Of a stretch of DNA of 51,606 bases, positions 1 to 51,606 are shown piece after piece. Positions within the stretch are counted from its first letter, which is position 1, and each line of letters opens with the position of its first letter. Both the position numbers and the translations under genes were made by a program. Location: contig JAPLUR010000053.1 of NCBI GenBank assembly GCA_026397505.1, forward strand, positions 1 to 51,606, in the 5' to 3' direction. Under the pieces are notes generated by a model. The model worked only from the letters and a program-made list of their open reading frames with translations, had not been told where the DNA came from and did not search any database. The stretch is from Candidatus Zixiibacteriota bacterium (lineage in GTDB: Bacteria; Zixibacteria; MSB-5A5; GN15; PGXB01).

Positions 1-401
<401 letters not shown>

Positions 402-1565
402 TTATGCGTCCTTCAGTAGATCTTTAACCTTATCAGTTTTTTCCCAGGTATAATCGGGGTCACTCCAGCCGAAATGACCGTACGCCGCCGTCTTACGATA
501 TATCGGGCGAAGCAGGTCCAGAGAGGCAATAATCCCGCGGGGCGTCAGGTCAAAATTCTTCCTCACCAGTTCTATCATATGCTTATAGTCGATCTTATTG
601 GTTTTGTCGGTGAAGATCATAACGGAAACCGGCTCGGCCACGCCAATAGCATAAGCCAGCTGGATAGTGCACTTCTCCGCCAGTCCGGCGGCCACAATAT
701 TTTTGGCGATATAACGGGCCATGTATGAGGCCGAGCGGTCGACCTTGGTCGGGTCCTTGCCTGAAAAAGCGCCGCCGCCATGGCTGGCCATCCCGCCGTA
801 CGTATCGACGATGATTTTCCGCCCGGTCATCCCGGTATCCGACTGCGGCCCGCCGATCACAAACTTGCCGGTCGGGTTGACATAATATTTCGTATCGGCA
901 TCGAGCATTTCCGCCGGAATAATCGGCTTGACCACCTGGGCGATAATTTCCTGGCGCGCCTTCTCGGTGATTTTCCTTCCGGTTTCATCGAGTATATCTT
1001 CGGTGTGATGGGCCGAAACCACGATAGCTTCAATACGCACCGGCTTCTTGTCGCGATATTCGACCGTAACCTGCGACTTTCCATCCGGACCGAGATACGG
1101 CAAAATCTTTTTCTTGCGCACTTCGGCCAGACGTTTGGTCAGTTTGTGGGCCAGCATGATCGGAAGCGGCATCAGTTCCGCTGTCTCGCGGCAGGCATAC
1201 CCGGACATCAACCCCTGATCTCCGGCGCCGCCGATATCCACTCCCTGCGCAATATCGGGCGACTGCGACCCGATCGCATTAAGTATTCCTATCGAATTAT
1301 AAGCAAATCCAAATTTGGGATCAGTATATCCGATATCGGCTACCAGACCGCGCACCAGTTTTGGTATATCGGCATATCCCGTGGTCGTGATTTCACCTCC
1401 CACAATCGCCAGACCAACCGTGACAAAACATTCACAGGCCACTCGTCCCTTCTTGTCCTGCCTTAAAACATCATCCAGAACGGCGTCAGAAATCTGATCG
1501 CAGACTTTATCCGGATGCCCCTCGGTTACCGATTCGGAGGTAAAAAGGAAGTTCCCTTCAGGCAT
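402..1565 (-). CDS. metK: S-adenosylmethionine synthetase
   Basis: This 387-residue protein is full length for MetK, which makes S-adenosylmethionine from methionine and ATP in the cytoplasm. Visible signatures are [20 protein letters not shown] at the N-terminus, the family motif [12 protein letters not shown] near residues 110-121, and the glycine-rich [17 protein letters not shown] in the C-terminal half. The start is well supported: GAAGAAGGAG lies a short distance upstream of the ATG. It is followed after three bases by ahcY, which recycles the product of SAM-dependent methylation. Only 25 bases separate it from the upstream nucleotidyltransferase gene, so there is no room for a SAM riboswitch directly in front. 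Confidence 0.97.
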
Positions 1566-1590
1566 GAAAGTGCTCCTTCTTCAGATATTC

Positions 1591-2577
1591 TTAAAAATTT
1601 CCTATTTCCGCATATTTGGCAATATTGATATGACTGAAAGTTCCCCGCACCGTCGCTTTCTCCCCCACCAGCGACTGCTCGAGCAGACTGAACTCGACAT
1701 GAGCCCTTTTTCCAATTATGGAATCACGGATTATCGAACGATTTATTCGGGCGTTATCTGATACCGAGACATAAGGACCGATGATCGATTCTTCTATGAT
1801 CGCCGATTCCGCAATATGAACCGGCGGGATTATGATGGAGCCGGGGTAGTCGGCCGACAGATTCGATTCCGTTAGAAGCAAACGGTTGGTTTCGATAAAA
1901 TTTTCCCGGTTGCCGCAATCATACCAGCCATCAACAACAAATGGGGCAAATCCACAGCCATCGACTATCATCGCCTCCAGGGCATCGGTCAACTGTATTT
2001 CGCCGCTGGTTTTTCTCCCCTCGGCAACAATCTCTGCCAGGTGTTCCCTGAGAATTTCCGATTTCTCAAAATAGTAGAGTCCCACTAGGGCCAGATCCGA
2101 TTTGGGATTCTGCGGCTTCTCCTCCAACGCCAAAACCCGGGCTTCCTCCACAACCGCCACGCCGAAACGTCGCGGGTCGGTAACCTTTTTCAAGCCTATA
2201 ACGTTGGAGCCAGACTTAATAAATTCCTTGAAATCAGTGCGGGCAATTGTATCCCCCAGAATTATCAATACCGGGCCGCCTTCGGCCTTCTGCAACGCCA
2301 GATAAATGGCATACCCCAGCCCCAGAAGCTCCTTCTGCTCCACAAACGAGGTCTTGACCAGATAGTTGCTCTGAACATATTCAACAATATGATCGCCCAG
2401 ATGCCCGATTACAAAGATTACCTCTTCGGGATTTAACAGCAGAAGCGGATCCAGAATATGCGATAGAACCGGCTTCCCGGCAATCGGCAGAAGCGCTTTC
2501 GGCACGGCATAAGTGTGCGGGCGCATCCGTGTCCCTGCGCCGGCGACTGGAATGACAATTTTCAAACCTTTTCTCAT
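1591..2577 (-). CDS. NDP-sugar nucleotidyltransferase (glucose-1-phosphate thymidylyltransferase type)
   Basis: This protein has 328 residues from the ATG at 2577; a longer frame opens at 2643, but the extra residues are poor protein and precede the Rossmann-like start. The N-terminus [17 protein letters not shown] and [15 protein letters not shown] are the nucleotide-binding and sugar-phosphate signatures of the nucleotidyltransferase family that activates hexose-1-phosphates. After about residue 230 there are hexapeptide-like stretches ([21 protein letters not shown]) typical of a left-handed beta-helix C-terminal domain. The likely role is supplying an activated sugar for cell-surface polysaccharide, in the cytoplasm. 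The exact nucleotide (UTP, GTP or dTTP) cannot be told from sequence. It ends 25 bases before metK. Confidence 0.85.
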
Positions 2578-2710
2578 GGCAGCTAATAACCTGCGCCAAT
2601 ATAGGGCTGACCGGGGGAAAAAGGCAAACCATTTTTGCCACAAAAATCAGTGTCCGGGAATGGCGTCGGAAATAGGAAGAAAATTCCCCTATTGAGGAGC
2701 GAAACGCTCG

Positions 2711-3349
2711 CTAAAAGAGTTGCCTGATACTGCCCAGCCAGTCAAACATAAGAAATTGAACTTGGCCGATAAGAAGCGATATCCGGGCCATGACCGTATA
2801 ACCGAAATGCGCCCCAAATGAAATCATGATGAACCAGATTCCGACCTGGGCGGTGACTCCCAGCGCCCCCTTATGTTCCTTGGAGAAATAGAAATATATC
2901 AAGGTGGAAATGACCCCGATAACGATCACCAGCGCCAGCAGGGTGCCGGCAAATCCCTGACGCGGGTCGAGCGAAAGCATGGTCGAGCGAACCTGCGGCA
3001 GGATAAGCCCGTGCAGTTGCGAAATAAGAAACACTCCGGCCGTATTCCCCATAACAAAGGCCAGCGAGGCGCGACTGATCCAGGACCATTTGGCAAAAAA
3101 CCTCGCAAACATCAATACGCCCAGCATGGCCGGGAAAAGAAGCCACCAGCGTCCATCATCAAACATTGGGTTGACCAATTGCTGGATAATCACCGCCTGC
3201 CAAACCAGACCGACATAATACCCGGCCGAAAGCCCCGCAAAGACATGCTCGGCCAGCTTATAGAACGGATTATCCTTGTAGAGAAAAGAGAATAGGGAAA
3301 GAACGAGGAACGCTCCAAGCCATATCTGGAGATTTTCCACCAGACTCAT
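2711..3349 (-). CDS. Integral membrane protein of unknown function (membrane operon gene 5)
   Basis: This 212-residue, strongly hydrophobic protein has about six predicted membrane segments, for example LQIWLGAFLVLSLFSFLY, WWLLFPAMLGVLMFARFF and LLALVIVIGVISTLIYFYF. I do not recognise the family. Its ATG overlaps the stop codon of the preceding gene by four bases (ATGA), which indicates translational coupling, and it is the last gene of a five-gene set of membrane proteins running from 6707 down to 2711. The stretch between membrane segments 2 and 3 contains DDGRWW. It could be the membrane platform of a complex formed with the two paralogous anchored proteins upstream, but this is only inferred from the operon. 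Confidence 0.8.
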   Translation of the reverse strand: MSLVENLQIWLGAFLVLSLFSFLYKDNPFYKLAEHVFAGLSAGYYVGLVWQAVIIQQLVNPMFDDGRWWLLFPAMLGVLMFARFFAKWSWISRASLAFVMGNTAGVFLISQLHGLILPQVRSTMLSLDPRQGFAGTLLALVIVIGVISTLIYFYFSKEHKGALGVTAQVGIWFIMISFGAHFGYTVMARISLLIGQVQFLMFDWLGSIRQLF

Positions 3350-4182
3350 TTCCTCACCCCTTTCCCGTCCTTCCGGCTGACAAAGAAACCGATATTGCCG
3401 ATTACGACCAAGAAGATTATCAGCAGATGCACCATCGACTGAGCATCCATCCCGCGAATGGCATTACCCTCGTGCTTGACCAGCAATTCATATTCGGCCG
3501 CCCCTTTCATTCCACCCAGAAGGCCGGTCAGCTGCTTGGCCTCCAAAAAGGAATACATCTTCGGCGCCATGACCGCCGTCACACCGGCCCCAACCGGAAC
3601 ACCAAACTGGGCGTTGACTATCGAAATCCAGTAATCAACGATACCGTTATCCGCCACGACATATATGAATTTTACGTCATTATAGTTTTTCACCCGATTC
3701 ATCAGGGGCAGCTCTTTCAGCGGGGTTCCGGAATTATCCGCCGGATAAATAGACTCGATCGAGTTGCCCATCCCTTTTAAGACCGCCACATAGTTGGCCT
3801 TATATCCCAGATTGACATAGTCGATCCCGTAAACCTTGTTGTACTCAGCCGCCAATTTGCGGGTCACCCGTTCGGCAATGGAGGGGCCTCCCAGCGGGAT
3901 CGTGGTCATGGTGATGATCCTCATGTTCTTTCGAAACATCTGGTTGAGCGCCGCTATCGACATCGGCTCGGTTTCTGCCAACGTTGAGGGATAATAGTCG
4001 AAAGTAAGGAAAACCTCCGAGCTGTCGGGGAGTGATTCGACCGCATCATAGAGCTGCTGGGCCTCGGGGCTGATTTCGACCGGAAACTTGATAATCACCA
4101 GCATCGGGACAATGACTGATATCGCCACCAGAAGATATATCCAGCGGCGATCCAGCCCGGCCACTCTTTCCCAGAAACCCAT
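3346..4182 (-). CDS. Membrane-anchored protein of unknown function (membrane operon gene 4)
   Basis: This protein has 278 residues from the ATG at 4182, chosen because GGGAAGAG lies just upstream; a longer frame opens at 4218. There is one N-terminal membrane helix (WIYLLVAISVIVPMLVII) and one near the C-terminus (MVHLLIIFLVVIGNIGFFV), with a roughly 200-residue domain between them that is probably outside the cytoplasm. That domain contains VFLTFDYYPSTLAETEP and a GGPSIAERVTRKL stretch. No family is recognised. The start is one base after the stop of the upstream membrane gene, and its own stop overlaps the next start, so the group is tightly coupled. The two-anchor topology suggests a scaffold or sensor part of a membrane complex. 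Confidence 0.82.
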   Translation of the reverse strand: MGFWERVAGLDRRWIYLLVAISVIVPMLVIIKFPVEISPEAQQLYDAVESLPDSSEVFLTFDYYPSTLAETEPMSIAALNQMFRKNMRIITMTTIPLGGPSIAERVTRKLAAEYNKVYGIDYVNLGYKANYVAVLKGMGNSIESIYPADNSGTPLKELPLMNRVKNYNDVKFIYVVADNGIVDYWISIVNAQFGVPVGAGVTAVMAPKMYSFLEAKQLTGLLGGMKGAAEYELLVKHEGNAIRGMDAQSMVHLLIIFLVVIGNIGFFVSRKDGKGVRK

Positions 4183-4183
4183 C

Positions 4184-4894
4184 TTAACTCTTCCCCATAT
4201 AGGTGCGCTCGATACCAAGCATGATTCGCAGCGACATCGAGGCCGCGCCCAGCGCCGCGCCGATTATAATCCCGCGCTGCACCGCCACGTTGACGCCGTT
4301 CATCACGAAAGTATTTATATAACCTGGAACATTATCGCCGAAAAGCCGCAGGAACGCCTCCCCCATCGGGATACGCCAGAGCATCACCAGCACGGCGGTC
4401 ACCAGAAGCAGTGTGGCTTCGGCGTTGCGAGCCCGAAACGCTCGATATGCCGCCGAGGCGATATAAAACGCCAGCATGGCGAACATCGTCGCCATCATCG
4501 GCGCATCAAGATAATTGAATAGCCAATCATAAATAGATCCGTTGCCGGTACCAAATAGCGGCCCCCAGCTTTCGGGCAGAATACTGTACATGACTTTCCC
4601 GACCGCAGATTTCGCCGAAACCGGCATCACGGAAGGAATCGCCATGGCAAAAATCGATATTAAAGTGGCCAGATTGAACAACCAGCCGCTTTTCCTCTGA
4701 CTTACGGTACGGGAATTCACCCTGACAATCGATACGACCCCAAGAAGAAGGGTAAAGCCGCCGACAATGGTCACCCACTGAAGAACCTCTTCTTCGATAT
4801 TCCCCAGCACCGTCCTGGCCGGATTGAAAAAGAAGCCGACCACCATAATCAGGCCGGAAAGAAATGCTACTATGACCGGAACCGTCGTTTTCAT
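4184..4894 (-). CDS. Multi-pass membrane protein of unknown function (membrane operon gene 3)
   Basis: This 236-residue protein has about six hydrophobic segments, including VPVIVAFLSGLIMVVGFFF at the N-terminus, WVTIVGGFTLLLGVVSIV, and APMMATMFAMLAFYIASAAY in the middle. No family is recognised. A conserved-looking loop, LFGTGNGSIYDWLFNYLDAP, separates two halves. The gene starts three bases after the DUF6754-like paralogue upstream and ends one base before the next gene. Such spacing across five genes argues for a single transcript and a stoichiometric membrane assembly. Nothing in the sequence points to a transporter or enzyme signature. Confidence 0.8.
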   Translation of the reverse strand: MKTTVPVIVAFLSGLIMVVGFFFNPARTVLGNIEEEVLQWVTIVGGFTLLLGVVSIVRVNSRTVSQRKSGWLFNLATLISIFAMAIPSVMPVSAKSAVGKVMYSILPESWGPLFGTGNGSIYDWLFNYLDAPMMATMFAMLAFYIASAAYRAFRARNAEATLLLVTAVLVMLWRIPMGEAFLRLFGDNVPGYINTFVMNGVNVAVQRGIIIGAALGAASMSLRIMLGIERTYMGKS

Positions 4895-4897
4895 TAT

Positions 4898-5830
4898 CTA
4901 ACCTGTTTTCAGAAGATCTTTAAATCCTTCGCCAATCCCCAGGGTCAACAGTATCACCCCGATAATAATCATAACCACCAGAATAATTTTGATGAAATCC
5001 TGCCCCTTCAATCCGCCCAGCAGAAGGGGCTCATGGCTGAGATAACTCGAGGCGGCATACAGTTCCTCTCCCATCAGGGTATAATCACAGGCCGCTACGA
5101 AAAAAGGCAACTGCTCGGGGCGGGCCGTTCCGGCAATCTGTATCGAACCGGCGGCATTGCCGGTCTCGGCCAGAAGCAACGACTCGGCAAAAAAGGCTCC
5201 CATATATATATTGGCGGCCGGACGGTCACGCATCATAATGCCATTGACCGTGGCCGTGAATGCAAATTGCTCTCCCGCGACATATTTTACCGTATCCCGA
5301 TCATAAGCATCTTTCTTCCCCATCGAGGCATATGCCTGCTCCACTACTTCCTGTCCGGCTGCCAGCACCATCGGATACCGCACCGGCACGATTAGCGGTG
5401 TCTCGTACTGAGCGGTTATTCTGGCCACCCGCCCCAGTATCGAAAGGCCGGCAATCGTCTCGATCTCGTCAATCTCCGAAATGCCTGGAATGAAGAGCAC
5501 CGGCTTTCCCATCTCGGTGGCCCGTCCGACCGCCTCCTCGATTGCGTCCAATCCCGAAATCTTGCGGACAAAGAGGCTCTTTCCTTGCCGCGCCCAATGG
5601 GTGTAAAGAAGAATCAGCGTCGTGAACACCACAGCAAAAACCAGAATCGCCGTCCGATCGACCCGGAATATCGAATCGGGGATATTCTGGGCCGATGCCG
5701 GCACGGTCAAACAGCCAGCCAGAAAAATTGTGAGGGAGAATATTCGCAATGAGGATAATCCGGGCACTCTATACACGATCCTAAGATAACCCTTTCGCGC
5801 CGGCGATGTCAACCGAGAACGAGTGCTCAT
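4898..5830 (-). CDS. DUF6754-like membrane-anchored protein, paralogue B (membrane operon gene 2)
   Basis: This 310-residue protein is a close paralogue of the gene just upstream (5844-6707). Shared blocks include GLDAIEEAVGRATEMGKPVL, LGRVARITAQYETPLIVPV, YAASSYLSHEPLLLGGLKGQ and a C-terminal membrane helix. The N-terminus has a basic segment followed by a hydrophobic stretch, ALTVPASAQ-like, that looks like a signal sequence, then a second hydrophobic segment (AILVFAVVFTTLILLYTHW). I associate this layout from memory with the uncharacterised DUF6754 family. The first 25 residues are rich in Arg and may not all be translated; an internal start is possible. The middle domain, rich in Ala and Gly with PVLFIPGISEID, is probably cytoplasmic. 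Function is unknown. Confidence 0.82.
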   Translation of the reverse strand: MSTRSRLTSPARKGYLRIVYRVPGLSSLRIFSLTIFLAGCLTVPASAQNIPDSIFRVDRTAILVFAVVFTTLILLYTHWARQGKSLFVRKISGLDAIEEAVGRATEMGKPVLFIPGISEIDEIETIAGLSILGRVARITAQYETPLIVPVRYPMVLAAGQEVVEQAYASMGKKDAYDRDTVKYVAGEQFAFTATVNGIMMRDRPAANIYMGAFFAESLLLAETGNAAGSIQIAGTARPEQLPFFVAACDYTLMGEELYAASSYLSHEPLLLGGLKGQDFIKIILVVMIIIGVILLTLGIGEGFKDLLKTG

Positions 5831-5843
5831 AAGTAATTAATCA

Positions 5844-6707
5844 TTATCCTGTCACAAATAACGACTGGAACCAGTCTCCTATGTTGAATGTCGTCAGAAT
5901 TGTCCCGACCAGAATGGCAATGACAAGGATGATCTTTATCAAATCCTGCCCCTTCAATCCGCCCAGCAGCAGCGGTTCGTGACTCAGATAGCTGGAGGCG
6001 GCATAAAGCTCCTCCCCCATCAACGTATAGTCGCAGGAGCAGATGAAAAACGGCAATTGCTCCGGCTCGGCGGTGCCGGCGATCTGAATGGAACCGGCGA
6101 TATTCCCGGTTTCGGTCAAGAGAAGCGATTCGGCATAAAAAGCCCCCATCAGAATATTGGCCGCCGGCCGCTCCCGTATCATGATACCGTTGATCGCAGC
6201 CGCCAGCGCAAACTGCTCCCCCGCTACGTACCGCACGATATCTTTATTATAGGCATCTTTCTTCCCCATTTCGATATAGGCATTTTCCACGACTTCCTGT
6301 CCCGCCGCCAGAATCAGGGGATAGTTGACCGGCACTATTAAAGGGGTATCATACTGCGCGGTTATTCGGGCAATCCGCCCCAGTATCGAAACCGCCGCCA
6401 CCGTCTGAATACTGTCAAGCTCTTCTATTCCGGGGACAAAGAGCACCGGCCGCCCCATCTCGGTCGCCCGGCCGACCGCCTCTTCAACCGCATCGAGCCC
6501 GGGAATCTTCCTTATGAAAAGCTTCCGCCCCATTCTCGCCCAGCGTGTATAGAGAACAATAACCGCCGAGAAAAAAATAACAAAGATAAGAACAGCCGTC
6601 CGCTCGGTCCGGAAAAGAGAGCCGGAAGAATTCGCTGCCAGCGCCATCGAATGCATTCCATTTATTAAAATAAATGCAATGGGAATTGCGCCTGCAAACA
6701 CTCTCAT
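5844..6707 (-). CDS. DUF6754-like membrane-anchored protein, paralogue A (membrane operon gene 1)
   Basis: This 287-residue protein is the first gene of the five-gene membrane set. A signal-like hydrophobic N-terminus (AGAIPIAFILINGMHSMALA) is followed by a second hydrophobic segment (VLIFVIFFSAVIVLYTRWA), a soluble domain of about 190 residues, and a C-terminal membrane helix (IKIILVIAILVGTILTTF). The soluble domain carries GRATEMGRPVLFVPGIEELD and EQFALAAAINGIMIRERPAA, which recur almost unchanged in the next gene, so the two arose by tandem duplication. No catalytic motif is recognised; DUF6754 is the family I recall for this shape, unverified. It begins about 40 bases after panC (which lies upstream on this strand), so it could be expressed with panC. 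Confidence 0.84.
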   Translation of the reverse strand: MRVFAGAIPIAFILINGMHSMALAANSSGSLFRTERTAVLIFVIFFSAVIVLYTRWARMGRKLFIRKIPGLDAVEEAVGRATEMGRPVLFVPGIEELDSIQTVAAVSILGRIARITAQYDTPLIVPVNYPLILAAGQEVVENAYIEMGKKDAYNKDIVRYVAGEQFALAAAINGIMIRERPAANILMGAFYAESLLLTETGNIAGSIQIAGTAEPEQLPFFICSCDYTLMGEELYAASSYLSHEPLLLGGLKGQDLIKIILVIAILVGTILTTFNIGDWFQSLFVTG

Positions 6708-6746
6708 ATTAATTCCCTGAGTATTAAGGTGTCCCGTCTGTAAAAA

Positions 6747-7595
6747 TCATAGCAGCCTCATGTTGTCAATCAACCTCACTCCATACAATCTCACCGCCAG
6801 TGAACATACGCAATCGGCATCAATCTTCATTACCGGCTTCAGGGTTTCAAAATCAGTGAAAGCGATATAATCTATTTGGGCGGTCGGGCAGAAACTCTTT
6901 ATGATCCGTTTCATCTCATTCCTTACAAGCTCTGGGTTCCTTGCCCCTTTTACCTTTATCATCTTTCGTGCGGCCTCCAGCGCCTGATAAAGGCAAACCA
7001 CCTCTTTCCTCTGCTCCGGGGAGAAATATTTATTGCGTGATGACATCGCCAGGCCATCCTTTTCCCGCTTGGTCGGCGCAATAATCATCTTGATGGGGAA
7101 ATTAAGATCTCTGACCATCTGCTTCAGCACGATCGCTTGCTGATAATCTTTCATCCCGAACAGCGCCACGTCGGGGCGGGTAATATTGAACAGCTTGGCG
7201 ACAATCGTGGTTACCCCGCGGAAATGACCCGGCCGAACCGCCCCATCAAGGCTCTTCGTTATTTCTTCCGCCGTCACATAGGTCTGGAAATCTTCCGGGT
7301 AAATATTTTCCGCGTTCGGAATGAATACAATATCTCCACCCGCACCGCGGATTTTGGCCAAATCCCCTTTCTCATCCCTGGGATAGCGGCCAAAGTCTTC
7401 ATTGGGTGCAAATTGGGTCGGATTAACAAAGATGGTCGTGATAACAATGTCGGATAATTTCTTCGCCCGCCTGATGAGAGAGATATGCCCCTCATGCAAG
7501 AAACCCATCGTGGGGACAAGGCCGATTTTCTTTCCCGCCGCCGCCAGCGCTCGGGCGCGCCTCTGCATCTTCTTTATATCACGGATAATTTCCAT
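6747..7595 (-). CDS. panC: Pantothenate synthetase
   Basis: This 282-residue protein is full length for PanC, which joins pantoate and beta-alanine using ATP to make pantothenate. The signatures are clear: LVPTMGFLHEGHISLI, with the HEGH version of the HIGH nucleotide-binding motif, then VNPTQFAPNEDF, RGVTTIVAKLFNI with FGMKDYQQ, and the KMSKS-like region ending in MSSRN. The beta-alanine substrate would come from PanD, encoded on the other strand at 30998. The gene starts 12 bases after lpxH and probably shares its transcript. No panB is present in the window. Confidence 0.96.
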   Translation of the reverse strand: MEIIRDIKKMQRRARALAAAGKKIGLVPTMGFLHEGHISLIRRAKKLSDIVITTIFVNPTQFAPNEDFGRYPRDEKGDLAKIRGAGGDIVFIPNAENIYPEDFQTYVTAEEITKSLDGAVRPGHFRGVTTIVAKLFNITRPDVALFGMKDYQQAIVLKQMVRDLNFPIKMIIAPTKREKDGLAMSSRNKYFSPEQRKEVVCLYQALEAARKMIKVKGARNPELVRNEMKRIIKSFCPTAQIDYIAFTDFETLKPVMKIDADCVCSLAVRLYGVRLIDNMRLL

Positions 7596-7607
7596 TTCAT
7601 TATTACT

Positions 7608-8324
7608 TTATACATATTCAAGAGTTAGATTGCCGTTTTCCAGCCGGCCATAACTGAAATGGTCGATAAAATCGCCGGTGTTGAAATAAACACCCCCTTT
7701 CATTTCTTTTAAGATCGGCAGATGCAGATGGCCGATAACGACAATATCATTCCCCTCGGCAATCTTCTTTTCCGCATACATCTCATAATCTTTGATAAAC
7801 TTCGGTTCTCGACCCGCCGTATAGCCGCGCGATGAACTCGAGACATACTTGGCCAGCGGGATACCCCAGTCGGGCGGAATCTTCCGGTAAAGCCAGATAT
7901 TGAATCGGTTGCGCAGGATCTTTTTTAGAATCCGGTAACCCCGGTCGGAGGGTGACAGGCCGTCGCCGTGAATCATGAATATCTTCTTCCCTTGCTCGGT
8001 AACTGTGAAACAGTCACGATGAATGGTGATTCCCGCCTCGCGGCTCAAAAACTCCCCCAGCCAAAAATCATGATTGCCGGTGATATAGTGAACTTTCTTT
8101 CCCTGCTCCACCAGCGAGGCCAGACGAAAAACCACTTTGACATGCTCCTTGGGGATGGCATGTTTGTACTCAAACCAGAAATCAAACAGATCCCCCAGAA
8201 TAAAGACCTTGGTGGCATCGTTTTCGATTCTTTCCAGAAATGAGTTCAGTTTCTTCAATTTGACATCCTCGCCGGCCGCGTCCGAGGCGCCCAGATGCAC
8301 ATCAGAAAAAAAATAGATCGCCAT
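7608..8324 (-). CDS. lpxH: UDP-2,3-diacylglucosamine diphosphatase (lipid A synthesis)
   Basis: This 238-residue metallophosphoesterase has the LpxH layout. The metal-binding motifs appear in order: FSDVHLGA (residues 5-12), GDLFDFWFE, GNHDFW, HGDGL and GHLHLP. The extended GDLFDFWFEY block and the loop with LYRKIPPDWG are characteristic of LpxH rather than of generic phosphoesterases. It hydrolyses UDP-2,3-diacylglucosamine to lipid X at the inner membrane, so the organism is expected to make lipid A and to be diderm. It precedes panC by 12 bases. About 130 bases without a gene lie upstream of it. The related lipid A enzymes are not in the window. Confidence 0.88.
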   Translation of the reverse strand: MAIYFFSDVHLGASDAAGEDVKLKKLNSFLERIENDATKVFILGDLFDFWFEYKHAIPKEHVKVVFRLASLVEQGKKVHYITGNHDFWLGEFLSREAGITIHRDCFTVTEQGKKIFMIHGDGLSPSDRGYRILKKILRNRFNIWLYRKIPPDWGIPLAKYVSSSSRGYTAGREPKFIKDYEMYAEKKIAEGNDIVVIGHLHLPILKEMKGGVYFNTGDFIDHFSYGRLENGNLTLEYV

Positions 8325-8455
8325 AGAAGATGATTATAACACAAGTAACGGGAATTGTCAAAAACGGATCAACTCCCGCTCGGGCCCGTCCTGCTCGACA
8401 GACCCCGAACAGTCTTCACCCGTAATCCCATTAGGACGAAATGATAAAAGTGCCC

Positions 8456-9520
8456 CTACTTTTCCAGCTCTCCTTTTAGGAAATCGATCACCTTGACCGG
8501 GGTCGGGTCCACATTATTGAGCACGGCCAGATAGAACGAGGTAAAATCCCCCAACTGTATCAGCGAAAAAATCCTCCCCAGGGCAAAATCGCCGTGAGAA
8601 AAAATATCGACCACGTCAACATTCAGTTTTTCTATTATGGTGCGCACGATTTCCATGCGCCGAGTAATCCGGGGGTGGTCGTCATTATCGCGCAAATAAA
8701 TGACAATAATCCTGTCGCGATACGCTTCAATCACATTCCAGCCGACCAGTTCGTTATGATTGAATTCGGCAAACTGATTGTTAAAAGCCAGGCATTTGGC
8801 ATTCTCGCAGATTTGCCCTTTCCACCTGGTGCCGACCGCATCGGTCAATTCCGGGCCGGAATAAATTATGGGAATCTTCTTGTATAATCTTAGTGCCAGT
8901 GTTTTGGCGGGGTTATTTTCCGCCGACGTGTCATCGGCAAACCGATCGCGATAAGCTTTAAGCCCCAAAATCAACTCGGAGATATCATTTTCGACTTCCC
9001 CGATCAGCTTCAGCCTGGATACCAGCATCAGAAGCGGCACAAAAGAAAAACCGAGCGCGGCCCGCGGCGGAAATCCCTTTGGCAACTCGACCAGCAGGAA
9101 ATTATTGGCCCGGGCAATATCGGCCACTTTACCGCCTGAACTGATACAGGCCACCCTGGCTCCGCGACTCATGGCATCGCTCAAAGCCGAGAGAGTTTCC
9201 TCCGTATTTCCCGAATAAGATGATACCACTACCAGCGAATCCCGGTCGACAAATTCCGGCAGACGATAATGGCGGCAGACATGAAAGGGAATCTTAATAG
9301 TTCCGGCCAGATAAGAGCGAACCAGGTCTCCCCCTATGGCCGACCCCCCCATGCCGGCGACAATGATATTCTTGATATCCCGGTAATGACCGAGTTCGGG
9401 ATTAATTCCCTTTCCGATCGCCAGCGCCTTTTCAAGCTGCTCGGGGAAATGATAAATCTTGTCATACATTCCTGAAGGATCCAAAGCCTTCATCTTATCG
9501 ACCGCGTCAAGTGTGTTCAT
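8456..9520 (-). CDS. Bifunctional phosphoglucose/phosphomannose isomerase
   Basis: This 354-residue protein contains two SIS domains. The first shows IIVAGMGGSAIGGDL, VVVSSYSGNTEETLSA and CISSGGKVADIA. The second carries the typical QFAEFNHNELVGW block, whose His and Glu act in ring opening and isomerisation. The family, well known from archaea and many bacterial phyla, interconverts glucose-6-phosphate and fructose-6-phosphate as well as mannose-6-phosphate. It acts in the cytoplasm, linking glycolysis with mannose-containing surface sugars. It starts nine bases after ptsI and is probably cotranscribed with it, which fits a link to sugar metabolism or its control. Confidence 0.92.
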   Translation of the reverse strand: MNTLDAVDKMKALDPSGMYDKIYHFPEQLEKALAIGKGINPELGHYRDIKNIIVAGMGGSAIGGDLVRSYLAGTIKIPFHVCRHYRLPEFVDRDSLVVVSSYSGNTEETLSALSDAMSRGARVACISSGGKVADIARANNFLLVELPKGFPPRAALGFSFVPLLMLVSRLKLIGEVENDISELILGLKAYRDRFADDTSAENNPAKTLALRLYKKIPIIYSGPELTDAVGTRWKGQICENAKCLAFNNQFAEFNHNELVGWNVIEAYRDRIIVIYLRDNDDHPRITRRMEIVRTIIEKLNVDVVDIFSHGDFALGRIFSLIQLGDFTSFYLAVLNNVDPTPVKVIDFLKGELEK

Positions 9521-9529
9521 ATTCTTCCT

Positions 9530-11278
9530 CTATTTCAACAGCATGTTGTAGTCCAGCAGGCGTGCTTCAATTTCCTTTAAGGTCTTCATTTTCATTATGG
9601 CCGCGGCCAATTCCACCGTCTTTTGATAATTTAGTTTGGTAATCAATCGGCAGGCCGCCGGCAGTTTCGAGGGATTCATGGAAAGTTGCGTTATCCCCAG
9701 GCCGATCAAAAGCGGGATGGCGATAATATCGCCCGACATCTCGCCGCACATGGCAATCGGGATATTTCTTCTGCGGGCCGCCGCGATGGAAATCTCTATC
9801 AATCGCAGCACCGCCGGATGGAGCGGATTGAAAATCCGCGCCAATCTTTCGTTGTCACGGTCAGCGGCCAGAGTGTACTGAGTCAGGTCGTTGGAACCGA
9901 TCGAAAAGAATGCAACCCGCTCGGCCATCAGCTCGGCGGCCACGGCGGCCGAGGGTACCTCGATCATCACACCCACTTCAATCGCCCGGTCAAACTTGAT
10001 ACTCTTCTGCCGCAGTTCCACCATCGCTCTCTTTATCAGATCCAGGGCCTTTTTGAGTTCCGAAATATCGGCCACCATGGGGAGCAATATTTTTACATTC
10101 CCGCGATGTGACGCTCTCAAAATGGCGCGAAGCTGGTCTTTGAAAATCTTGGGCATATCCAGCGCCGCCCGAATCCCCCGCCATCCCAGAGCCGGATTAC
10201 CCTCCTTGACCTGATGCTCATTCATGAAGTATTTATCCGATCCGAGATCGAAAGTCCTGATAACCACCGGCTGCGGATAATACTTGCTGACCACCGCATC
10301 ATAGACAAGAAATTGCTTATCCTCCGCAGGAAAAGAACCATTCTGAAGATAAAGAAATTCCGTCCGGTACAAACCAACGCCAACCTTATGCTGAGATAAA
10401 ATCTGATCGACCGGACCGGGAAGGTCGATATTGGCGGCGACATCTATGGCCACGCCGTCGGCGGTCCTGGGCGGAAATTCCGGCAGATTCTGAAGCATCG
10501 ATATATGACGGGTGGTCAATTGAGTCTTATGTTTGTGAAGCTCCTTCCACTCGGCATCGCCCGGATTGATGCTCACCGTCCCATTATCACCGTCGATCAC
10601 CACCCGGTCGCCCGATTTTATTTTCAGATGCGATTGCACCGCGCCGACCACGGTCGGAATCAGGAGCGAACGGGCCACCAGAGCCATATGCGAAATGGCA
10701 CTGCCCCCCGAGGTGACAATCCCGGCGGCATGCCTTTCGTAAAGACTTAATACTTCCGCCGGAGTGAACTCCTGCGCCACAAAAATGCACCCGGGCGGAA
10801 ACTGTGTCTCCGCATGTTCTCCCAGCCCGATCAAATGACTGATTATCCGCCGCGAAACCGCTTCGATATCATATACCATCTGCCGCATATAATCATCGCC
10901 CGACATCCGCAGCGGCGTCAGCGAATTCTCCACCAGCATGCTGTAAACATACTCGGCGTTCTTCCGGCTGCTTTTTATCTCGTCTTTAACTTTATTGAGA
11001 AAATCATGATCGCAGGCAATCATTACCTGGGTATCGAAAATCTTGGCCACCGGGCCGCCGATCTTCTGGCCGGCCGATTTGCGCCACCGCTCCAACTCGA
11101 CCAGCGTCTCTTCCACCGCCTTGTCCAGCCGGGCAATCTCGGCATTCACCCCGGAGGCAGGAACAATCCGTTCTTCAATGGAATGCTCCCACTTGAAAAT
11201 AACCCTCGCCTCACCAAACGCCAGACCCGGGGAAGCGGCAATGCCTTTAATCAGGGGACTCTTTTTCCGGGTTACCAT
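9530..11278 (-). CDS. ptsI: Phosphoenolpyruvate-protein phosphotransferase (PTS enzyme I)
   Basis: This 582-residue protein is normal length for enzyme I, which takes phosphate from PEP and passes it to HPr. The active-site His sits in GIVTSGGSAISHMALVARSL in the swivelling domain. The PEP-binding barrel shows YRTEFLYL, GSNDLTQYTLAADRDNERLA and the catalytic Cys in CGEMSGD. The N-terminal region begins with LIKGIAASPGLAFGEARV, as is typical. HPr is encoded 60 bases upstream on the same strand. No sugar-specific EII gene is present in the window, so the chain may be regulatory or may serve EII proteins encoded elsewhere. Confidence 0.95.
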   Translation of the reverse strand: MVTRKKSPLIKGIAASPGLAFGEARVIFKWEHSIEERIVPASGVNAEIARLDKAVEETLVELERWRKSAGQKIGGPVAKIFDTQVMIACDHDFLNKVKDEIKSSRKNAEYVYSMLVENSLTPLRMSGDDYMRQMVYDIEAVSRRIISHLIGLGEHAETQFPPGCIFVAQEFTPAEVLSLYERHAAGIVTSGGSAISHMALVARSLLIPTVVGAVQSHLKIKSGDRVVIDGDNGTVSINPGDAEWKELHKHKTQLTTRHISMLQNLPEFPPRTADGVAIDVAANIDLPGPVDQILSQHKVGVGLYRTEFLYLQNGSFPAEDKQFLVYDAVVSKYYPQPVVIRTFDLGSDKYFMNEHQVKEGNPALGWRGIRAALDMPKIFKDQLRAILRASHRGNVKILLPMVADISELKKALDLIKRAMVELRQKSIKFDRAIEVGVMIEVPSAAVAAELMAERVAFFSIGSNDLTQYTLAADRDNERLARIFNPLHPAVLRLIEISIAAARRRNIPIAMCGEMSGDIIAIPLLIGLGITQLSMNPSKLPAACRLITKLNYQKTVELAAAIMKMKTLKEIEARLLDYNMLLK

Positions 11279-11338
11279 TTAAATCTTTCTGCTCGTTTAA
11301 GCCAATAATATCGTTACACCGGAAACTATGCAATAAAA

Positions 11339-11614
11339 TTATAAATTCTTCAAATCACCGAAACCGGAGCTGATTAATTCCGCCAGACTCGCCACCGCTT
11401 CATTTTCGTCTTCACCCTCGGCGGTGATAATCAATTCCGAGCCTGCTTCCGCCGCCAGCATCATCACCCCCATAATCGATTTCCCGTTAACCTCCAACCG
11501 GTCTTTCTCCAGAAATATTTCCGCTTTGAATTTGGAGGCGTGGCTGACAAACATCGCCGAGGGGCGGGCATGCATTCCGAGACGATTGACCACTTTAACC
11601 GTTTTCTTGACCAT
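11339..11614 (-). CDS. ptsH: Phosphocarrier protein HPr
   Basis: This 91-residue protein is the PTS phosphocarrier. The phosphorylated His lies in NRLGMHARPSAMF near residue 15, and the regulatory Ser lies in NGKSIMGVMMLAAE near residue 46, the context recognised by HPr kinase/phosphorylase in organisms that have it. It receives phosphate from enzyme I in the cytoplasm. The gene lies between dprA, nine bases upstream, and ptsI downstream, in a block that otherwise contains obg and cdaA. The presence of the Ser-46 site hints at kinase control, but no hprK gene is visible here. Confidence 0.95.
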   Translation of the reverse strand: MVKKTVKVVNRLGMHARPSAMFVSHASKFKAEIFLEKDRLEVNGKSIMGVMMLAAEAGSELIITAEGEDENEAVASLAELISSGFGDLKNL

Positions 11615-11623
11615 GAGGCGATT

Positions 11624-13700
<2,077 letters not shown>

Positions 13701-13808
13701 TCAATTCCGTATCAAAAGTGCTTTAAAATTAAGGATTTATAATATACAAAAGATGACCGAATAGAGCCAGATTTAACTGCATTGACCTGATTAATCTATC
13801 GGAAACGG

Positions 13809-14579
13809 CTATTTCTTGAAATATGCGATAAGTTTCTGTGCAACTTCGGCGCGGTCGATATCTTTTTCCATCCGGCCGTCATGAGTTATCGATATCTCGC
13901 CCGTCTCTTCCGAAACCACCACCGATATGGCATCGGAAACCTCCGTAATACCGATCGCCGCCTTATGCCGCATGCCGTACAGTTTCCGAAATTCAGGCGA
14001 CTGTGTCAGGGGCAATGTACAGGCCGCCCCGGCAATCGTGTCCCCGGTGACTATAATCGCACCATCATGAAGCGGAGTATATGGGGTGAACAGATTAATG
14101 ATTATCTCCCAGGAAATCTGGGCGTTGATTAATTTACCGGTTTCGATATAATTGCGCAGCCCTTCCCCTCTTTCCAGCACGATGAGCCCGCCATAACGTA
14201 GTTCCGAAAGGCGCACCGCCGCCCGCGAAATCTCCTCCAGCGATTTCTGTTCCTCCACCCGCATCAGGTATTGGAATAGCCGGGAGTGGCCCATCCGAGC
14301 CAGCGCCGAGCGAAGTTCCGGCTGAAAGACGATGACCAGCACAATGAATCCGACCGTGGCCAGATTGGAAAAAAGCCACGACAACCCCTCCAACTGGAAC
14401 CAGAAAGCAATAAAAGCCACCACAAAAATAAGGACCAAACCGGTCACCATCTGCGCCGCCCGTGTCCCTTTCATGAGCGCCAGAAGCTGGTAAATGATGA
14501 GTGAGACTATCAGGACATCAAGAAGGTCTATCAATCGGAAAGAAAGAAAACCGAAATGAAACAACTCCATATCACTCAC
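13809..14579 (-). CDS. cdaA: Diadenylate cyclase CdaA (c-di-AMP synthase)
   Basis: This 256-residue membrane protein condenses two ATP into the second messenger c-di-AMP. Three N-terminal membrane helices (DVLIVSLIIYQLLALM, MVTGLVLIFVVAFIAFWF and NLATVGFIVLVIVF) precede the DAC domain, which carries the essential motifs LHDGAIIVTGD (DGA) and MRHKAAIGI (the RHR/K-type motif). The last eight bases of folP overlap its start, so it is translated with folate genes. Its usual partner, the YbbR-repeat regulator CdaR, is not the next gene; obg follows instead. Typical processes tied to c-di-AMP are potassium balance and cell-wall stress. Confidence 0.95.
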   Translation of the reverse strand: MSDMELFHFGFLSFRLIDLLDVLIVSLIIYQLLALMKGTRAAQMVTGLVLIFVVAFIAFWFQLEGLSWLFSNLATVGFIVLVIVFQPELRSALARMGHSRLFQYLMRVEEQKSLEEISRAAVRLSELRYGGLIVLERGEGLRNYIETGKLINAQISWEIIINLFTPYTPLHDGAIIVTGDTIAGAACTLPLTQSPEFRKLYGMRHKAAIGITEVSDAISVVVSEETGEISITHDGRMEKDIDRAEVAQKLIAYFKK

Positions 14580-15408
14580 TCTCCTGCAGGGCCTTCCAGA
14601 CTTTTATCGCCTCAACCGTCGCCGCCACATCATGCACCCGGATAATGTCCGCCCCACCCATTAATGCGACCAGCGCCGAGGCAATCGAGCCACCGATACG
14701 TTCCTCCGCTTCATTTGCGCCGCCGGTAATATGTCCGATAAATGATTTCCGTGATGTTCCCACCATGATCGGACAACCTGTCTCTTTGAATTCGGCAATA
14801 TGCCTCAGAATCGCCAGATTATCCTCCAGCCTCTTGCCAAACCCGATTCCGGGGTCGAGAATTATCTTTTCCCGCTCAATGCCGTATCTGCGACACTGCT
14901 CCAACCTCTCACGAAAAAAATCCTTTATCTCAGCCACGCAATTCTCATAAATCGGATCAACCTGCATCGTTTTGGGAAGCCCCCGCATATGCATCAGAAT
15001 CACCGGCACTCCCGATTCCATAGCCACTTCCGCCATTTGGGCGTCGAAACGAAGAGCCGATATATCATTGATTATATCAGCGCCTGCTTCAATGGCCTGG
15101 CGGGCCACCTCCGCCTTGGTCGTGTCGATCGAAATCGGTATCTCGCTGATTTTCCGAACCGCCAGAACCACCGGAATCACCCGCTCCAATTCATCTTTGA
15201 GAGCCACAGGTTCCGAGCCGGGTCGGGAGGATTCCCCGCCGATATCAATTATATCTCCCCTTTCTTCTATTATCCGGCAGGCCCGCTCGACCGCTGCGTC
15301 CAGCTCCGCATACCGCCCGCCGTCCGAAAAGGAATCCGGCGTAACATTGAGTATTCCCATCACCATCGGTTTTCGCATTTCGAGCTGTCGATTTCTCGGA
15401 AGCGGCAT
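14572..15408 (-). CDS. folP: Dihydropteroate synthase
   Basis: This protein has 278 residues from the ATG at 15408, preferred over the frame-opening ATG at 15441 because AGGA sits eight bases in front of it. FolP joins the pterin pyrophosphate to p-aminobenzoate in folate synthesis. Signatures are GILNVTPDSFSDGGRY, IIDIGGESSRPGSEPV, ADIINDISAL, LMHMRGLPKTMQ, DPGIGFGK, GTSRKSFIG and RVHDV at the end. The gene overlaps cdaA by eight bases. In the direction of transcription folE lies upstream but is separated by a 1.2 kb ATPase gene and two gaps, which looks like an insertion into a folate operon. Confidence 0.95.
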   Translation of the reverse strand: MPLPRNRQLEMRKPMVMGILNVTPDSFSDGGRYAELDAAVERACRIIEERGDIIDIGGESSRPGSEPVALKDELERVIPVVLAVRKISEIPISIDTTKAEVARQAIEAGADIINDISALRFDAQMAEVAMESGVPVILMHMRGLPKTMQVDPIYENCVAEIKDFFRERLEQCRRYGIEREKIILDPGIGFGKRLEDNLAILRHIAEFKETGCPIMVGTSRKSFIGHITGGANEAEERIGGSIASALVALMGGADIIRVHDVAATVEAIKVWKALQESE

Positions 15409-15886
15409 TTCTATTATCCTGTGATTCGTTGAACTAAACATGGATGCACTTTTTATTATTCCAGGTTATCGTAGGGCGGAACCCCGGACGAAGTCTTGCC
15501 GTTCCGCCATCGTCATTCCACTATCAACTTGAATCCAATATAGAAACCGACGCCTTTAAGGGCAATATAAATTTATTGGATACGACAGGGACGGACTGGA
15601 ATGTCCGATTTATAAGGTTCCAAATAGGTGCCGCCTCCAAACTTTTCAAGTGACGGCAGGCGTCTTATCTGACGGAATTCTGCGCACGGTGTCAGGTACT
15701 TTGCCCGCCTTCATTTCATTCGGGTAGTGGATTTGAGTAGAGCGAAGCCCTTGCGGTTCTGTGCCCTGTCGCCGCTATGTGATTTGTTTCGCCTGAGGAC
15801 GACGGAACATACAGGTCGTCAAGCTATTATTAACGCCAAATCAATTTGTCGCAAACGTTGGCCTCTTAACCTATTGCAACCACTTA
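15409..15886 (-). other. 478-base stretch without an intact gene, with a possible gene remnant
   Basis: No intact gene is supported here. On the minus strand one frame reads protein-like (LPSLEKFGGGTYLEPYKSD), stops at 15573-15575, and continues in the same frame for about 19 codons (KGVGFYIGFKLIVE) to a second stop at 15513-15515. The second piece resembles the last strand of an outer-membrane barrel protein. This may be debris of an older gene or a repeated intergenic element. A small inverted repeat, CGGAC-N6-GTCCG, lies near 15592-15607. Confidence 0.35.
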
Positions 15887-17077
15887 TTAGGAAATACTCC
15901 CTTTCTGATAAAGCCTTAAGGTCACAAATGCTTTTAGCAAAGGATTACGAAAGCGATATCTATAGCGTTTCACCTGCCCAATTTTCTGAATAATCGCACC
16001 CCGCTCTTCTTGACACAATTTGCCGAGATTATAAATATAAGCATTAAGCCCTACTGGCTTTCCAGTGAGTTTCTGAAGCGGCAAAGCCAAATCAAGGGCT
16101 CTAAATGTGCCATATTCATCCCCGCTTGCTAAAGCACATGCATAGATTACATTTTCAAACATGCTTCTCTCCTTAGATGTAAGGATCGCTTTTTGAAAAT
16201 CGCTACGGACGCTTTCCTGCACATTGTCAATGGCATCGGACACTGCAGCATCAAAATGTATATCGTCAATCACACTTGCGCCAGACTCAATTGCAATCTT
16301 TCCAGCGTATTTTGCCAGCAAATGAGTATAATGCGGGAAGCCTTGCGAGAATCTTATTATTTTGCTCCGTATCAGAGGATGAACACTCATCTCTAATACT
16401 CTAAGACCATTATCAATGATTTCCCCCAACTCAGCATCAGACATTCTTGGTAATTTAACCTGCTTTAGGCAGCGCTCTATAGATGGATGCTCTCCTATTA
16501 ATTCAGTTACGCTTTCCGCAATTCCAACAATAATAATCGTGACATTAGATGCGTTGTCTGATAAGGCCTTGATTGTATCCGTAAATCTTGTCCTGATTTG
16601 GGGGCTTTGCATACTATCGAATTCATCGAAAATGAAAATTATTGGATTCTTCACATACTCAAATATGTCCGCAATGTCATCAGGCTTAACTTCGTTTCTG
16701 CCATCCAAGAATAGGTCCAACTGCACTTTCTTTTCAGATTCTACAACCTCAAATCCTATTCCAGTGCTCTTTTGAATAAACGAAATCTTCTTCAGAATCT
16801 TCCGCCATATGTTGTCGTAAGTCTCATTCCTATTGCACGTGACTTTCGCTATTAGTACTTTACTAAACCTAGATTCAATAATATTTGCTAAGGATGTCTT
16901 GCCAACACCTCTTTCTCCATATAAAACGACATGTTGACCACGTTCTTTTGCAGCCTCCAAGATTTGATTAAGATGATCCAGCCGTCCAAAGAAAAGGTTG
17001 CTTGATATTATTGGTGCAGTTGGTGAAAATACATTGGCTAGACGCGACAATTTCTCTTGCCGTATTTGTTCATCCAT
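15887..17077 (-). CDS. Orphan AAA+ ATPase of the Orc1/Cdc6-like superfamily
   Basis: This protein has 396 residues from the ATG at 17077, which has AAAGGA in front; the frame opens earlier at 17155. The Walker A motif is YGERGVGKTSLAN near residue 54, Walker B is IIFIFDEFDSM, and there is a sensor-like IIIVGIAESV. The C-terminus (about the last 90 residues) has a winged-helix character with KRYRYRFRNPLLKAF. The protein probably uses ATP to remodel protein or DNA, but its partner is unknown. It sits alone between folE and folP, is clearly more AT-rich than both neighbours, and has its own promoter. These signs suggest a horizontally acquired single-gene cassette, possibly defensive, which is inference. 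Confidence 0.8.
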   Translation of the reverse strand: MDEQIRQEKLSRLANVFSPTAPIISSNLFFGRLDHLNQILEAAKERGQHVVLYGERGVGKTSLANIIESRFSKVLIAKVTCNRNETYDNIWRKILKKISFIQKSTGIGFEVVESEKKVQLDLFLDGRNEVKPDDIADIFEYVKNPIIFIFDEFDSMQSPQIRTRFTDTIKALSDNASNVTIIIVGIAESVTELIGEHPSIERCLKQVKLPRMSDAELGEIIDNGLRVLEMSVHPLIRSKIIRFSQGFPHYTHLLAKYAGKIAIESGASVIDDIHFDAAVSDAIDNVQESVRSDFQKAILTSKERSMFENVIYACALASGDEYGTFRALDLALPLQKLTGKPVGLNAYIYNLGKLCQEERGAIIQKIGQVKRYRYRFRNPLLKAFVTLRLYQKGSIS

Positions 17078-17215
17078 AGTGAATAATCCTTTCAATCCAG
17101 TTACCCACCTCCCGTCAATTGGGTCATGGGTATGCTGACTTATGCATTGAGCCACTATTGCCCGAAATCAGTGCCACTTCAAAGTTAAATCGGGCCCGTC
17201 CCAATTAATAAATGA

Positions 17216-17244
17216 ATAATATTATGTATATCAGAAAAAATCAA
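17216..17244 (-). promoter_or_regulatory. Sigma70-type promoter for the orphan ATPase
   Basis: On the minus strand TTGATT (17244-17239) is followed after exactly 17 bases by TATTAT (17221-17216). Transcription would begin near 17209 and give a leader of roughly 130 bases before the ATG at 17077. It supports independent expression of the inserted ATPase gene. It is a match by eye only. Confidence 0.5.
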
Positions 17245-17509
17245 CTCAATTTGATGGCTAGAAGCCACAGGATAGCGGGCTATCCCGATTCAATGAAAAT
17301 AGACGTTACCGTAATTTCACTCGCTCAATCGCCGCATTTCCTTATCCCCGTATAACTTGCGATCAAGAATCAAGAAGGAATTCTTTTGAAATGAAAGAAA
17401 CGCATCATATCATGCTCCGCTGCGCAGGGCATCTGCGCAATTCGGTTGATGCGTGGGTTGACAAAGGAGCGTATTGCCATACGCCCCTGCCACAAAGACA
17501 ATATTTCTT
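17245..17509. other. Non-coding part of the gap between folE and the ATPase gene
   Basis: The whole gap is 432 bases (17078-17509) and includes the ATPase promoter and leader. I see no gene in the rest. It contains a short hairpin, GCGTAT-TGCC-ATACGC at 17469-17484, just past the folE stop in the direction of transcription. This could be a weak terminator for folE, although no clear T run follows. A second inverted pair, GCCCGA/TCGGGC, lies at about 17160-17195 within the ATPase leader. Confidence 0.4.
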
Positions 17510-18064
17510 CTATTGCTTGATCAGCGCCATCGCTTCGGCGCGCGTGGCATCGCGGCGCAAGACGCCCCGAATCGCCGAGGTCACCGTCCTCGAGCCCGGT
17601 TTTTTGACCCCAATCATCGTCAGACAGAGATGCTCCGCCTCGATAATCACCAACACCCCCTTGGGCGTCAGCACGTCGTTGATCGTATCGGCTATTTCCG
17701 AGGTCAGATTCTCCTGTACCGTCGGCCGGTGCGATAATACCTCGACGATATTGACCAGATTGGCAAAACCCGTGATTTTATTCTGCCGTGGAATATAAGC
17801 CACATGCACCTTCCCGAAAAATGGCAGAAGATGATGCTCGCACATCGAATAAAAAGAGATATCGCGGACAATGATCAATTCATCTTTATTGGAACTGGAA
17901 TAATGTTTCAGAGTCTTTTCCGGACTGGCCTTGATACCGTCCAAGACCTGCTGATAATACTCATAGACACGTTCGGGAGTCCTTTTTAGTCCCTCCCGAT
18001 CCGGATCCTCGCCGATTCCCTCAAGAATCAGCCGCACACCTTTTGTGATTTTTGCCTTATCCAT
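17510..18064 (-). CDS. folE: GTP cyclohydrolase I
   Basis: This 184-residue enzyme converts GTP to dihydroneopterin triphosphate, the first step of folate synthesis. The zinc-binding motif [19 protein letters not shown] and the block [20 protein letters not shown] are diagnostic, with the second Cys in [16 protein letters not shown]. The start is taken at the ATG at 18064; a TTG codon directly precedes it. The first bases overlap the end of ftsH by eight bases, so it is translationally coupled to ftsH and lacks an obvious ribosome-binding site of its own. Downstream, the folate partner folP is separated by the inserted ATPase gene. Confidence 0.95.
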
Positions 18065-20033
18065 CAAGCTTCGGCGCCGGCTCCAACGAGGGAATTTCCT
18101 CCGGCCCGGTGCGACCGATCAAAACATCAATTGCGTGGCCGTCAAGAACCTCTTTTTCCAGAAGCGCTTTGGCGACAATATCCAGTTCATGACGATGCCT
18201 TGTCAGAATATCATAGGCGGTCTTTTCGGCCTTTTCCACTATCGAGCGAACTTCCTCATCAATCAGACGCGCCGTATCATCCGAATAATCCCGATGCTGG
18301 GCTATTTCGCGACCCAGGAATATCTGTTCTTCTCTCCGCCCGAATGTGAGCGGCCCCAGCTTCTCCGACATCCCCCATTTGCAGACCATATTCTGGGCGA
18401 TTTCGGTGATTCTGCGCAGGTCATCGGCCGCGCCGGTCGAGACCTGGTCAAATACGACCTTCTCGGCCGCCCGCCCCCCCATGGCATAAACCAGCCTGGT
18501 CTCTATGCGCACCTTGGAGTGCGTATGCCGCTCATCAACCGGCAGGAAATGGGTGACACCAAGCGCCAATCCGCGCGGAATGATAGTGACCTTATGCACC
18601 GGGTCCGCATCCGGCAGGAATTTGGAAACCAGCGCATGTCCCGCCTCGTGATAAGCCACCATCTTCTTCTCTTCCTCCGGAATCACCATGGATCTCCTCT
18701 CCGTTCCCATCATCACCTTATCCTTGGCCTCTTCAAAATCCTGCATCATAACGGCGTCGCGGTTCCTGCGGGCCGCCAGAAGCGCCGCTTCATTAACCAT
18801 GTTGGCCAGATCGGCCCCAGAAAGTCCCGGCGTTCCGCGGGCAAGGATATCCAGTCTGATATCCTCTCCGAGCTTGATTTTCTTGGTATGGACTTTGAGA
18901 ATCCCCTCCCGTCCGCGAACATCGGGGGAATCGACTACAATCTGACGGTCAAACCGCCCCGGTCGCATCAGGGCCGGATCAAGAATATCAGGACGGTTGG
19001 TGGCGGCAATCAGGATAACACCGTCGTTGGACTCGAATCCGTCCATCTCAACCAAAAGTTGGTTCAGAGTCTGCTCTCTTTCATCGTGGCCGCCCCCCAG
19101 ACCGGCGCCACGGTGACGCCCCACCGCATCAATCTCGTCTATGAATATGATACAGGGCGCATTCTTCTTGCCTTGGTCAAATAGGTCGCGGACGCGGCTG
19201 GCGCCGACACCCACGAACATCTCTACAAAATCAGAGCCGGACATCGAGAAAAACGGCACCCCCGCCTCACCGGCCACAGCTCGCGCCAGAAGCGTCTTCC
19301 CTGAACCCGGGGGACCAAGAAGCAGGGCCCCTTTGGGAATTTTCCCGCCCAATTTCTGAAACTTTCCCGGATCTTTGAGAAACTCAATAATCTCGCCTAA
19401 TTCCTCTTTGGCTTCGTCAACACCGGCAACATCATTGAAAGTAACTTTCGGGCGTTCATCGGTAACCAGTTTGGCGCGGCTCTTCCCGAATGAAAAAAGC
19501 CCTTTCGGCCCCGAGGCTCCCTGCATCTGGCGCAGGAAAAAAAGCCATACAAAAATCAATAGAAACCACGGCGCAATAGATATCAAAACCGAAAGATAAT
19601 TGAGCCCTTCAGTCTTGGCCGTGATAATGACCCCCGCTTTCTCCAGACGATCAACCAGGCTGAAACTGTTATCATCAAAAGGTATCCTGGCTTTGAACTT
19701 GGCAAACTTGCCGGTCGTGTTGCCCGAGACCAGGACGGTCTCAGTCTTCAACTTCCCCTCAATCTCCTTTTCTATGAAGGTAACCGAGGCAACATTCCCT
19801 TTCTCCAATTGATTCAGAAATTCGCTGTAGGAAATTTCGGCCATATCTTTGCTGGCCGAAGAATAGAGGCTGTAAGCAAATATAAAGGCCAATATGATTA
19901 CTACCCAGAAAACCAACGATTTTGCCGGCCCTTTCCAGGAAAAAGACTCATGGCCATCAGGATTGGTTTTCCCCGGACGGTTCGGCCGTCTACCGGGTCC
20001 CTGTGATAGATTCTTATCGTCGCTAAATTTCAT
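18057..20033 (-). CDS. ftsH: ATP-dependent zinc metalloprotease FtsH
   Basis: This protein has 658 residues from the ATG at 20033, which has GGAG in front; a longer frame opens at 20093. It is the membrane-bound AAA protease that degrades misfolded and regulatory membrane proteins. Two N-terminal membrane helices ([18 protein letters not shown] and [17 protein letters not shown]) flank a small periplasmic domain. The AAA module shows [37 protein letters not shown] and [12 protein letters not shown], and the protease site is [10 protein letters not shown]. It lies between hpt and folE, an order (tilS-hpt-ftsH-folE-folP) familiar from many bacteria. The N-terminal 40 residues are unusually rich in Pro, Gly and Arg. 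Confidence 0.97.
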
Positions 20034-20102
20034 CAATCTTAAACTCCTGCAATAATATACAATATTATCGGCAAAATGGTCAGAAAATATCAAGAATTGT
20101 CT

Positions 20103-20627
20103 CTAACCTATTACCTTCCCTATGAATGGAAGGTTGCGATATTTTTGCGCCGCATCCAGTCCAAAACCAATTACAAAATGATCGCCGGCATCGAAACCCT
20201 TATAGGCAATATTCACTTCAACCTTCCGACACACCGGCTTGTCCAGAAGTGTAACAACCGCTATCGAGGCCGGTTCCTGAAGTTTCAACCGGTCGATTAG
20301 AGCCCTGACCGTATGCCCGGAATCAACCACTCCCTCGACTAACAATATATGCCGCCCCTTTATCGAAACCTTCGGCCCGCCAACCATTGCCACCTGATTT
20401 TCGGCTGTCATATTCCCGTTGTAGCTGGAGGCGGATATGAATTCCACCTCAATGGGAATATTGATATTCCGAATCAGGTCGGCCAGAAAAATCACACACC
20501 CCTTGAGAACACCGATAAGTATCGGATCCTTCTCCGCATAGTCGCGGGATATCTCCTCCCCCAGTTCCCTGATTCTGCACGCAATCTTGTCCTGCGTATA
20601 AAGCAGATCAAATTTATGCACTTCCAT
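20103..20627 (-). CDS. hpt: Hypoxanthine phosphoribosyltransferase
   Basis: This protein has 174 residues from the ATG at 20627, which has GGAGAG immediately upstream; an alternative ATG lies at 20639. It salvages hypoxanthine and guanine to nucleotides using PRPP. Recognisable parts are LIGVLKGCVIFLADL, VEFISASSYNGNM and the C-terminal VIGFGLDAAQKYRNLPFIG. The PRPP loop reads LLVEGVVDSGHT, where the family normally has two adjacent acids (VED.VDTG.T); the second acid is replaced by Gly. The gene overlaps the end of tilS by 14 bases and precedes ftsH by about 70 bases. Confidence 0.93.
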   Translation of the reverse strand: MEVHKFDLLYTQDKIACRIRELGEEISRDYAEKDPILIGVLKGCVIFLADLIRNINIPIEVEFISASSYNGNMTAENQVAMVGGPKVSIKGRHILLVEGVVDSGHTVRALIDRLKLQEPASIAVVTLLDKPVCRKVEVNIAYKGFDAGDHFVIGFGLDAAQKYRNLPFIGKVIG

Positions 20628-22014
20628 CGTCTCTCCCATTAATAAACTCTATCATCAAAACCTTCCTGGTACTACTGTCAATCTTACAGCGGTCCGATAT
20701 TTGATACCCGACCAGCCAGATAATCCCTTCTCTATCATTGATTACCGGGATTTCATCCCGAAAATATCGCGGTACTTTTCTGTCGGTCATAAAATTCCCG
20801 ACCTTCTTGCTTCCCTTCATCCCCAGCGGAACAAACCTGTCCCCCGGTTTTATCCCTCTTATACGAAGAGGCGGACAGATGCTCTCGAAATCAATATTGA
20901 TTCGCCGGCCTTCTGCTTGAATCTCTGCTTTTGCCCGCGCGGTGGGGATCAGTCGGCATCTAATCCGCGCTTTTAACTCCGGTACTTCGGTGATTCCTCC
21001 CATCCTGATTTCCTTTCCGGCTATAACCCTGCTTTTTGGCAGGAACAGCAAAATCTCCTTTTCTCTTATGACTCTTATTCCTCCGCCGACATTTGCACTT
21101 TTAAGCTTTCCTTCCGCGGTCTGGAGTATCCGCTCCACTTCCTCAAAACTCCCGGCCCCAGCCCGTCCGGTCATTTTCTGAAGTAATATTCTGACTATCC
21201 GTCTTCTTAACCAAACATCATAAGAGCCGAACTGCTTCAAATCAACAATAATTTTCCCCGCCGGGGTTCCATATGATATCTTCTTGACCGCCCGCTCCGC
21301 GATACCTTTCAGATATTCCTCTTCCCCGGAAATGATGCCGGCAAAATTGATAACATTCCTGCGAAACCCACTTCCAAATTTCCTCTCCAGCATCGGCATT
21401 ACTTTGTTTCGCAGGAAGTTGCGGCTGTACTCGGATTTCAGATTCGACCGATCGAGCAGATAATCAATTCTGTGCTTCCGCAGATAAGCTTCAATTTCAG
21501 CCCTTGAAATATTATGAAGAGGACGAATAATATTTCCCGAAAGAGGCTTAATCGGCTGCAATCCCTGCGGCCCGGTGCCGCGCAGAAGGCGGAAAAATAC
21601 CGTTTCTACAATATCATCCTGATGATGCCCCAGTGCAATTCGCTGGCATCCTTCTTCCCGGGCAATTTTGCCCAACATCATGTAGCGGAACTCCCGCCCG
21701 GCCTCCTCCAGCGAAAGGCGCGACTCTCGGGCAAACCCCGGAATATCGCCCTCAGCCACCACCATGGGAATTTTCAACCGATGGCAAAAATCGACGCAGA
21801 AATCAATCTCTTTTCTGACCGCCCTCGGCCGGATTTTATGATTGATATAGCAGGCGGCCAGCCCGAATTCCATTTTTTTCGACAATTTATTGAGAATGTG
21901 CAGCAACGCGGTCGAATCCGGCCCCCCCGAGAAGGCAACCAGAACCTTCATCCCGGAAATCACCAGCGATTGTTCCCTTATATTTCGCTCGACCGATGCC
22001 GCCAAATCTCGCAT
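20614..22014 (-). CDS. tilS: tRNA(Ile)-lysidine synthase
   Basis: This 466-residue enzyme attaches lysine to C34 of the AUA-reading isoleucine tRNA. The PP-loop motif VLVAFSGGPDSTALLHIL is at residues 24-41 and is followed by RIALGHHQDDIVETVFFRLLRGTG and RPLHNISRAEIEAYL, all typical of TilS. The C-terminal domain (about residues 360-460) includes GDRFVPLGMKGSKKV and PVINDREGIIWLVGY. It is the first gene of the long minus-strand block. A promoter-like pair lies so close to its ATG that the mRNA would be essentially leaderless. Confidence 0.95.
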   Translation of the reverse strand: MRDLAASVERNIREQSLVISGMKVLVAFSGGPDSTALLHILNKLSKKMEFGLAACYINHKIRPRAVRKEIDFCVDFCHRLKIPMVVAEGDIPGFARESRLSLEEAGREFRYMMLGKIAREEGCQRIALGHHQDDIVETVFFRLLRGTGPQGLQPIKPLSGNIIRPLHNISRAEIEAYLRKHRIDYLLDRSNLKSEYSRNFLRNKVMPMLERKFGSGFRRNVINFAGIISGEEEYLKGIAERAVKKISYGTPAGKIIVDLKQFGSYDVWLRRRIVRILLQKMTGRAGAGSFEEVERILQTAEGKLKSANVGGGIRVIREKEILLFLPKSRVIAGKEIRMGGITEVPELKARIRCRLIPTARAKAEIQAEGRRINIDFESICPPLRIRGIKPGDRFVPLGMKGSKKVGNFMTDRKVPRYFRDEIPVINDREGIIWLVGYQISDRCKIDSSTRKVLMIEFINGRDDGSA

Positions 22015-22020
22015 ACGCCA

Positions 22021-22049
22021 ATGATATTCTGCCGGAGCAAATAATTCAA
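22021..22049 (-). promoter_or_regulatory. Promoter for the tilS-hpt-ftsH-folE block
   Basis: On the minus strand TTGAAT (22049-22044) and TATCAT (22026-22021) are 17 bases apart. Transcription would start close to 22014, which is the A of the tilS ATG, so the transcript would have almost no leader. No ribosome-binding site is visible in front of this ATG, which agrees with leaderless translation. Confidence 0.45.
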
Positions 22050-22064
22050 GAAAAGAATCTCTGA

Positions 22065-22093
22065 TTGACTCAATTTCTCATCATCGTTATATT
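22065..22093 (+). promoter_or_regulatory. Sigma70-type promoter for purL
   Basis: TTGACT at 22065-22070 and TATATT at 22088-22093 are separated by exactly 17 bases, a near-consensus sigma70 promoter. Transcription would begin around 22100, giving a short leader that contains GGAGG before the purL ATG at 22119. It is back to back with the tilS promoter, and the two -35 boxes are 15 bases apart. Confidence 0.6.
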
Positions 22094-22118
22094 CGGGGTT
22101 TAACGGTTTGGAGGAACG

Positions 22119-24350
22119 ATGGAACAACCGCAAGTTACCCCCGGCATGGTTAAAGACCACGGGCTGAATGATGAAGAATATCGAAAAATCATAGAAATAC
22201 TGGGACGCGAACCGAATTATACTGAGCTCGGCATATTCTCGGTCATGTGGTCGGAACACTGCTCCTATAAAAATTCCATTGCCCTGCTGAAAACGCTTCC
22301 CCGTGAGGGCGAGGCGCTTCTGACCAAAACCGGCGAGGAAAACGCCGGTGCCGTCGATATCGGCGAGGGCCTGGCGATAGTCTTCAAAATCGAATCGCAC
22401 AACCACCCCTCTGCGGTCGAGCCGTTTCAGGGTGCCGCTACCGGGGTCGGCGGAATTCTGCGCGATATTTTCACTATGGGCGCCCGCCCTATCGCCTCCC
22501 TCAACTCGCTCCGCTTTGGCTCCCCCGATAATCCGCGCGTGCGGTATTTGATCGATGGCGTCGTGCGCGGCATCGGCGACTACGGCAACTCCTTCGGCGT
22601 TCCGACCGTGGCCGGCGAAACATATTTTGATGAGGCCTATACCGGCAACCCGCTCGTCAACGCCATGGCGGTCGGCATTGTCAAAACCGACCGAATGATT
22701 TCGGCGGTCATTAAGGGCAAAGGTAATCAGGTGATGATTGTCGGTTCTAAAACCGGCCGTGATGGCATTCATGGTGCCACTTTCGCCTCTGAGGAAATTT
22801 CGGAGAAATCGGAATCGAAGCGCCCCTCGGTGCAGATCGGCGATCCCTTCACGGAGAAGCTTCTTATGGAGGCGACTCTGGAAATAATCGACAAGAATTT
22901 GATCATCGGCGTGCAGGATATGGGCGCCGCCGGCATTACCTGTTCCTGTTCCGAGATGTCGGCCCGGGGAAATTCCGGCGTCACCATCGATATCGACAAA
23001 GTGCCTGTCCGCGAGGAAAAAATGACGCCCTACGAAATTCTCCTTTCCGAATCGCAGGAACGGATGCTGGTCTGTGTCAAGAAGGGAATGGAAGAGGAAG
23101 TCCGGAAAGTATTCAGGAAATGGGAGCTTGAATCGGTCATTATCGGCGAGACCAATGATACGGGGATTTTCGAGGTTCGCTTGCATGGCAAGACTGTCGC
23201 CAAAATCCCTTCGGAATGCCTGGTTTTGGGCGGCGGTGCGCCGGTCTATCATCGCGAAAAGCGCAAGCCGGAACATATAGAGCAACTATCGCAACTCGAT
23301 TTATCGCAATTCCCGACTGACCGGGACTGGAACATCGACCTCCTGATGCTCTTAAGCTCTCCCAATATCTGCAATAAGGACTGGGTCTACAATCAGTACG
23401 ATTCCATGGTGCGTACTAATACCGCGGTCGGCCCCGGCTCTGATGCCGCGATCATCCGTATCCGCAAGACCAGAAAAGCGATTGCCCTTACTACCGACTG
23501 CAACGGAAGGTACTGCCATCTTCACCCGCGTCTGGGCGCGCAGCAGGCGGTAGCCGAATCGGCCCGCAATGTTGTCTGTTCCGGCGCGCGGCCGGTGGCG
23601 ATCACCAACTGCCTCAATTTCGGCAATCCCTACAAACCGGAAATCTATTATGGTTTTGCCGAGGCGGTCGCAGGAATGGGCGAGGCCTGTCGCGTATTCG
23701 GCACACCGGTCACCGGCGGCAATGTCAGTTTCTACAATGAAGACCCCGAGCATGCGGTATTTCCTTCACCGGTGATCGGAATGCTCGGCGTTGTCGAGGA
23801 TATTTCCCATATTACAACCCAGTGGTTCAAAGACGAGGGTGACATCATCTACCTCATCGGCGAAAACGATGAGGAACTCGGCGCCTCGGAGTACCTTCAT
23901 ACCATATTCGGCAAAACCACCGGCCCGGTTCCCGCGCTTGACCTGCAGTTTGAGAAAAGACTGCAGGAGACGGTACTATCGGCCATACAATCGGGACTGA
24001 TCAAATCGGCGCATGACTGTGCCGATGGCGGCCTGGCGATTGCTCTGGCGGAGTGCTGTATCTCCAATCGCGAAAAAATGATTGGCGCGAAAATATTCCT
24101 TGGCGATACTATCCGCCCCGATTGCCTTCTCTTCGGCGAGGCACAATCGCGGATCATCGTTTCGACATCGCCCTCTGACGGTGAGAAACTGGTAGAGCAC
24201 TGCATGCAAAGCGGCATTCCGATATCAGCCATTGGCAGAGTTGGCGGCGAAAATCTATTAATCAATGACATGGTTTCCCTGCCGCTTAAGGTCATGTCCG
24301 CCGCTTATTATACCAGCCTCAAGAAGCAGCTCGAACGCCTGGCGCAATAG
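22119..24350 (+). CDS. purL: Phosphoribosylformylglycinamidine synthase subunit PurL
   Basis: This 743-residue protein is the right size for the separate PurL subunit of the PurL-PurQ-PurS complex in purine synthesis. It aminates FGAR to FGAM with ATP. Signatures include [20 protein letters not shown] at the N-terminus, [20 protein letters not shown], the [16 protein letters not shown] block, [20 protein letters not shown] and, in the second half, [13 protein letters not shown] and [12 protein letters not shown] good GGAGG site sits just before the ATG. PurQ and PurS are not encoded in the window. A palindromic repeat begins 14 bases after the stop. Confidence 0.97.
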
Positions 24351-24363
24351 CAAATATTTTGAG

Positions 24364-24425
24364 GTAGGTCAGGAGCTTTACGCTCCTGACAAAATTGTGT
24401 CAGGTCTGCAAGAGACCTGACCTAC
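24364..24425. repeat. Compound palindromic intergenic element (two hairpins inside one palindrome)
   Basis: Two perfect 9-bp stem-loops lie side by side: GTCAGGAGC/GCTCCTGAC with a five-base loop (24368-24390) and GTCAGGTCT/AGACCTGAC with a five-base loop (24399-24421). The ends GTAGGTCAGG (24364-24373) and CCTGACCTAC (24416-24425) also pair, so the whole 62 bases can alternatively fold as one large hairpin. It sits just after purL. It resembles a REP-type element. No T run follows, so it is not a classic terminator. Confidence 0.7.
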
Positions 24426-24803
24426 GAAGTTTGCAGAAGCGGTTAAATTTGGTGCAAGCTGCATGTATAGCAATACGTTAGACATTAGATGGACGACCGG
24501 CAATTTGGGTTTGTTTCTTCGTTTTTTAAAATGTTCGCGGCAGTGATCCGGCATTGAATTCTAATGGTCCTTTACCTTTCCGGTGCCAATTTCTGACAGT
24601 GGAATTGGCGGATGATTGTTTTTGGATGGAAGACATACTCATAATCATGCTTTCATATAAAGGGTCGGGTGCTGAATCACCATCGATTCGATGTGGATTT
24701 TGCAGTATGGGCGGGGGAATGCAACCCAATCGCAAAACCCTTTGGGATTTTGCGCTACAAAGCTGGCTAGCTCATTTGCGTATTGGCTGGCGAAAGTTAG
24801 ACA
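24426..24803. other. AT-rich stretch without a convincing gene
   Basis: Short open frames exist on both strands (for example 24554-24820 plus), but they have no ribosome-binding site and low-quality translations. One imperfect hairpin, CGCAAAACCC/GGG(A)TTTTGCG, lies at about 24734-24758. The ten-base word GTTAGACATT occurs at both sides (about 24478 and 24796). I see nothing else. Confidence 0.4.
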
Positions 24804-24831
24804 TTGGAAATAATTGTTGAATTATTATATT
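24804..24831 (+). promoter_or_regulatory. Putative promoter of the 206-residue unknown gene
   Basis: TTGGAA (24804-24809) and TATATT (24826-24831) are 16 bases apart, and the leader would be only about 13 bases long, containing GGAGGTGA before the ATG at 24851. The match is by eye. Confidence 0.4.
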
Positions 24832-24850
24832 CCAGATTGGAGGTGATTGT

Positions 24851-25471
24851 ATGATAGATGATCAGACACTTTACGAAGAGGATAATACCGAAGAAAATCC
24901 AATCCATTTGGAATGCATGTATAGGCCGGAAAAATCCATTAAAAGGCTCGCGTGGATTTTTTTGGGCATAATACTTGGTGCAATAATAGGATTTCTTATA
25001 TCCGAATACAGGGGCAGGTTGGAATTCGAAAAGAGCAAAAGACACAAGACGAAATATTTAATGGAGTCAGTCATAAAGGAAATTGATGAAAATGCAGAAC
25101 AAAGGACTGATTCACCCATTATTAAAATTGAAGGCGACACTATTCCGGTCATGGCATATCTCAAATATACTGCACTTGAGGCCTTCCTTAATTACATCCC
25201 AGAATTGACATTAGAAGACACAGACATTATAAATACAAGTACGCTCTTGCGTGCGACAATTTATACTTGCAATCAGATCATAGATATACGGAATGCGCAA
25301 TATAATGAAATACTAATAGCTAAGACGCCTGCAAGCTTGCAGAATCTAGTGCGAGGTAGAAAGGCCGAAGTGGCAAAAACCAATGAAGTCATAGCTAAAA
25401 TAGTGGCAAATGCTATCAACCAAGGGTCTTTTTTGCGCATAAAACTGCAATCCGCGATAAGAAGATTATAG
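24851..25471 (+). CDS. Membrane-anchored protein of unknown function
   Basis: This 206-residue protein has a good ribosome-binding site (TTGGAGGTGATTGT) just before the ATG. The first 32 residues are acidic and presumably cytoplasmic, then one membrane helix follows (LAWIFLGIILGAIIGFLI, about residues 33-50). A mostly helical soluble part with several Lys/Glu-rich stretches makes up the rest. I do not recognise the family. The gene is markedly AT-rich compared with purL and sits in the accessory stretch between palindromic repeats. The next gene downstream on the same strand encodes a membrane-anchored TPR protein, so the two may act together, but no motif shows this. Confidence 0.7.
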   Translation: MIDDQTLYEEDNTEENPIHLECMYRPEKSIKRLAWIFLGIILGAIIGFLISEYRGRLEFEKSKRHKTKYLMESVIKEIDENAEQRTDSPIIKIEGDTIPVMAYLKYTALEAFLNYIPELTLEDTDIINTSTLLRATIYTCNQIIDIRNAQYNEILIAKTPASLQNLVRGRKAEVAKTNEVIAKIVANAINQGSFLRIKLQSAIRRL

Positions 25472-25582
25472 AATAACAATATATTTGAGATGTTGCTCAT
25501 ATGAATTAAGCGATAGAGAAATTGAATTTGGAGGCACCCTCTGCTAGATGGTTATTAAGGCAAATTGCGGTTATCTTAAAAT

Positions 25583-26524
25583 ATGAGGAAATTGTTCAAT
25601 AGATTCAGCCGCCTTAATGTATGGAATAAGGTGGCATTCTTGGGCGGAGTTGCATCGATAATCGCTCTTTTTTTAATGTGCGGGCCGTCAATCTACCAAC
25701 TGATTCTACCCCAGCACCCTATCACAAAAGAAGAAATGAACGAACTTTTGTGCGCTTGGGCCCCATATGAAAGAGACTTAATTGCATTGCCCGGTAAATC
25801 CCTCTATTCCGAAAATGAATTAGAATCACTTCGTCAGCAAGCGATTTGCCTGGCGCGTACGGCTGCTTCGGCATATGAAAAGGGACTTGTCGCAATCGGA
25901 ATTGGGGATTATGAGGAGGCGATTGTTCACTTTGGATATGCATTGGCCCTTTCGCGGTCTGACTCAATGAAAACTGCCCAGATATTTCTATACAAGGGGA
26001 TTGCGGAACTCGAGATTTGTCCAAATCCACTAAAGAGGATTAATTTCATCTATTTCGGCGAACATAGCCAGTCGCAAGAGCTCATCTCGTGCTACGAGCG
26101 TGCATTGCAGAATATTGATAGCTCAATTTCCTATCATCATTATCTCGGCGGTGCTTGGGCAGTCCGTGCTTTTGCGCTGCTCAACATGAATAGGTTTAGA
26201 CAGGCGATACAAAACATAGATAGTGCAATGTCATTTGGAGAAGACGATTATTATGTGTGGTACATTAGAGGCTATTTATATGGCATTAATGGCAATTATG
26301 AAGCCTCCATTGCGAGTTTCGATAGTTCAATAATACGTAGACATAATAATACGGAAACCTGGTTAGTGCGTGGACTAATTCATAGCCGTTATCATCAATA
26401 TGATCTAGCTTTGGCCAGTTGTGACTCGGCATCAGTCTTCGATCCTAATGATCCGGAAATTGTGCGGACGCGCAAATTTATCAGCCACCGCAGATTTTTT
26501 ATCGGCGGTTTTATAAAAAAATGA
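25583..26524 (+). CDS. Membrane-anchored tetratricopeptide-repeat protein
   Basis: This 313-residue protein has an N-terminal hydrophobic anchor (VAFLGGVASIIALFLMCG, about residues 17-34) and several TPR-like units from residue 90 onward, for example YEKGLVAIGIGDYEEAIVHF, AVRAFALLNMNRFRQAIQNI, YIRGYLYGINGNYEASIASF and LVRGLIHSRYHQYDLALASC. TPR arrays bind other proteins, so an adaptor role is likely; the partner is unknown. There is no clear ribosome-binding site in front of the ATG. The gene lies 111 bases after the 206-residue membrane protein and shares its AT-rich composition. The C-terminus ends in a short basic, hydrophobic tail. Confidence 0.75.
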   Translation: MRKLFNRFSRLNVWNKVAFLGGVASIIALFLMCGPSIYQLILPQHPITKEEMNELLCAWAPYERDLIALPGKSLYSENELESLRQQAICLARTAASAYEKGLVAIGIGDYEEAIVHFGYALALSRSDSMKTAQIFLYKGIAELEICPNPLKRINFIYFGEHSQSQELISCYERALQNIDSSISYHHYLGGAWAVRAFALLNMNRFRQAIQNIDSAMSFGEDDYYVWYIRGYLYGINGNYEASIASFDSSIIRRHNNTETWLVRGLIHSRYHQYDLALASCDSASVFDPNDPEIVRTRKFISHRRFFIGGFIKK

Positions 26525-26537
26525 ATTCTTTGAAGTT

Positions 26538-26582
26538 GCGTCGGGTCTTGCCGAGTACAGAGTGCGAGGTGTGACCCGGCAC
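26538..26582. repeat. Imperfect palindrome with GCGTCGGGTC-type arm
   Basis: The left arm GCGTCGGGTC (26538-26547) pairs imperfectly with GACCCGGCAC (26573-26582); the core CGGGTC/GACCCG is exact. The same left arm occurs again at 29372, where it also opens a palindrome, so this appears to be a recurring intergenic element. Confidence 0.45.
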
Positions 26583-26595
26583 TTTCTTATATCGC

Positions 26596-26639
26596 AGGGT
26601 CACGCATTCCCCACTTGACGTGGGGAATGCTAAGACCCT
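26596..26639. repeat. Nested perfect hairpin
   Basis: An 11-bp perfect stem, GCATTCCCCAC/GTGGGGAATGC (26604-26614 and 26620-26630), is enclosed by a second pair, AGGGTC/GACCCT (26596-26601 and 26634-26639). It follows the TPR gene and precedes the 70-base repeat. It might act as a bidirectional terminator or be part of a mobile intergenic element. Confidence 0.55.
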
Positions 26640-26650
26640 TCGAAACTCCG

Positions 26651-26720
26651 AATATGGATTGTCGAAACCCCCGCTCATTCCGCTGACAGCGGAATTCGGG
26701 GGGAATTTCGACCTACTTTA
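26651..26720. repeat. 70-base palindromic direct repeat, copy 1
   Basis: This copy matches 27956-28025 at 66 of 70 positions in the same orientation. Inside, a left arm beginning GTCGAAACCCCC pairs imperfectly with a right arm ending GGGGGAATTTCGAC, and the hairpin tip differs between the copies. It flanks the FISUMP gene on its 3' side. Confidence 0.8.
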
Positions 26721-26821
26721 GCTTTCCAGCGCCGTCAGCAACGCTTTTCTGATCAAGCTATTGACATCCCACCTACGGTGTCTGTCCACCATTCGCTTAA
26801 ATAATTTATCAATTAGCTATC

Positions 26822-27721
26822 CTAATCCTTGACACAGCGAACCGAGAAACCAAATTGCATAAAGAGGTTGTAGCGGCTGACTTCTGAAATATTGGAGAAC
26901 AGGTACCGGCTCCATGCGAGATAAGTATCATATTCCGTAGAAGACCAAAAGTAGGCGTTGATACCCATACCTTGGTAACTTCCAAAGCCGCCACGGTTCC
27001 CGGCAGGCAATGCGGCAAAACCGCTTTCATTGGTTGCGCCAGTATTGGGACTGTCCCAATGCGTTGTGCCGATTTCTTTTAGCCTACCGCCTACATCAGC
27101 GCCACGCCAGCCGTCTGCATCGGCTTCGGACTGGCTCATGCCAAGATACATCTCCAATTGTTTCCACTCAGCATCACTTGGCACATGCCAGCCTACTGGC
27201 GCTAAATTCCGGCTGTCGTCTACCGCGTACCAGTTATATAAGCGGCCATAAACAACAACACTATTTATATCGTTATTGTATTCGCAATATGCTCCAGAGA
27301 AGAGATTTCCCCATGGGCCATCGTCGGTTACGTTGGGTATGGCATCGCCATTACGGTAATGGGTTACTTCCAAATTCTCTGCCATCCACCATTGATTACA
27401 TACTTCTATTGTTTGATAGATATTGCCATCAATATCTGTTATTGTTCCTGTGGTTGGCCCACAATCCAAATCCGCGCCGTCTTTATAAAGAAAATTAATC
27501 AAATATGTAATATCCTGAATATTGACTATGCCGGAGTTGTTAACATCGCCCAACGCACAGAATGGCGCCGGACCGCCTTTGTATAGAAAATTAATCAAGT
27601 ATGTTATATCCTGAATGTTGACTGTTTCGGATCCATTGACATCCCCGCAATCGCCGGCAAATGATGCTGCCGTCGCGATTAGAATGATAATGCCTGATAG
27701 TACCATTAACGTTCGTCTCAT
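26822..27721 (-). CDS. Secreted dockerin-like plus FISUMP-domain protein
   Basis: This 299-residue protein has a signal peptide (LMVLSGIIILIATAASFAG). Two tandem dockerin-type units follow, GDVNGSETVNIQDITYLINF and GDVNNSGIVNIQDITYLINF, each with the Asp/Asn pattern of a calcium loop. From about residue 95 there is a FISUMP domain (Fibrobacter succinogenes major paralogous domain): IDGNIYQTIEVCNQWWMAEN, GRLYNWYAV, APVGWHVPSDAEWKQLE, AALPAGNRGG and YFWSSTEYD, ending VRCVKD. The protein is presumably exported to the cell surface or medium. The role of the FISUMP domain is unknown. The gene is flanked by two palindromic 70-base repeats. The dockerin units do not by themselves prove cellulosome function. 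Confidence 0.88.
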   Translation of the reverse strand: MRRTLMVLSGIIILIATAASFAGDCGDVNGSETVNIQDITYLINFLYKGGPAPFCALGDVNNSGIVNIQDITYLINFLYKDGADLDCGPTTGTITDIDGNIYQTIEVCNQWWMAENLEVTHYRNGDAIPNVTDDGPWGNLFSGAYCEYNNDINSVVVYGRLYNWYAVDDSRNLAPVGWHVPSDAEWKQLEMYLGMSQSEADADGWRGADVGGRLKEIGTTHWDSPNTGATNESGFAALPAGNRGGFGSYQGMGINAYFWSSTEYDTYLAWSRYLFSNISEVSRYNLFMQFGFSVRCVKD

Positions 27722-27955
27722 AATTTTACCTCGTCATCAATTGTGGACATGACCCCAAAGGCCTTGATTTACACATGTCTTCGCTCGATTCCCTAAATGC
27801 CGGTAATTTGTTGACTTCATAAGTAATATAGGGGGAATATAGAATTGAACAAGTGGTTTTTATGGGAAAAGAAGGTTGGAATAGTGGGGTTTTCCCGCGC
27901 GGTCAGCCCGCCGTGGCGGGTGGGTTACCCGTTTTCGGAAGAAATTTCGAAGCGA

Positions 27956-28025
27956 AATATGGATTGTCGAAACCCCCGCTCATTCCGCGGATGGCGGAAT
28001 TCGGGGGGAATTTCGACCTTCTTTA
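27956..28025. repeat. 70-base palindromic direct repeat, copy 2
   Basis: This copy matches 26651-26720 at 66 of 70 positions, in direct orientation. A perfect CCCGCC-GT-GGCGGG hairpin precedes it at about 27907-27920. The rest of the 414-base gap (27722-28135) holds no recognisable gene; the open frame running through it is only the in-frame extension of the lipoprotein gene. Confidence 0.8.
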
Positions 28026-28135
28026 ACTTCTCGGATTTCAATTGCCCTTGGCCTTCCCAGTCCGTATATTATGGATATAAAATCACTTTAGTCAGACAAT
28101 GCCAATTTCAGTGCATCCATTATGGGAGGTTGCCG

Positions 28136-29248
28136 ATGAGAAGATTCAAGATTTCACTTGCCATTCCATTGTACATCATGATAATTCTCAGCGCGCTTCT
28201 TGCAGGCTGCTCTAATGATAATAATCCCGCTCAACCTACCGGCACTTGGTCATGGGCCCCGGTCGGCTCGGGATTCGATAGCGCCGTACAAGCACTTGTC
28301 GTTTACGACGACAAACTGGTTGCCGGCGGATCTTTTACGCAAGCAGGTGCTGTCAGCGTCAACTATATCGCCGCCTGGGACGGTTCCAATTGGTCTTCTC
28401 TGGGAACAGGTACCGACGGCCCTATTTCCGCGCTTGCTGTCTTTGATAACAGACTGATCGCCGCGGGCCAATTTGGCACCGCCGGCGGAGTTAGTGCCAA
28501 CAGAATCGCCGCCTGGAATGGTTCTTCCTGGGTTCCCCTGGGAACGGGAATAGACGGATATATATCTGCACTTGCCATATATGGCGACAAGCTGATCGCC
28601 GGAGGCTATTTTTCGACCGCAGGGGATCTCGCTGTTAATAATATTGCCGCTTGGAATCGGACTACATGGTCGTTCCTGGGATTAGGAACCGATAACCGCG
28701 TTAATGCCCTGGCCATTTATAACAGCAAGCTTATTGTTGGAGGCCTCTTCGGCGAGGCCGGAGGAATTCACGCCCATCGTATAGCCTCTTGGAATGGCTT
28801 AAATTGGGAACCGCTGGGCGCCGGGGTAAGCGGGGAGAATTGGTTGCCCTGGGTCTTTGCTCTCACATTGTTCGATAGTAAGCCTATTGTCGCGGGGCAA
28901 TTCGATACTGCCGGAACGACCTTTGCCGACCATATTGCCTCCTGGAATGGTTCCTCCTGGTCGCAATTGGGACCTCAGACTTTTAACGGAACAATACAGA
29001 CTCTTGCTGTCTACAATAACAGACTGATCGCCGGCGGGTTCTTCACTTATATCTCCGGCGAATCCATGAATGATATCGCCGCCTGGGATCGCTCTTCTTG
29101 GTCACCATTGGGAGCCGGTCTTTCCGGCAGTGCCTTTAATAAGGTGAATTCACTTGCAGTATATAAGAACAAACTCTATGCGGGAGGCGATTTCAAAATG
29201 GCCGATACTATTGCGGCCGCTAATATCGCCGAATGGGGTTTCCGATAA
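28136..29248 (+). CDS. Seven-bladed beta-propeller lipoprotein
   Basis: This protein has 370 residues from the ATG at 28136, chosen because GGGAGG lies six bases upstream and a lipoprotein signal follows (MIILSALLAGC, acylated Cys at residue 25). The frame is open back to 27845, but that part crosses an intergenic repeat. After the Cys comes a short linker, then about seven repeats of roughly 50 residues built from IAAWNGSSWVPLGTG and SALAVYDNRLIAAGQF-type strands. The chain ends with a half repeat (IAEWGFR) that would complete the first blade, the usual closure of a beta-propeller. It is probably anchored in the outer membrane facing the periplasm or the surface. No ligand or enzyme motif is seen. 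Confidence 0.85.
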   Translation: MRRFKISLAIPLYIMIILSALLAGCSNDNNPAQPTGTWSWAPVGSGFDSAVQALVVYDDKLVAGGSFTQAGAVSVNYIAAWDGSNWSSLGTGTDGPISALAVFDNRLIAAGQFGTAGGVSANRIAAWNGSSWVPLGTGIDGYISALAIYGDKLIAGGYFSTAGDLAVNNIAAWNRTTWSFLGLGTDNRVNALAIYNSKLIVGGLFGEAGGIHAHRIASWNGLNWEPLGAGVSGENWLPWVFALTLFDSKPIVAGQFDTAGTTFADHIASWNGSSWSQLGPQTFNGTIQTLAVYNNRLIAGGFFTYISGESMNDIAAWDRSSWSPLGAGLSGSAFNKVNSLAVYKNKLYAGGDFKMADTIAAANIAEWGFR

Positions 29249-29371
29249 CCGGCCGAATCAGAACCATCCGTGAAATGACCACACCTGCCTTTGAGTATGG
29301 AATTTATAATTTTGTGGGCGGCAGGCTTCAGCCGGCCCCGGTGTCCTTCATACCTCCATCATTCATCTCTT

Positions 29372-29416
29372 GCGTCGGGTCATGGATTCGGCAACGGCGG
29401 AATCGAGACCAGACGC
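29372..29416. repeat. Imperfect palindrome sharing its arm with the 26538 element
   Basis: Arms pair in three blocks: GCGTC/GACGC, GGTC/GACC and GATTC/GAATC, around a ten-base tip. It lies in the 240-base gap between the propeller lipoprotein and the phosphoesterase, whose genes converge here, so it could act as a shared terminator. No T run is present. Confidence 0.5.
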
Positions 29417-29489
29417 CCCCACGGTTTCCTATAGCCTGATAGATCGCAACTGATCTGCCCCACCGATGTCGAAGCAATTTGACTTTTGG

Positions 29490-30293
29490 TCAAGGGAACT
29501 TGAATATTCTCTGGATTTTGGGGGCGCCATAGACGGCACCGCCGGTATAAGCTGTCAGATTTTTCAAAATCCTGACCTCACCGCTGCTGTGGGTGTGGCC
29601 ACAGAGAACGATAAGTTTTTTGTCAGGACGCTCCTTCATAATATCAAGAATAACATCTCCAACCGCCTTACAGGAGAAATGGGGAAGATAGTCAGGGCCG
29701 GAAATTTCACCCTCATGCCAGCAGGCTTCGCGAAAAGGAGGAACGTGAGTTAATAATATGACCGTCTGCGAGATTTCAAGCGCTTTGGAGAGATTAATCT
29801 TCAAATATGAAGCAGCTTCATCGGCCAACGCCTTCATAACAGACAGGCGCTCCGTTTTGGATAAATCCCGGAGATCTTCAATCAGAAAATAATCATTCAA
29901 CATGACCCTTGACAGTTCATAGTCGCCGATGCGACCATCAGCCCAGGAATCGTGGCCGATCAGAGTCGTTTTCTCCGATAGTCTGACGACTCCTGAAGCG
30001 GTCAAATAGTGCAATCTATCGGATGCAATGCAGAGCATCTTCATAGCAGCTCTTACCTCAGAAATGGAACTATGATAGAAATCATGATTTCCCAGGACGA
30101 AATGGACGGGTATTGGAAGCTCTCTATCTATTTCCCTCAATAAATTGACAAGATTATGAGACGTGCCAATGTCGCCGCTTATCAAAGCTGTGTCCATTTT
30201 TCTTGATTTCAAGGAAGTGAAAAACTCTTCTCTCTGGGGGGATTCCAGAAAATCGAGATGGATGTCAGTGAGCCAAGCGAGCTTCATTTTCAT
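29490..30293 (-). CDS. Calcineurin-like metallophosphoesterase
   Basis: This protein has 267 residues from the ATG at 30293; the frame opens at 30338. The metallophosphoesterase motifs are in order: LAWLTDIHLDFL (D-x-H), ALISGDIG (GD), FVLGNHDFYH (GNHD), ILLTHVPP and VLCGHTHSSGEVR (GHTH). These bind two metal ions, and the enzyme hydrolyses a phosphoester of unknown identity in the cytoplasm. It does not show the LpxH-specific block, and no signal peptide is seen. The gene converges with the propeller lipoprotein gene and is followed upstream by the DUF2007-like gene on the same strand, with no sign of a shared function. Confidence 0.8.
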   Translation of the reverse strand: MKMKLAWLTDIHLDFLESPQREEFFTSLKSRKMDTALISGDIGTSHNLVNLLREIDRELPIPVHFVLGNHDFYHSSISEVRAAMKMLCIASDRLHYLTASGVVRLSEKTTLIGHDSWADGRIGDYELSRVMLNDYFLIEDLRDLSKTERLSVMKALADEAASYLKINLSKALEISQTVILLTHVPPFREACWHEGEISGPDYLPHFSCKAVGDVILDIMKERPDKKLIVLCGHTHSSGEVRILKNLTAYTGGAVYGAPKIQRIFKFP

Positions 30294-30388
30294 ATTAGAA
30301 ATTCTGCCGGCGATCTGCGGATTCTTGCCCCCGATCATGCCGCGGAGAGTGCCCCCGTATCAATCTTCATCGAAAAATTTGCCTCGCC

Positions 30389-30781
30389 CTATTCTTTCTC
30401 CTCTCCCTCTTCCCCTTCATAATCATCTTCCTCATCCCCCATCTCCGCGCGGCGCGGGTCGGTCGCTCTTAAGTCCCGCTTCATATCATCCATAAGCGGC
30501 CGGGCATCTTCAACGTCGTCCGGCCGAACCTGAATCTCAATAAAACCTGCCGCAAAAAGGGCGCGGGTGCTCTCCCCCTTGACATAATACTGGATCTCAG
30601 CCGCCTCGAGGATCGATTTCGCCATCGCGGCCACTCCGGCATCGCCGGTGGTCAAAATTGTCACCAGATCAACATATTCCGTTTCGTCTTCCGGCGGAAG
30701 TTCAGCCACCAGCCGCACTTTGCAATCGGGACAAATGGCTATGCCAAAATCATATTCATATCTGCATTTGGGACAAAACAT
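30389..30781 (-). CDS. Zinc-ribbon plus DUF2007-type (putative signal-transducing) protein
   Basis: This 130-residue protein begins with a four-Cys zinc ribbon, CPKCRYEYDFGIAICPDC (residues 3-20). A small alpha/beta domain of the DUF2007 type follows: VTILTTGDAGVAAMAKSILE, then AEIQYYVKGESTRAL and a strand-rich IEIQVRPDDVEDARPLM. The C-terminal 25 residues are very acidic (many Glu and Asp) and probably disordered. DUF2007 domains resemble ligand-binding regulatory modules, but none is well characterised. The gene is divergent from panD, with 216 bases between them. Confidence 0.78.
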   Translation of the reverse strand: MFCPKCRYEYDFGIAICPDCKVRLVAELPPEDETEYVDLVTILTTGDAGVAAMAKSILEAAEIQYYVKGESTRALFAAGFIEIQVRPDDVEDARPLMDDMKRDLRATDPRRAEMGDEEDDYEGEEGEEKE

Positions 30782-30930
30782 CGCTTTTCCTTTCTATTCG
30801 GCCCGGAGGCAACCTATGCCCTTTCTTGTTAAATCAGAACCAGCCGCCAGACCATCGGTTCAATTTTATGAATATTAACACCTCCCGGCGCATCTTACAA
30901 GAGAAAAATCTTTCAGGCCAAAATCTGTTC

Positions 30931-30960
30931 TTGCCAGAATCTTGGAAACAATTATATTAT
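30931..30960 (+). promoter_or_regulatory. Promoter of the panD gene
   Basis: TTGCCA (30931-30936) and TATTAT (30955-30960) are 18 bases apart. The transcript would begin near 30967, about 30 bases before the panD ATG at 30998. The match is by eye. Confidence 0.5.
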
Positions 30961-30997
30961 AAGTTCGTTATAAGAGAAATCAGGATATTGAGATATT

Positions 30998-31345
30998 ATG
31001 TTGATAACTGTTTGTAAATCAAAGATACACCGCGCCACCATAACCGAGGCGAATGTCAATTATGAGGGCTCGATTACGATCGATTCCGACCTCATGAAAG
31101 CTGCCGATATCGTCCCCTACGAAAAAGTGCAAATTGCCGATGTCACCAATGGTGAGCGGCTGGAAACCTATGTCATTGAGGGTAAACCCGGTTCGGGGAC
31201 AATTTGCCTCAACGGCGCCGCCGCGAAAAAGGGAAAAGTCGGCGATGTCATTATCATCATCGCCTATGGCCAGATCGAGCGCGAAAAAGCAGTATTTTAT
31301 GCCCCCAGATTTGTCAAGGTCGACAAGAACAACCGGATCGCCTGA
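30998..31345 (+). CDS. panD: Aspartate 1-decarboxylase proenzyme
   Basis: This 115-residue proenzyme cleaves itself at a Gly-Ser bond to create the pyruvoyl cofactor; the site is visible as [10 protein letters not shown] near residue 25. The KIHRATIT N-terminus, [17 protein letters not shown] and the NGAAA block near residue 72 complete the family pattern. It makes beta-alanine, the substrate of PanC, encoded at 6747-7595. The gene has its own promoter and is followed after 12 bases by the uridylyltransferase gene. The C-terminal part ([15 protein letters not shown]) is typical. Confidence 0.96.
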
Positions 31346-31357
31346 CCCATTTCAAAT

Positions 31358-32104
31358 ATGACCAGTAATTTTGCGGCCATAATCCTTGCCGCCGGCAAAG
31401 GAAAAAGGATGAAATCCGACCTGCCCAAGGTTTTGCATCGGATCAACGGCAAGTCTCTCATCCGACATCTCCTGGAAACCATGTCCGGTGTTGCCCTCGA
31501 CCGCACGGTCGTGGTAATCGGACATAAAGGTGAACTTGTGATTGAAGAGTTAAGAGACTTCAAGGTTGAATTTATCTGGCAGAAAGAGCAGAAAGGGACC
31601 GGGCACGCGGTCATAGTGACCGAGGATGTCTTCCGCGGATTTGAGGGCACCATACTGGTCGCCAACGGCGATGTTCCTTTCCTGTCGGCCAAATCGATAA
31701 AGAGTCTCTTTGAGTTTCACACTCTCAATAATGCCTCGGCCACATGCCTCAGCGCCGATTTGGACAATCCCCGAGGGTACGGCAGAATTGTCCGACAGGA
31801 TAACACCGATATCCTCGCCGCCATTATCGAGGAAAAGGACGCCGGCTCGGAAACCAAGAAAATAAGGGAAATTAACAGCGGTCTGTTCTGTTTCAACAGT
31901 CGCGACCTGTTCTGGGCGCTTCATCAGGTCACGGATGAAAATGTGCAGAAGGAATATTATATCACCGACTCGATTGAAATCCTTCGGAAAGCCGGCAAAA
32001 GATGCGCTGTCTGGAAAGTCTCCGACTCTCTTGAGGTTGAGGGTGTCAATTCGCTGGAACAGCTTTCATCCCTCGAATCAGCCATAAAGGCAAAAAAAAT
32101 ATAA
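31358..32104 (+). CDS. GlmU-type N-acetylglucosamine-1-phosphate uridylyltransferase (uridylyltransferase domain only)
   Basis: This 248-residue protein starts AAIILAAGKGKRMKSDLPKV, the nucleotide-binding signature of GlmU's N-terminal half, and has QKEQKGTGHAV, NGDVPFL, GYGRIVR, IREINSGLFCFNS and KEYYITDSIEIL, all matching that enzyme's sugar-phosphate side. It makes UDP-GlcNAc from GlcNAc-1-phosphate and UTP in the cytoplasm. The left-handed beta-helix acetyltransferase half of normal GlmU is absent, so acetylation of GlcN-1-P must be done by another protein. It is the second gene after panD. Confidence 0.85.
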   Translation: MTSNFAAIILAAGKGKRMKSDLPKVLHRINGKSLIRHLLETMSGVALDRTVVVIGHKGELVIEELRDFKVEFIWQKEQKGTGHAVIVTEDVFRGFEGTILVANGDVPFLSAKSIKSLFEFHTLNNASATCLSADLDNPRGYGRIVRQDNTDILAAIIEEKDAGSETKKIREINSGLFCFNSRDLFWALHQVTDENVQKEYYITDSIEILRKAGKRCAVWKVSDSLEVEGVNSLEQLSSLESAIKAKKI

Positions 32105-32251
32105 ACGAAACCGCTTGCTGCACGGTATTACCTATTGGAACTATTGTGCCATCCTGTCCCGGCCGATAATGTACACGGAGATAAAAATAGATTGACAAAG
32201 TTTTTAAAACAGATAACTTATTAATTGAACCTGCTTTTAAGCTGGAAATTT

Positions 32252-32731
32252 ATGAACAAGACATTATTTTTCACGGTAATATTGGTAGTATTTTTATCGG
32301 CGACCTTGTCAGCACAATTGACTGACAAAGCCGAAATTCAATCAGTTAAGAGCGACTACCTGGGTCTCAAACCGGCCAGCAAGCCGTTTTCACTCATTGA
32401 CTTGTCCAGAATAAAATGGTCCAATTCCTATTCTCTCAGTTTCTTCTCCGGTGGCGGAACCTCAGGTAGCCTGGGACTTTTAACATCTTCCATTTTCTAT
32501 GAAATATCATCTTCGCTTTCACTCAATCTCAAAATGGGAGTTGCTCACAATCCCGGAAATCTTTTTGACCGCAACAACCACAATAGCAACGCCACTCTCC
32601 TGCCCGGTTTCAGACTTGATTATCACCCCTCCAGCAATATTAATATTTCGGTTGGATTCGAAACCGTCCCCGACCTGTATTACCTATATTCCCCTTACCA
32701 GACGATGCCGTGGAGGTCTGAAAACCAGTAA
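32252..32731 (+). CDS. Small exported protein, probably beta-rich
   Basis: This protein has 159 residues from the ATG at 32252; the frame opens at 32225, but the signal peptide starts at the second ATG. It has a clean signal peptide (LFFTVILVVFLSATLSA) cut before Gln. The mature part contains SYSLSFFSGGGTSGSLGLL and YHPSSNINISVGFETVPDLY, alternating hydrophobic patterns that suggest beta strands, as in outer-membrane barrels, but the protein is short and I recognise no family. The last residues (YQTMPWRSENQ) do not end in the usual aromatic C-terminal residue of a barrel. It lies in a plus-strand run between the uridylyltransferase and a LytR_C protein. Confidence 0.6.
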   Translation: MNKTLFFTVILVVFLSATLSAQLTDKAEIQSVKSDYLGLKPASKPFSLIDLSRIKWSNSYSLSFFSGGGTSGSLGLLTSSIFYEISSSLSLNLKMGVAHNPGNLFDRNNHNSNATLLPGFRLDYHPSSNINISVGFETVPDLYYLYSPYQTMPWRSENQ

Positions 32732-32773
32732 ACCGCTCCTGCTGCTACCCACTTCATTTTTGACGATTAATAA

Positions 32774-33280
32774 ATGTTTATAAGAAGATCCCAGAACAAA
32801 CATATCAGCGTGAAACGGCGGACCCCGAAGGTCAAGAGAAATTCCCGTTTCCTGGAATTGGCCATTGTCGCCATTTTTGCCCTGGTGGTCGTCTACGGTG
32901 CCAGCTTCGCCCTTAAAATCACCAACGGCGTCTCCAAAACCATCGACTCCCCTGTCCAGGGCATCCGTCTGCAGATTCTTAACGGGTGCGGGATGCGCGG
33001 TGTGGCCGATAAAATCGCCAGGGGGCTTCCCTCGCTGGTCAAGCCACCTCTTGAGGTAAGTGTCCTGGAGGTCTTCGACTTCAAAGCCTACGATGTAAAA
33101 AAGAGTTTCCTGATTTCCCGGGAACCCGATCTCTCTATGGCCGCGGCTCTGGCCGGGCAGCTGGGACTGGAATCCGAAAACATCGTCTACGAACCGATCG
33201 AGAATAATTATCGAAGTATTACTGTTACTTTAGTACTGGGTACGGATTGCAGTAATCTGTTCCTTAAATCCACAAAATAG
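32774..33280 (+). CDS. LytR_C (LytR C-terminal domain) protein
   Basis: This 168-residue protein starts with a strongly basic segment and one membrane helix (LELAIVAIFALVVVYGASFAL, about residues 27-47). The outer part has the LytR_C pattern, LQILNGCGMRGVADKIARGL, followed by YDVKKSFLISREPDLSMAAA and YEPIENNYRSITVTLVLG. The domain is found in cell-envelope proteins, often near LytR-CpsA-Psr enzymes, and its ligand is unclear. It lies 18 bases before rsfS and likely shares its transcript. The N-terminal Arg-Lys stretch is consistent with cytoplasmic topology. Confidence 0.78.
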   Translation: MFIRRSQNKHISVKRRTPKVKRNSRFLELAIVAIFALVVVYGASFALKITNGVSKTIDSPVQGIRLQILNGCGMRGVADKIARGLPSLVKPPLEVSVLEVFDFKAYDVKKSFLISREPDLSMAAALAGQLGLESENIVYEPIENNYRSITVTLVLGTDCSNLFLKSTK

Positions 33281-33298
33281 GAGTATAGAGAAAGGAAT

Positions 33299-33646
33299 TT
33301 GAACCCAACACCCTTATCTGTTGCACGAACAGCAGGAAAACTGGCGCTCTCCAAAAAAGGTTACGACGTTAAAATCCTAAAATTAAAGAACCTCACCTCG
33401 ATTTGCGACTATTTTGTGATAGTCAGCGGGGATGTTGACATTCACGTTCAGGCTATTGCGGATGCGGTCGATGAGGGTCTGCTTGCCAAGGGTATCCAGC
33501 CCTGGCATCGTGAGGGCGTACGGGGAGGCAAATGGATTCTGCTCGATTATGTCGATGTCGTCGTGCATATTTTCCACAAATCGGCCCGAGAATTCTATGC
33601 GCTGGAAAAACTCTGGGGGGATGCTCCCGTTGAAGAATTGAAATAA
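33299..33646 (+). CDS. rsfS: Ribosome silencing factor RsfS
   Basis: This 115-residue protein starts at a TTG codon; AAAGGA lies five bases upstream. The family is clear from LKNLTSICDYFVIVSGDVDI, VQAIADAVDEGL, WILLDYVDVVVHIF and REFYALEKLWGDAP. RsfS binds ribosomal protein L14 and blocks joining of the subunits when nutrients are short. It lies between the LytR_C gene and rho. The TTG start is a rare choice, here well supported by the ribosome-binding site. Confidence 0.94.
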   Translation: MNPTPLSVARTAGKLALSKKGYDVKILKLKNLTSICDYFVIVSGDVDIHVQAIADAVDEGLLAKGIQPWHREGVRGGKWILLDYVDVVVHIFHKSAREFYALEKLWGDAPVEELK

Positions 33647-33695
33647 CACTCCTTTACACTATAAAGAAAAGGTATTGAACGGAAAGTGAGTTACT

Positions 33696-34964
33696 ATGAA
33701 TAAGGTTAATGTGATCGAAAGCTCCGAACTGAAAAACAAAACCATCGCCGAGCTCCTGCAAATCGCCGAGTCGCTTGACATCCCCGGCGTTTCGGGACTG
33801 AGAAAGTCGGAATTGATCTACAAAGTCATGGAGGCAACCGCAGCCCAGCAGGAGGGATTGATCTTCGCCGAGGGTGTTCTCGAGATACTCTCCGAGGGAT
33901 ACGGGTTTCTGAGATCCCCCGACTATAACTATCTTCCGGGGCCCGATGACATCTATGTCTCCCCGTCCCAGATTAAGCGGTTTGACCTCCGCACCGGCGA
34001 CACCATTTCCGGTCAGGTTCGCTCACCCAAGGACAGCGAACGATATTTCGCCCTGCTCAAAATTGAAGCTATCAATTTTGAAGACCCCGAAATCTCCAAA
34101 CATAAAATCCTTTTCGATAATCTGACCCCCCTCTATCCCAATGTCTCTTTCAAGCTGGAGGTCAATCCTGAAGAACTGACGACCCGCATCATGGACCTGA
34201 TGACCCCGATTGGCCAGGGCCAGCGCGCTCTGATTACTTCGCCCCCGAAGGCCGGCAAGACGATGATTCTGCAGAAAATCGCCAACTCCATCACCACCAA
34301 TCATCCCGAAGTCAAATTAATCGTCCTCCTCATCGATGAGCGACCGGAAGAGGTTACGGATATGCGGCGCTCGGTCAAAGGCGAGGTGATTTCCTCTACT
34401 TTTGATGAGCCGGCCGAACGCCATGTTCAGGTGTCCAATATGGTCCTGGAGAAGGCCAAACGCCTCGTGGAGCATAAATACCATGTCGTAATTCTCCTCG
34501 ACAGTATCACTCGTCTGGCGCGCGCACATAACTCGGTTGTCCCCCATTCGGGGAAAATCCTCTCCGGCGGTGTGGATAGCAACGCGCTCCACAAACCGAA
34601 ACGTTTCTTTGGCGCCGCCCGCAACATTGAAGAGGGTGGTTCCCTGACCATTATCGGCACCGCGCTGATCGAAACCGGGTCGCGGATGGACGAGGTTATT
34701 TTTGAAGAATTTAAAGGCACCGGCAATCTCGAAATGGTGCTTGACCGCCGCCTCTCCGACCGGCGCATCTTCCCCGCCATGGACCTAAACCGCAGTTCCA
34801 CCCGCAAAGAAGAGCTTCTCTTGCCACCCGACGTCCTTTCTAAGGTTTGGATTCTCCGTAAATTCCTCGCCGAAATGAACCCGATCGAGGCGATGGAATT
34901 CCTGGCCGACCGGATGAAAAAGAGCAAGACCAATGAGAAGTTTCTGCAGTCGATGAAAGATTAG
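33696..34964 (+). CDS. rho: Transcription termination factor Rho
   Basis: This 422-residue protein is full length for Rho. The N-terminal Rho_N domain ([20 protein letters not shown]) is followed by the RNA-binding cold-shock-like fold ([20 protein letters not shown], residues 60-79) and the RecA-like ATPase. Walker A is [13 protein letters not shown] (residues 180-192), then [40 protein letters not shown] and [13 protein letters not shown]. Rho unwinds RNA-DNA hybrids to end transcription. It starts 49 bases after rsfS. The 168-base gap after it holds nothing recognised, and the next gene is convergent. Confidence 0.97.
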
Positions 34965-35132
34965 CGCCCTTAGGAGAAGTGCTCCCCCTGCTGACTGTAC
35001 CTCGATTGAAGGTCAGGCAAAATCCTATTAGAATGCGTGCCGTGGGCGTATCACGATCTGCAGTCAGTGTTACCCCATTCAGATAATGAATATCGAGGGA
35101 AGTTCAGAAATTCTCAATAGCGGCGGCACGCC

Positions 35133-36755
35133 TCATTTGACATACCCGGTCGGATCGGTCAGAACTCCCTTTATTGCCGATATGGCCGCCGTCGCCGGCG
35201 AGACCAGATAAACCTCTGGCCCGCCTGAATCCGCGGCCGACCCCGCCTTACGAGCCGCCGTGGAAAGACACCTTTCTCCCGGAGCCAGAATATCCTGATA
35301 ATTTCCGGGACACGGTCCGCACCCGGGATTCATCACCAGTGCACCCGCCTCCACAAATGCCCGAATTAGGCCCTTCTTGAGCGCCTCCAGGTAAATCCCC
35401 CGCGAGCCCGGGTAGATCATCATTCTGATATCGGGATGAATCCGTTTCCCCTTGATGATATCGGCGGCAATACGCAGGTCGTCAAGACGGCCGTTGGCGC
35501 AGGAGCCCAAAATTATCTGATTGAGCGGCAGCCCTTCAAGACTCACAACATCAACCACCTTGTCAGCTTTATCCGGAAGTGCCACCTGCGGCTTGATTTG
35601 ATTGATATTAAATTCGAAAGTCGCTTCGTATAAGGCATCCTTGTCGGCCAGGGCCGGTCGATAGGGCATCTTTGTTCTCCCCAAAAAATACCGCCGTGTC
35701 GTGGAGTCGAACGGACAGATCGCCGTCACCGCCCCCAGATCCATGGAAAGGTGCGAAAGGGTGAATCTTTCGGAAATCGACATCTGCGATACGATCGAAC
35801 CATAGAATTCAATCGCCGTCCCTTCAACTCGTGATGCCGTCAGATTCCGGACAATAAAAAGGATAACATCGCGGGCATATACGCCCCGCGGTACTTTTCC
35901 GTTGATGGCAATGCTGATAGTCTGCGGAACAGTCATCGATAGCCGACCCGATGACCATAGAGCCGCCATTTCGGCCATACCTATGGTCGCGGCAAAAGCG
36001 CCGATACTGCCATAGGAAGTTGTATGAATATCGGTCCCCACCGCCAGCTGCCCCGGCAGAATGTCCCCATTTTCAACAACCAGTTGATGACAGACTCCTT
36101 CGCCAACATCATAAAAATGCTTGATATTCTGTCGCTTGACAAATTCCCGTATTTCCTTATGAGCGACCGCAGTTTCGGAGCTCGCTGCCGACGACGCTTG
36201 ATCGAGCGATATAACAATCCGGTTCGGGTTCCAGACATAACTGAGACCCGATTCCCGAAATTGCCTCAAAACAAGTGAAGCCGTGTTATGGGCAAGAGCC
36301 AGATCCGGCTCCACCGTAACCGTCTCCCCGATTTCCACCTTCTCTTGCCCCGCTCTCTCGGCAATTATCTTTTGCGCGATGGTTCGTCCGCCATAATTGA
36401 ACTTCTTCCCCACCCCGCGACTTGGCCCACCAAGATTCAATTCCAGCTGCTCCAATTTCAGGAAGGCCGGTTTATCCTTAAGATTGTATTTGCGCCGCCA
36501 GTTGTAAAAAGCCGCTTTCGAAATCCCAAGTTCCAGGCCGCAACGATAATCATCGCCGAACCGTTCCCACACCTCTTGTATTTCCGCCTGAGAAAACTTG
36601 GGAAAAGAATTCCGGGCAATATTTTTTTTGCGCCGCCAGTAGGCGACCAACTGAGCCGAGACCCCCCCCAGCCGCTCGGCTATCTTCTCGTCGGTCTTGT
36701 ATAATCTCTGAAGCTGGATCAGCTCCGCTTTGGTCGGGATCTTCCCTCGGGGCAT
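35133..36755 (-). CDS. Tandem-HTH plus aconitase/LeuC-like fusion protein with degenerate active site
   Basis: This 540-residue protein has two helix-turn-helix-like units at the N-terminus (about residues 18-45, with DEKIAERLGGVSAQLVAYW, and 68-92, with LGISKAAFYNWRRKY). The rest, from about residue 110, is an aconitase/LeuC-like large-subunit fold. The three cluster cysteines are kept: C419 in GSCANGR, C479 and C482 in NPGCGPCPG. Several catalytic positions are not: DQ (185-186) where aconitases have DH, GTDIHT (240-245) for GTDSHT, H335 and D339 where Asn and Glu are expected, and residue 507 is Ala where the second substrate Arg should be. No leuD-like small subunit lies nearby. It overlaps the HIT gene by 37 bases. 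Function as an Fe-S sensor and DNA-binding regulator is inferred. Confidence 0.85.
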   Translation of the reverse strand: MPRGKIPTKAELIQLQRLYKTDEKIAERLGGVSAQLVAYWRRKKNIARNSFPKFSQAEIQEVWERFGDDYRCGLELGISKAAFYNWRRKYNLKDKPAFLKLEQLELNLGGPSRGVGKKFNYGGRTIAQKIIAERAGQEKVEIGETVTVEPDLALAHNTASLVLRQFRESGLSYVWNPNRIVISLDQASSAASSETAVAHKEIREFVKRQNIKHFYDVGEGVCHQLVVENGDILPGQLAVGTDIHTTSYGSIGAFAATIGMAEMAALWSSGRLSMTVPQTISIAINGKVPRGVYARDVILFIVRNLTASRVEGTAIEFYGSIVSQMSISERFTLSHLSMDLGAVTAICPFDSTTRRYFLGRTKMPYRPALADKDALYEATFEFNINQIKPQVALPDKADKVVDVVSLEGLPLNQIILGSCANGRLDDLRIAADIIKGKRIHPDIRMMIYPGSRGIYLEALKKGLIRAFVEAGALVMNPGCGPCPGNYQDILAPGERCLSTAARKAGSAADSGGPEVYLVSPATAAISAIKGVLTDPTGYVK

Positions 36756-37240
36756 AGAGTATCAAACCCTTCTTTCAACATTCGGTAAATCATACCCAGG
36801 TCAAATGATACTACTCTTGTCTTGCCGATAACCGGCATGAAACTTGTATCCTCGCTCCAGCGGGGAACAATATGCATGTGCAAATGGCTCGGCACTCCAG
36901 CTCCTGAACCCTTGCCGAGGTTCATCCCCAGATTGAAGGAGTGCGGATGCAGCGTTTTCTTGATGACTTCAACCGTTTGCCGCGTGAGTTCGAAAAATTC
37001 CCGCGCCTCATCCCCGGTCAGATGATTCAATGACCCGATATGTCGATACGGTACCACCATGACATGACCCGAATTGTAAGGAAACCGATTCAGGATGACG
37101 AAGACCTTCTTCCCCCGATGAACTATCAGATCTTTGACATCGCTCTTCCGTTTGATGCGGTTACAGAAGATGCACCCTTTTTCTTTCGGACCCAGAATAT
37201 ATTCGGAACGCCACGGCGCCCAGATGAACTTTTCACTCAT
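36719..37240 (-). CDS. HIT-family hydrolase (Ap4A-phosphorylase-like)
   Basis: This protein has 173 residues from the ATG at 37240; the frame opens at 37276. It starts FIWAPWRSEYI, and GCIFCNRI provides two Cys of a zinc site. The HIT motif is SHLHMHIVPRWSED, with LILV-type NRFPYNSGHVMVVP upstream. These belong to the Ap4A-phosphorylase-like branch of the HIT superfamily, which acts on dinucleoside polyphosphates or related nucleotides. It overlaps the start of the HTH-aconitase gene by 37 bases, so the two are translated from one mRNA. The link between a nucleotide hydrolase and a putative Fe-S regulator is unexplained. Confidence 0.88.
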   Translation of the reverse strand: MSEKFIWAPWRSEYILGPKEKGCIFCNRIKRKSDVKDLIVHRGKKVFVILNRFPYNSGHVMVVPYRHIGSLNHLTGDEAREFFELTRQTVEVIKKTLHPHSFNLGMNLGKGSGAGVPSHLHMHIVPRWSEDTSFMPVIGKTRVVSFDLGMIYRMLKEGFDTLCPEGRSRPKRS

Positions 37241-37324
37241 AGGTTGGGAATATACAAAAATTCTGACACAGGACAAACGGTTTCTGAAAAATCATAAGCT
37301 AATTTTCGGCCGCCGCAGCCTGGC

Positions 37325-37353
37325 AAAAAATTAGGGCTCCACCGGGGGAGCCC
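37325..37353 (-). terminator. Rho-independent terminator of the Lys-rich mini-gene
   Basis: On the minus strand the stem GGGCTCC/GGAGCCC (37353-37347 and 37340-37334) with a six-base loop is followed directly by TAATTTTTT. This is the clearest intrinsic terminator in the window. It lies 31 bases past the stop codon of the 20-residue open frame and before the HIT gene. Confidence 0.8.
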
Positions 37354-37384
37354 ATAATCTGATTGGAAAAATAACGAAACGGCC

Positions 37385-37447
37385 TTATTTCTTTTTTGCC
37401 TTTTTGGGTTTCTTCTTTTCCTTCTTAGTCGGAGTCTTTCCTGCCAT
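37385..37447 (-). CDS. Lys-rich 20-residue mini-protein
   Basis: A 21-codon frame starts at the ATG at 37447 and ends TAA at 37387-37385. The product has 20 residues, 11 of them Lys, with Thr-Pro and Lys-Pro steps (starting MAGKTPTKKEKK). GGGAGG sits 11 bases upstream, and an in-frame GTG four codons earlier could also be used. An intrinsic terminator follows. It therefore has the full parts of a gene although it is very short. Possible roles are a nucleic-acid-binding or ribosome-associated peptide; none is shown. I recognise no family. Confidence 0.6.
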   Translation of the reverse strand: MAGKTPTKKEKKKPKKAKKK

Positions 37448-37703
37448 CAGCTTTTTCACCTCCCGATGGATTGATGGATAATCAATCGATTTTAGTTAAA
37501 GTGGTTATCGAGCAGTCGTCTTGGATTCTCCACATTCTGTTGTCTACCACATATTTTCGACAATTTTAAGAAACTCTTAAATATATTAGCAAGGATTTTT
37601 TTGTCTTTTATAACAATTTATTCCAAATTTCAAATTCTCCGGGAAAACCGAAAACAGCCGCCGGTCCCGGCAAAACCAAAATCCCATTATGTCGGGGGAT
37701 TAT

Positions 37704-40634
37704 TTAATTGATCGAATTAATGCTGCCAAGGTCGATATTATACTGCTTGATTTTCAACCTCAAGGTCGATTCCGGAATATTAAGCAGCGCCGCCGCATGC
37801 TTCTTTATACCGCCATGCTCACGCAGAGCCTTGATGATAAATCGCTTCTCATATTCCGCCAGATAATCGTAAAGCGTGAACTTGTCATTGAAATCGATAT
37901 CAATATTGAGATCAAGTTCGCCGCTTTCCTCCGGCTTGTGAGTCGGAATGATTTTGTCGGAAAGAAGGGAAATATCGATGATACCATTCTCTCCCGCAAG
38001 AAGAATCAGCTTCCTTACTTCATTCTCCAATTCACGAACATTTCCCGGCCAATCAAAGGCCACCAGTGCGCGCAATGCATCGGGAGCAAAGCGGGCTTCT
38101 TCACCGGCGAAATGCCTTATCAGAAGAGGAATGTCCTCGCGTCTCTCTCTTAAAGGTGGAATCCTGAAACAGAGCGCGGTCAGACGGTAGAACAGGTCCT
38201 GCCGGAACTTCCCCGCATCCATCTCCATCCTCAAATCTTTATTGGTCGCAGAAATAATCCTCACATCGACTTTCACCGGCCGGGTCTCTCCCAGGCGCAC
38301 AATCTCCTTTTCCTCCAGAATGCGGAGAACCTTGGCCTGAATCGAAAGGGGCATGTCGGCGATTTCATCCAGAAAAAATGTGCCGCAGTCAGCCTCCTCG
38401 AAAAGACCTGCCTTATCGCGATCGGCACCGGTAAAAGCTCCCTTTTTATGACCGAAGAGCTCCGATTCCAGAAGCGTTTCGGGTAGCGCGGCACAATTGA
38501 CCGAAATAAACCTCTTATCGCGGCGGTCCGAATTATAGTGAATGGTCTTGGCCAGCAAATCCTTCCCGCAGCCGGTCTCACCTTCAATCGAAATGGAAAT
38601 ACTGGAGTTGACAACCTGCTGCACCCGCGAAAGCATTTCAAACATCTGCTTGTTCTGGGTTATGATATTGGGAAAGGCCGCCTTTTCAAGCAGCTGAGCT
38701 TTCAGACGCTTGTTATCCTCCTCAAGCAGAACCCGCCCGTATTCGGCCAGCTTGAGCGCAATTAGATCGGCAAAGCCGACCGTAAAATTCAGCTCCTGCT
38801 GACCAAACGGCGACAGAGTCCCGTTGGAAGATAGACGGTCAAGATAAACATAACCCGCGACTTCTTTCCCCAGCAGGAGAGGCGTCACTATCACGCTGGC
38901 TATCGATACGCCCTTTTCCGTCTGGAGCAAATCATTTATGAATGGATCCCGGCGACTGTCGAGCAGCAGAGTCGGTTTATCGCTGTGGAATTCCTCCCCC
39001 AATAAATCGGTAAACTGCTGGATAAATCTCTTCTTTTGAAAATCGGTCAAATTCAACGTGGAAAATATATCCCCCCCATTCTGATTATAACTGTACAGAA
39101 TCACCCGCCCGGCCCCGGTGCGCTTTCCGAGAATGTCGATAATTTCCTGAATGTGACCCGATTTAAGGTTCAGATACTCTTTATCCGTAAAATAATTCCC
39201 GAAGATTTTAAATTCATTGTCATTCGAAAGCGAGCGGGCCACCGCCTGACGCGAAAGCTCCTGCAGAAAAAGATGGACACTCCTTATTTTTGCTTTCTCC
39301 GAAATGGTTTCAAATATTTTCTCGGCTTCATGCAAATTTTTGAATCCGCCCGAAATATTGGCATTCTGACACCAAAATACCCCCTGGCGGAACCGGGTCT
39401 CTGCCGACCAATAAAATATCTTGAGATTATTGAAAATCCGAAAGGCCTCATCGAATGATTTTTCCACGGCGCCGCGATGTGCTTCGGCCGCCCGGATATA
39501 AATGTCAGCCTTGGTCAATAAAGCCCGCGCAATGTCATACGGATCGCCCACTTTTCTCAGCACTTCCAGACCATTCTGCCCATATTCGATAGCCGCCGCC
39601 GTGTTTCCACGCGCCGAAAAAATCTCAGCCATAACCATCTGGTTGAGCCCTATCTCCGTTTTCTCGCCCACCTTAACTGATAAATCATACGAGCGCTGGG
39701 CCAGCGTAAGAGCTTCATCAAGATTATCAAGGGACAGCTCAACCTGCGCCAGACGTCGCGTGACCTGCGTTATCAGCGATGATTCCGGGGCCAATTCCCG
39801 ACCCAGAGTATAGGCGTCATTAAGTTTTATCCGAGCCTGAACGATATCACCCATTTCAATGGCCAACTCTCCTTCATACTCGCCCATAATGACCCGCTCC
39901 CTGCGGAAATCATTCTCATTGATAATGGCCGCGGCCGATTTAAACTCGCGGCCGGCAAGGATGAATTGCCGCTGCCTTAAATAAAGATAACCAAGGGAGA
40001 GATGGTTCCTGGCCACGGAAATCTTCTGCCCCAGGTCGCCGGACAGTTGAAGTGCTGTCTTCAGGTTACTTTCCGCCGAACTCCAGTCACCGTTTAGAAT
40101 CTCAATTCGACCCAGGTTTCCGATTAAACGCGCCATTCTGACATTATCGCCCCGGGAAAACTCGATCGCGTCTACCACATAGTCGATCGCCTTGGAAAAA
40201 TCGCAACGAATGAACGCCAGCTGACCCAGGCCGTTCAGCGAATCAACAATACCATTACGATCATCCGCCCGACGATAAAACGCATAAGCATCGTGCGCAT
40301 AACGCTCGGCTGTCTTCAAATCACCCAGAGCAAGATAATCTTTGTGAAGCAGGAAAAGGACGCTGGCCGACCGAACATGAAAAGCCGAAGATGCCAGCAA
40401 ACGATTGGCCTCAAGCCCCAAACGAATTGATTCTCGATATTTACCGGAATTGAAATAGTCCTGTGCCCGTAGCGATTTGAACAGGCCCAGCTCATAACCC
40501 TCGGGCTGATAATCTGAGGACGCCAGGGCCCTTACCATCTCGCCGGCGATATCAGGCTTTCTTTGGCGGTACTGCTCTTCAATTTCCAAAAGCCTGCTAT
40601 CAAAAACTGAGTTTTGATGTGAGGTAAGGCTCAT
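37704..40634 (-). CDS. Sigma54-dependent activator with TPR and GAF-like N-terminus
   Basis: This 976-residue protein has three parts. Residues 1 to about 430 form a long TPR-like array (for example LGNLGRIEILNGDWSSAESN and ARNHLSLGYLYLRQRQFILA). Residues about 490-640 resemble a GAF sensor (VIVTPLLLGKEVAGYVYLD). The rest is a sigma54-activator ATPase: Walker A GETGCGKD (685-692), GAFTGA (732-737, the sigma54 contact loop), FFLDEIADM and the R-finger region, then a Fis-type HTH (KKHAAALLNIPESTLRLKIK). It hydrolyses ATP to open sigma54 promoters; the signal it senses is unknown. A small secreted-protein gene lies 24 bases upstream on the same strand. No receiver domain is present, so it is not a classic response regulator. 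Confidence 0.93.
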   Translation of the reverse strand: MSLTSHQNSVFDSRLLEIEEQYRQRKPDIAGEMVRALASSDYQPEGYELGLFKSLRAQDYFNSGKYRESIRLGLEANRLLASSAFHVRSASVLFLLHKDYLALGDLKTAERYAHDAYAFYRRADDRNGIVDSLNGLGQLAFIRCDFSKAIDYVVDAIEFSRGDNVRMARLIGNLGRIEILNGDWSSAESNLKTALQLSGDLGQKISVARNHLSLGYLYLRQRQFILAGREFKSAAAIINENDFRRERVIMGEYEGELAIEMGDIVQARIKLNDAYTLGRELAPESSLITQVTRRLAQVELSLDNLDEALTLAQRSYDLSVKVGEKTEIGLNQMVMAEIFSARGNTAAAIEYGQNGLEVLRKVGDPYDIARALLTKADIYIRAAEAHRGAVEKSFDEAFRIFNNLKIFYWSAETRFRQGVFWCQNANISGGFKNLHEAEKIFETISEKAKIRSVHLFLQELSRQAVARSLSNDNEFKIFGNYFTDKEYLNLKSGHIQEIIDILGKRTGAGRVILYSYNQNGGDIFSTLNLTDFQKKRFIQQFTDLLGEEFHSDKPTLLLDSRRDPFINDLLQTEKGVSIASVIVTPLLLGKEVAGYVYLDRLSSNGTLSPFGQQELNFTVGFADLIALKLAEYGRVLLEEDNKRLKAQLLEKAAFPNIITQNKQMFEMLSRVQQVVNSSISISIEGETGCGKDLLAKTIHYNSDRRDKRFISVNCAALPETLLESELFGHKKGAFTGADRDKAGLFEEADCGTFFLDEIADMPLSIQAKVLRILEEKEIVRLGETRPVKVDVRIISATNKDLRMEMDAGKFRQDLFYRLTALCFRIPPLRERREDIPLLIRHFAGEEARFAPDALRALVAFDWPGNVRELENEVRKLILLAGENGIIDISLLSDKIIPTHKPEESGELDLNIDIDFNDKFTLYDYLAEYEKRFIIKALREHGGIKKHAAALLNIPESTLRLKIKQYNIDLGSINSIN

Positions 40635-40657
40635 TTTTTTAGGTTCTTATTAACCTG

Positions 40658-41014
40658 TCATCTTGTACCAATACAGGTCGTTGTTATCCTTGCTTCCTTG
40701 TCAATACTCCTCGACTGAATTCGGCTGAAAGTCGGAATGTCACGATACCAGACTACAAAATTGATCGTCACCATGAGCCGCTCATATGTAGTCAATGAAC
40801 CGGTAAACTTGTCTATTGTTTCACGCGGTCCATAAGATGTGGTAGGACTGCCTCCGGTTCTCACAGTGTCGGGATTCAATCCGCCGCCAGTGGTTCTGCC
40901 GCCGCCCCCCTCCTGATCCCATGGATGTTCATCACCGGAAAATACAGCAGGAGCATTGAAGCAAATAACAACCATGACCAGGGCAATTAATGCCAGAGTC
41001 TTGGTCAACTTCAT
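40658..41014 (-). CDS. Small secreted protein of unknown function
   Basis: This protein has 118 residues from the ATG at 41014, chosen because GGAGG lies just upstream. It has a signal peptide (LALIALVMVVICFNAPAVFS) and a short mature part with a Gly-rich, Thr-Gly segment (GGGGRTTGGGLNPDT) followed by a Lys/Arg-containing hydrophobic stretch (ERLMVTINFVVWY). I do not recognise a family. It has a strong upstream promoter and a structured leader. It ends 23 bases before the sigma54 activator, so the activator may be expressed from the same transcript, which would tie its expression to this gene. Confidence 0.7.
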   Translation of the reverse strand: MKLTKTLALIALVMVVICFNAPAVFSGDEHPWDQEGGGGRTTGGGLNPDTVRTGGSPTTSYGPRETIDKFTGSLTTYERLMVTINFVVWYRDIPTFSRIQSRSIDKEARITTTCIGTR

Positions 41015-41040
41015 AATGCTTGCCTCCATAAATTACCCTT

Positions 41041-41064
41041 GGGGATGCTAGGTCTCTCATCCCC
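41041..41064 (-). promoter_or_regulatory. Leader hairpin of the secreted-protein gene
   Basis: GGGGATG (41041-41047) pairs with CATCCCC (41058-41064) within the 5' leader, ending about 27 bases before the ATG at 41014. A second small stem, CGACA/TGTCG, lies further upstream in the leader. The pair may modulate translation. No known riboswitch class matched by eye. Confidence 0.4.
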
Positions 41065-41129
41065 GATATCTCTCTGTTTATGCCTTCTTTTACCTCGACA
41101 TAATTCGTGTCGCAGTTTCTGCTACTCCT

Positions 41130-41158
41130 ATTCTATTAAATAACAACAGATTTGTCAA
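41130..41158 (-). promoter_or_regulatory. Near-consensus sigma70 promoter of the secreted protein/activator transcript
   Basis: On the minus strand TTGACA (41158-41153) is followed after 17 bases by TAGAAT (41135-41130). Transcription would start near 41123 and give a leader of about 109 bases before the ATG at 41014. It would also read into the sigma54 activator gene. Confidence 0.65.
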
Positions 41159-41170
41159 GCACAAATTTTG

Positions 41171-41191
41171 GCGACGCAAATTATGCGTCGC
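41171..41191 (-). terminator. Putative terminator after the DUF362 gene
   Basis: GCGACGC/GCGTCGC (41171-41177 and 41185-41191) forms a seven-bp stem-loop six bases beyond the DUF362 stop. On the minus strand it is followed by a short A/T stretch, without a strong T run, so it may work only weakly or be a palindromic repeat. Confidence 0.45.
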
Positions 41192-41196
41192 TACCC

Positions 41197-42336
41197 CTAA
41201 CGTATGAATTTCTTTGCCAACCACGATTGATTGACAAAAACCGATTTCGATGGGCACAGTTCATGGCAGCACCAGCAATTTATGCATTTTTCGTAATCAA
41301 AAGTGGGAACGCCATTTACATGCTTGCTTAAGGCCCCCGTTGGACAGGAATTGGCGCAAATATCACATCTTGTGCAAGAATTCTCCGAAATCGCCGGCCT
41401 CACCCAGATATATCGCCCCAGCAATTTCGTTAAAATTCCGGGTATCAGTTCAATCTTCCGGTTAGATGTCAGCTTGAAATCGGAAAATCTTATATCTACT
41501 ACCTTCTCCCCCACAATATCCAGCGCTTCCGGCCAGGCAATCCCCAGACCCGCCTCTGAGGCAATCCTGGTAGTCGGCACGCGATCCGGTTTGAGGCCGA
41601 TGATCTCCGAGGCGACCGCGTCAATGGCAACCGCATCGGGTGAAGCCAATAAGAGATTGGCCCACCGCGGCGTCCCAGAAGAGGGGCCGTCCCCTTCCAT
41701 TGCCAATACTGCATCCATTATGGTCAGCCCCGGCGGCTTCAACGACAAAATATCTACCAGAATTTGGGCAAAGTCGTTCGGCTTGGGCGCTTCCTTATGA
41801 TACTCCCCTTTTCTAAATCCCGGTATCAGTCCAAACATATTCTTGACCCCGCCGGTCATCAGGGTCAGCACATGCGTCTTAAGCTTGGGGAGACTAATTA
41901 TAAAATCAGCTTCAACGGCATGTTTGGCCAGATGGTAACTCTTCCCGTTAATTTCAAACCTGACCACCCCGCCCGATTCAAAATTCACCAGTCTTATATT
42001 CTCTCGCTCCGCCATCGCCAACATGCCGGTATTCTCCCATACTCTCTGGACACCTCGTTTGGCGCCCCCGGGGGAATCGCCGACAATGACTTCCGCTCCC
42101 AGCTCTCTGACTTTCCGCGCTACGGCGGCAACTATCTCCGGGTGCGTAGTTATCGCCCGCGCTGGCTCCTTGGCCGAAAGGAGATTCGGTTTGAGAAGAA
42201 CTCTCATCCCCGGTTTGATATACTTATCCAGGCCCCCGAGGAGATCGAGAAGCTCTTCAATCTTTTCGTCAAGAATATCCTGCTTGTAACTGTCGCAGGC
42301 TACTATGGCAACTCTGGTCTTGGGCAAGTCAAGCAT
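41197..42336 (-). CDS. DUF362 domain protein with two C-terminal [4Fe-4S] ferredoxin motifs
   Basis: This protein has 379 residues from the ATG at 42336; the frame opens nine bases earlier. The N-terminal region contains GMRVLLKPNLLSAKEPA, HPEIVAAVARKV and VIVGDSPGG, the DUF362 hallmarks. The C-terminus has two classic cluster-binding motifs: CTRCDICANSCP and CINCWCCHELCP. The family is thought to serve iron-sulphur or electron-transfer reactions, but its substrate is unknown. No ribosome-binding site is obvious at either ATG. The gene is separated from its neighbours by about 260 bases upstream that hold nothing recognisable. Confidence 0.88.
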   Translation of the reverse strand: MLDLPKTRVAIVACDSYKQDILDEKIEELLDLLGGLDKYIKPGMRVLLKPNLLSAKEPARAITTHPEIVAAVARKVRELGAEVIVGDSPGGAKRGVQRVWENTGMLAMAERENIRLVNFESGGVVRFEINGKSYHLAKHAVEADFIISLPKLKTHVLTLMTGGVKNMFGLIPGFRKGEYHKEAPKPNDFAQILVDILSLKPPGLTIMDAVLAMEGDGPSSGTPRWANLLLASPDAVAIDAVASEIIGLKPDRVPTTRIASEAGLGIAWPEALDIVGEKVVDIRFSDFKLTSNRKIELIPGILTKLLGRYIWVRPAISENSCTRCDICANSCPTGALSKHVNGVPTFDYEKCINCWCCHELCPSKSVFVNQSWLAKKFIR

Positions 42337-42606
42337 GTTGCACATAATACGCTGTCATTGACAGAAATGAAACCGGGATTTTGTACGAAGAAAATGCTCC
42401 CTTGAAATTTACGTCTGAATCAAACGGGACTGAGAATATTCAATTCTGAATAAGTGTTGAAAAGCCGCCCTAAAAAGGCGTAAGCTTGCTCTCGGCAAAA
42501 AGAAATGGGGATTATCATCCTGAACTTGATCCAGGATCCGAAAAGTGGGAAATTGAGTGCGAGGTAGTTGCTAATTTGCAGCGCGCCCCAAAGCCTGACT
42601 CTTTCC

Positions 42607-43401
42607 TTAAGACTGGGATAGAGTCTTCTTTATGGCTTCATTGATTGCGTCACGGATCCCTTCCCTCGGCGCCTCATATCCCCAGCCGATTTCGCGGCCG
42701 TTCACAAAAATCCCCCGGGCGAGATGATAGCGGGCCAGAACTGAGGCCTCATCTGCCGGATACTCATTAAGGACAACTTTGGAACCGAACTCCGCTGCTA
42801 CCTCGCGCACCCGTCTGGCTTCGATACAACTGGTCAGGCATAGCCGGTTCCAGAACAGGTCCACCACTATTTTATCCGCGACCGGTTTAAATTCATATTT
42901 CTTGGTCATGAATTGCGGTGGTTCGGCTGAAGGGTCCAGAACTTTCCACATAAGTGCCTCATTACCTCGTCTCTGAACCGGCGCGAACCCGAGCTTTTCA
43001 AAATATGATGCCGGCATGAACCAGAAATCATGGTAATAACCATAGATGACAACCCCCTTTGCCCCGGCCCGTCGCGATTCATCTTCGGCCGCAACCAGTA
43101 ACGCCCGACCGACCCCCTTACCTTTCCCCCGCTCAATGACATAAAGACAGGGGACAACATTTAAATCCTTCCCCAGCGGCCCCCATGGAGAAATTGCTAT
43201 CGGCAGTAGATAAAGAAATCCGACCGGCGCCTGATCGAGAAAGGCCACTTTCACCCGCAGCCCCTGTCTCCATTTGCACTTGAGGTAATCGATCCGCACG
43301 GCAGCGGAGGCATCAATTTCGCCCGATTCCCCTACGTGGGAGCAGGTTCCCACAAAATGCTCGGAGTTTTCATCCATGTCACGGATTACAATGGCCGCCA
43401 T
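42607..43401 (-). CDS. GNAT acetyltransferase fused to a thioredoxin-like C-terminal domain (YoaP-like)
   Basis: This 264-residue protein has a GNAT fold in its first 155 residues, with the acetyl-CoA loop ERGKGKGVGRALLVAAEDES and a C-terminal strand YFEKLGFAPVQRR. The last 90 residues have a thioredoxin-like look, VVDLFWNRLCLTSCIEARRV, where two Cys are spaced by three residues, followed by VNGREIGWGYEAPREGIRD. This pairing matches from memory the layout of YoaP-type proteins. The acetyl acceptor is unknown. The ATG at 43401 directly follows the stop of the upstream GNAT gene, so the two are one unit. Confidence 0.8.
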   Translation of the reverse strand: MAAIVIRDMDENSEHFVGTCSHVGESGEIDASAAVRIDYLKCKWRQGLRVKVAFLDQAPVGFLYLLPIAISPWGPLGKDLNVVPCLYVIERGKGKGVGRALLVAAEDESRRAGAKGVVIYGYYHDFWFMPASYFEKLGFAPVQRRGNEALMWKVLDPSAEPPQFMTKKYEFKPVADKIVVDLFWNRLCLTSCIEARRVREVAAEFGSKVVLNEYPADEASVLARYHLARGIFVNGREIGWGYEAPREGIRDAINEAIKKTLSQS

Positions 43402-43965
43402 CTACCCCTCCTGCATACTGAGTTTTCTGCCATAAACAGGATGAAGCGGGTCATCCCGTTCAAGTTCAAAACCGGCCTTCCGGAAAATCGCCTCCGGGCC
43501 GGTCCAGACATCGCCCGAAGTGAGATTTGCACCTCGCCGGGGAAACCCCTGAACATACTTGATCCCCTGCCGTGTCAGGTCCTTGATAATTTCGGTTATG
43601 AAAAAATGCGCCAGCCCGATTTCGCGAAACTCCGGAGCAAGGTAAATACAGGTAATCGCCCAGGCCTGTTCATCGGAAATCAAATTATATGTCTGCGCCA
43701 CTTTGGGAATTCGATCCCTCGGCCCGCATTGGGACCAACCGACCGGGCGACTGTCGGCATATAGGATATATCCGTCATATACGGCATCACGAAAAAGGTC
43801 CTCCCGTAGCGCATGGTTCTGTTGCGGAGTGCGGCTCTCCCATTCTTCCCAGGTCGGCACCCACCAGGCGGTGCAATAGCAACCCGACATTTCGCACCCT
43901 TCGCAATGAATGCGATAGAAATCATCGCGCTGCTCATGGCCCAGGACTGTTACTTGAAAATTCAT
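43402..43965 (-). CDS. GNAT acetyltransferase with Cys-rich N-terminus
   Basis: This 187-residue protein begins with a Cys-rich stretch, HCEGCEMSGCYCTAWW (about residues 20-35), which could bind a metal or be oxidised, followed by a GNAT domain with WAITCIYLAPEFREIGLAHF as the acetyl-CoA-binding part. The C-terminus carries IFRKAGFELERDDP, typical of GNATs. The gene abuts the second GNAT gene without a gap (TAG then ATG). The target is unknown; adjacency with a thioredoxin-like GNAT hints at thiol or metal-related chemistry, which is inference. Confidence 0.75.
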   Translation of the reverse strand: MNFQVTVLGHEQRDDFYRIHCEGCEMSGCYCTAWWVPTWEEWESRTPQQNHALREDLFRDAVYDGYILYADSRPVGWSQCGPRDRIPKVAQTYNLISDEQAWAITCIYLAPEFREIGLAHFFITEIIKDLTRQGIKYVQGFPRRGANLTSGDVWTGPEAIFRKAGFELERDDPLHPVYGRKLSMQEG

Positions 43966-44024
43966 ATCTCCCCGATAATATATAGGCTCTCAATCATCGG
44001 CAGCCTTATGGCAAAATGATTCCC

Positions 44025-44495
44025 CTACGATTCTTCCCACTCCCGGTACCAGTACCCGTATCCTGCCGGGATATCGCACCAGAGTGAGAAATTGCGCGGC
44101 TTGATAAACCTCGGGTCGAATGGTGTGCCATCGGCATTGGCGAAACGGGAGCTGTCCAGCAACATCGTCTTCCCGGCCCCGATCTTCCTTGTTCTCAGAA
44201 CATATCCCCCCTCCTGCAAGCCGGTATTGACCTGAAGTTTCACAAAAGCCCAGTCGTAGGCGTCATGGTTGACAATGACAAACTCCCGACCGTTGAAATT
44301 GACTTCGGCATTCAGGCGGACAGTCGCCACAAAGGGAAGAAAGTCTCTCTCCCACAGCTTTTCATCAGACCGCATCAATAAACCGGCCGCCACCATCATC
44401 CCCAGCAGAATGCTGAGTGCAAAATAATCATAGCATTTGAGAATAATCCCCCGCAGCCTGCGGCTGTTTTTTTCAACTGCTATCACATCATTCAC
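44025..44495 (-). CDS. Small membrane-anchored protein of unknown function
   Basis: This 156-residue protein has one membrane helix near the N-terminus (YFALSILLGMMVAAGLLM, about residues 24-41) and a soluble part with LNAEVNFNGREFVIVNHDAY and FANADGTPFDPRFIKPRNFS. I recognise no family. It lies between the GNAT pair and the KAP-TIR gene on the same strand. No good ribosome-binding site was found. The acidic end (EWEES) shows no feature. Confidence 0.6.
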   Translation of the reverse strand: MNDVIAVEKNSRRLRGIILKCYDYFALSILLGMMVAAGLLMRSDEKLWERDFLPFVATVRLNAEVNFNGREFVIVNHDAYDWAFVKLQVNTGLQEGGYVLRTRKIGAGKTMLLDSSRFANADGTPFDPRFIKPRNFSLWCDIPAGYGYWYREWEES

Positions 44496-44554
44496 AGCTA
44501 TCTCCTCTGCCTCATTTCAATTCCAGAGCACAAAACTATTCATTTTTCATTTGC

Positions 44555-44842
44555 TTAAAGCCGGCCTAATTTCAACCGGCCCATGATGTCAGACGAGGTA
44601 TGCCCATCAAGCCTGTATTTAAAAATAAACAGTTTCTCCCGAAAACCAAGTATAATAATTTGCCTGAAATCCAATATAGATTTATACGGAGACGGGTCGA
44701 CCCGCTTCACTGTTAAGGGCGAATCACTCGCACGCGTGACTTGCTTGCCCTTTAGTACGCGGCCTAGACGAGGGAATGCCACCCGGCCTTCAATTGCATC
44801 GGGCTTGTTAGCCATATCGTTGCGCCGGTGCCAGCTAGCCAC
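44555..44842 (-). CDS. Possible 95-residue small protein after the KAP-TIR gene
   Basis: A minus-strand frame starts at a GTG at 44842 (alternative ATG at 44815), 20 bases past the KAP-TIR stop, and encodes 95 residues rich in Lys and Arg (GRVLKGKQVTRASDS and FREKLFIFKYRLDGH). No ribosome-binding site supports either start and no family is recognised. Gene order alone suggests it could be a partner of the KAP-TIR protein. It may also be a chance frame. Confidence 0.25.
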   Translation of the reverse strand: MASWHRRNDMANKPDAIEGRVAFPRLGRVLKGKQVTRASDSPLTVKRVDPSPYKSILDFRQIIILGFREKLFIFKYRLDGHTSSDIMGRLKLGRL

Positions 44843-44862
44843 AAGAGCGCTGCCGCGACACT

Positions 44863-46593
44863 CTAGCGGGTCTCTGTGATCAGCCGCACGATCGAAGACA
44901 ATGATTCCCGGCTAATTTGATTCAACCCGAACGCTATTTTGGGTCGTAGCTCGGAGGGCAGCGATTCTATATCCACACCGGGAAGAAGAACGGTAATAAC
45001 TCGCTTCTTCTGCAATAACGACAGATCAATCTCCCACCTCAGGTAGTCCCTCGACTTTCCTCCCCCGCCGATGAGATAAAGCACGAAGCGAGAAGAAGAA
45101 ATCCCAGACGCAGGAACCCCCTGCAGCATTATTGCGGTGCTCGATTTCATGTTTATGTCAAAGACCTTTAGTCCCTCTTCAGCGAGTATCCGCCGCACTA
45201 GCTCGGCCGAATCCATATCCCCCCTATCATAACGGAGAAACACATCGTATATTACAGTGGTATCGGATGTATCCTCCGGTACCCATAAACGCTCTTTTTG
45301 CAGAAAATCGATTGTCGCACTCCTGCGAGCATGGTCAGTTAGCCAACTCAAGCCATACTCTGTCTTCAGAAGACCAACTAGTTCATGGTGAACCTTGAGA
45401 AGGCCCGCGGCCTCCTTAAACGCAGGATCGTCAATACTGTCAACTTCAGGGATTCCTATGCTCAGCCATTGAGCCACCTTCTGACATATTTCGTCAGAGC
45501 GGGCAAGTGCCACATACATCGCCGGCCATCGCTGCTGCATACTTCTGGAAACAGCAAAGAAAGAAACGGGCATTTCCCTGAAAGCTTCGTCCCCGGCAGT
45601 GGCCCTGAATATAGCTCTATCGACCAGCAGGTTATTTACAAACCGGACTGCAGTACGTGGGTTACTACCTGATGCAACGTCTATGATTGGCACAAGCTCC
45701 TTGAAACTCTTGCGGTCGCCCGCGGTCAAACGAGACATCACGCTGTCCCAGAAAGTTGACATTCGATTCCTATGGGGAGGGATATGGAATGGCAACTGAA
45801 CAATCTTATCGAGGTACGCATAGCCCTCGAATCCGGAAATACCATATTCCTTTTCGTAGCGGTGTTGCAGGTACCCCTCAATGACCCTCCTTGCAACGCC
45901 GAGAAAGAAAATGAAACCCGGTTGAGCCAAAACCAATTTGATGCTCTCAAGTAATTTGATAGCCCTGTCTGGGAAACAGCGATCGAGGTCGTCGATCAAA
46001 ACGACGACTCTCGTCTTGCTTGGCACGCGAGCGCGCGACAGTTGCTGGAAAGCATCGAAGAAAATGCTCCGATCGAGAAGTGGGTCTGGTGCGATGGCCT
46101 CCGACCTTTCAATCATATCCTTTGCGACAAATGACGCTTCGATTTCGGCGAAACCGGGGATCTTAACTTTCGATTTTGCCGAAAATCCGTACGCGACCGC
46201 CCGAAGACTACGAAGGAAGGTCCTACCGCCGTCTTCCAGTGTGGCAAGGAAGTCCTTGTTCCGCTCGATCTCCCGCACGATTGTGGCAACTAAGGGAACA
46301 ATGGGTTGTTCATCACTCTCAAACCGCCAGGCGTTGAACCAAACCGTGATGACGTTCTTCCTCGTGGCGAGGTATTCCTCCACAAGCCGCATCAAACTTG
46401 TCTTTCCCGTCCCCCATTCCCCGAAAACGCCAACAGTGAAGGGTCCAGGGGTCTGTATTGCCACTTCCGCCAGTACACGAGAGTACATTTTAAAGCCGAG
46501 ACCATCGGCAGTGGTCGGTGTGCCTTCGCCTATCGGCTGGTCGCTAAGAAGTGCAAGGGCTTCTACTGCGTCGTCGGATGCTTTCTTGGCCAT
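44863..46593 (-). CDS. KAP-family P-loop NTPase fused to a C-terminal TIR-like domain
   Basis: This 576-residue protein has a good start (AGGTG ahead of the ATG at 46593). The N-terminal half is a KAP NTPase: Walker A GEWGTGKT (residues 58-65), the family's WFNAWRFESD (85-94), and Walker B VVVLIDDLDRC (196-206). No membrane segment is inserted, unlike many KAP proteins. The last 130 residues read as a TIR domain: YDVFLRYDRGD (449-459), GLKVF, SSSRFVLYLI, then SRDYLRWEIDL (514-524) with a Glu (521) in the place of the catalytic acid of NADase-type TIRs, and a VITVLLPG strand. KAP proteins use ATP to assemble; a TIR would be the effector. A role in phage defence by NAD consumption is inferred, not shown. 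Confidence 0.85.
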   Translation of the reverse strand: MAKKASDDAVEALALLSDQPIGEGTPTTADGLGFKMYSRVLAEVAIQTPGPFTVGVFGEWGTGKTSLMRLVEEYLATRKNVITVWFNAWRFESDEQPIVPLVATIVREIERNKDFLATLEDGGRTFLRSLRAVAYGFSAKSKVKIPGFAEIEASFVAKDMIERSEAIAPDPLLDRSIFFDAFQQLSRARVPSKTRVVVLIDDLDRCFPDRAIKLLESIKLVLAQPGFIFFLGVARRVIEGYLQHRYEKEYGISGFEGYAYLDKIVQLPFHIPPHRNRMSTFWDSVMSRLTAGDRKSFKELVPIIDVASGSNPRTAVRFVNNLLVDRAIFRATAGDEAFREMPVSFFAVSRSMQQRWPAMYVALARSDEICQKVAQWLSIGIPEVDSIDDPAFKEAAGLLKVHHELVGLLKTEYGLSWLTDHARRSATIDFLQKERLWVPEDTSDTTVIYDVFLRYDRGDMDSAELVRRILAEEGLKVFDINMKSSTAIMLQGVPASGISSSRFVLYLIGGGGKSRDYLRWEIDLSLLQKKRVITVLLPGVDIESLPSELRPKIAFGLNQISRESLSSIVRLITETR

Positions 46594-46631
46594 ATTTCAC
46601 CTGCCTAACCTATTATATACAGCATCAAAGC

Positions 46632-46649
46632 AGGGACCGTCCTGTCCCT
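46632..46649. promoter_or_regulatory. Inverted repeat in front of the KAP-TIR gene
   Basis: AGGGAC (46632-46637) and GTCCCT (46644-46649) flank a six-base loop. A TATAAT box lies on the minus strand at 46617-46612, close to the repeat, without a matching -35 box. It could be an operator or part of the ompA-side terminator. The gap before it holds nothing else. Confidence 0.4.
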
Positions 46650-46673
46650 ACATCTTTGTCCGGCTGTATGGTA

Positions 46674-48251
46674 CTACTGCAATATAATCATATCTATCCT
46701 TCTATTCTTGGCTCTTCCGTCCGGCGTGTCGTTGGTCGCCACCGGTTTGTCCGAGCCGTAACCGGCCGCCTGAATCCGGTCCGCCGGAATCGCCATCGTC
46801 TGCCTGAAATACTGCATCACCGAAAAGGCCCGTTTCTCCGAAAGGCGCGTATTGGCCACCGCATCTCCCCTGTTGTCGGTATGCCCTTCGATCATGATCT
46901 TCGATTCCGGAAACATGCTGAGAATCTCCTGCACTTTTTTCAGAAGCGGGACATGCTCGTCCTTGATATCGCTCTTGCTGACATCAAACGACATCCCCGG
47001 CAACCGCAGCACCAGATCGTTGGCCGAATTGAGAAATACCTCTCCCTCGGAGGGATTAATCAGCGCCTTGGCGGCATTCAGTTTTTCCTCCTTGGCCTGG
47101 CGTAACGCCAATTCCGCCGATACTTCCGCCTGCGATTTGGCCAACTCGTCCGCTTTGGCCGTGGTAGCCGCGATTACGCTATCCATGGAACCCTTGTTCT
47201 TCATCAGCTCGGCCACTTTCATATCCAGCTCTTTTGCCAGAACCATCGGGTCTTTCGATTCTTCTCGCGAGCCGAACCTCGTCATAGTTGCGCTCAACTG
47301 CTCCACCAGCGTGGTCGCTTTCTCCTCCGCCTGTTTTCCCTGCGCCTCTGATGCTTGTGCCAGAGAGGTTGTCTCCCCCTTCAGGCTTCTGATCGCCGCC
47401 GTCAGGCTGTCCGCCGCCGCGGTCGGGCCGTTATCGAAATGAAGCAGATCAATTCCCGCCGCGGTCGCCGCTTTTTGCATCTCAATTTCATACCCCAGCA
47501 TCAACTTTTCCCACGCCTGGTCATTTCGCGATAGAGCACGCACCGACATGGCGATATTCGAGGCGTGACGCGCCTCATATTCGGCCCGGGCGGCAAGTTC
47601 GAGCGATTCCTTACGGTTGTAGCGATCCTTGGTCAGAACGTCATTGGCTTTCTCGCGAGCCGTACGGGCTTTATCGAGCGTAGTGAGCGCATGCTTGGGC
47701 GCTTCATCGGCCACCGCCGTCGCAATCAGCTTATCGGCGCTTCCCAGAATATCGACCCGGATAGCCTCCAATTCGGCATTATCAAAGAACGGCCCCGCCT
47801 TTTCCGCCTCTTTAAGCCCGCCCTTGACATTGCCCGACTCTACTTTCTCGGTTGCCTTCATGAATTGCGTTTCGGCGGTCTGATAGAGGGTCGGCACCAG
47901 CACCGGCGCCTTCGCTTTGAGCGCCTTGTTGCGCGGCTCCATATATTCCGAGAGCGACAATTTAGCCACGCCCGATGCCTTGATCGCATTCTCGGCGTAA
48001 CTGCGGAAATCAGCCACAAGATTATCAATCGACTGCTGCTTTTTCTGCAATTCCACCGCCTGCTTGATTTCCGCCATTTTGTTTTCAGCGTTGAGATAAG
48101 TTTTCGGGGCAAATACCGGCGCTTCGACCGCCTTGGCCGAATCGAGAAGCGATTCCAGCTCCTTCATCGGGGCTGTCCCCTGCGCCATAGCCGGGCTCTG
48201 CATGATTATCACACACAGCAACCCCAGCACAAACGTCATCGAGGTTTTCAT
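46674..48251 (-). CDS. OmpA-family outer-membrane protein with long coiled-coil region
   Basis: This protein has 525 residues from the ATG at 48251, which has AGGAG in front; the frame opens at 48317. A signal peptide (MTFVLGLLCVIIMQSPAMA) precedes about 370 residues rich in Ala, Glu and Lys (for example AENKMAEIKQAVELQKKQQS and KADELAKSQAEVSAELALRQ), which suggest coiled-coil helices. From about residue 425 the OmpA C-terminal domain follows, with MIEGHTDNRGDAVANTRLSE, AAGYGSDKPVATNDTPDGRA and the end RRIDMIILQ. This domain binds peptidoglycan and anchors the outer membrane. A helical spacer between anchor and membrane would reach across the periplasm. It fits the diderm picture from lpxH. 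Confidence 0.9.
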   Translation of the reverse strand: MKTSMTFVLGLLCVIIMQSPAMAQGTAPMKELESLLDSAKAVEAPVFAPKTYLNAENKMAEIKQAVELQKKQQSIDNLVADFRSYAENAIKASGVAKLSLSEYMEPRNKALKAKAPVLVPTLYQTAETQFMKATEKVESGNVKGGLKEAEKAGPFFDNAELEAIRVDILGSADKLIATAVADEAPKHALTTLDKARTAREKANDVLTKDRYNRKESLELAARAEYEARHASNIAMSVRALSRNDQAWEKLMLGYEIEMQKAATAAGIDLLHFDNGPTAAADSLTAAIRSLKGETTSLAQASEAQGKQAEEKATTLVEQLSATMTRFGSREESKDPMVLAKELDMKVAELMKNKGSMDSVIAATTAKADELAKSQAEVSAELALRQAKEEKLNAAKALINPSEGEVFLNSANDLVLRLPGMSFDVSKSDIKDEHVPLLKKVQEILSMFPESKIMIEGHTDNRGDAVANTRLSEKRAFSVMQYFRQTMAIPADRIQAAGYGSDKPVATNDTPDGRAKNRRIDMIILQ

Positions 48252-48358
48252 ATATTTCTCCTGTAAAAAAATTCCTTCCGACCCGAAAATATTGCGAGTT
48301 TTAAACAGAAATCGCAATAGAAAAGAATCGGTGTGAACAGCCGAACCGCCCGGCGCTC

Positions 48359-49222
48359 TCAGACGCCCTTTTTCTGAACCAGATATACCCCCGCAACAAT
48401 CATCACCGCTCCGATAATCGTGATAAGAGTTAATTTTTCATCCAGAAGCGGAATCGCCGCTATGGTGGTCACGACCGGTTCGATATATATATATACCCCT
48501 ACTTCCGTCGCCCCTTTGCGCGAAAGCCCCTCCAGCCAGAACCAGTGCGCCAGCCCGAGACAGAATACCCCCAGGAAAATCAAAGCCAGGATTATCCCCG
48601 GAGGCAGACTCAGTATTTTCGAGACCGGCGTAGTAAATGCCGCATAACCGTTCAGTATCAATGCCGGCATTATCAGTATCGCCATCGAGACCGCCAGCGG
48701 ATTATTCCGCCGCGTGATATTACGGGTCATGATCGTATAAATTCCCCAGGTGATACTGCTCGAAAGTATAATCCAGTCCCCGACTGAACTCAGCCACCCC
48801 AGGCTGTCGAGCTTCCCTTTTGATATCAGTAGCACCACGCCCAGCGTTGCCACCGTTATGCCGACCAGTTTGATTGTCGAGAGCTTCTCCTTGAGAAAAA
48901 CACGCGACATCATGGCGATAAATACCGGTATGGTCGCTACCAGCCAGGCGGTATTGGTGGCGCTGGTATATATCAGGCCGAAAGCCTGAATGAGAAAATG
49001 AACGGCCAGAACGACAGCGGCAATCAGAATAATCAAATAATCCGCTTTCTTGAAACTGATATCTATTTTCTTGAAAAGTATTACCAGATACAGGACAGGC
49101 GTTCCCAGAAGCAGCCTCAATGCGATTATTTCCACCGGCGAGAGATACGCCAGGGCCATCTTGGTCGCCACAAAGGAAAGCCCCCAGAATATGACGGTCA
49201 GAAGCAGCAGAAGATTAATCAT
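48359..49222 (-). CDS. EamA/DMT-family transporter, paralogue 1
   Basis: This 287-residue protein has ten hydrophobic segments typical of a 10-TM EamA permease, with two internal repeats. Blocks such as LLGTPVLYLVILFKKI, YTSATNTAWLVATIPVFIAM and SSVGDWIILSSSITWGIYTI are shared with the next gene upstream, so the two are paralogues. The substrate is not predictable; family members move amino acids, nucleotides or other small metabolites. It is only two bases from the neighbouring paralogue. No regulatory element is visible in the short intergenic gap. Confidence 0.88.
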   Translation of the reverse strand: MINLLLLLTVIFWGLSFVATKMALAYLSPVEIIALRLLLGTPVLYLVILFKKIDISFKKADYLIILIAAVVLAVHFLIQAFGLIYTSATNTAWLVATIPVFIAMMSRVFLKEKLSTIKLVGITVATLGVVLLISKGKLDSLGWLSSVGDWIILSSSITWGIYTIMTRNITRRNNPLAVSMAILIMPALILNGYAAFTTPVSKILSLPPGIILALIFLGVFCLGLAHWFWLEGLSRKGATEVGVYIYIEPVVTTIAAIPLLDEKLTLITIIGAVMIVAGVYLVQKKGV

Positions 49223-49224
49223 AA

Positions 49225-50106
49225 TCAGACATCATGCTCGTTGACTCTTATGCGGCCGAATTTCTCGGAAATATATACGGCCGCAACTATAAAAAGGGCG
49301 CCCAACACCAGCCAGAAAGTAATCGCTTCTTTCAGAAATATTGTGGCCCCTATCATGGTGAATAGCGGTTCCAAATAGAGATATATTCCGACCTCGCCCG
49401 CCGGCTTCCGGGCCAGCCCCTCCGACCATGACCAGAACGAAATCGCCAGACACCCCACGCCGAGAAAAGCGACTGCCATTACACCGTCCCCGGCCATTCT
49501 GGAATAAACCGTGGCGCCGCTTACTATCAGACTGTATGGTACAATCACCATCCCCGCCAGCGCAATCAGCCAGAAAGTCGCCACCAGAGGGTCAAGCCCC
49601 CGGGCGAGCTTCCGATTGACAATGGTATAAAGCGCCCAGGTGACACAACTCCCCAGTACAATCCAGTCGCCGACCGAGGAAATCCACTCAAGCGACCCCA
49701 AATCTCCTTTTGAAACCAGGAAAATCACTCCGATCGTCGCCAGAATCACACCAAAAATCTGGTAATTCCCGAATGACTCCTTTAGAACGAAAAAGGAAAG
49801 AATGGCGATAAATATCGGCGCTGTGGTCAAAATCCAGGCGGTATTGGTGGCCGTCGTCGTCATCATCCCGGTTGCCATCACCCAGAAATGAAGGAATAAA
49901 ATCCCGGCGGCCAGAATTAGATATTTCAGCTGCCCCTTAAAATTGAACGAGAGCCTTTTGAAAAGGATAATTATGAACAGGGTCAGGCCGCCAAGTACAA
50001 ATCGGGCGGCGATGAGCTCTACCGGGGTGAGATATTTGAGTGAGACCTTTATGGCAATATACGAAAACCCCCAGAAAAGTACTGCAATCAGTAAATATAT
50101 CGACAT
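49225..50106 (-). CDS. EamA/DMT-family transporter, paralogue 2
   Basis: This protein has 293 residues from the ATG at 50106; the longer open frame to 50256 overlaps the divergent transporter and is rejected. The N-terminus SIYLLIAVLFWGFSYIAIKV opens a ten-helix EamA permease. Repeated blocks (MTTTATNTAWILTTAPIFIA, SSVGDWIVLGSCVTWALYTI) align with paralogue 1, which lies directly downstream. The substrate is unknown. The ATG faces the start of a third EamA gene on the other strand with about 46 bases between them, so both share a small promoter region. Confidence 0.88.
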   Translation of the reverse strand: MSIYLLIAVLFWGFSYIAIKVSLKYLTPVELIAARFVLGGLTLFIIILFKRLSFNFKGQLKYLILAAGILFLHFWVMATGMMTTTATNTAWILTTAPIFIAILSFFVLKESFGNYQIFGVILATIGVIFLVSKGDLGSLEWISSVGDWIVLGSCVTWALYTIVNRKLARGLDPLVATFWLIALAGMVIVPYSLIVSGATVYSRMAGDGVMAVAFLGVGCLAISFWSWSEGLARKPAGEVGIYLYLEPLFTMIGATIFLKEAITFWLVLGALFIVAAVYISEKFGRIRVNEHDV

Positions 50107-50152
50107 AAGGCCTATGTTTCCATATATTGAATGGCCAATATACGATAAATTT

Positions 50153-51043
50153 ATGGTAAACCAAGGTACTTTATATCTGTCGCTCTTAGTCGCCACTTTC
50201 GCGGTCTCCTGGGCGGCGGTGCTGATCAAACTGGCCGATGCTTCTCCTCTGCCCATCGCTTTCTACCGGATGGGCATGGCGGCACTGATTCTGGCAATCC
50301 CCGCTCTGCCCAAAATGCGTCAGACTTTCCGCATTCTCACCCGCAAGCAGATTGGACTGCTTGTGCTATCAGGTATAGTCCTTGGACTCCACTTTGCCTT
50401 CTGGGTCACTTCCCTCTTCTATACCACTATCTCCAATTCAACCATTCTCGTCGCCACCCAACCGATTTTTATCCTGGCCATGGAGGCGGCGATCCTGAAA
50501 GATAAAATTCCGGTTCGATCCGTTGTCGGCATGGTCGTTGCAATCATCGGGATGGCCGTGATCTCGCGCGGCGACCTGCACCTCGGTAAAGAATACATCA
50601 TCGGTGATATCCTGGCCCTTATCGGCGCCTTCTGCGCCGGAACCTACCTTTTCATCGGGCGGCAACTCCGCGCCCGCATCGACAACCTCGGCTATATCCT
50701 GCCTGTTTATACGATTTCCGCCCTGACACTTCTGATTATCTCTCTGGCTTACGGCGAGAATATGACCGACTACCCGGCCAGGAGCTGGATAATTTTTCTC
50801 CTGCTGGCCATCATCCCGACCGTTCTCGGACATTCGCTCTACAACTGGCTTCTAAAATATGTCCCGGCTCACATGGTAGCCACCACCATCCTGGGCGAGC
50901 CGATCGGCGCCACTATCCTGGCCATATTCTTCTTTAACCAGATTCCCGGCTGGTGGACCGTGGTCGGCGGGGCTTTGATTCTCTCTGGAATTTTTGTTGT
51001 TCTCTCCCGTGGGAAAGAGAAAATGGCAGTTATAGCGGAGTAG
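50153..51043 (+). CDS. EamA/DMT-family transporter, third member
   Basis: This protein has 296 residues from the ATG at 50153; the frame is open further upstream, and an ATG at 50114 is possible. It begins LYLSLLVATFAVSWAAVLIK and has ten hydrophobic segments, with SPLPIAFYRMGMAALIL and TTISNSTILVATQPIFILAM as the first-repeat markers. It is a more distant relative of the two minus-strand paralogues. The substrate is unknown. No clear ribosome-binding site is present at either start. It is followed after about 130 bases by an outer-membrane protein gene. Confidence 0.88.
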   Translation: MVNQGTLYLSLLVATFAVSWAAVLIKLADASPLPIAFYRMGMAALILAIPALPKMRQTFRILTRKQIGLLVLSGIVLGLHFAFWVTSLFYTTISNSTILVATQPIFILAMEAAILKDKIPVRSVVGMVVAIIGMAVISRGDLHLGKEYIIGDILALIGAFCAGTYLFIGRQLRARIDNLGYILPVYTISALTLLIISLAYGENMTDYPARSWIIFLLLAIIPTVLGHSLYNWLLKYVPAHMVATTILGEPIGATILAIFFFNQIPGWWTVVGGALILSGIFVVLSRGKEKMAVIAE

Positions 51044-51174
51044 TCTCCTCTTAATCGGCTTTTCCGCAATATTCCATCGTTCGAGAAAGATCCCTCCGAA
51101 TTGCCTTGACAATTAGCCGACAGGCAATATAATTGGAATTGGCAAGAATCATCATTGTAAATGACGGAGGTCTT

Positions 51175-51606
51175 ATGTTCAGGAGTCGCCTCATAATTAT
51201 TTTATTGGCCATCAGTACGCTAATGTTTGCTCTGGTTCCGCCTGCCTTTGGAGGGGTCAAAGCCAAACCCAAAGGCATATTTGCTTTGAAGATTGGACTT
51301 CTTGGTTCCGGGCCAGTGGGATTCGAGGAGGAAATAGGAAAGTGGATGAAAGAGAATGGACTTGCCGTGGGAATTGCCCTTGATTATCCGGTCACCAAAC
51401 GGCTCTATCTGGGGATTTTTGCTGATGTCCACAGCATAAAAATCCCAAGAAACCTCCCGTTCTGGGTGAATTCAGGCAAAGAAGATACCAAGGACCTTCT
51501 CAATTTCGGTTTTTCATTTAAAATGAGGGCAACTGAGCAAGGCCGCGCGCTTGTCTTTCGCCCCGGTATAGGATTCGGATATGCCATTCTCAAAGATATG
51601 CCATAT
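51175..51606 (+). CDS. Probable outer-membrane beta-barrel protein, N-terminal part (cut by window edge)
   Basis: The ATG at 51175 has ACGGAGG in front. At least 144 residues are visible before the window ends. A signal peptide (LIIILLAISTLMFALVPPAFG) is followed by LKIGLLGSGPVGFEEEIGKW and YLGIFADVHSIKIP, alternating patterns that suggest an outer-membrane barrel, as in many FCB proteins, with RALVFRPGIGFGYAIL at the end. The rest lies outside the window. I recognise no precise family. Confidence 0.6.
   Translation, partial: MFRSRLIIILLAISTLMFALVPPAFGGVKAKPKGIFALKIGLLGSGPVGFEEEIGKWMKENGLAVGIALDYPVTKRLYLGIFADVHSIKIPRNLPFWVNSGKEDTKDLLNFGFSFKMRATEQGRALVFRPGIGFGYAILKDMPY

Follow-up and report, generated by a model that had tools for sequence, protein, structure and literature searches.

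Conserved four-gene membrane cassettes with DUF6754 proteins and their putative ATPase-like partner in Zixibacteria and other phyla

Results

Five membrane genes on the minus strand

The window, the whole stretch of 51,606 nucleotides analysed here, carries five open reading frames on its minus strand between positions 2711 and 6707, with junctions of 13, 3, 1 and -4 bases, just as an earlier note on this DNA had described. The first two products, A1 (5844..6707, 287 aa) and A2 (4898..5830, 310 aa), are indeed close paralogues, sharing 67% identity and scoring 390 and 392 bits, respectively, against PF20539 (DUF6754; cut-off 27 bits). The remaining three, B (4184..4894, 236 aa, about six membrane segments), C (3346..4182, 278 aa, a soluble domain flanked by two anchors) and D (2711..3349, 212 aa, six to seven membrane segments), are membrane proteins according to family-averaged hydropathy, and none of them reached a family cut-off in Pfam or NCBIfam. 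B scored 13.5 bits against the Pfam stage III sporulation AC/AD entry, under the cut-off of 24, and no relatives of it were found in viral_contigs. The coordinates of C are those given by its ATG start, the longest frame beginning upstream with a TTG at 4218. Close to the five genes and on the same strand lie panC, 39 bases away, and a nucleotidyltransferase gene, 67 bases away. In scans for promoters and terminators all matches were weak, numbering 13 and 13 where 7.0 and 8.0 were expected.

A four-gene cassette with a local duplication

Of 123 A genes in named relatives, 110 are the first gene of a full A-B-C-D series, with median gaps of 12 (A-B), 1 (B-C) and -1 (C-D) base, so that the gene-neighbourhood survey reveals a conserved operon-like unit. 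Nine of the other 13 A genes are cut by the ends of loci or contigs, two fall within loci that contain runs of N, and two are extra copies beside full cassettes. A is found in all 132 examined genomes of the phylum Zixibacteria, and the ABCD order recurs in many phyla, which removes chance as an issue. In the phylum of genome G137, in which the distribution is patchy, 48 of 199 genomes hold both A and D, two A only, two D only and 147 neither; the pair A and X behaves likewise (45 both, 5 A only, 3 X only, 146 neither), and the Fisher p-values for both pairs ignore shared ancestry. Counted by eye, A and D lie no more than 5 kb apart in 41 of the 48 genomes that have both. Given the 110 complete cassettes, the presence of A in every examined genome of its phylum and the co-occurrence of A with D, the genes do not occur apart in most genomes; had they done so, this would have refuted the earlier note.

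The genome from which the window comes harbors five cassettes (6 A, 5 B, 5 C and 5 D genes), all of them clustered, without any B, C or D gene outside the cassettes. When four modules were compared, all 16 genes found their closest counterpart in another genome's module of the same position; the cassettes have diverged as whole units. The doubled A of the window recurs in locus L040 (A-A-B-C-D), and locus L043 has a single A. The proposal of a five-component complex was consequently dropped in favor of four components with a duplication of A confined to some lineages, the window holding one of five such cassettes. The unit is a four-gene cassette, A-B-C-D, with local duplication of A, and the sequences show its fixed order, genes that touch or overlap in many phyla, near-perfect co-occurrence and the divergence of paralogous cassettes as whole units. 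Neither stoichiometry nor a physical complex, both of which the earlier note had read into the junctions, can be deduced from gene spacing alone.

The closeness of panC and the nucleotidyltransferase gene might suggest that unrelated membrane proteins are merely co-transcribed by coincidence in a long same-strand run of housekeeping genes. This explanation is hardly credible, since 110 of 123 A genes keep the ABCD order even as the housekeeping genes around them vary between groups, and it is already contradicted by gene order across loci and by co-occurrence. A conserved link with panC, the nucleotidyltransferase, SAM synthetase and their neighbors was also considered and rejected, its recurrence being limited to the closest loci.

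Topology and folds of the cassette proteins

Topology was assigned from family-averaged hydropathy and sidedness from charge bias. In A, a signal-peptide-like start is followed by two anchors around a Rossmann-like domain predicted to be cytoplasmic; the two-anchor plan first ascribed to A1 and A2 thus holds as long as this additional signal-peptide-like segment is not counted. The structure model of A2 (pLDDT 84.8) places the Rossmann-like domain at residues 91-266. C has a Rossmann-like domain, predicted to be periplasmic, between its two anchors (pLDDT 94.7), the second of which contains the invariant residues H252 and N263. Conserved features of B are a YRAFRAR loop and a C-terminal LGIERxYLG, and those of D are the motifs SFLYKDNPxYKxAE and FGxxFGYTVMxR.

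A homology between the domains of A and C, suggested by eye from an LxGxxxxAA resemblance, was not supported by profiles (hhalign probability 4.8% at full length and 0.2% for the domain only), although a shared common fold is possible. Searches of PDB sequences matched A only to the fibronectin-III domains of its long relatives and gave no match for C, and Foldseek with both models found no clear match but generic Rossmann folds. In general fold, A and C resemble the Rossmann-type domains of Sir2, CODH epsilon and RCK proteins (Z up to 12.2 and 9.7, respectively), with only 6-14% identity in those comparisons, and these folds are too common to indicate a function; the likeness of both domains to the Sir2/DHS-like NAD-binding fold is one of overall fold.

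One might nevertheless envisage ABCD as a sensor or signaling complex, in which the Rossmann-like domains of A and C would each capture a nucleotide or metabolite on their own side of the membrane and relay this across it. The likeness of A to NAD-binding Sir2 (Z 12.2) and to RCK/TrkA gating domains (Z about 9.3-9.6), as well as the several paralogous cassettes per genome, would be in keeping with such a role. We find it rather improbable, as the resemblance of A and C is one of a very common fold, no conserved neighboring kinase, regulator or chemotaxis gene was recognized, and presence in 132 of 132 genomes better suits a core function.

M, X and E as probable cytosolic partners

The cassette belongs to a larger set, often ordered E-M-X-A-B-C-D, in which M, X and E are predicted cytosolic partners that the original five-gene reading had left outside. 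This order is found at 10 loci and again in locus L141 of the planctomycete phylum, while two loci are arranged as ABCD-E-M-X-ABCD. In genome G256 the set is split into M-X-A and B-C-D, an arrangement suggesting that A is the docking subunit. X is present in 123 of 132 Zixibacteria genomes (77 of the 78 of high quality) and in 19 of 20 other genomes; it is sometimes fused to an M-like domain, and single M-X-like proteins of 931 and 968 aa occur. M and X of the window genome are encoded on a contig other than that of the window, adjoining no ABCD cassette and next to genes read as Tol-Pal type. This genome has a single X for its five cassettes, so M and X are either shared or not specific.

M is 62-80% identical across phyla and matches PF13941 (MutL; cut-off 27 bits) with 425 bits, or 430 bits for the M of the window genome. 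Its motifs DCGSTTTK, DIGGATTD and SGGxLSHAP, conserved in 14 sequences, are presumably ASKHA-type phosphate and adenosine motifs, and we take M to be a predicted ATPase. M and X could reactivate a cofactor enzyme, a role ascribed to GlmL-type proteins and other ASKHA members, ABCD being a separate membrane system that merely shares their operons. Both the strong match to the MutL/GlmL family and the separation of M and X from ABCD in the window genome, beside Tol-Pal-type genes, would fit this proposal. However, M of L042:10999-12852 falls below the GlmL methylaspartate mutase accessory model (NCBIfam equivalog; 229.5 bits against a cut-off of 475) and below a second curated GlmL cut-off (168.9 against 204), and no mutase was recognized among the gene-neighbor clusters. 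In addition, where the distribution of A, D and X is patchy, X is found together with the other two, and M-X-A stay together where B-C-D have moved away, as in G256. We consequently regard a reactivase role detached from ABCD as unlikely.

X may be a barrel-sandwich-like protein, as weakly suggested by its scores against RnfC_N (16.0 bits, cut-off 25.6) and NQRA_N (14.7 bits, cut-off 25), both below threshold. It has a very conserved central part of its own and an end that resembles KOW; a search of PDB sequences with X gave nothing significant. On this basis ABCD and X could constitute an Rnf/Nqr-type complex, which transfers electrons and translocates ions, with X as the cytosolic entry subunit and B and D as the ion channel. 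The compact multi-pass B and D, and the invariant His and Asn within one of the anchor helices of C, would also be compatible with it. Apart from the low scores of X, two observations oppose this assignment: no cofactor motif of the CxxC or paired-His type occurs among the invariant positions of A to D and X (a single Cys is invariant in A), and the conserved partner is ATPase-like rather than a redox enzyme. An Rnf/Nqr-like function is quite improbable. Outside E, M and X, no conserved neighbors naming a substrate were found, and the presence of ExbB near ABCD, seen at 8 of 106 loci and in about four lineages, is only suggestive as a functional hint.

Discussion

We hypothesize that one inner-membrane complex is built from A, B, C and D, all four being obligate subunits, and gene order and co-occurrence make such a physical assembly very probable. 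B and D would form its multi-pass core; A would supply the cytoplasmic Rossmann-like domain, with an additional fibronectin-III-like domain on the outside in its long paralogues, and C would supply the second, periplasmic one. A cytosolic ATPase module composed of M (MutL/GlmL-like ASKHA), X and the small E would dock on the cytoplasmic domain of A, and binding or hydrolysis of ATP by M would lead to changes in the membrane complex, which would then act at the periplasmic face. That ABCD works with M and X is likely, and that the system is ATP-driven is reasonably probable. A role in the envelope is put forward more tentatively; the job would most likely be a core envelope function, namely the assembly, export or energizing of an envelope component, with paralogous cassettes specialized for different clients.

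Overall, an ATP-coupled inner-membrane ABCD complex with an M/X module and Rossmann-like domains on both faces is the explanation that we favor, with confidence slightly better than even. Being present in all examined genomes of the phylum and in many other groups of bacteria, and traveling with a very conserved predicted ATPase, the system looks like an undescribed cell-envelope machine. We would give even chances to the broader proposal that E-M-X-A-B-C-D represents an undescribed class of transmembrane machine, in which an ATPase of the actin-fold (ASKHA) type acts via X on a four-subunit inner-membrane complex and which serves as a core envelope machine of Zixibacteria and many mostly uncultured phyla, with several paralogous cassettes per cell. 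A system found in every examined Zixibacteria genome and in many other phyla, with an ATPase-like partner so conserved across phyla, should serve something basic to the cell. The gene set is also tractable, offering two soluble proteins (M and X), a docking candidate (A) and a co-expressible four-gene membrane unit.

Comparison with known systems

A literature search found no paper naming the cassette or treating DUF6754/PF20539, PF13941 or MutL-/GlmL-like ATPases, and the cassette appears to be new in composition, matching no known system. All A copies of the genome, A1 and A2 included, match nearly the full PF20539 profile, which names only a domain of unknown function, and B, C and D reach the cut-off of no Pfam model. 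M matches PF13941 over its full length and has ASKHA-like phosphate motifs; in contrast to GlmL, it stays under the GlmL cut-offs, is about 130 residues longer at the C-terminus and is genomically tied to a membrane cassette. The N-terminal barrel-sandwich domains of RnfC and NqrA are weakly similar to X, which differs from them in its sub-threshold scores and in having no cofactor motifs. ABCD would share its envelope location with TolQ/ExbB-TolR/ExbD, homologues of ExbB being encoded nearby at the few loci mentioned above, but the two have no subunit in common; the ABCD proteins form families of their own and their partner is ATPase-like instead of proton-driven.

Results

The five contiguous genes lie on the minus strand in the order A1 (5844-6707), A2 (4898-5830), B (4184-4894), C (3346-4182) and D (2711-3349), and the junctions of 13, 3, 1 and -4 bases reported in the earlier note are exact. 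A1 and A2, which it had described as close paralogues, are both DUF6754 proteins and 67% identical, and B, C and D reach no Pfam or NCBIfam family at its cut-off. Although the five-gene unit is real as a contiguous run, the basic unit is a four-gene cassette, ABCD, with A duplicated in the window copy. A genome search found six DUF6754 copies: besides the two in the window, contig C32 has three and contig C119 a single one, and homologues of B, C and D stand in the same order beside these four, so that C32 carries ABCD three times in tandem and C119 once. Since profiles of B, C and D found exactly five copies each, every one within the A clusters, the genome holds five cassettes (21 genes), the window copy among them. 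A relative, locus L040, shares the A-A-B-C-D arrangement, and locus L043 has a single A. Elsewhere in the window, 44863-46593 (minus strand) encodes a KAP-family P-loop NTPase (127 bits), possibly a defence gene, with a C-terminal TIR-like region below the cut-offs (TIR_2, 25.9 against 28; ThsB_TIR, 20.7 against 21.2), and 35133-36755 (minus strand) encodes an aconitase-family protein, the roughly 100 preceding residues having weak helix-turn-helix matches.

Run against named genomes of bacteria, the A alignment picked out at least 584 stretches, 577 encoding a relative, of which the best 80 were kept. Among these, according to record titles that are mostly MAG labels and in some cases possibly wrong, Zixibacteria is the commonest label, followed by Cloacimonadota, WOR-3/Stahlbacteria, Latescibacterota, Gemmatimonadota, Eisenbacteria and Coatesbacteria, and further by Edwardsbacteria, Fermentibacteria, Riflebacteria, one planctomycete and others. 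The linkage suggested in the earlier note held in the gene-neighbourhood survey, in which 110 of the 123 A genes in the window and loci L036-L123 head a full ABCD, with median gaps of 12 (A-B), 1 (B-C) and -1 (C-D) bases; the 80 named loci were picked by A similarity and are consequently blind to B, C or D without A, a case covered for D by the co-occurrence test below. Of the remaining 13 A genes, nine are cut short where a contig or locus stops, two belong to loci that contain N stretches, and two are extra copies adjoining full cassettes (L095, L105). Foreign genes occasionally interrupt the cassette: a 115-aa protein (L059:11562-11909), a LiaF-like protein and others (L060:11652-12850), and several genes, one encoding an NYN-domain protein, in a Caldithrix-labelled locus (L094:10823-16364). 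Downstream of D, four WOR-3/Stahlbacteria-labelled loci (L084, L075, L076, L080) carry small soluble conserved proteins, some DUF4388- and roadblock-like by eye, ahead of ExbB, a pair of ExbD genes and a TonB-like gene; in L068, L082, L110 and similar loci D is followed, again by eye, by a TonB-dependent-receptor-like gene near glycine-cleavage-like genes and in some by a lipoate-ligase-like gene.

Whether cassettes evolve as units was examined by setting the window cassette and the three on C32 against the L039 tandem array and the L040 cassette. Because the best match came from the same-position module in 16 of 16 genes (four genes in each of four modules), each subunit seems to stay with its own cassette, the pattern expected of paralogous complexes. 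The C119 module gave mixed best matches and has no counterpart among the modules compared.

The A2 model (mean pLDDT 84.8) places a Rossmann-like domain at about residues 91-266 between two anchor helices; its top VIA-align match is the Sir2 entry 1s7g_D (Z 12.2, rmsd 3.3 over 139 residues), and entries for RCK/TrkA and CODH epsilon score around Z 9. The C model (pLDDT 94.7) is likewise Rossmann-like, matching 1kjn_A and the CODH epsilon entry 3cf4_G, both at Z 9.7. Neither model had a convincing Foldseek match, and profile comparison of A with C did not support homology. From charge bias, the A domain is predicted to be cytoplasmic (4.5 Lys/Arg after the second hydrophobic segment) and that of C to lie outside (3.3 Lys/Arg before the first anchor, 4.4 after the second). 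Longer A relatives have an outer fibronectin-III-like domain.

Clustering of neighbouring genes showed that three families recur around the cassettes: M, of about 600 aa, X, of about 375 aa, and the small E, of about 120 aa. Profiles place them in the order E-M-X-A-B-C-D in ten loci (L064, L066, L067, L068, L074, L082, L086, L109, L110, L122) and ABCD-E-M-X-ABCD in L072 and L073, and the former order recurs in L141, a locus from the same phylum as genome G137, which is labelled Planctomycetaceae. M belongs to the MutL family PF13941 (425 bits), the copy of the window's genome being 62-80% identical to 13 others, with DCGSTTTK, DIGGATTD and SGGxLSHAP conserved; X has weak barrel-sandwich matches and nothing stronger. 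X is 49-75% identical, whereas B, C and D, in first small alignments of different cassettes, mostly reach 33-46%. Two proteins, 931 and 968 aa long (L126:5563-8358, plus strand; L127:8957-11863, minus strand), each join an M-like N-terminal to an X-like C-terminal part, and both genomes also encode a separate X. Contig C61 of the window's genome carries M and X together, followed, as read by inspection, by genes of TolQ, TolR, TonB/TolA, TolB and Pal types; between M and X is a 272-aa signal-anchored protein of no Pfam family (L125:7771-8589, plus strand), and proteins similar to it form a cluster from L042, L087 and L116.

DUF6754 was found in all 132 genomes examined from the window's phylum, judged to be Zixibacteria from the labels of its nearest named relatives, genomes only 52-70% complete included, and in none of 14 control genomes. 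In an evenly drawn sample of 199 genomes of the G137 phylum, A and D each occur in 50 and X in 48. A and D are found together in 48 genomes, A only in two, D only in two and neither in 147; the corresponding figures for A and X are 45, five, three and 146 (Fisher p < 1e-34, ignoring shared ancestry). By eye, A and D are at most 5 kb apart in 41 of the 48 genomes with both; they lie far apart or on different large contigs in G175, G238, G256, G288 and G345, and on different small contigs in G296 and G311. Co-occurrence that outlasts lost linkage is better evidence of joint function than linkage alone.

Discussion

On the direct results, namely gene structure, conservation, co-occurrence, module-wise divergence and predicted topology, we propose that ABCD probably forms a hetero-oligomeric inner-membrane complex, for which M would be a putative ATPase and X an adaptor onto the cytoplasmic domain of A. 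The strongest competing explanation makes M and X an activase pair that serves something other than ABCD. Against it speak the co-occurrence of X with A and the set of the planctomycete-phylum genome G256, split into M-X-A at one locus (L139 and L140 together carrying the set) and B-C-D at the other. Within the window's phylum, 123 of the 132 genomes encode X, among them 77 of the 78 rated high quality; of 20 further genomes with no X at the sampled locus, 19 have it. Counting against a partnership of M and X with the cassette, nine genomes of the window's phylum, one of high quality, yielded no X, and neither did G151, though its locus carries ABCD; five G137-phylum genomes have A without X; the window's genome has five cassettes and one X; and E was not found in the 16 kb surrounding its M and X.

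The machine would act at the periplasmic face, by way of C and the outer portion of A, and may have a role in envelope biology. In 8 of 106 loci, drawn from about four lineages, the stretch analysed includes ExbB homologues with ExbD homologues adjoining, which fits such a role but may be chance. A literature search on DUF6754/PF20539 and on PF13941/MutL- or GlmL-like ATPases found no publication, which is weak evidence since few subscription journals were covered. We rate the system as new in composition.

Follow-up and report, generated by a model that had tools for sequence, protein, structure and literature searches.

The window analysed here, 51,606 nt from a Candidatus Zixiibacteriota bacterium, carries a gene in which a helix-turn-helix (HTH) region is joined to a domain of a metabolic enzyme family, and the locus raises the question of what such a protein does. 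A preliminary description, made from the letters of the window, had reported HTH-like units in frame with an aconitase/LeuC-like domain and proposed that the enzyme had been turned into a sensor controlling DNA binding by its cluster or a bound ligand. We examined the protein, its relatives and its neighbours with this proposal in mind.

Fold and active site of the window protein

The features of the locus are as follows, all on the minus strand:
35133..36755 (-), HTH-LeuC fusion gene, 540 aa, ATG start (ORF, Pfam, NCBIfam, AlphaFold2, Foldseek)
36618..36737 (-), first HTH unit, residues 7-46 (AlphaFold2 helices 9-19, 22-29 and 34-43; conservation)
36477..36599 (-), second HTH unit, residues 53-93 (AlphaFold2 helices 56-66, 69-76 and 80-89; weak Pfam HTH_23/HTH_Tnp_1)
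36396..36470 (-), conserved KPxxLKLEQLEL helix and flexible linker, residues 96-120 (conservation, AlphaFold2)
35142..36386 (-), LeuC/aconitase domains 1-3 with some catalytic residues lost, residues 124-538 (profiles, alignment, Foldseek)
35499..35501 (-), C419, equivalent of cluster Cys358 (alignment)
35310..35321 (-), C479 and C482, equivalents of cluster Cys421/Cys424 (alignment)
36719..37240 (-), HIT-family nucleotide hydrolase, upstream partner (Pfam HIT, 8.2e-16)
37249..37285 (-), predicted promoter of the HIT-fusion operon: AGAAACCRNTTG element, -10 TATATT, probable leaderless start (alignment of 11 genomes)

The reading frame is exact, with HTH helices at residues 9-43 and 56-89 and the LeuC part at residues 124-538, and the profile searches and structural model that the preliminary description had suggested agree with its account of the domains. 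The window protein matched Pfam Aconitase (PF00330) at 2.6e-77 and PRK00402, the NCBIfam model for the aconitase/IPM dehydratase large subunit, at 443 bits against a cut-off of 385, and it scored below the equivalog cut-offs of LeuC (187 vs 560 bits), LEU2 (361 vs 611 bits) and HacA (368 vs 550 bits). The HTH region retrieved a weak HTH_23 match at residues 75-91, and both HTH_23 and HTH_Tnp_1 fell below the curated cut-off. The AlphaFold2 model (mean pLDDT 85.7) comprises two three-helix units, both predicted at high confidence, a linker and a LeuC fold, and its top Foldseek match is the M. jannaschii LeuC 4kp1 (TM 0.93 on the target, 2.3 A, 39% identity in the structural alignment). The closest solved relatives of residues 124-538 are all from M. 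jannaschii, namely 4kp1 and 4nqy (LeuC) and 4kp2 (HacA). By sequence and fold homology, this part of the protein is a LeuC/HacA-type large subunit of the archaeal type within the aconitase superfamily.

As modelled, the head of the fusion has an HTH fold whose recognition helices are basic and conserved: that of the first unit, LVAYWRRKK, is near-invariant, as are WRRKK and WRR(K/R)Y across the tandem HTH. In a Foldseek search the HTH domain matched no solved DNA-binding structure significantly, the best hit being a Mos1 transposase complex at E 0.06, and the non-significant likenesses were to the Mos1 transposase, the DUX4 double homeodomain and FIS. The resemblance to HTH_Tnp_1 and Mos1, together with transposase matches of about 20 bits, is no more than suggestive of a transposase origin for the head.

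To score the active site, 14 residues were followed in an alignment with 29 unfused LeuC, HacA and aconitase proteins, in which these columns are essentially invariant and a mean of 13.9/14 residues is kept (n=29); unfused archaeal LeuC (45% identity) has normal sites. The window protein keeps 8/14, which, with mitochondrial aconitase numbering in brackets, are D185 (Asp100), H223 (His147), D242 (Asp165), H244 (His167), R502 (Arg447) and the three cluster cysteines C419, C479 and C482. The replaced positions are His101 (now Gln186), Ser166 (Ile243), Asn258 (His335), Glu262 (Asp339), Asn446 (Ala501) and Arg452 (Ala507). The cysteines and two histidines said earlier to be kept are all present in the alignment, and the replacements given at 186, 243, 335, 339 and 507 are all real; Ala501 had been overlooked.

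The large subunit of such an enzyme works with LeuD, which carries the catalytic base, the equivalent of Ser642. The preliminary description had seen no leuD nearby, and the finding can be put more strongly, as a LeuD-family profile run over the whole window genome matched only domain 4 of two full-length aconitase-type genes, with no separate LeuD anywhere. Because the catalytic His and Ser are replaced and the LeuD with the catalytic base is absent, the window protein has very likely lost catalysis. A conserved site, a LeuD partner and an equivalog-level score would each mark a functional IPM isomerase or homoaconitase, and it shows none of the three. The window genome also encodes, at G000:C116:9458-11374 and G000:C47 (L001), a normal aconitase in one chain (NF005558, 999 bits) and, as a gene of its own, a homoaconitase likewise in one chain (TIGR00139, 868 bits), and the fusion is therefore not needed for either reaction.

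Intact and degenerate fusions across the Zixibacteria

The preliminary description had proposed surveying other genomes for the same fusion. The tandem HTH is found in single copy in 120/132 Zixibacteria genomes, several of the remaining ones being incomplete, and the fusion recurs throughout the phylum; among 254 sampled genomes outside Zixibacteria there was none, the 20-23-bit matches there proving on inspection to be noise from transposase and NtrC-type HTHs. When GTDB representative contigs were scanned with a peptide pattern, the fusion turned up in two records alone, L038 and L039, which correspond to the phylum genomes G082 and G077, and no HTH-LeuC fusion was found in viruses. L039 (DYGG01000006.1) belongs to a MAG titled Ignavibacterium sp., a title that looks like a misidentification of phylum member G077.

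The one neighbour that the fusion has phylum-wide is the HIT gene, which lies directly upstream in about 59/66 loci and overlaps it by 4 or 37 nt in most; other neighbours vary with the family. In the window, with the HIT start set at the conserved ATG of MSEKFIWAPWR and an upstream TTG passed over, the 3' end of the HIT gene overlaps the fusion start by 37 nt. The HxHxH motif is intact in 54/54 HIT proteins examined. Co-translation argues for a joint function of the two products, and we infer a functional partnership between the fusion and the HIT hydrolase.

The fused proteins fall into intact and degenerate forms. In families f6, f12, f13 and f14, the HTH-fused LeuC has 14/14 site residues (10/10 proteins), and a canonical LeuD (GCGSSREQAA) lies directly downstream of the intact fusions (8/8 loci); since these families keep both the full site and an adjacent canonical LeuD, the ancestor was an enzyme. 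The degenerate families, f1 (that of the window), f2, f3, f15 and f16, have sites scrambled differently in almost every genome, with a mean of 5/14 residues kept (n=38) and no common new set of pocket residues. At least one cluster cysteine is missing in 27/38 degenerate proteins and all three in 8/38. Where a LeuD lies near a degenerate fusion, its active-site motif is scrambled as well (10/10 aligned), and within f1 such a LeuD remains in three genomes only. A further 20, more divergent members (f4, f5, f7, f9, f10 and f17-f19) have an intact HTH and a C-terminus that is LeuC-homologous at E 1e-3 to 1e-50, as scored with an unfused LeuC profile, the alignment being less certain in the most divergent ones; their site is lost, and domain 1 is eroded in most.

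Conservation in the degenerate set is highest in the head, with a column entropy of 0.75-0.91 bits for the HTH region against 1.73 for the LeuC/aconitase part. Within the latter, the 14 catalytic columns stand at 2.71 bits compared to 1.70 for the other LeuC columns (Mann-Whitney p=1e-4), and to 1.08 for 44 non-catalytic columns that the enzymes conserve (p=1e-4) and that the degenerate proteins keep as well; structural glycines and prolines, D296, E316, R330 and D371 are fixed. For degenerate pairs with usable dS, dN/dS was 0.005-0.06 in the HTH and 0.07-0.11 in the LeuC part, whereas the two computable intact pairs gave about 0.1 in the HTH and about 0.05 in the LeuC part. This contrast implies a shift of constraint from the enzyme part to the head. 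The basic residues R354/R355, R452, K460/K461 and R465 are common to fused proteins, intact and degenerate, and atypical of unfused ones, and the net charge of the LeuC domain is -6.8 in unfused, +5.1 in intact fused and -0.6 in degenerate proteins, a hint that part of the LeuC surface in the fusions may face nucleic acid.

A LeuC tree built without the catalytic columns joins all fusions in a single clade (SH-aLRT 99), inside which most degenerate forms make up a clade of their own (95), with intact forms branching below on short branches. In the combined HTH and HIT tree, by contrast, intact f6 groups with degenerate f15-f17, while intact f12-f14 fall on the opposite side; if this topology holds, catalysis was lost at least twice. 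Given the long branches and the conflict between the two trees, the number of losses is uncertain. Candidate intermediates are present in the form of the intact enzyme with LeuD, the decayed pair, the large subunit alone and forms with an eroded domain 1, and on balance we lean towards a phylum-defining family that passed from isomerase to bifunctional DNA-binding enzyme to pure DNA-binding pseudoenzyme, probably more than once, with living intermediates preserving the route.

A role in leucine biosynthesis was considered and set aside, as leuA has no match in the window genome or in the f12-f14 genomes tested; for the latter, this makes IPM isomerase activity unlikely even in the intact members. 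Two intact fusions that were scanned fell below the LEU2 and HacA equivalog cut-offs. In ten genomes of f6 and f12-f14 (G007, G099, G101, G102 and G104-G109), no one-chain aconitase was seen, Aconitase_C occurring only in short LeuD-like frames, and intact-family genomes carry separate LeuD-type small subunits. One-chain aconitase is present in most degenerate genomes, the exceptions being G112, G115, G119 and G120. The intact HTH-LeuC/LeuD pair may thus be the aconitase of the f6 and f12-f14 genomes. The pattern suggests that genomes with a dedicated aconitase were the ones to lose catalysis in the fusion; with only about two independent intact lineages behind it, we do not claim this.

A probable DNA-binding regulator and its rivals

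We hold it fairly probable that the fusion is a core, single-copy DNA-binding regulator of the Zixibacteria in which a retired LeuC enzyme serves as scaffold; the sequence evidence for this lies in the fusion itself, its distribution, the decay of the site, the selection on the HTH and the pairing with HIT, and from it we infer DNA binding and a regulatory output. Against this reading weigh a search that turned up no DNA target, an HTH domain with no significant counterpart among solved DNA-binding structures, and the 8/14 site residues still present in the window protein, whose loss of catalysis is judged from its residues. The course we propose would have begun when a two-subunit, LeuC-type hydro-lyase of the aconitase superfamily, with LeuD encoded next door, gained a tandem HTH head on its large subunit, and this ancestral fusion was probably enzyme and DNA-binding protein at once. 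Catalysis would then have been lost in most lineages, including that of the window, as the active sites of both subunits decayed and LeuD was often lost. These lineages would have retained the tandem HTH together with the core structure of the LeuC fold and several basic residues that it bears, the scaffold possibly serving in positioning, self-association or auxiliary DNA contact, and the regulator would form a conserved pair with the HIT nucleotide hydrolase encoded on the shared transcript.

The sensor proposed in the preliminary description, in which a cluster or an organic acid in the old pocket switches DNA binding, fares unevenly. Its broader part stands at the level of sequence, in that the former enzyme appears as a non-catalytic partner of a DNA-binding head, with intact intermediates in four families. 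The window protein keeps C419, C479 and C482 along with parts of the pocket, the LeuC scaffold is held by purifying selection, and MocR regulators are a precedent for ligand sensing by an enzyme fold behind an HTH (PMC4944035, PMC6917764). Fe-S control as the general mechanism does not stand: an Fe-S sensor calls for three cysteines conserved family-wide, and the losses counted above in 27 of the 38 degenerate proteins, complete in 8, leave the cluster ligands unconserved while HTH and scaffold remain under strong purifying selection, so the cluster cannot be a family-wide signal. The more divergent members, without a site and mostly with an eroded domain 1, and the want of a common new pocket set that would fit one conserved ligand, also speak against sensing. 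The window protein itself could carry a cluster, and a bound ligand is conceivable, but overall we regard a sensor as rather unlikely.

A role in RNA binding or nucleoid structure in place of sequence-specific regulation, with an outcome like that of IRP1 or mitochondrial-nucleoid aconitase, would suit a single-copy, phylum-wide gene resembling a core factor, set in housekeeping neighbourhoods that vary apart from HIT, with conserved basic residues on its LeuC part and no operator shared across families. Aconitases of eukaryotes are reported to aid mtDNA maintenance (PMC11431987). However, the recognition helices of both HTH units are near-invariant, which suggests that they recognise duplex DNA. 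IRP1, moreover, binds RNA through its own aconitase domains, unlike a protein with an HTH head, and we think such a role unlikely. That the fusion has stayed an enzyme and changed its chemistry or substrate, in the manner of aconitase X, seems very improbable: the AcnX fold does work with a different residue set (PMC8184944) and the window protein retains its cluster cysteines and several Asp and His residues, but the fusions have no fixed replacement set, nearly every genome being different, and LeuD is missing from the window genome, while in other genomes its motif is lost. The loss of catalytic residues could also be taken for that of a decaying pseudogene, and the preliminary description had allowed that the HTH region might prove a translation artefact absent from homologues. 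Such readings are refuted, and we give them practically no weight, as the frame is open in well over 100 genomes, dN/dS of about 0.01-0.1 indicates strong purifying selection and the HTH is the most conserved part in about 120 genomes.

The regulator that we favour can be set beside several known systems. LeuC and HacA (4kp1, 4kp2) have the same fold as residues 124-538, and the intact fusions share their full site and LeuD partner; they lack the tandem HTH head, and the window protein differs further in its replaced site and in a genome without a LeuD or leuA match. In cytosolic aconitase/IRP1 (2b3x, 3snp), an aconitase-fold protein matched by the window model in Foldseek, the enzyme and nucleic-acid roles are alternatives; it keeps its cluster cysteines, whereas the fusion has a separate HTH head and a cluster that is not generally conserved. 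MocR/GabR proteins, a winged HTH fused to an aminotransferase-fold domain (PMC4944035), offer a parallel in how they work, with an HTH head and a former metabolic enzyme fold, but the enzyme fold and HTH type are unrelated, and MocR keeps a cofactor-binding role where the site residues of the fusion, and often its cluster ligands, are not conserved. AcnX (7cnq) is an aconitase fold without the classical active-site set (PMC8184944), and forms a distinct subfamily with its own defined site and 13% identity to the window protein (Foldseek); the fusions, unlike AcnX, group with LeuC/HacA and have no fixed new residue set. No account of a fusion of an HTH to aconitase or to LeuC came up in full-text literature searches. 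The recruitment of an enzyme fold behind an HTH is thus known from MocR, while the aconitase version, the loss of its site and its phylum-wide single-copy distribution appear to be new.

Conversions of enzymes to regulators are usually rebuilt from their end points, and here one orthologous gene spans the route with its head hardly changed, making what an enzyme must keep on becoming a regulator a directly testable question. Should the intact members bind DNA, they would be HTH-bearing trigger enzymes of the aconitase family. Automated annotation likely calls the fusions isopropylmalate dehydratase or homoaconitase in genomes where they probably do not act as enzymes, an error that would skew the metabolism reconstructed for this largely uncultured phylum.

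Promoter and further neighbours of the HIT-fusion pair

Autoregulation through a conserved operator was considered for the AGAAACCRNTTG element of the predicted promoter. The element has one match in the whole window genome and was not seen outside family f1, and no operator shared across families was found; confined to f1 and unique in the genome, it shows neither autoregulation nor a regulon, and is kept as a lead only.

In f1, the pair neighbours rho and a sigma-54 regulator. SbcCD-like genes, identified by eye, adjoin it in f3, f5, f16 and f17, and the pair often follows SbcC/SbcD-like genes (L153-L172; f3, f16, f17). Neighbours in other families include a TRAM-domain RNA methyltransferase, an LpxH-like phosphoesterase or MurA. 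Upstream of HIT in the window lies a Lys-rich mini-ORF (MAGKTPTKKEKKKPKKAKKK, 37385-37447 (-)) with a good ribosome-binding site, and near-identical mini-ORFs occur in most f1 relatives aligned. Further upstream, at 40658-41029 (-), the window encodes a small, secreted-looking protein with a signal-like N-terminus (...NAPAVFSGDEHPWD...), with homologues at L094:5211-5573 and elsewhere; in about seven genomes of f1, this protein (cluster C14) lies next to the TPR/sigma-54 regulator of 976 aa.
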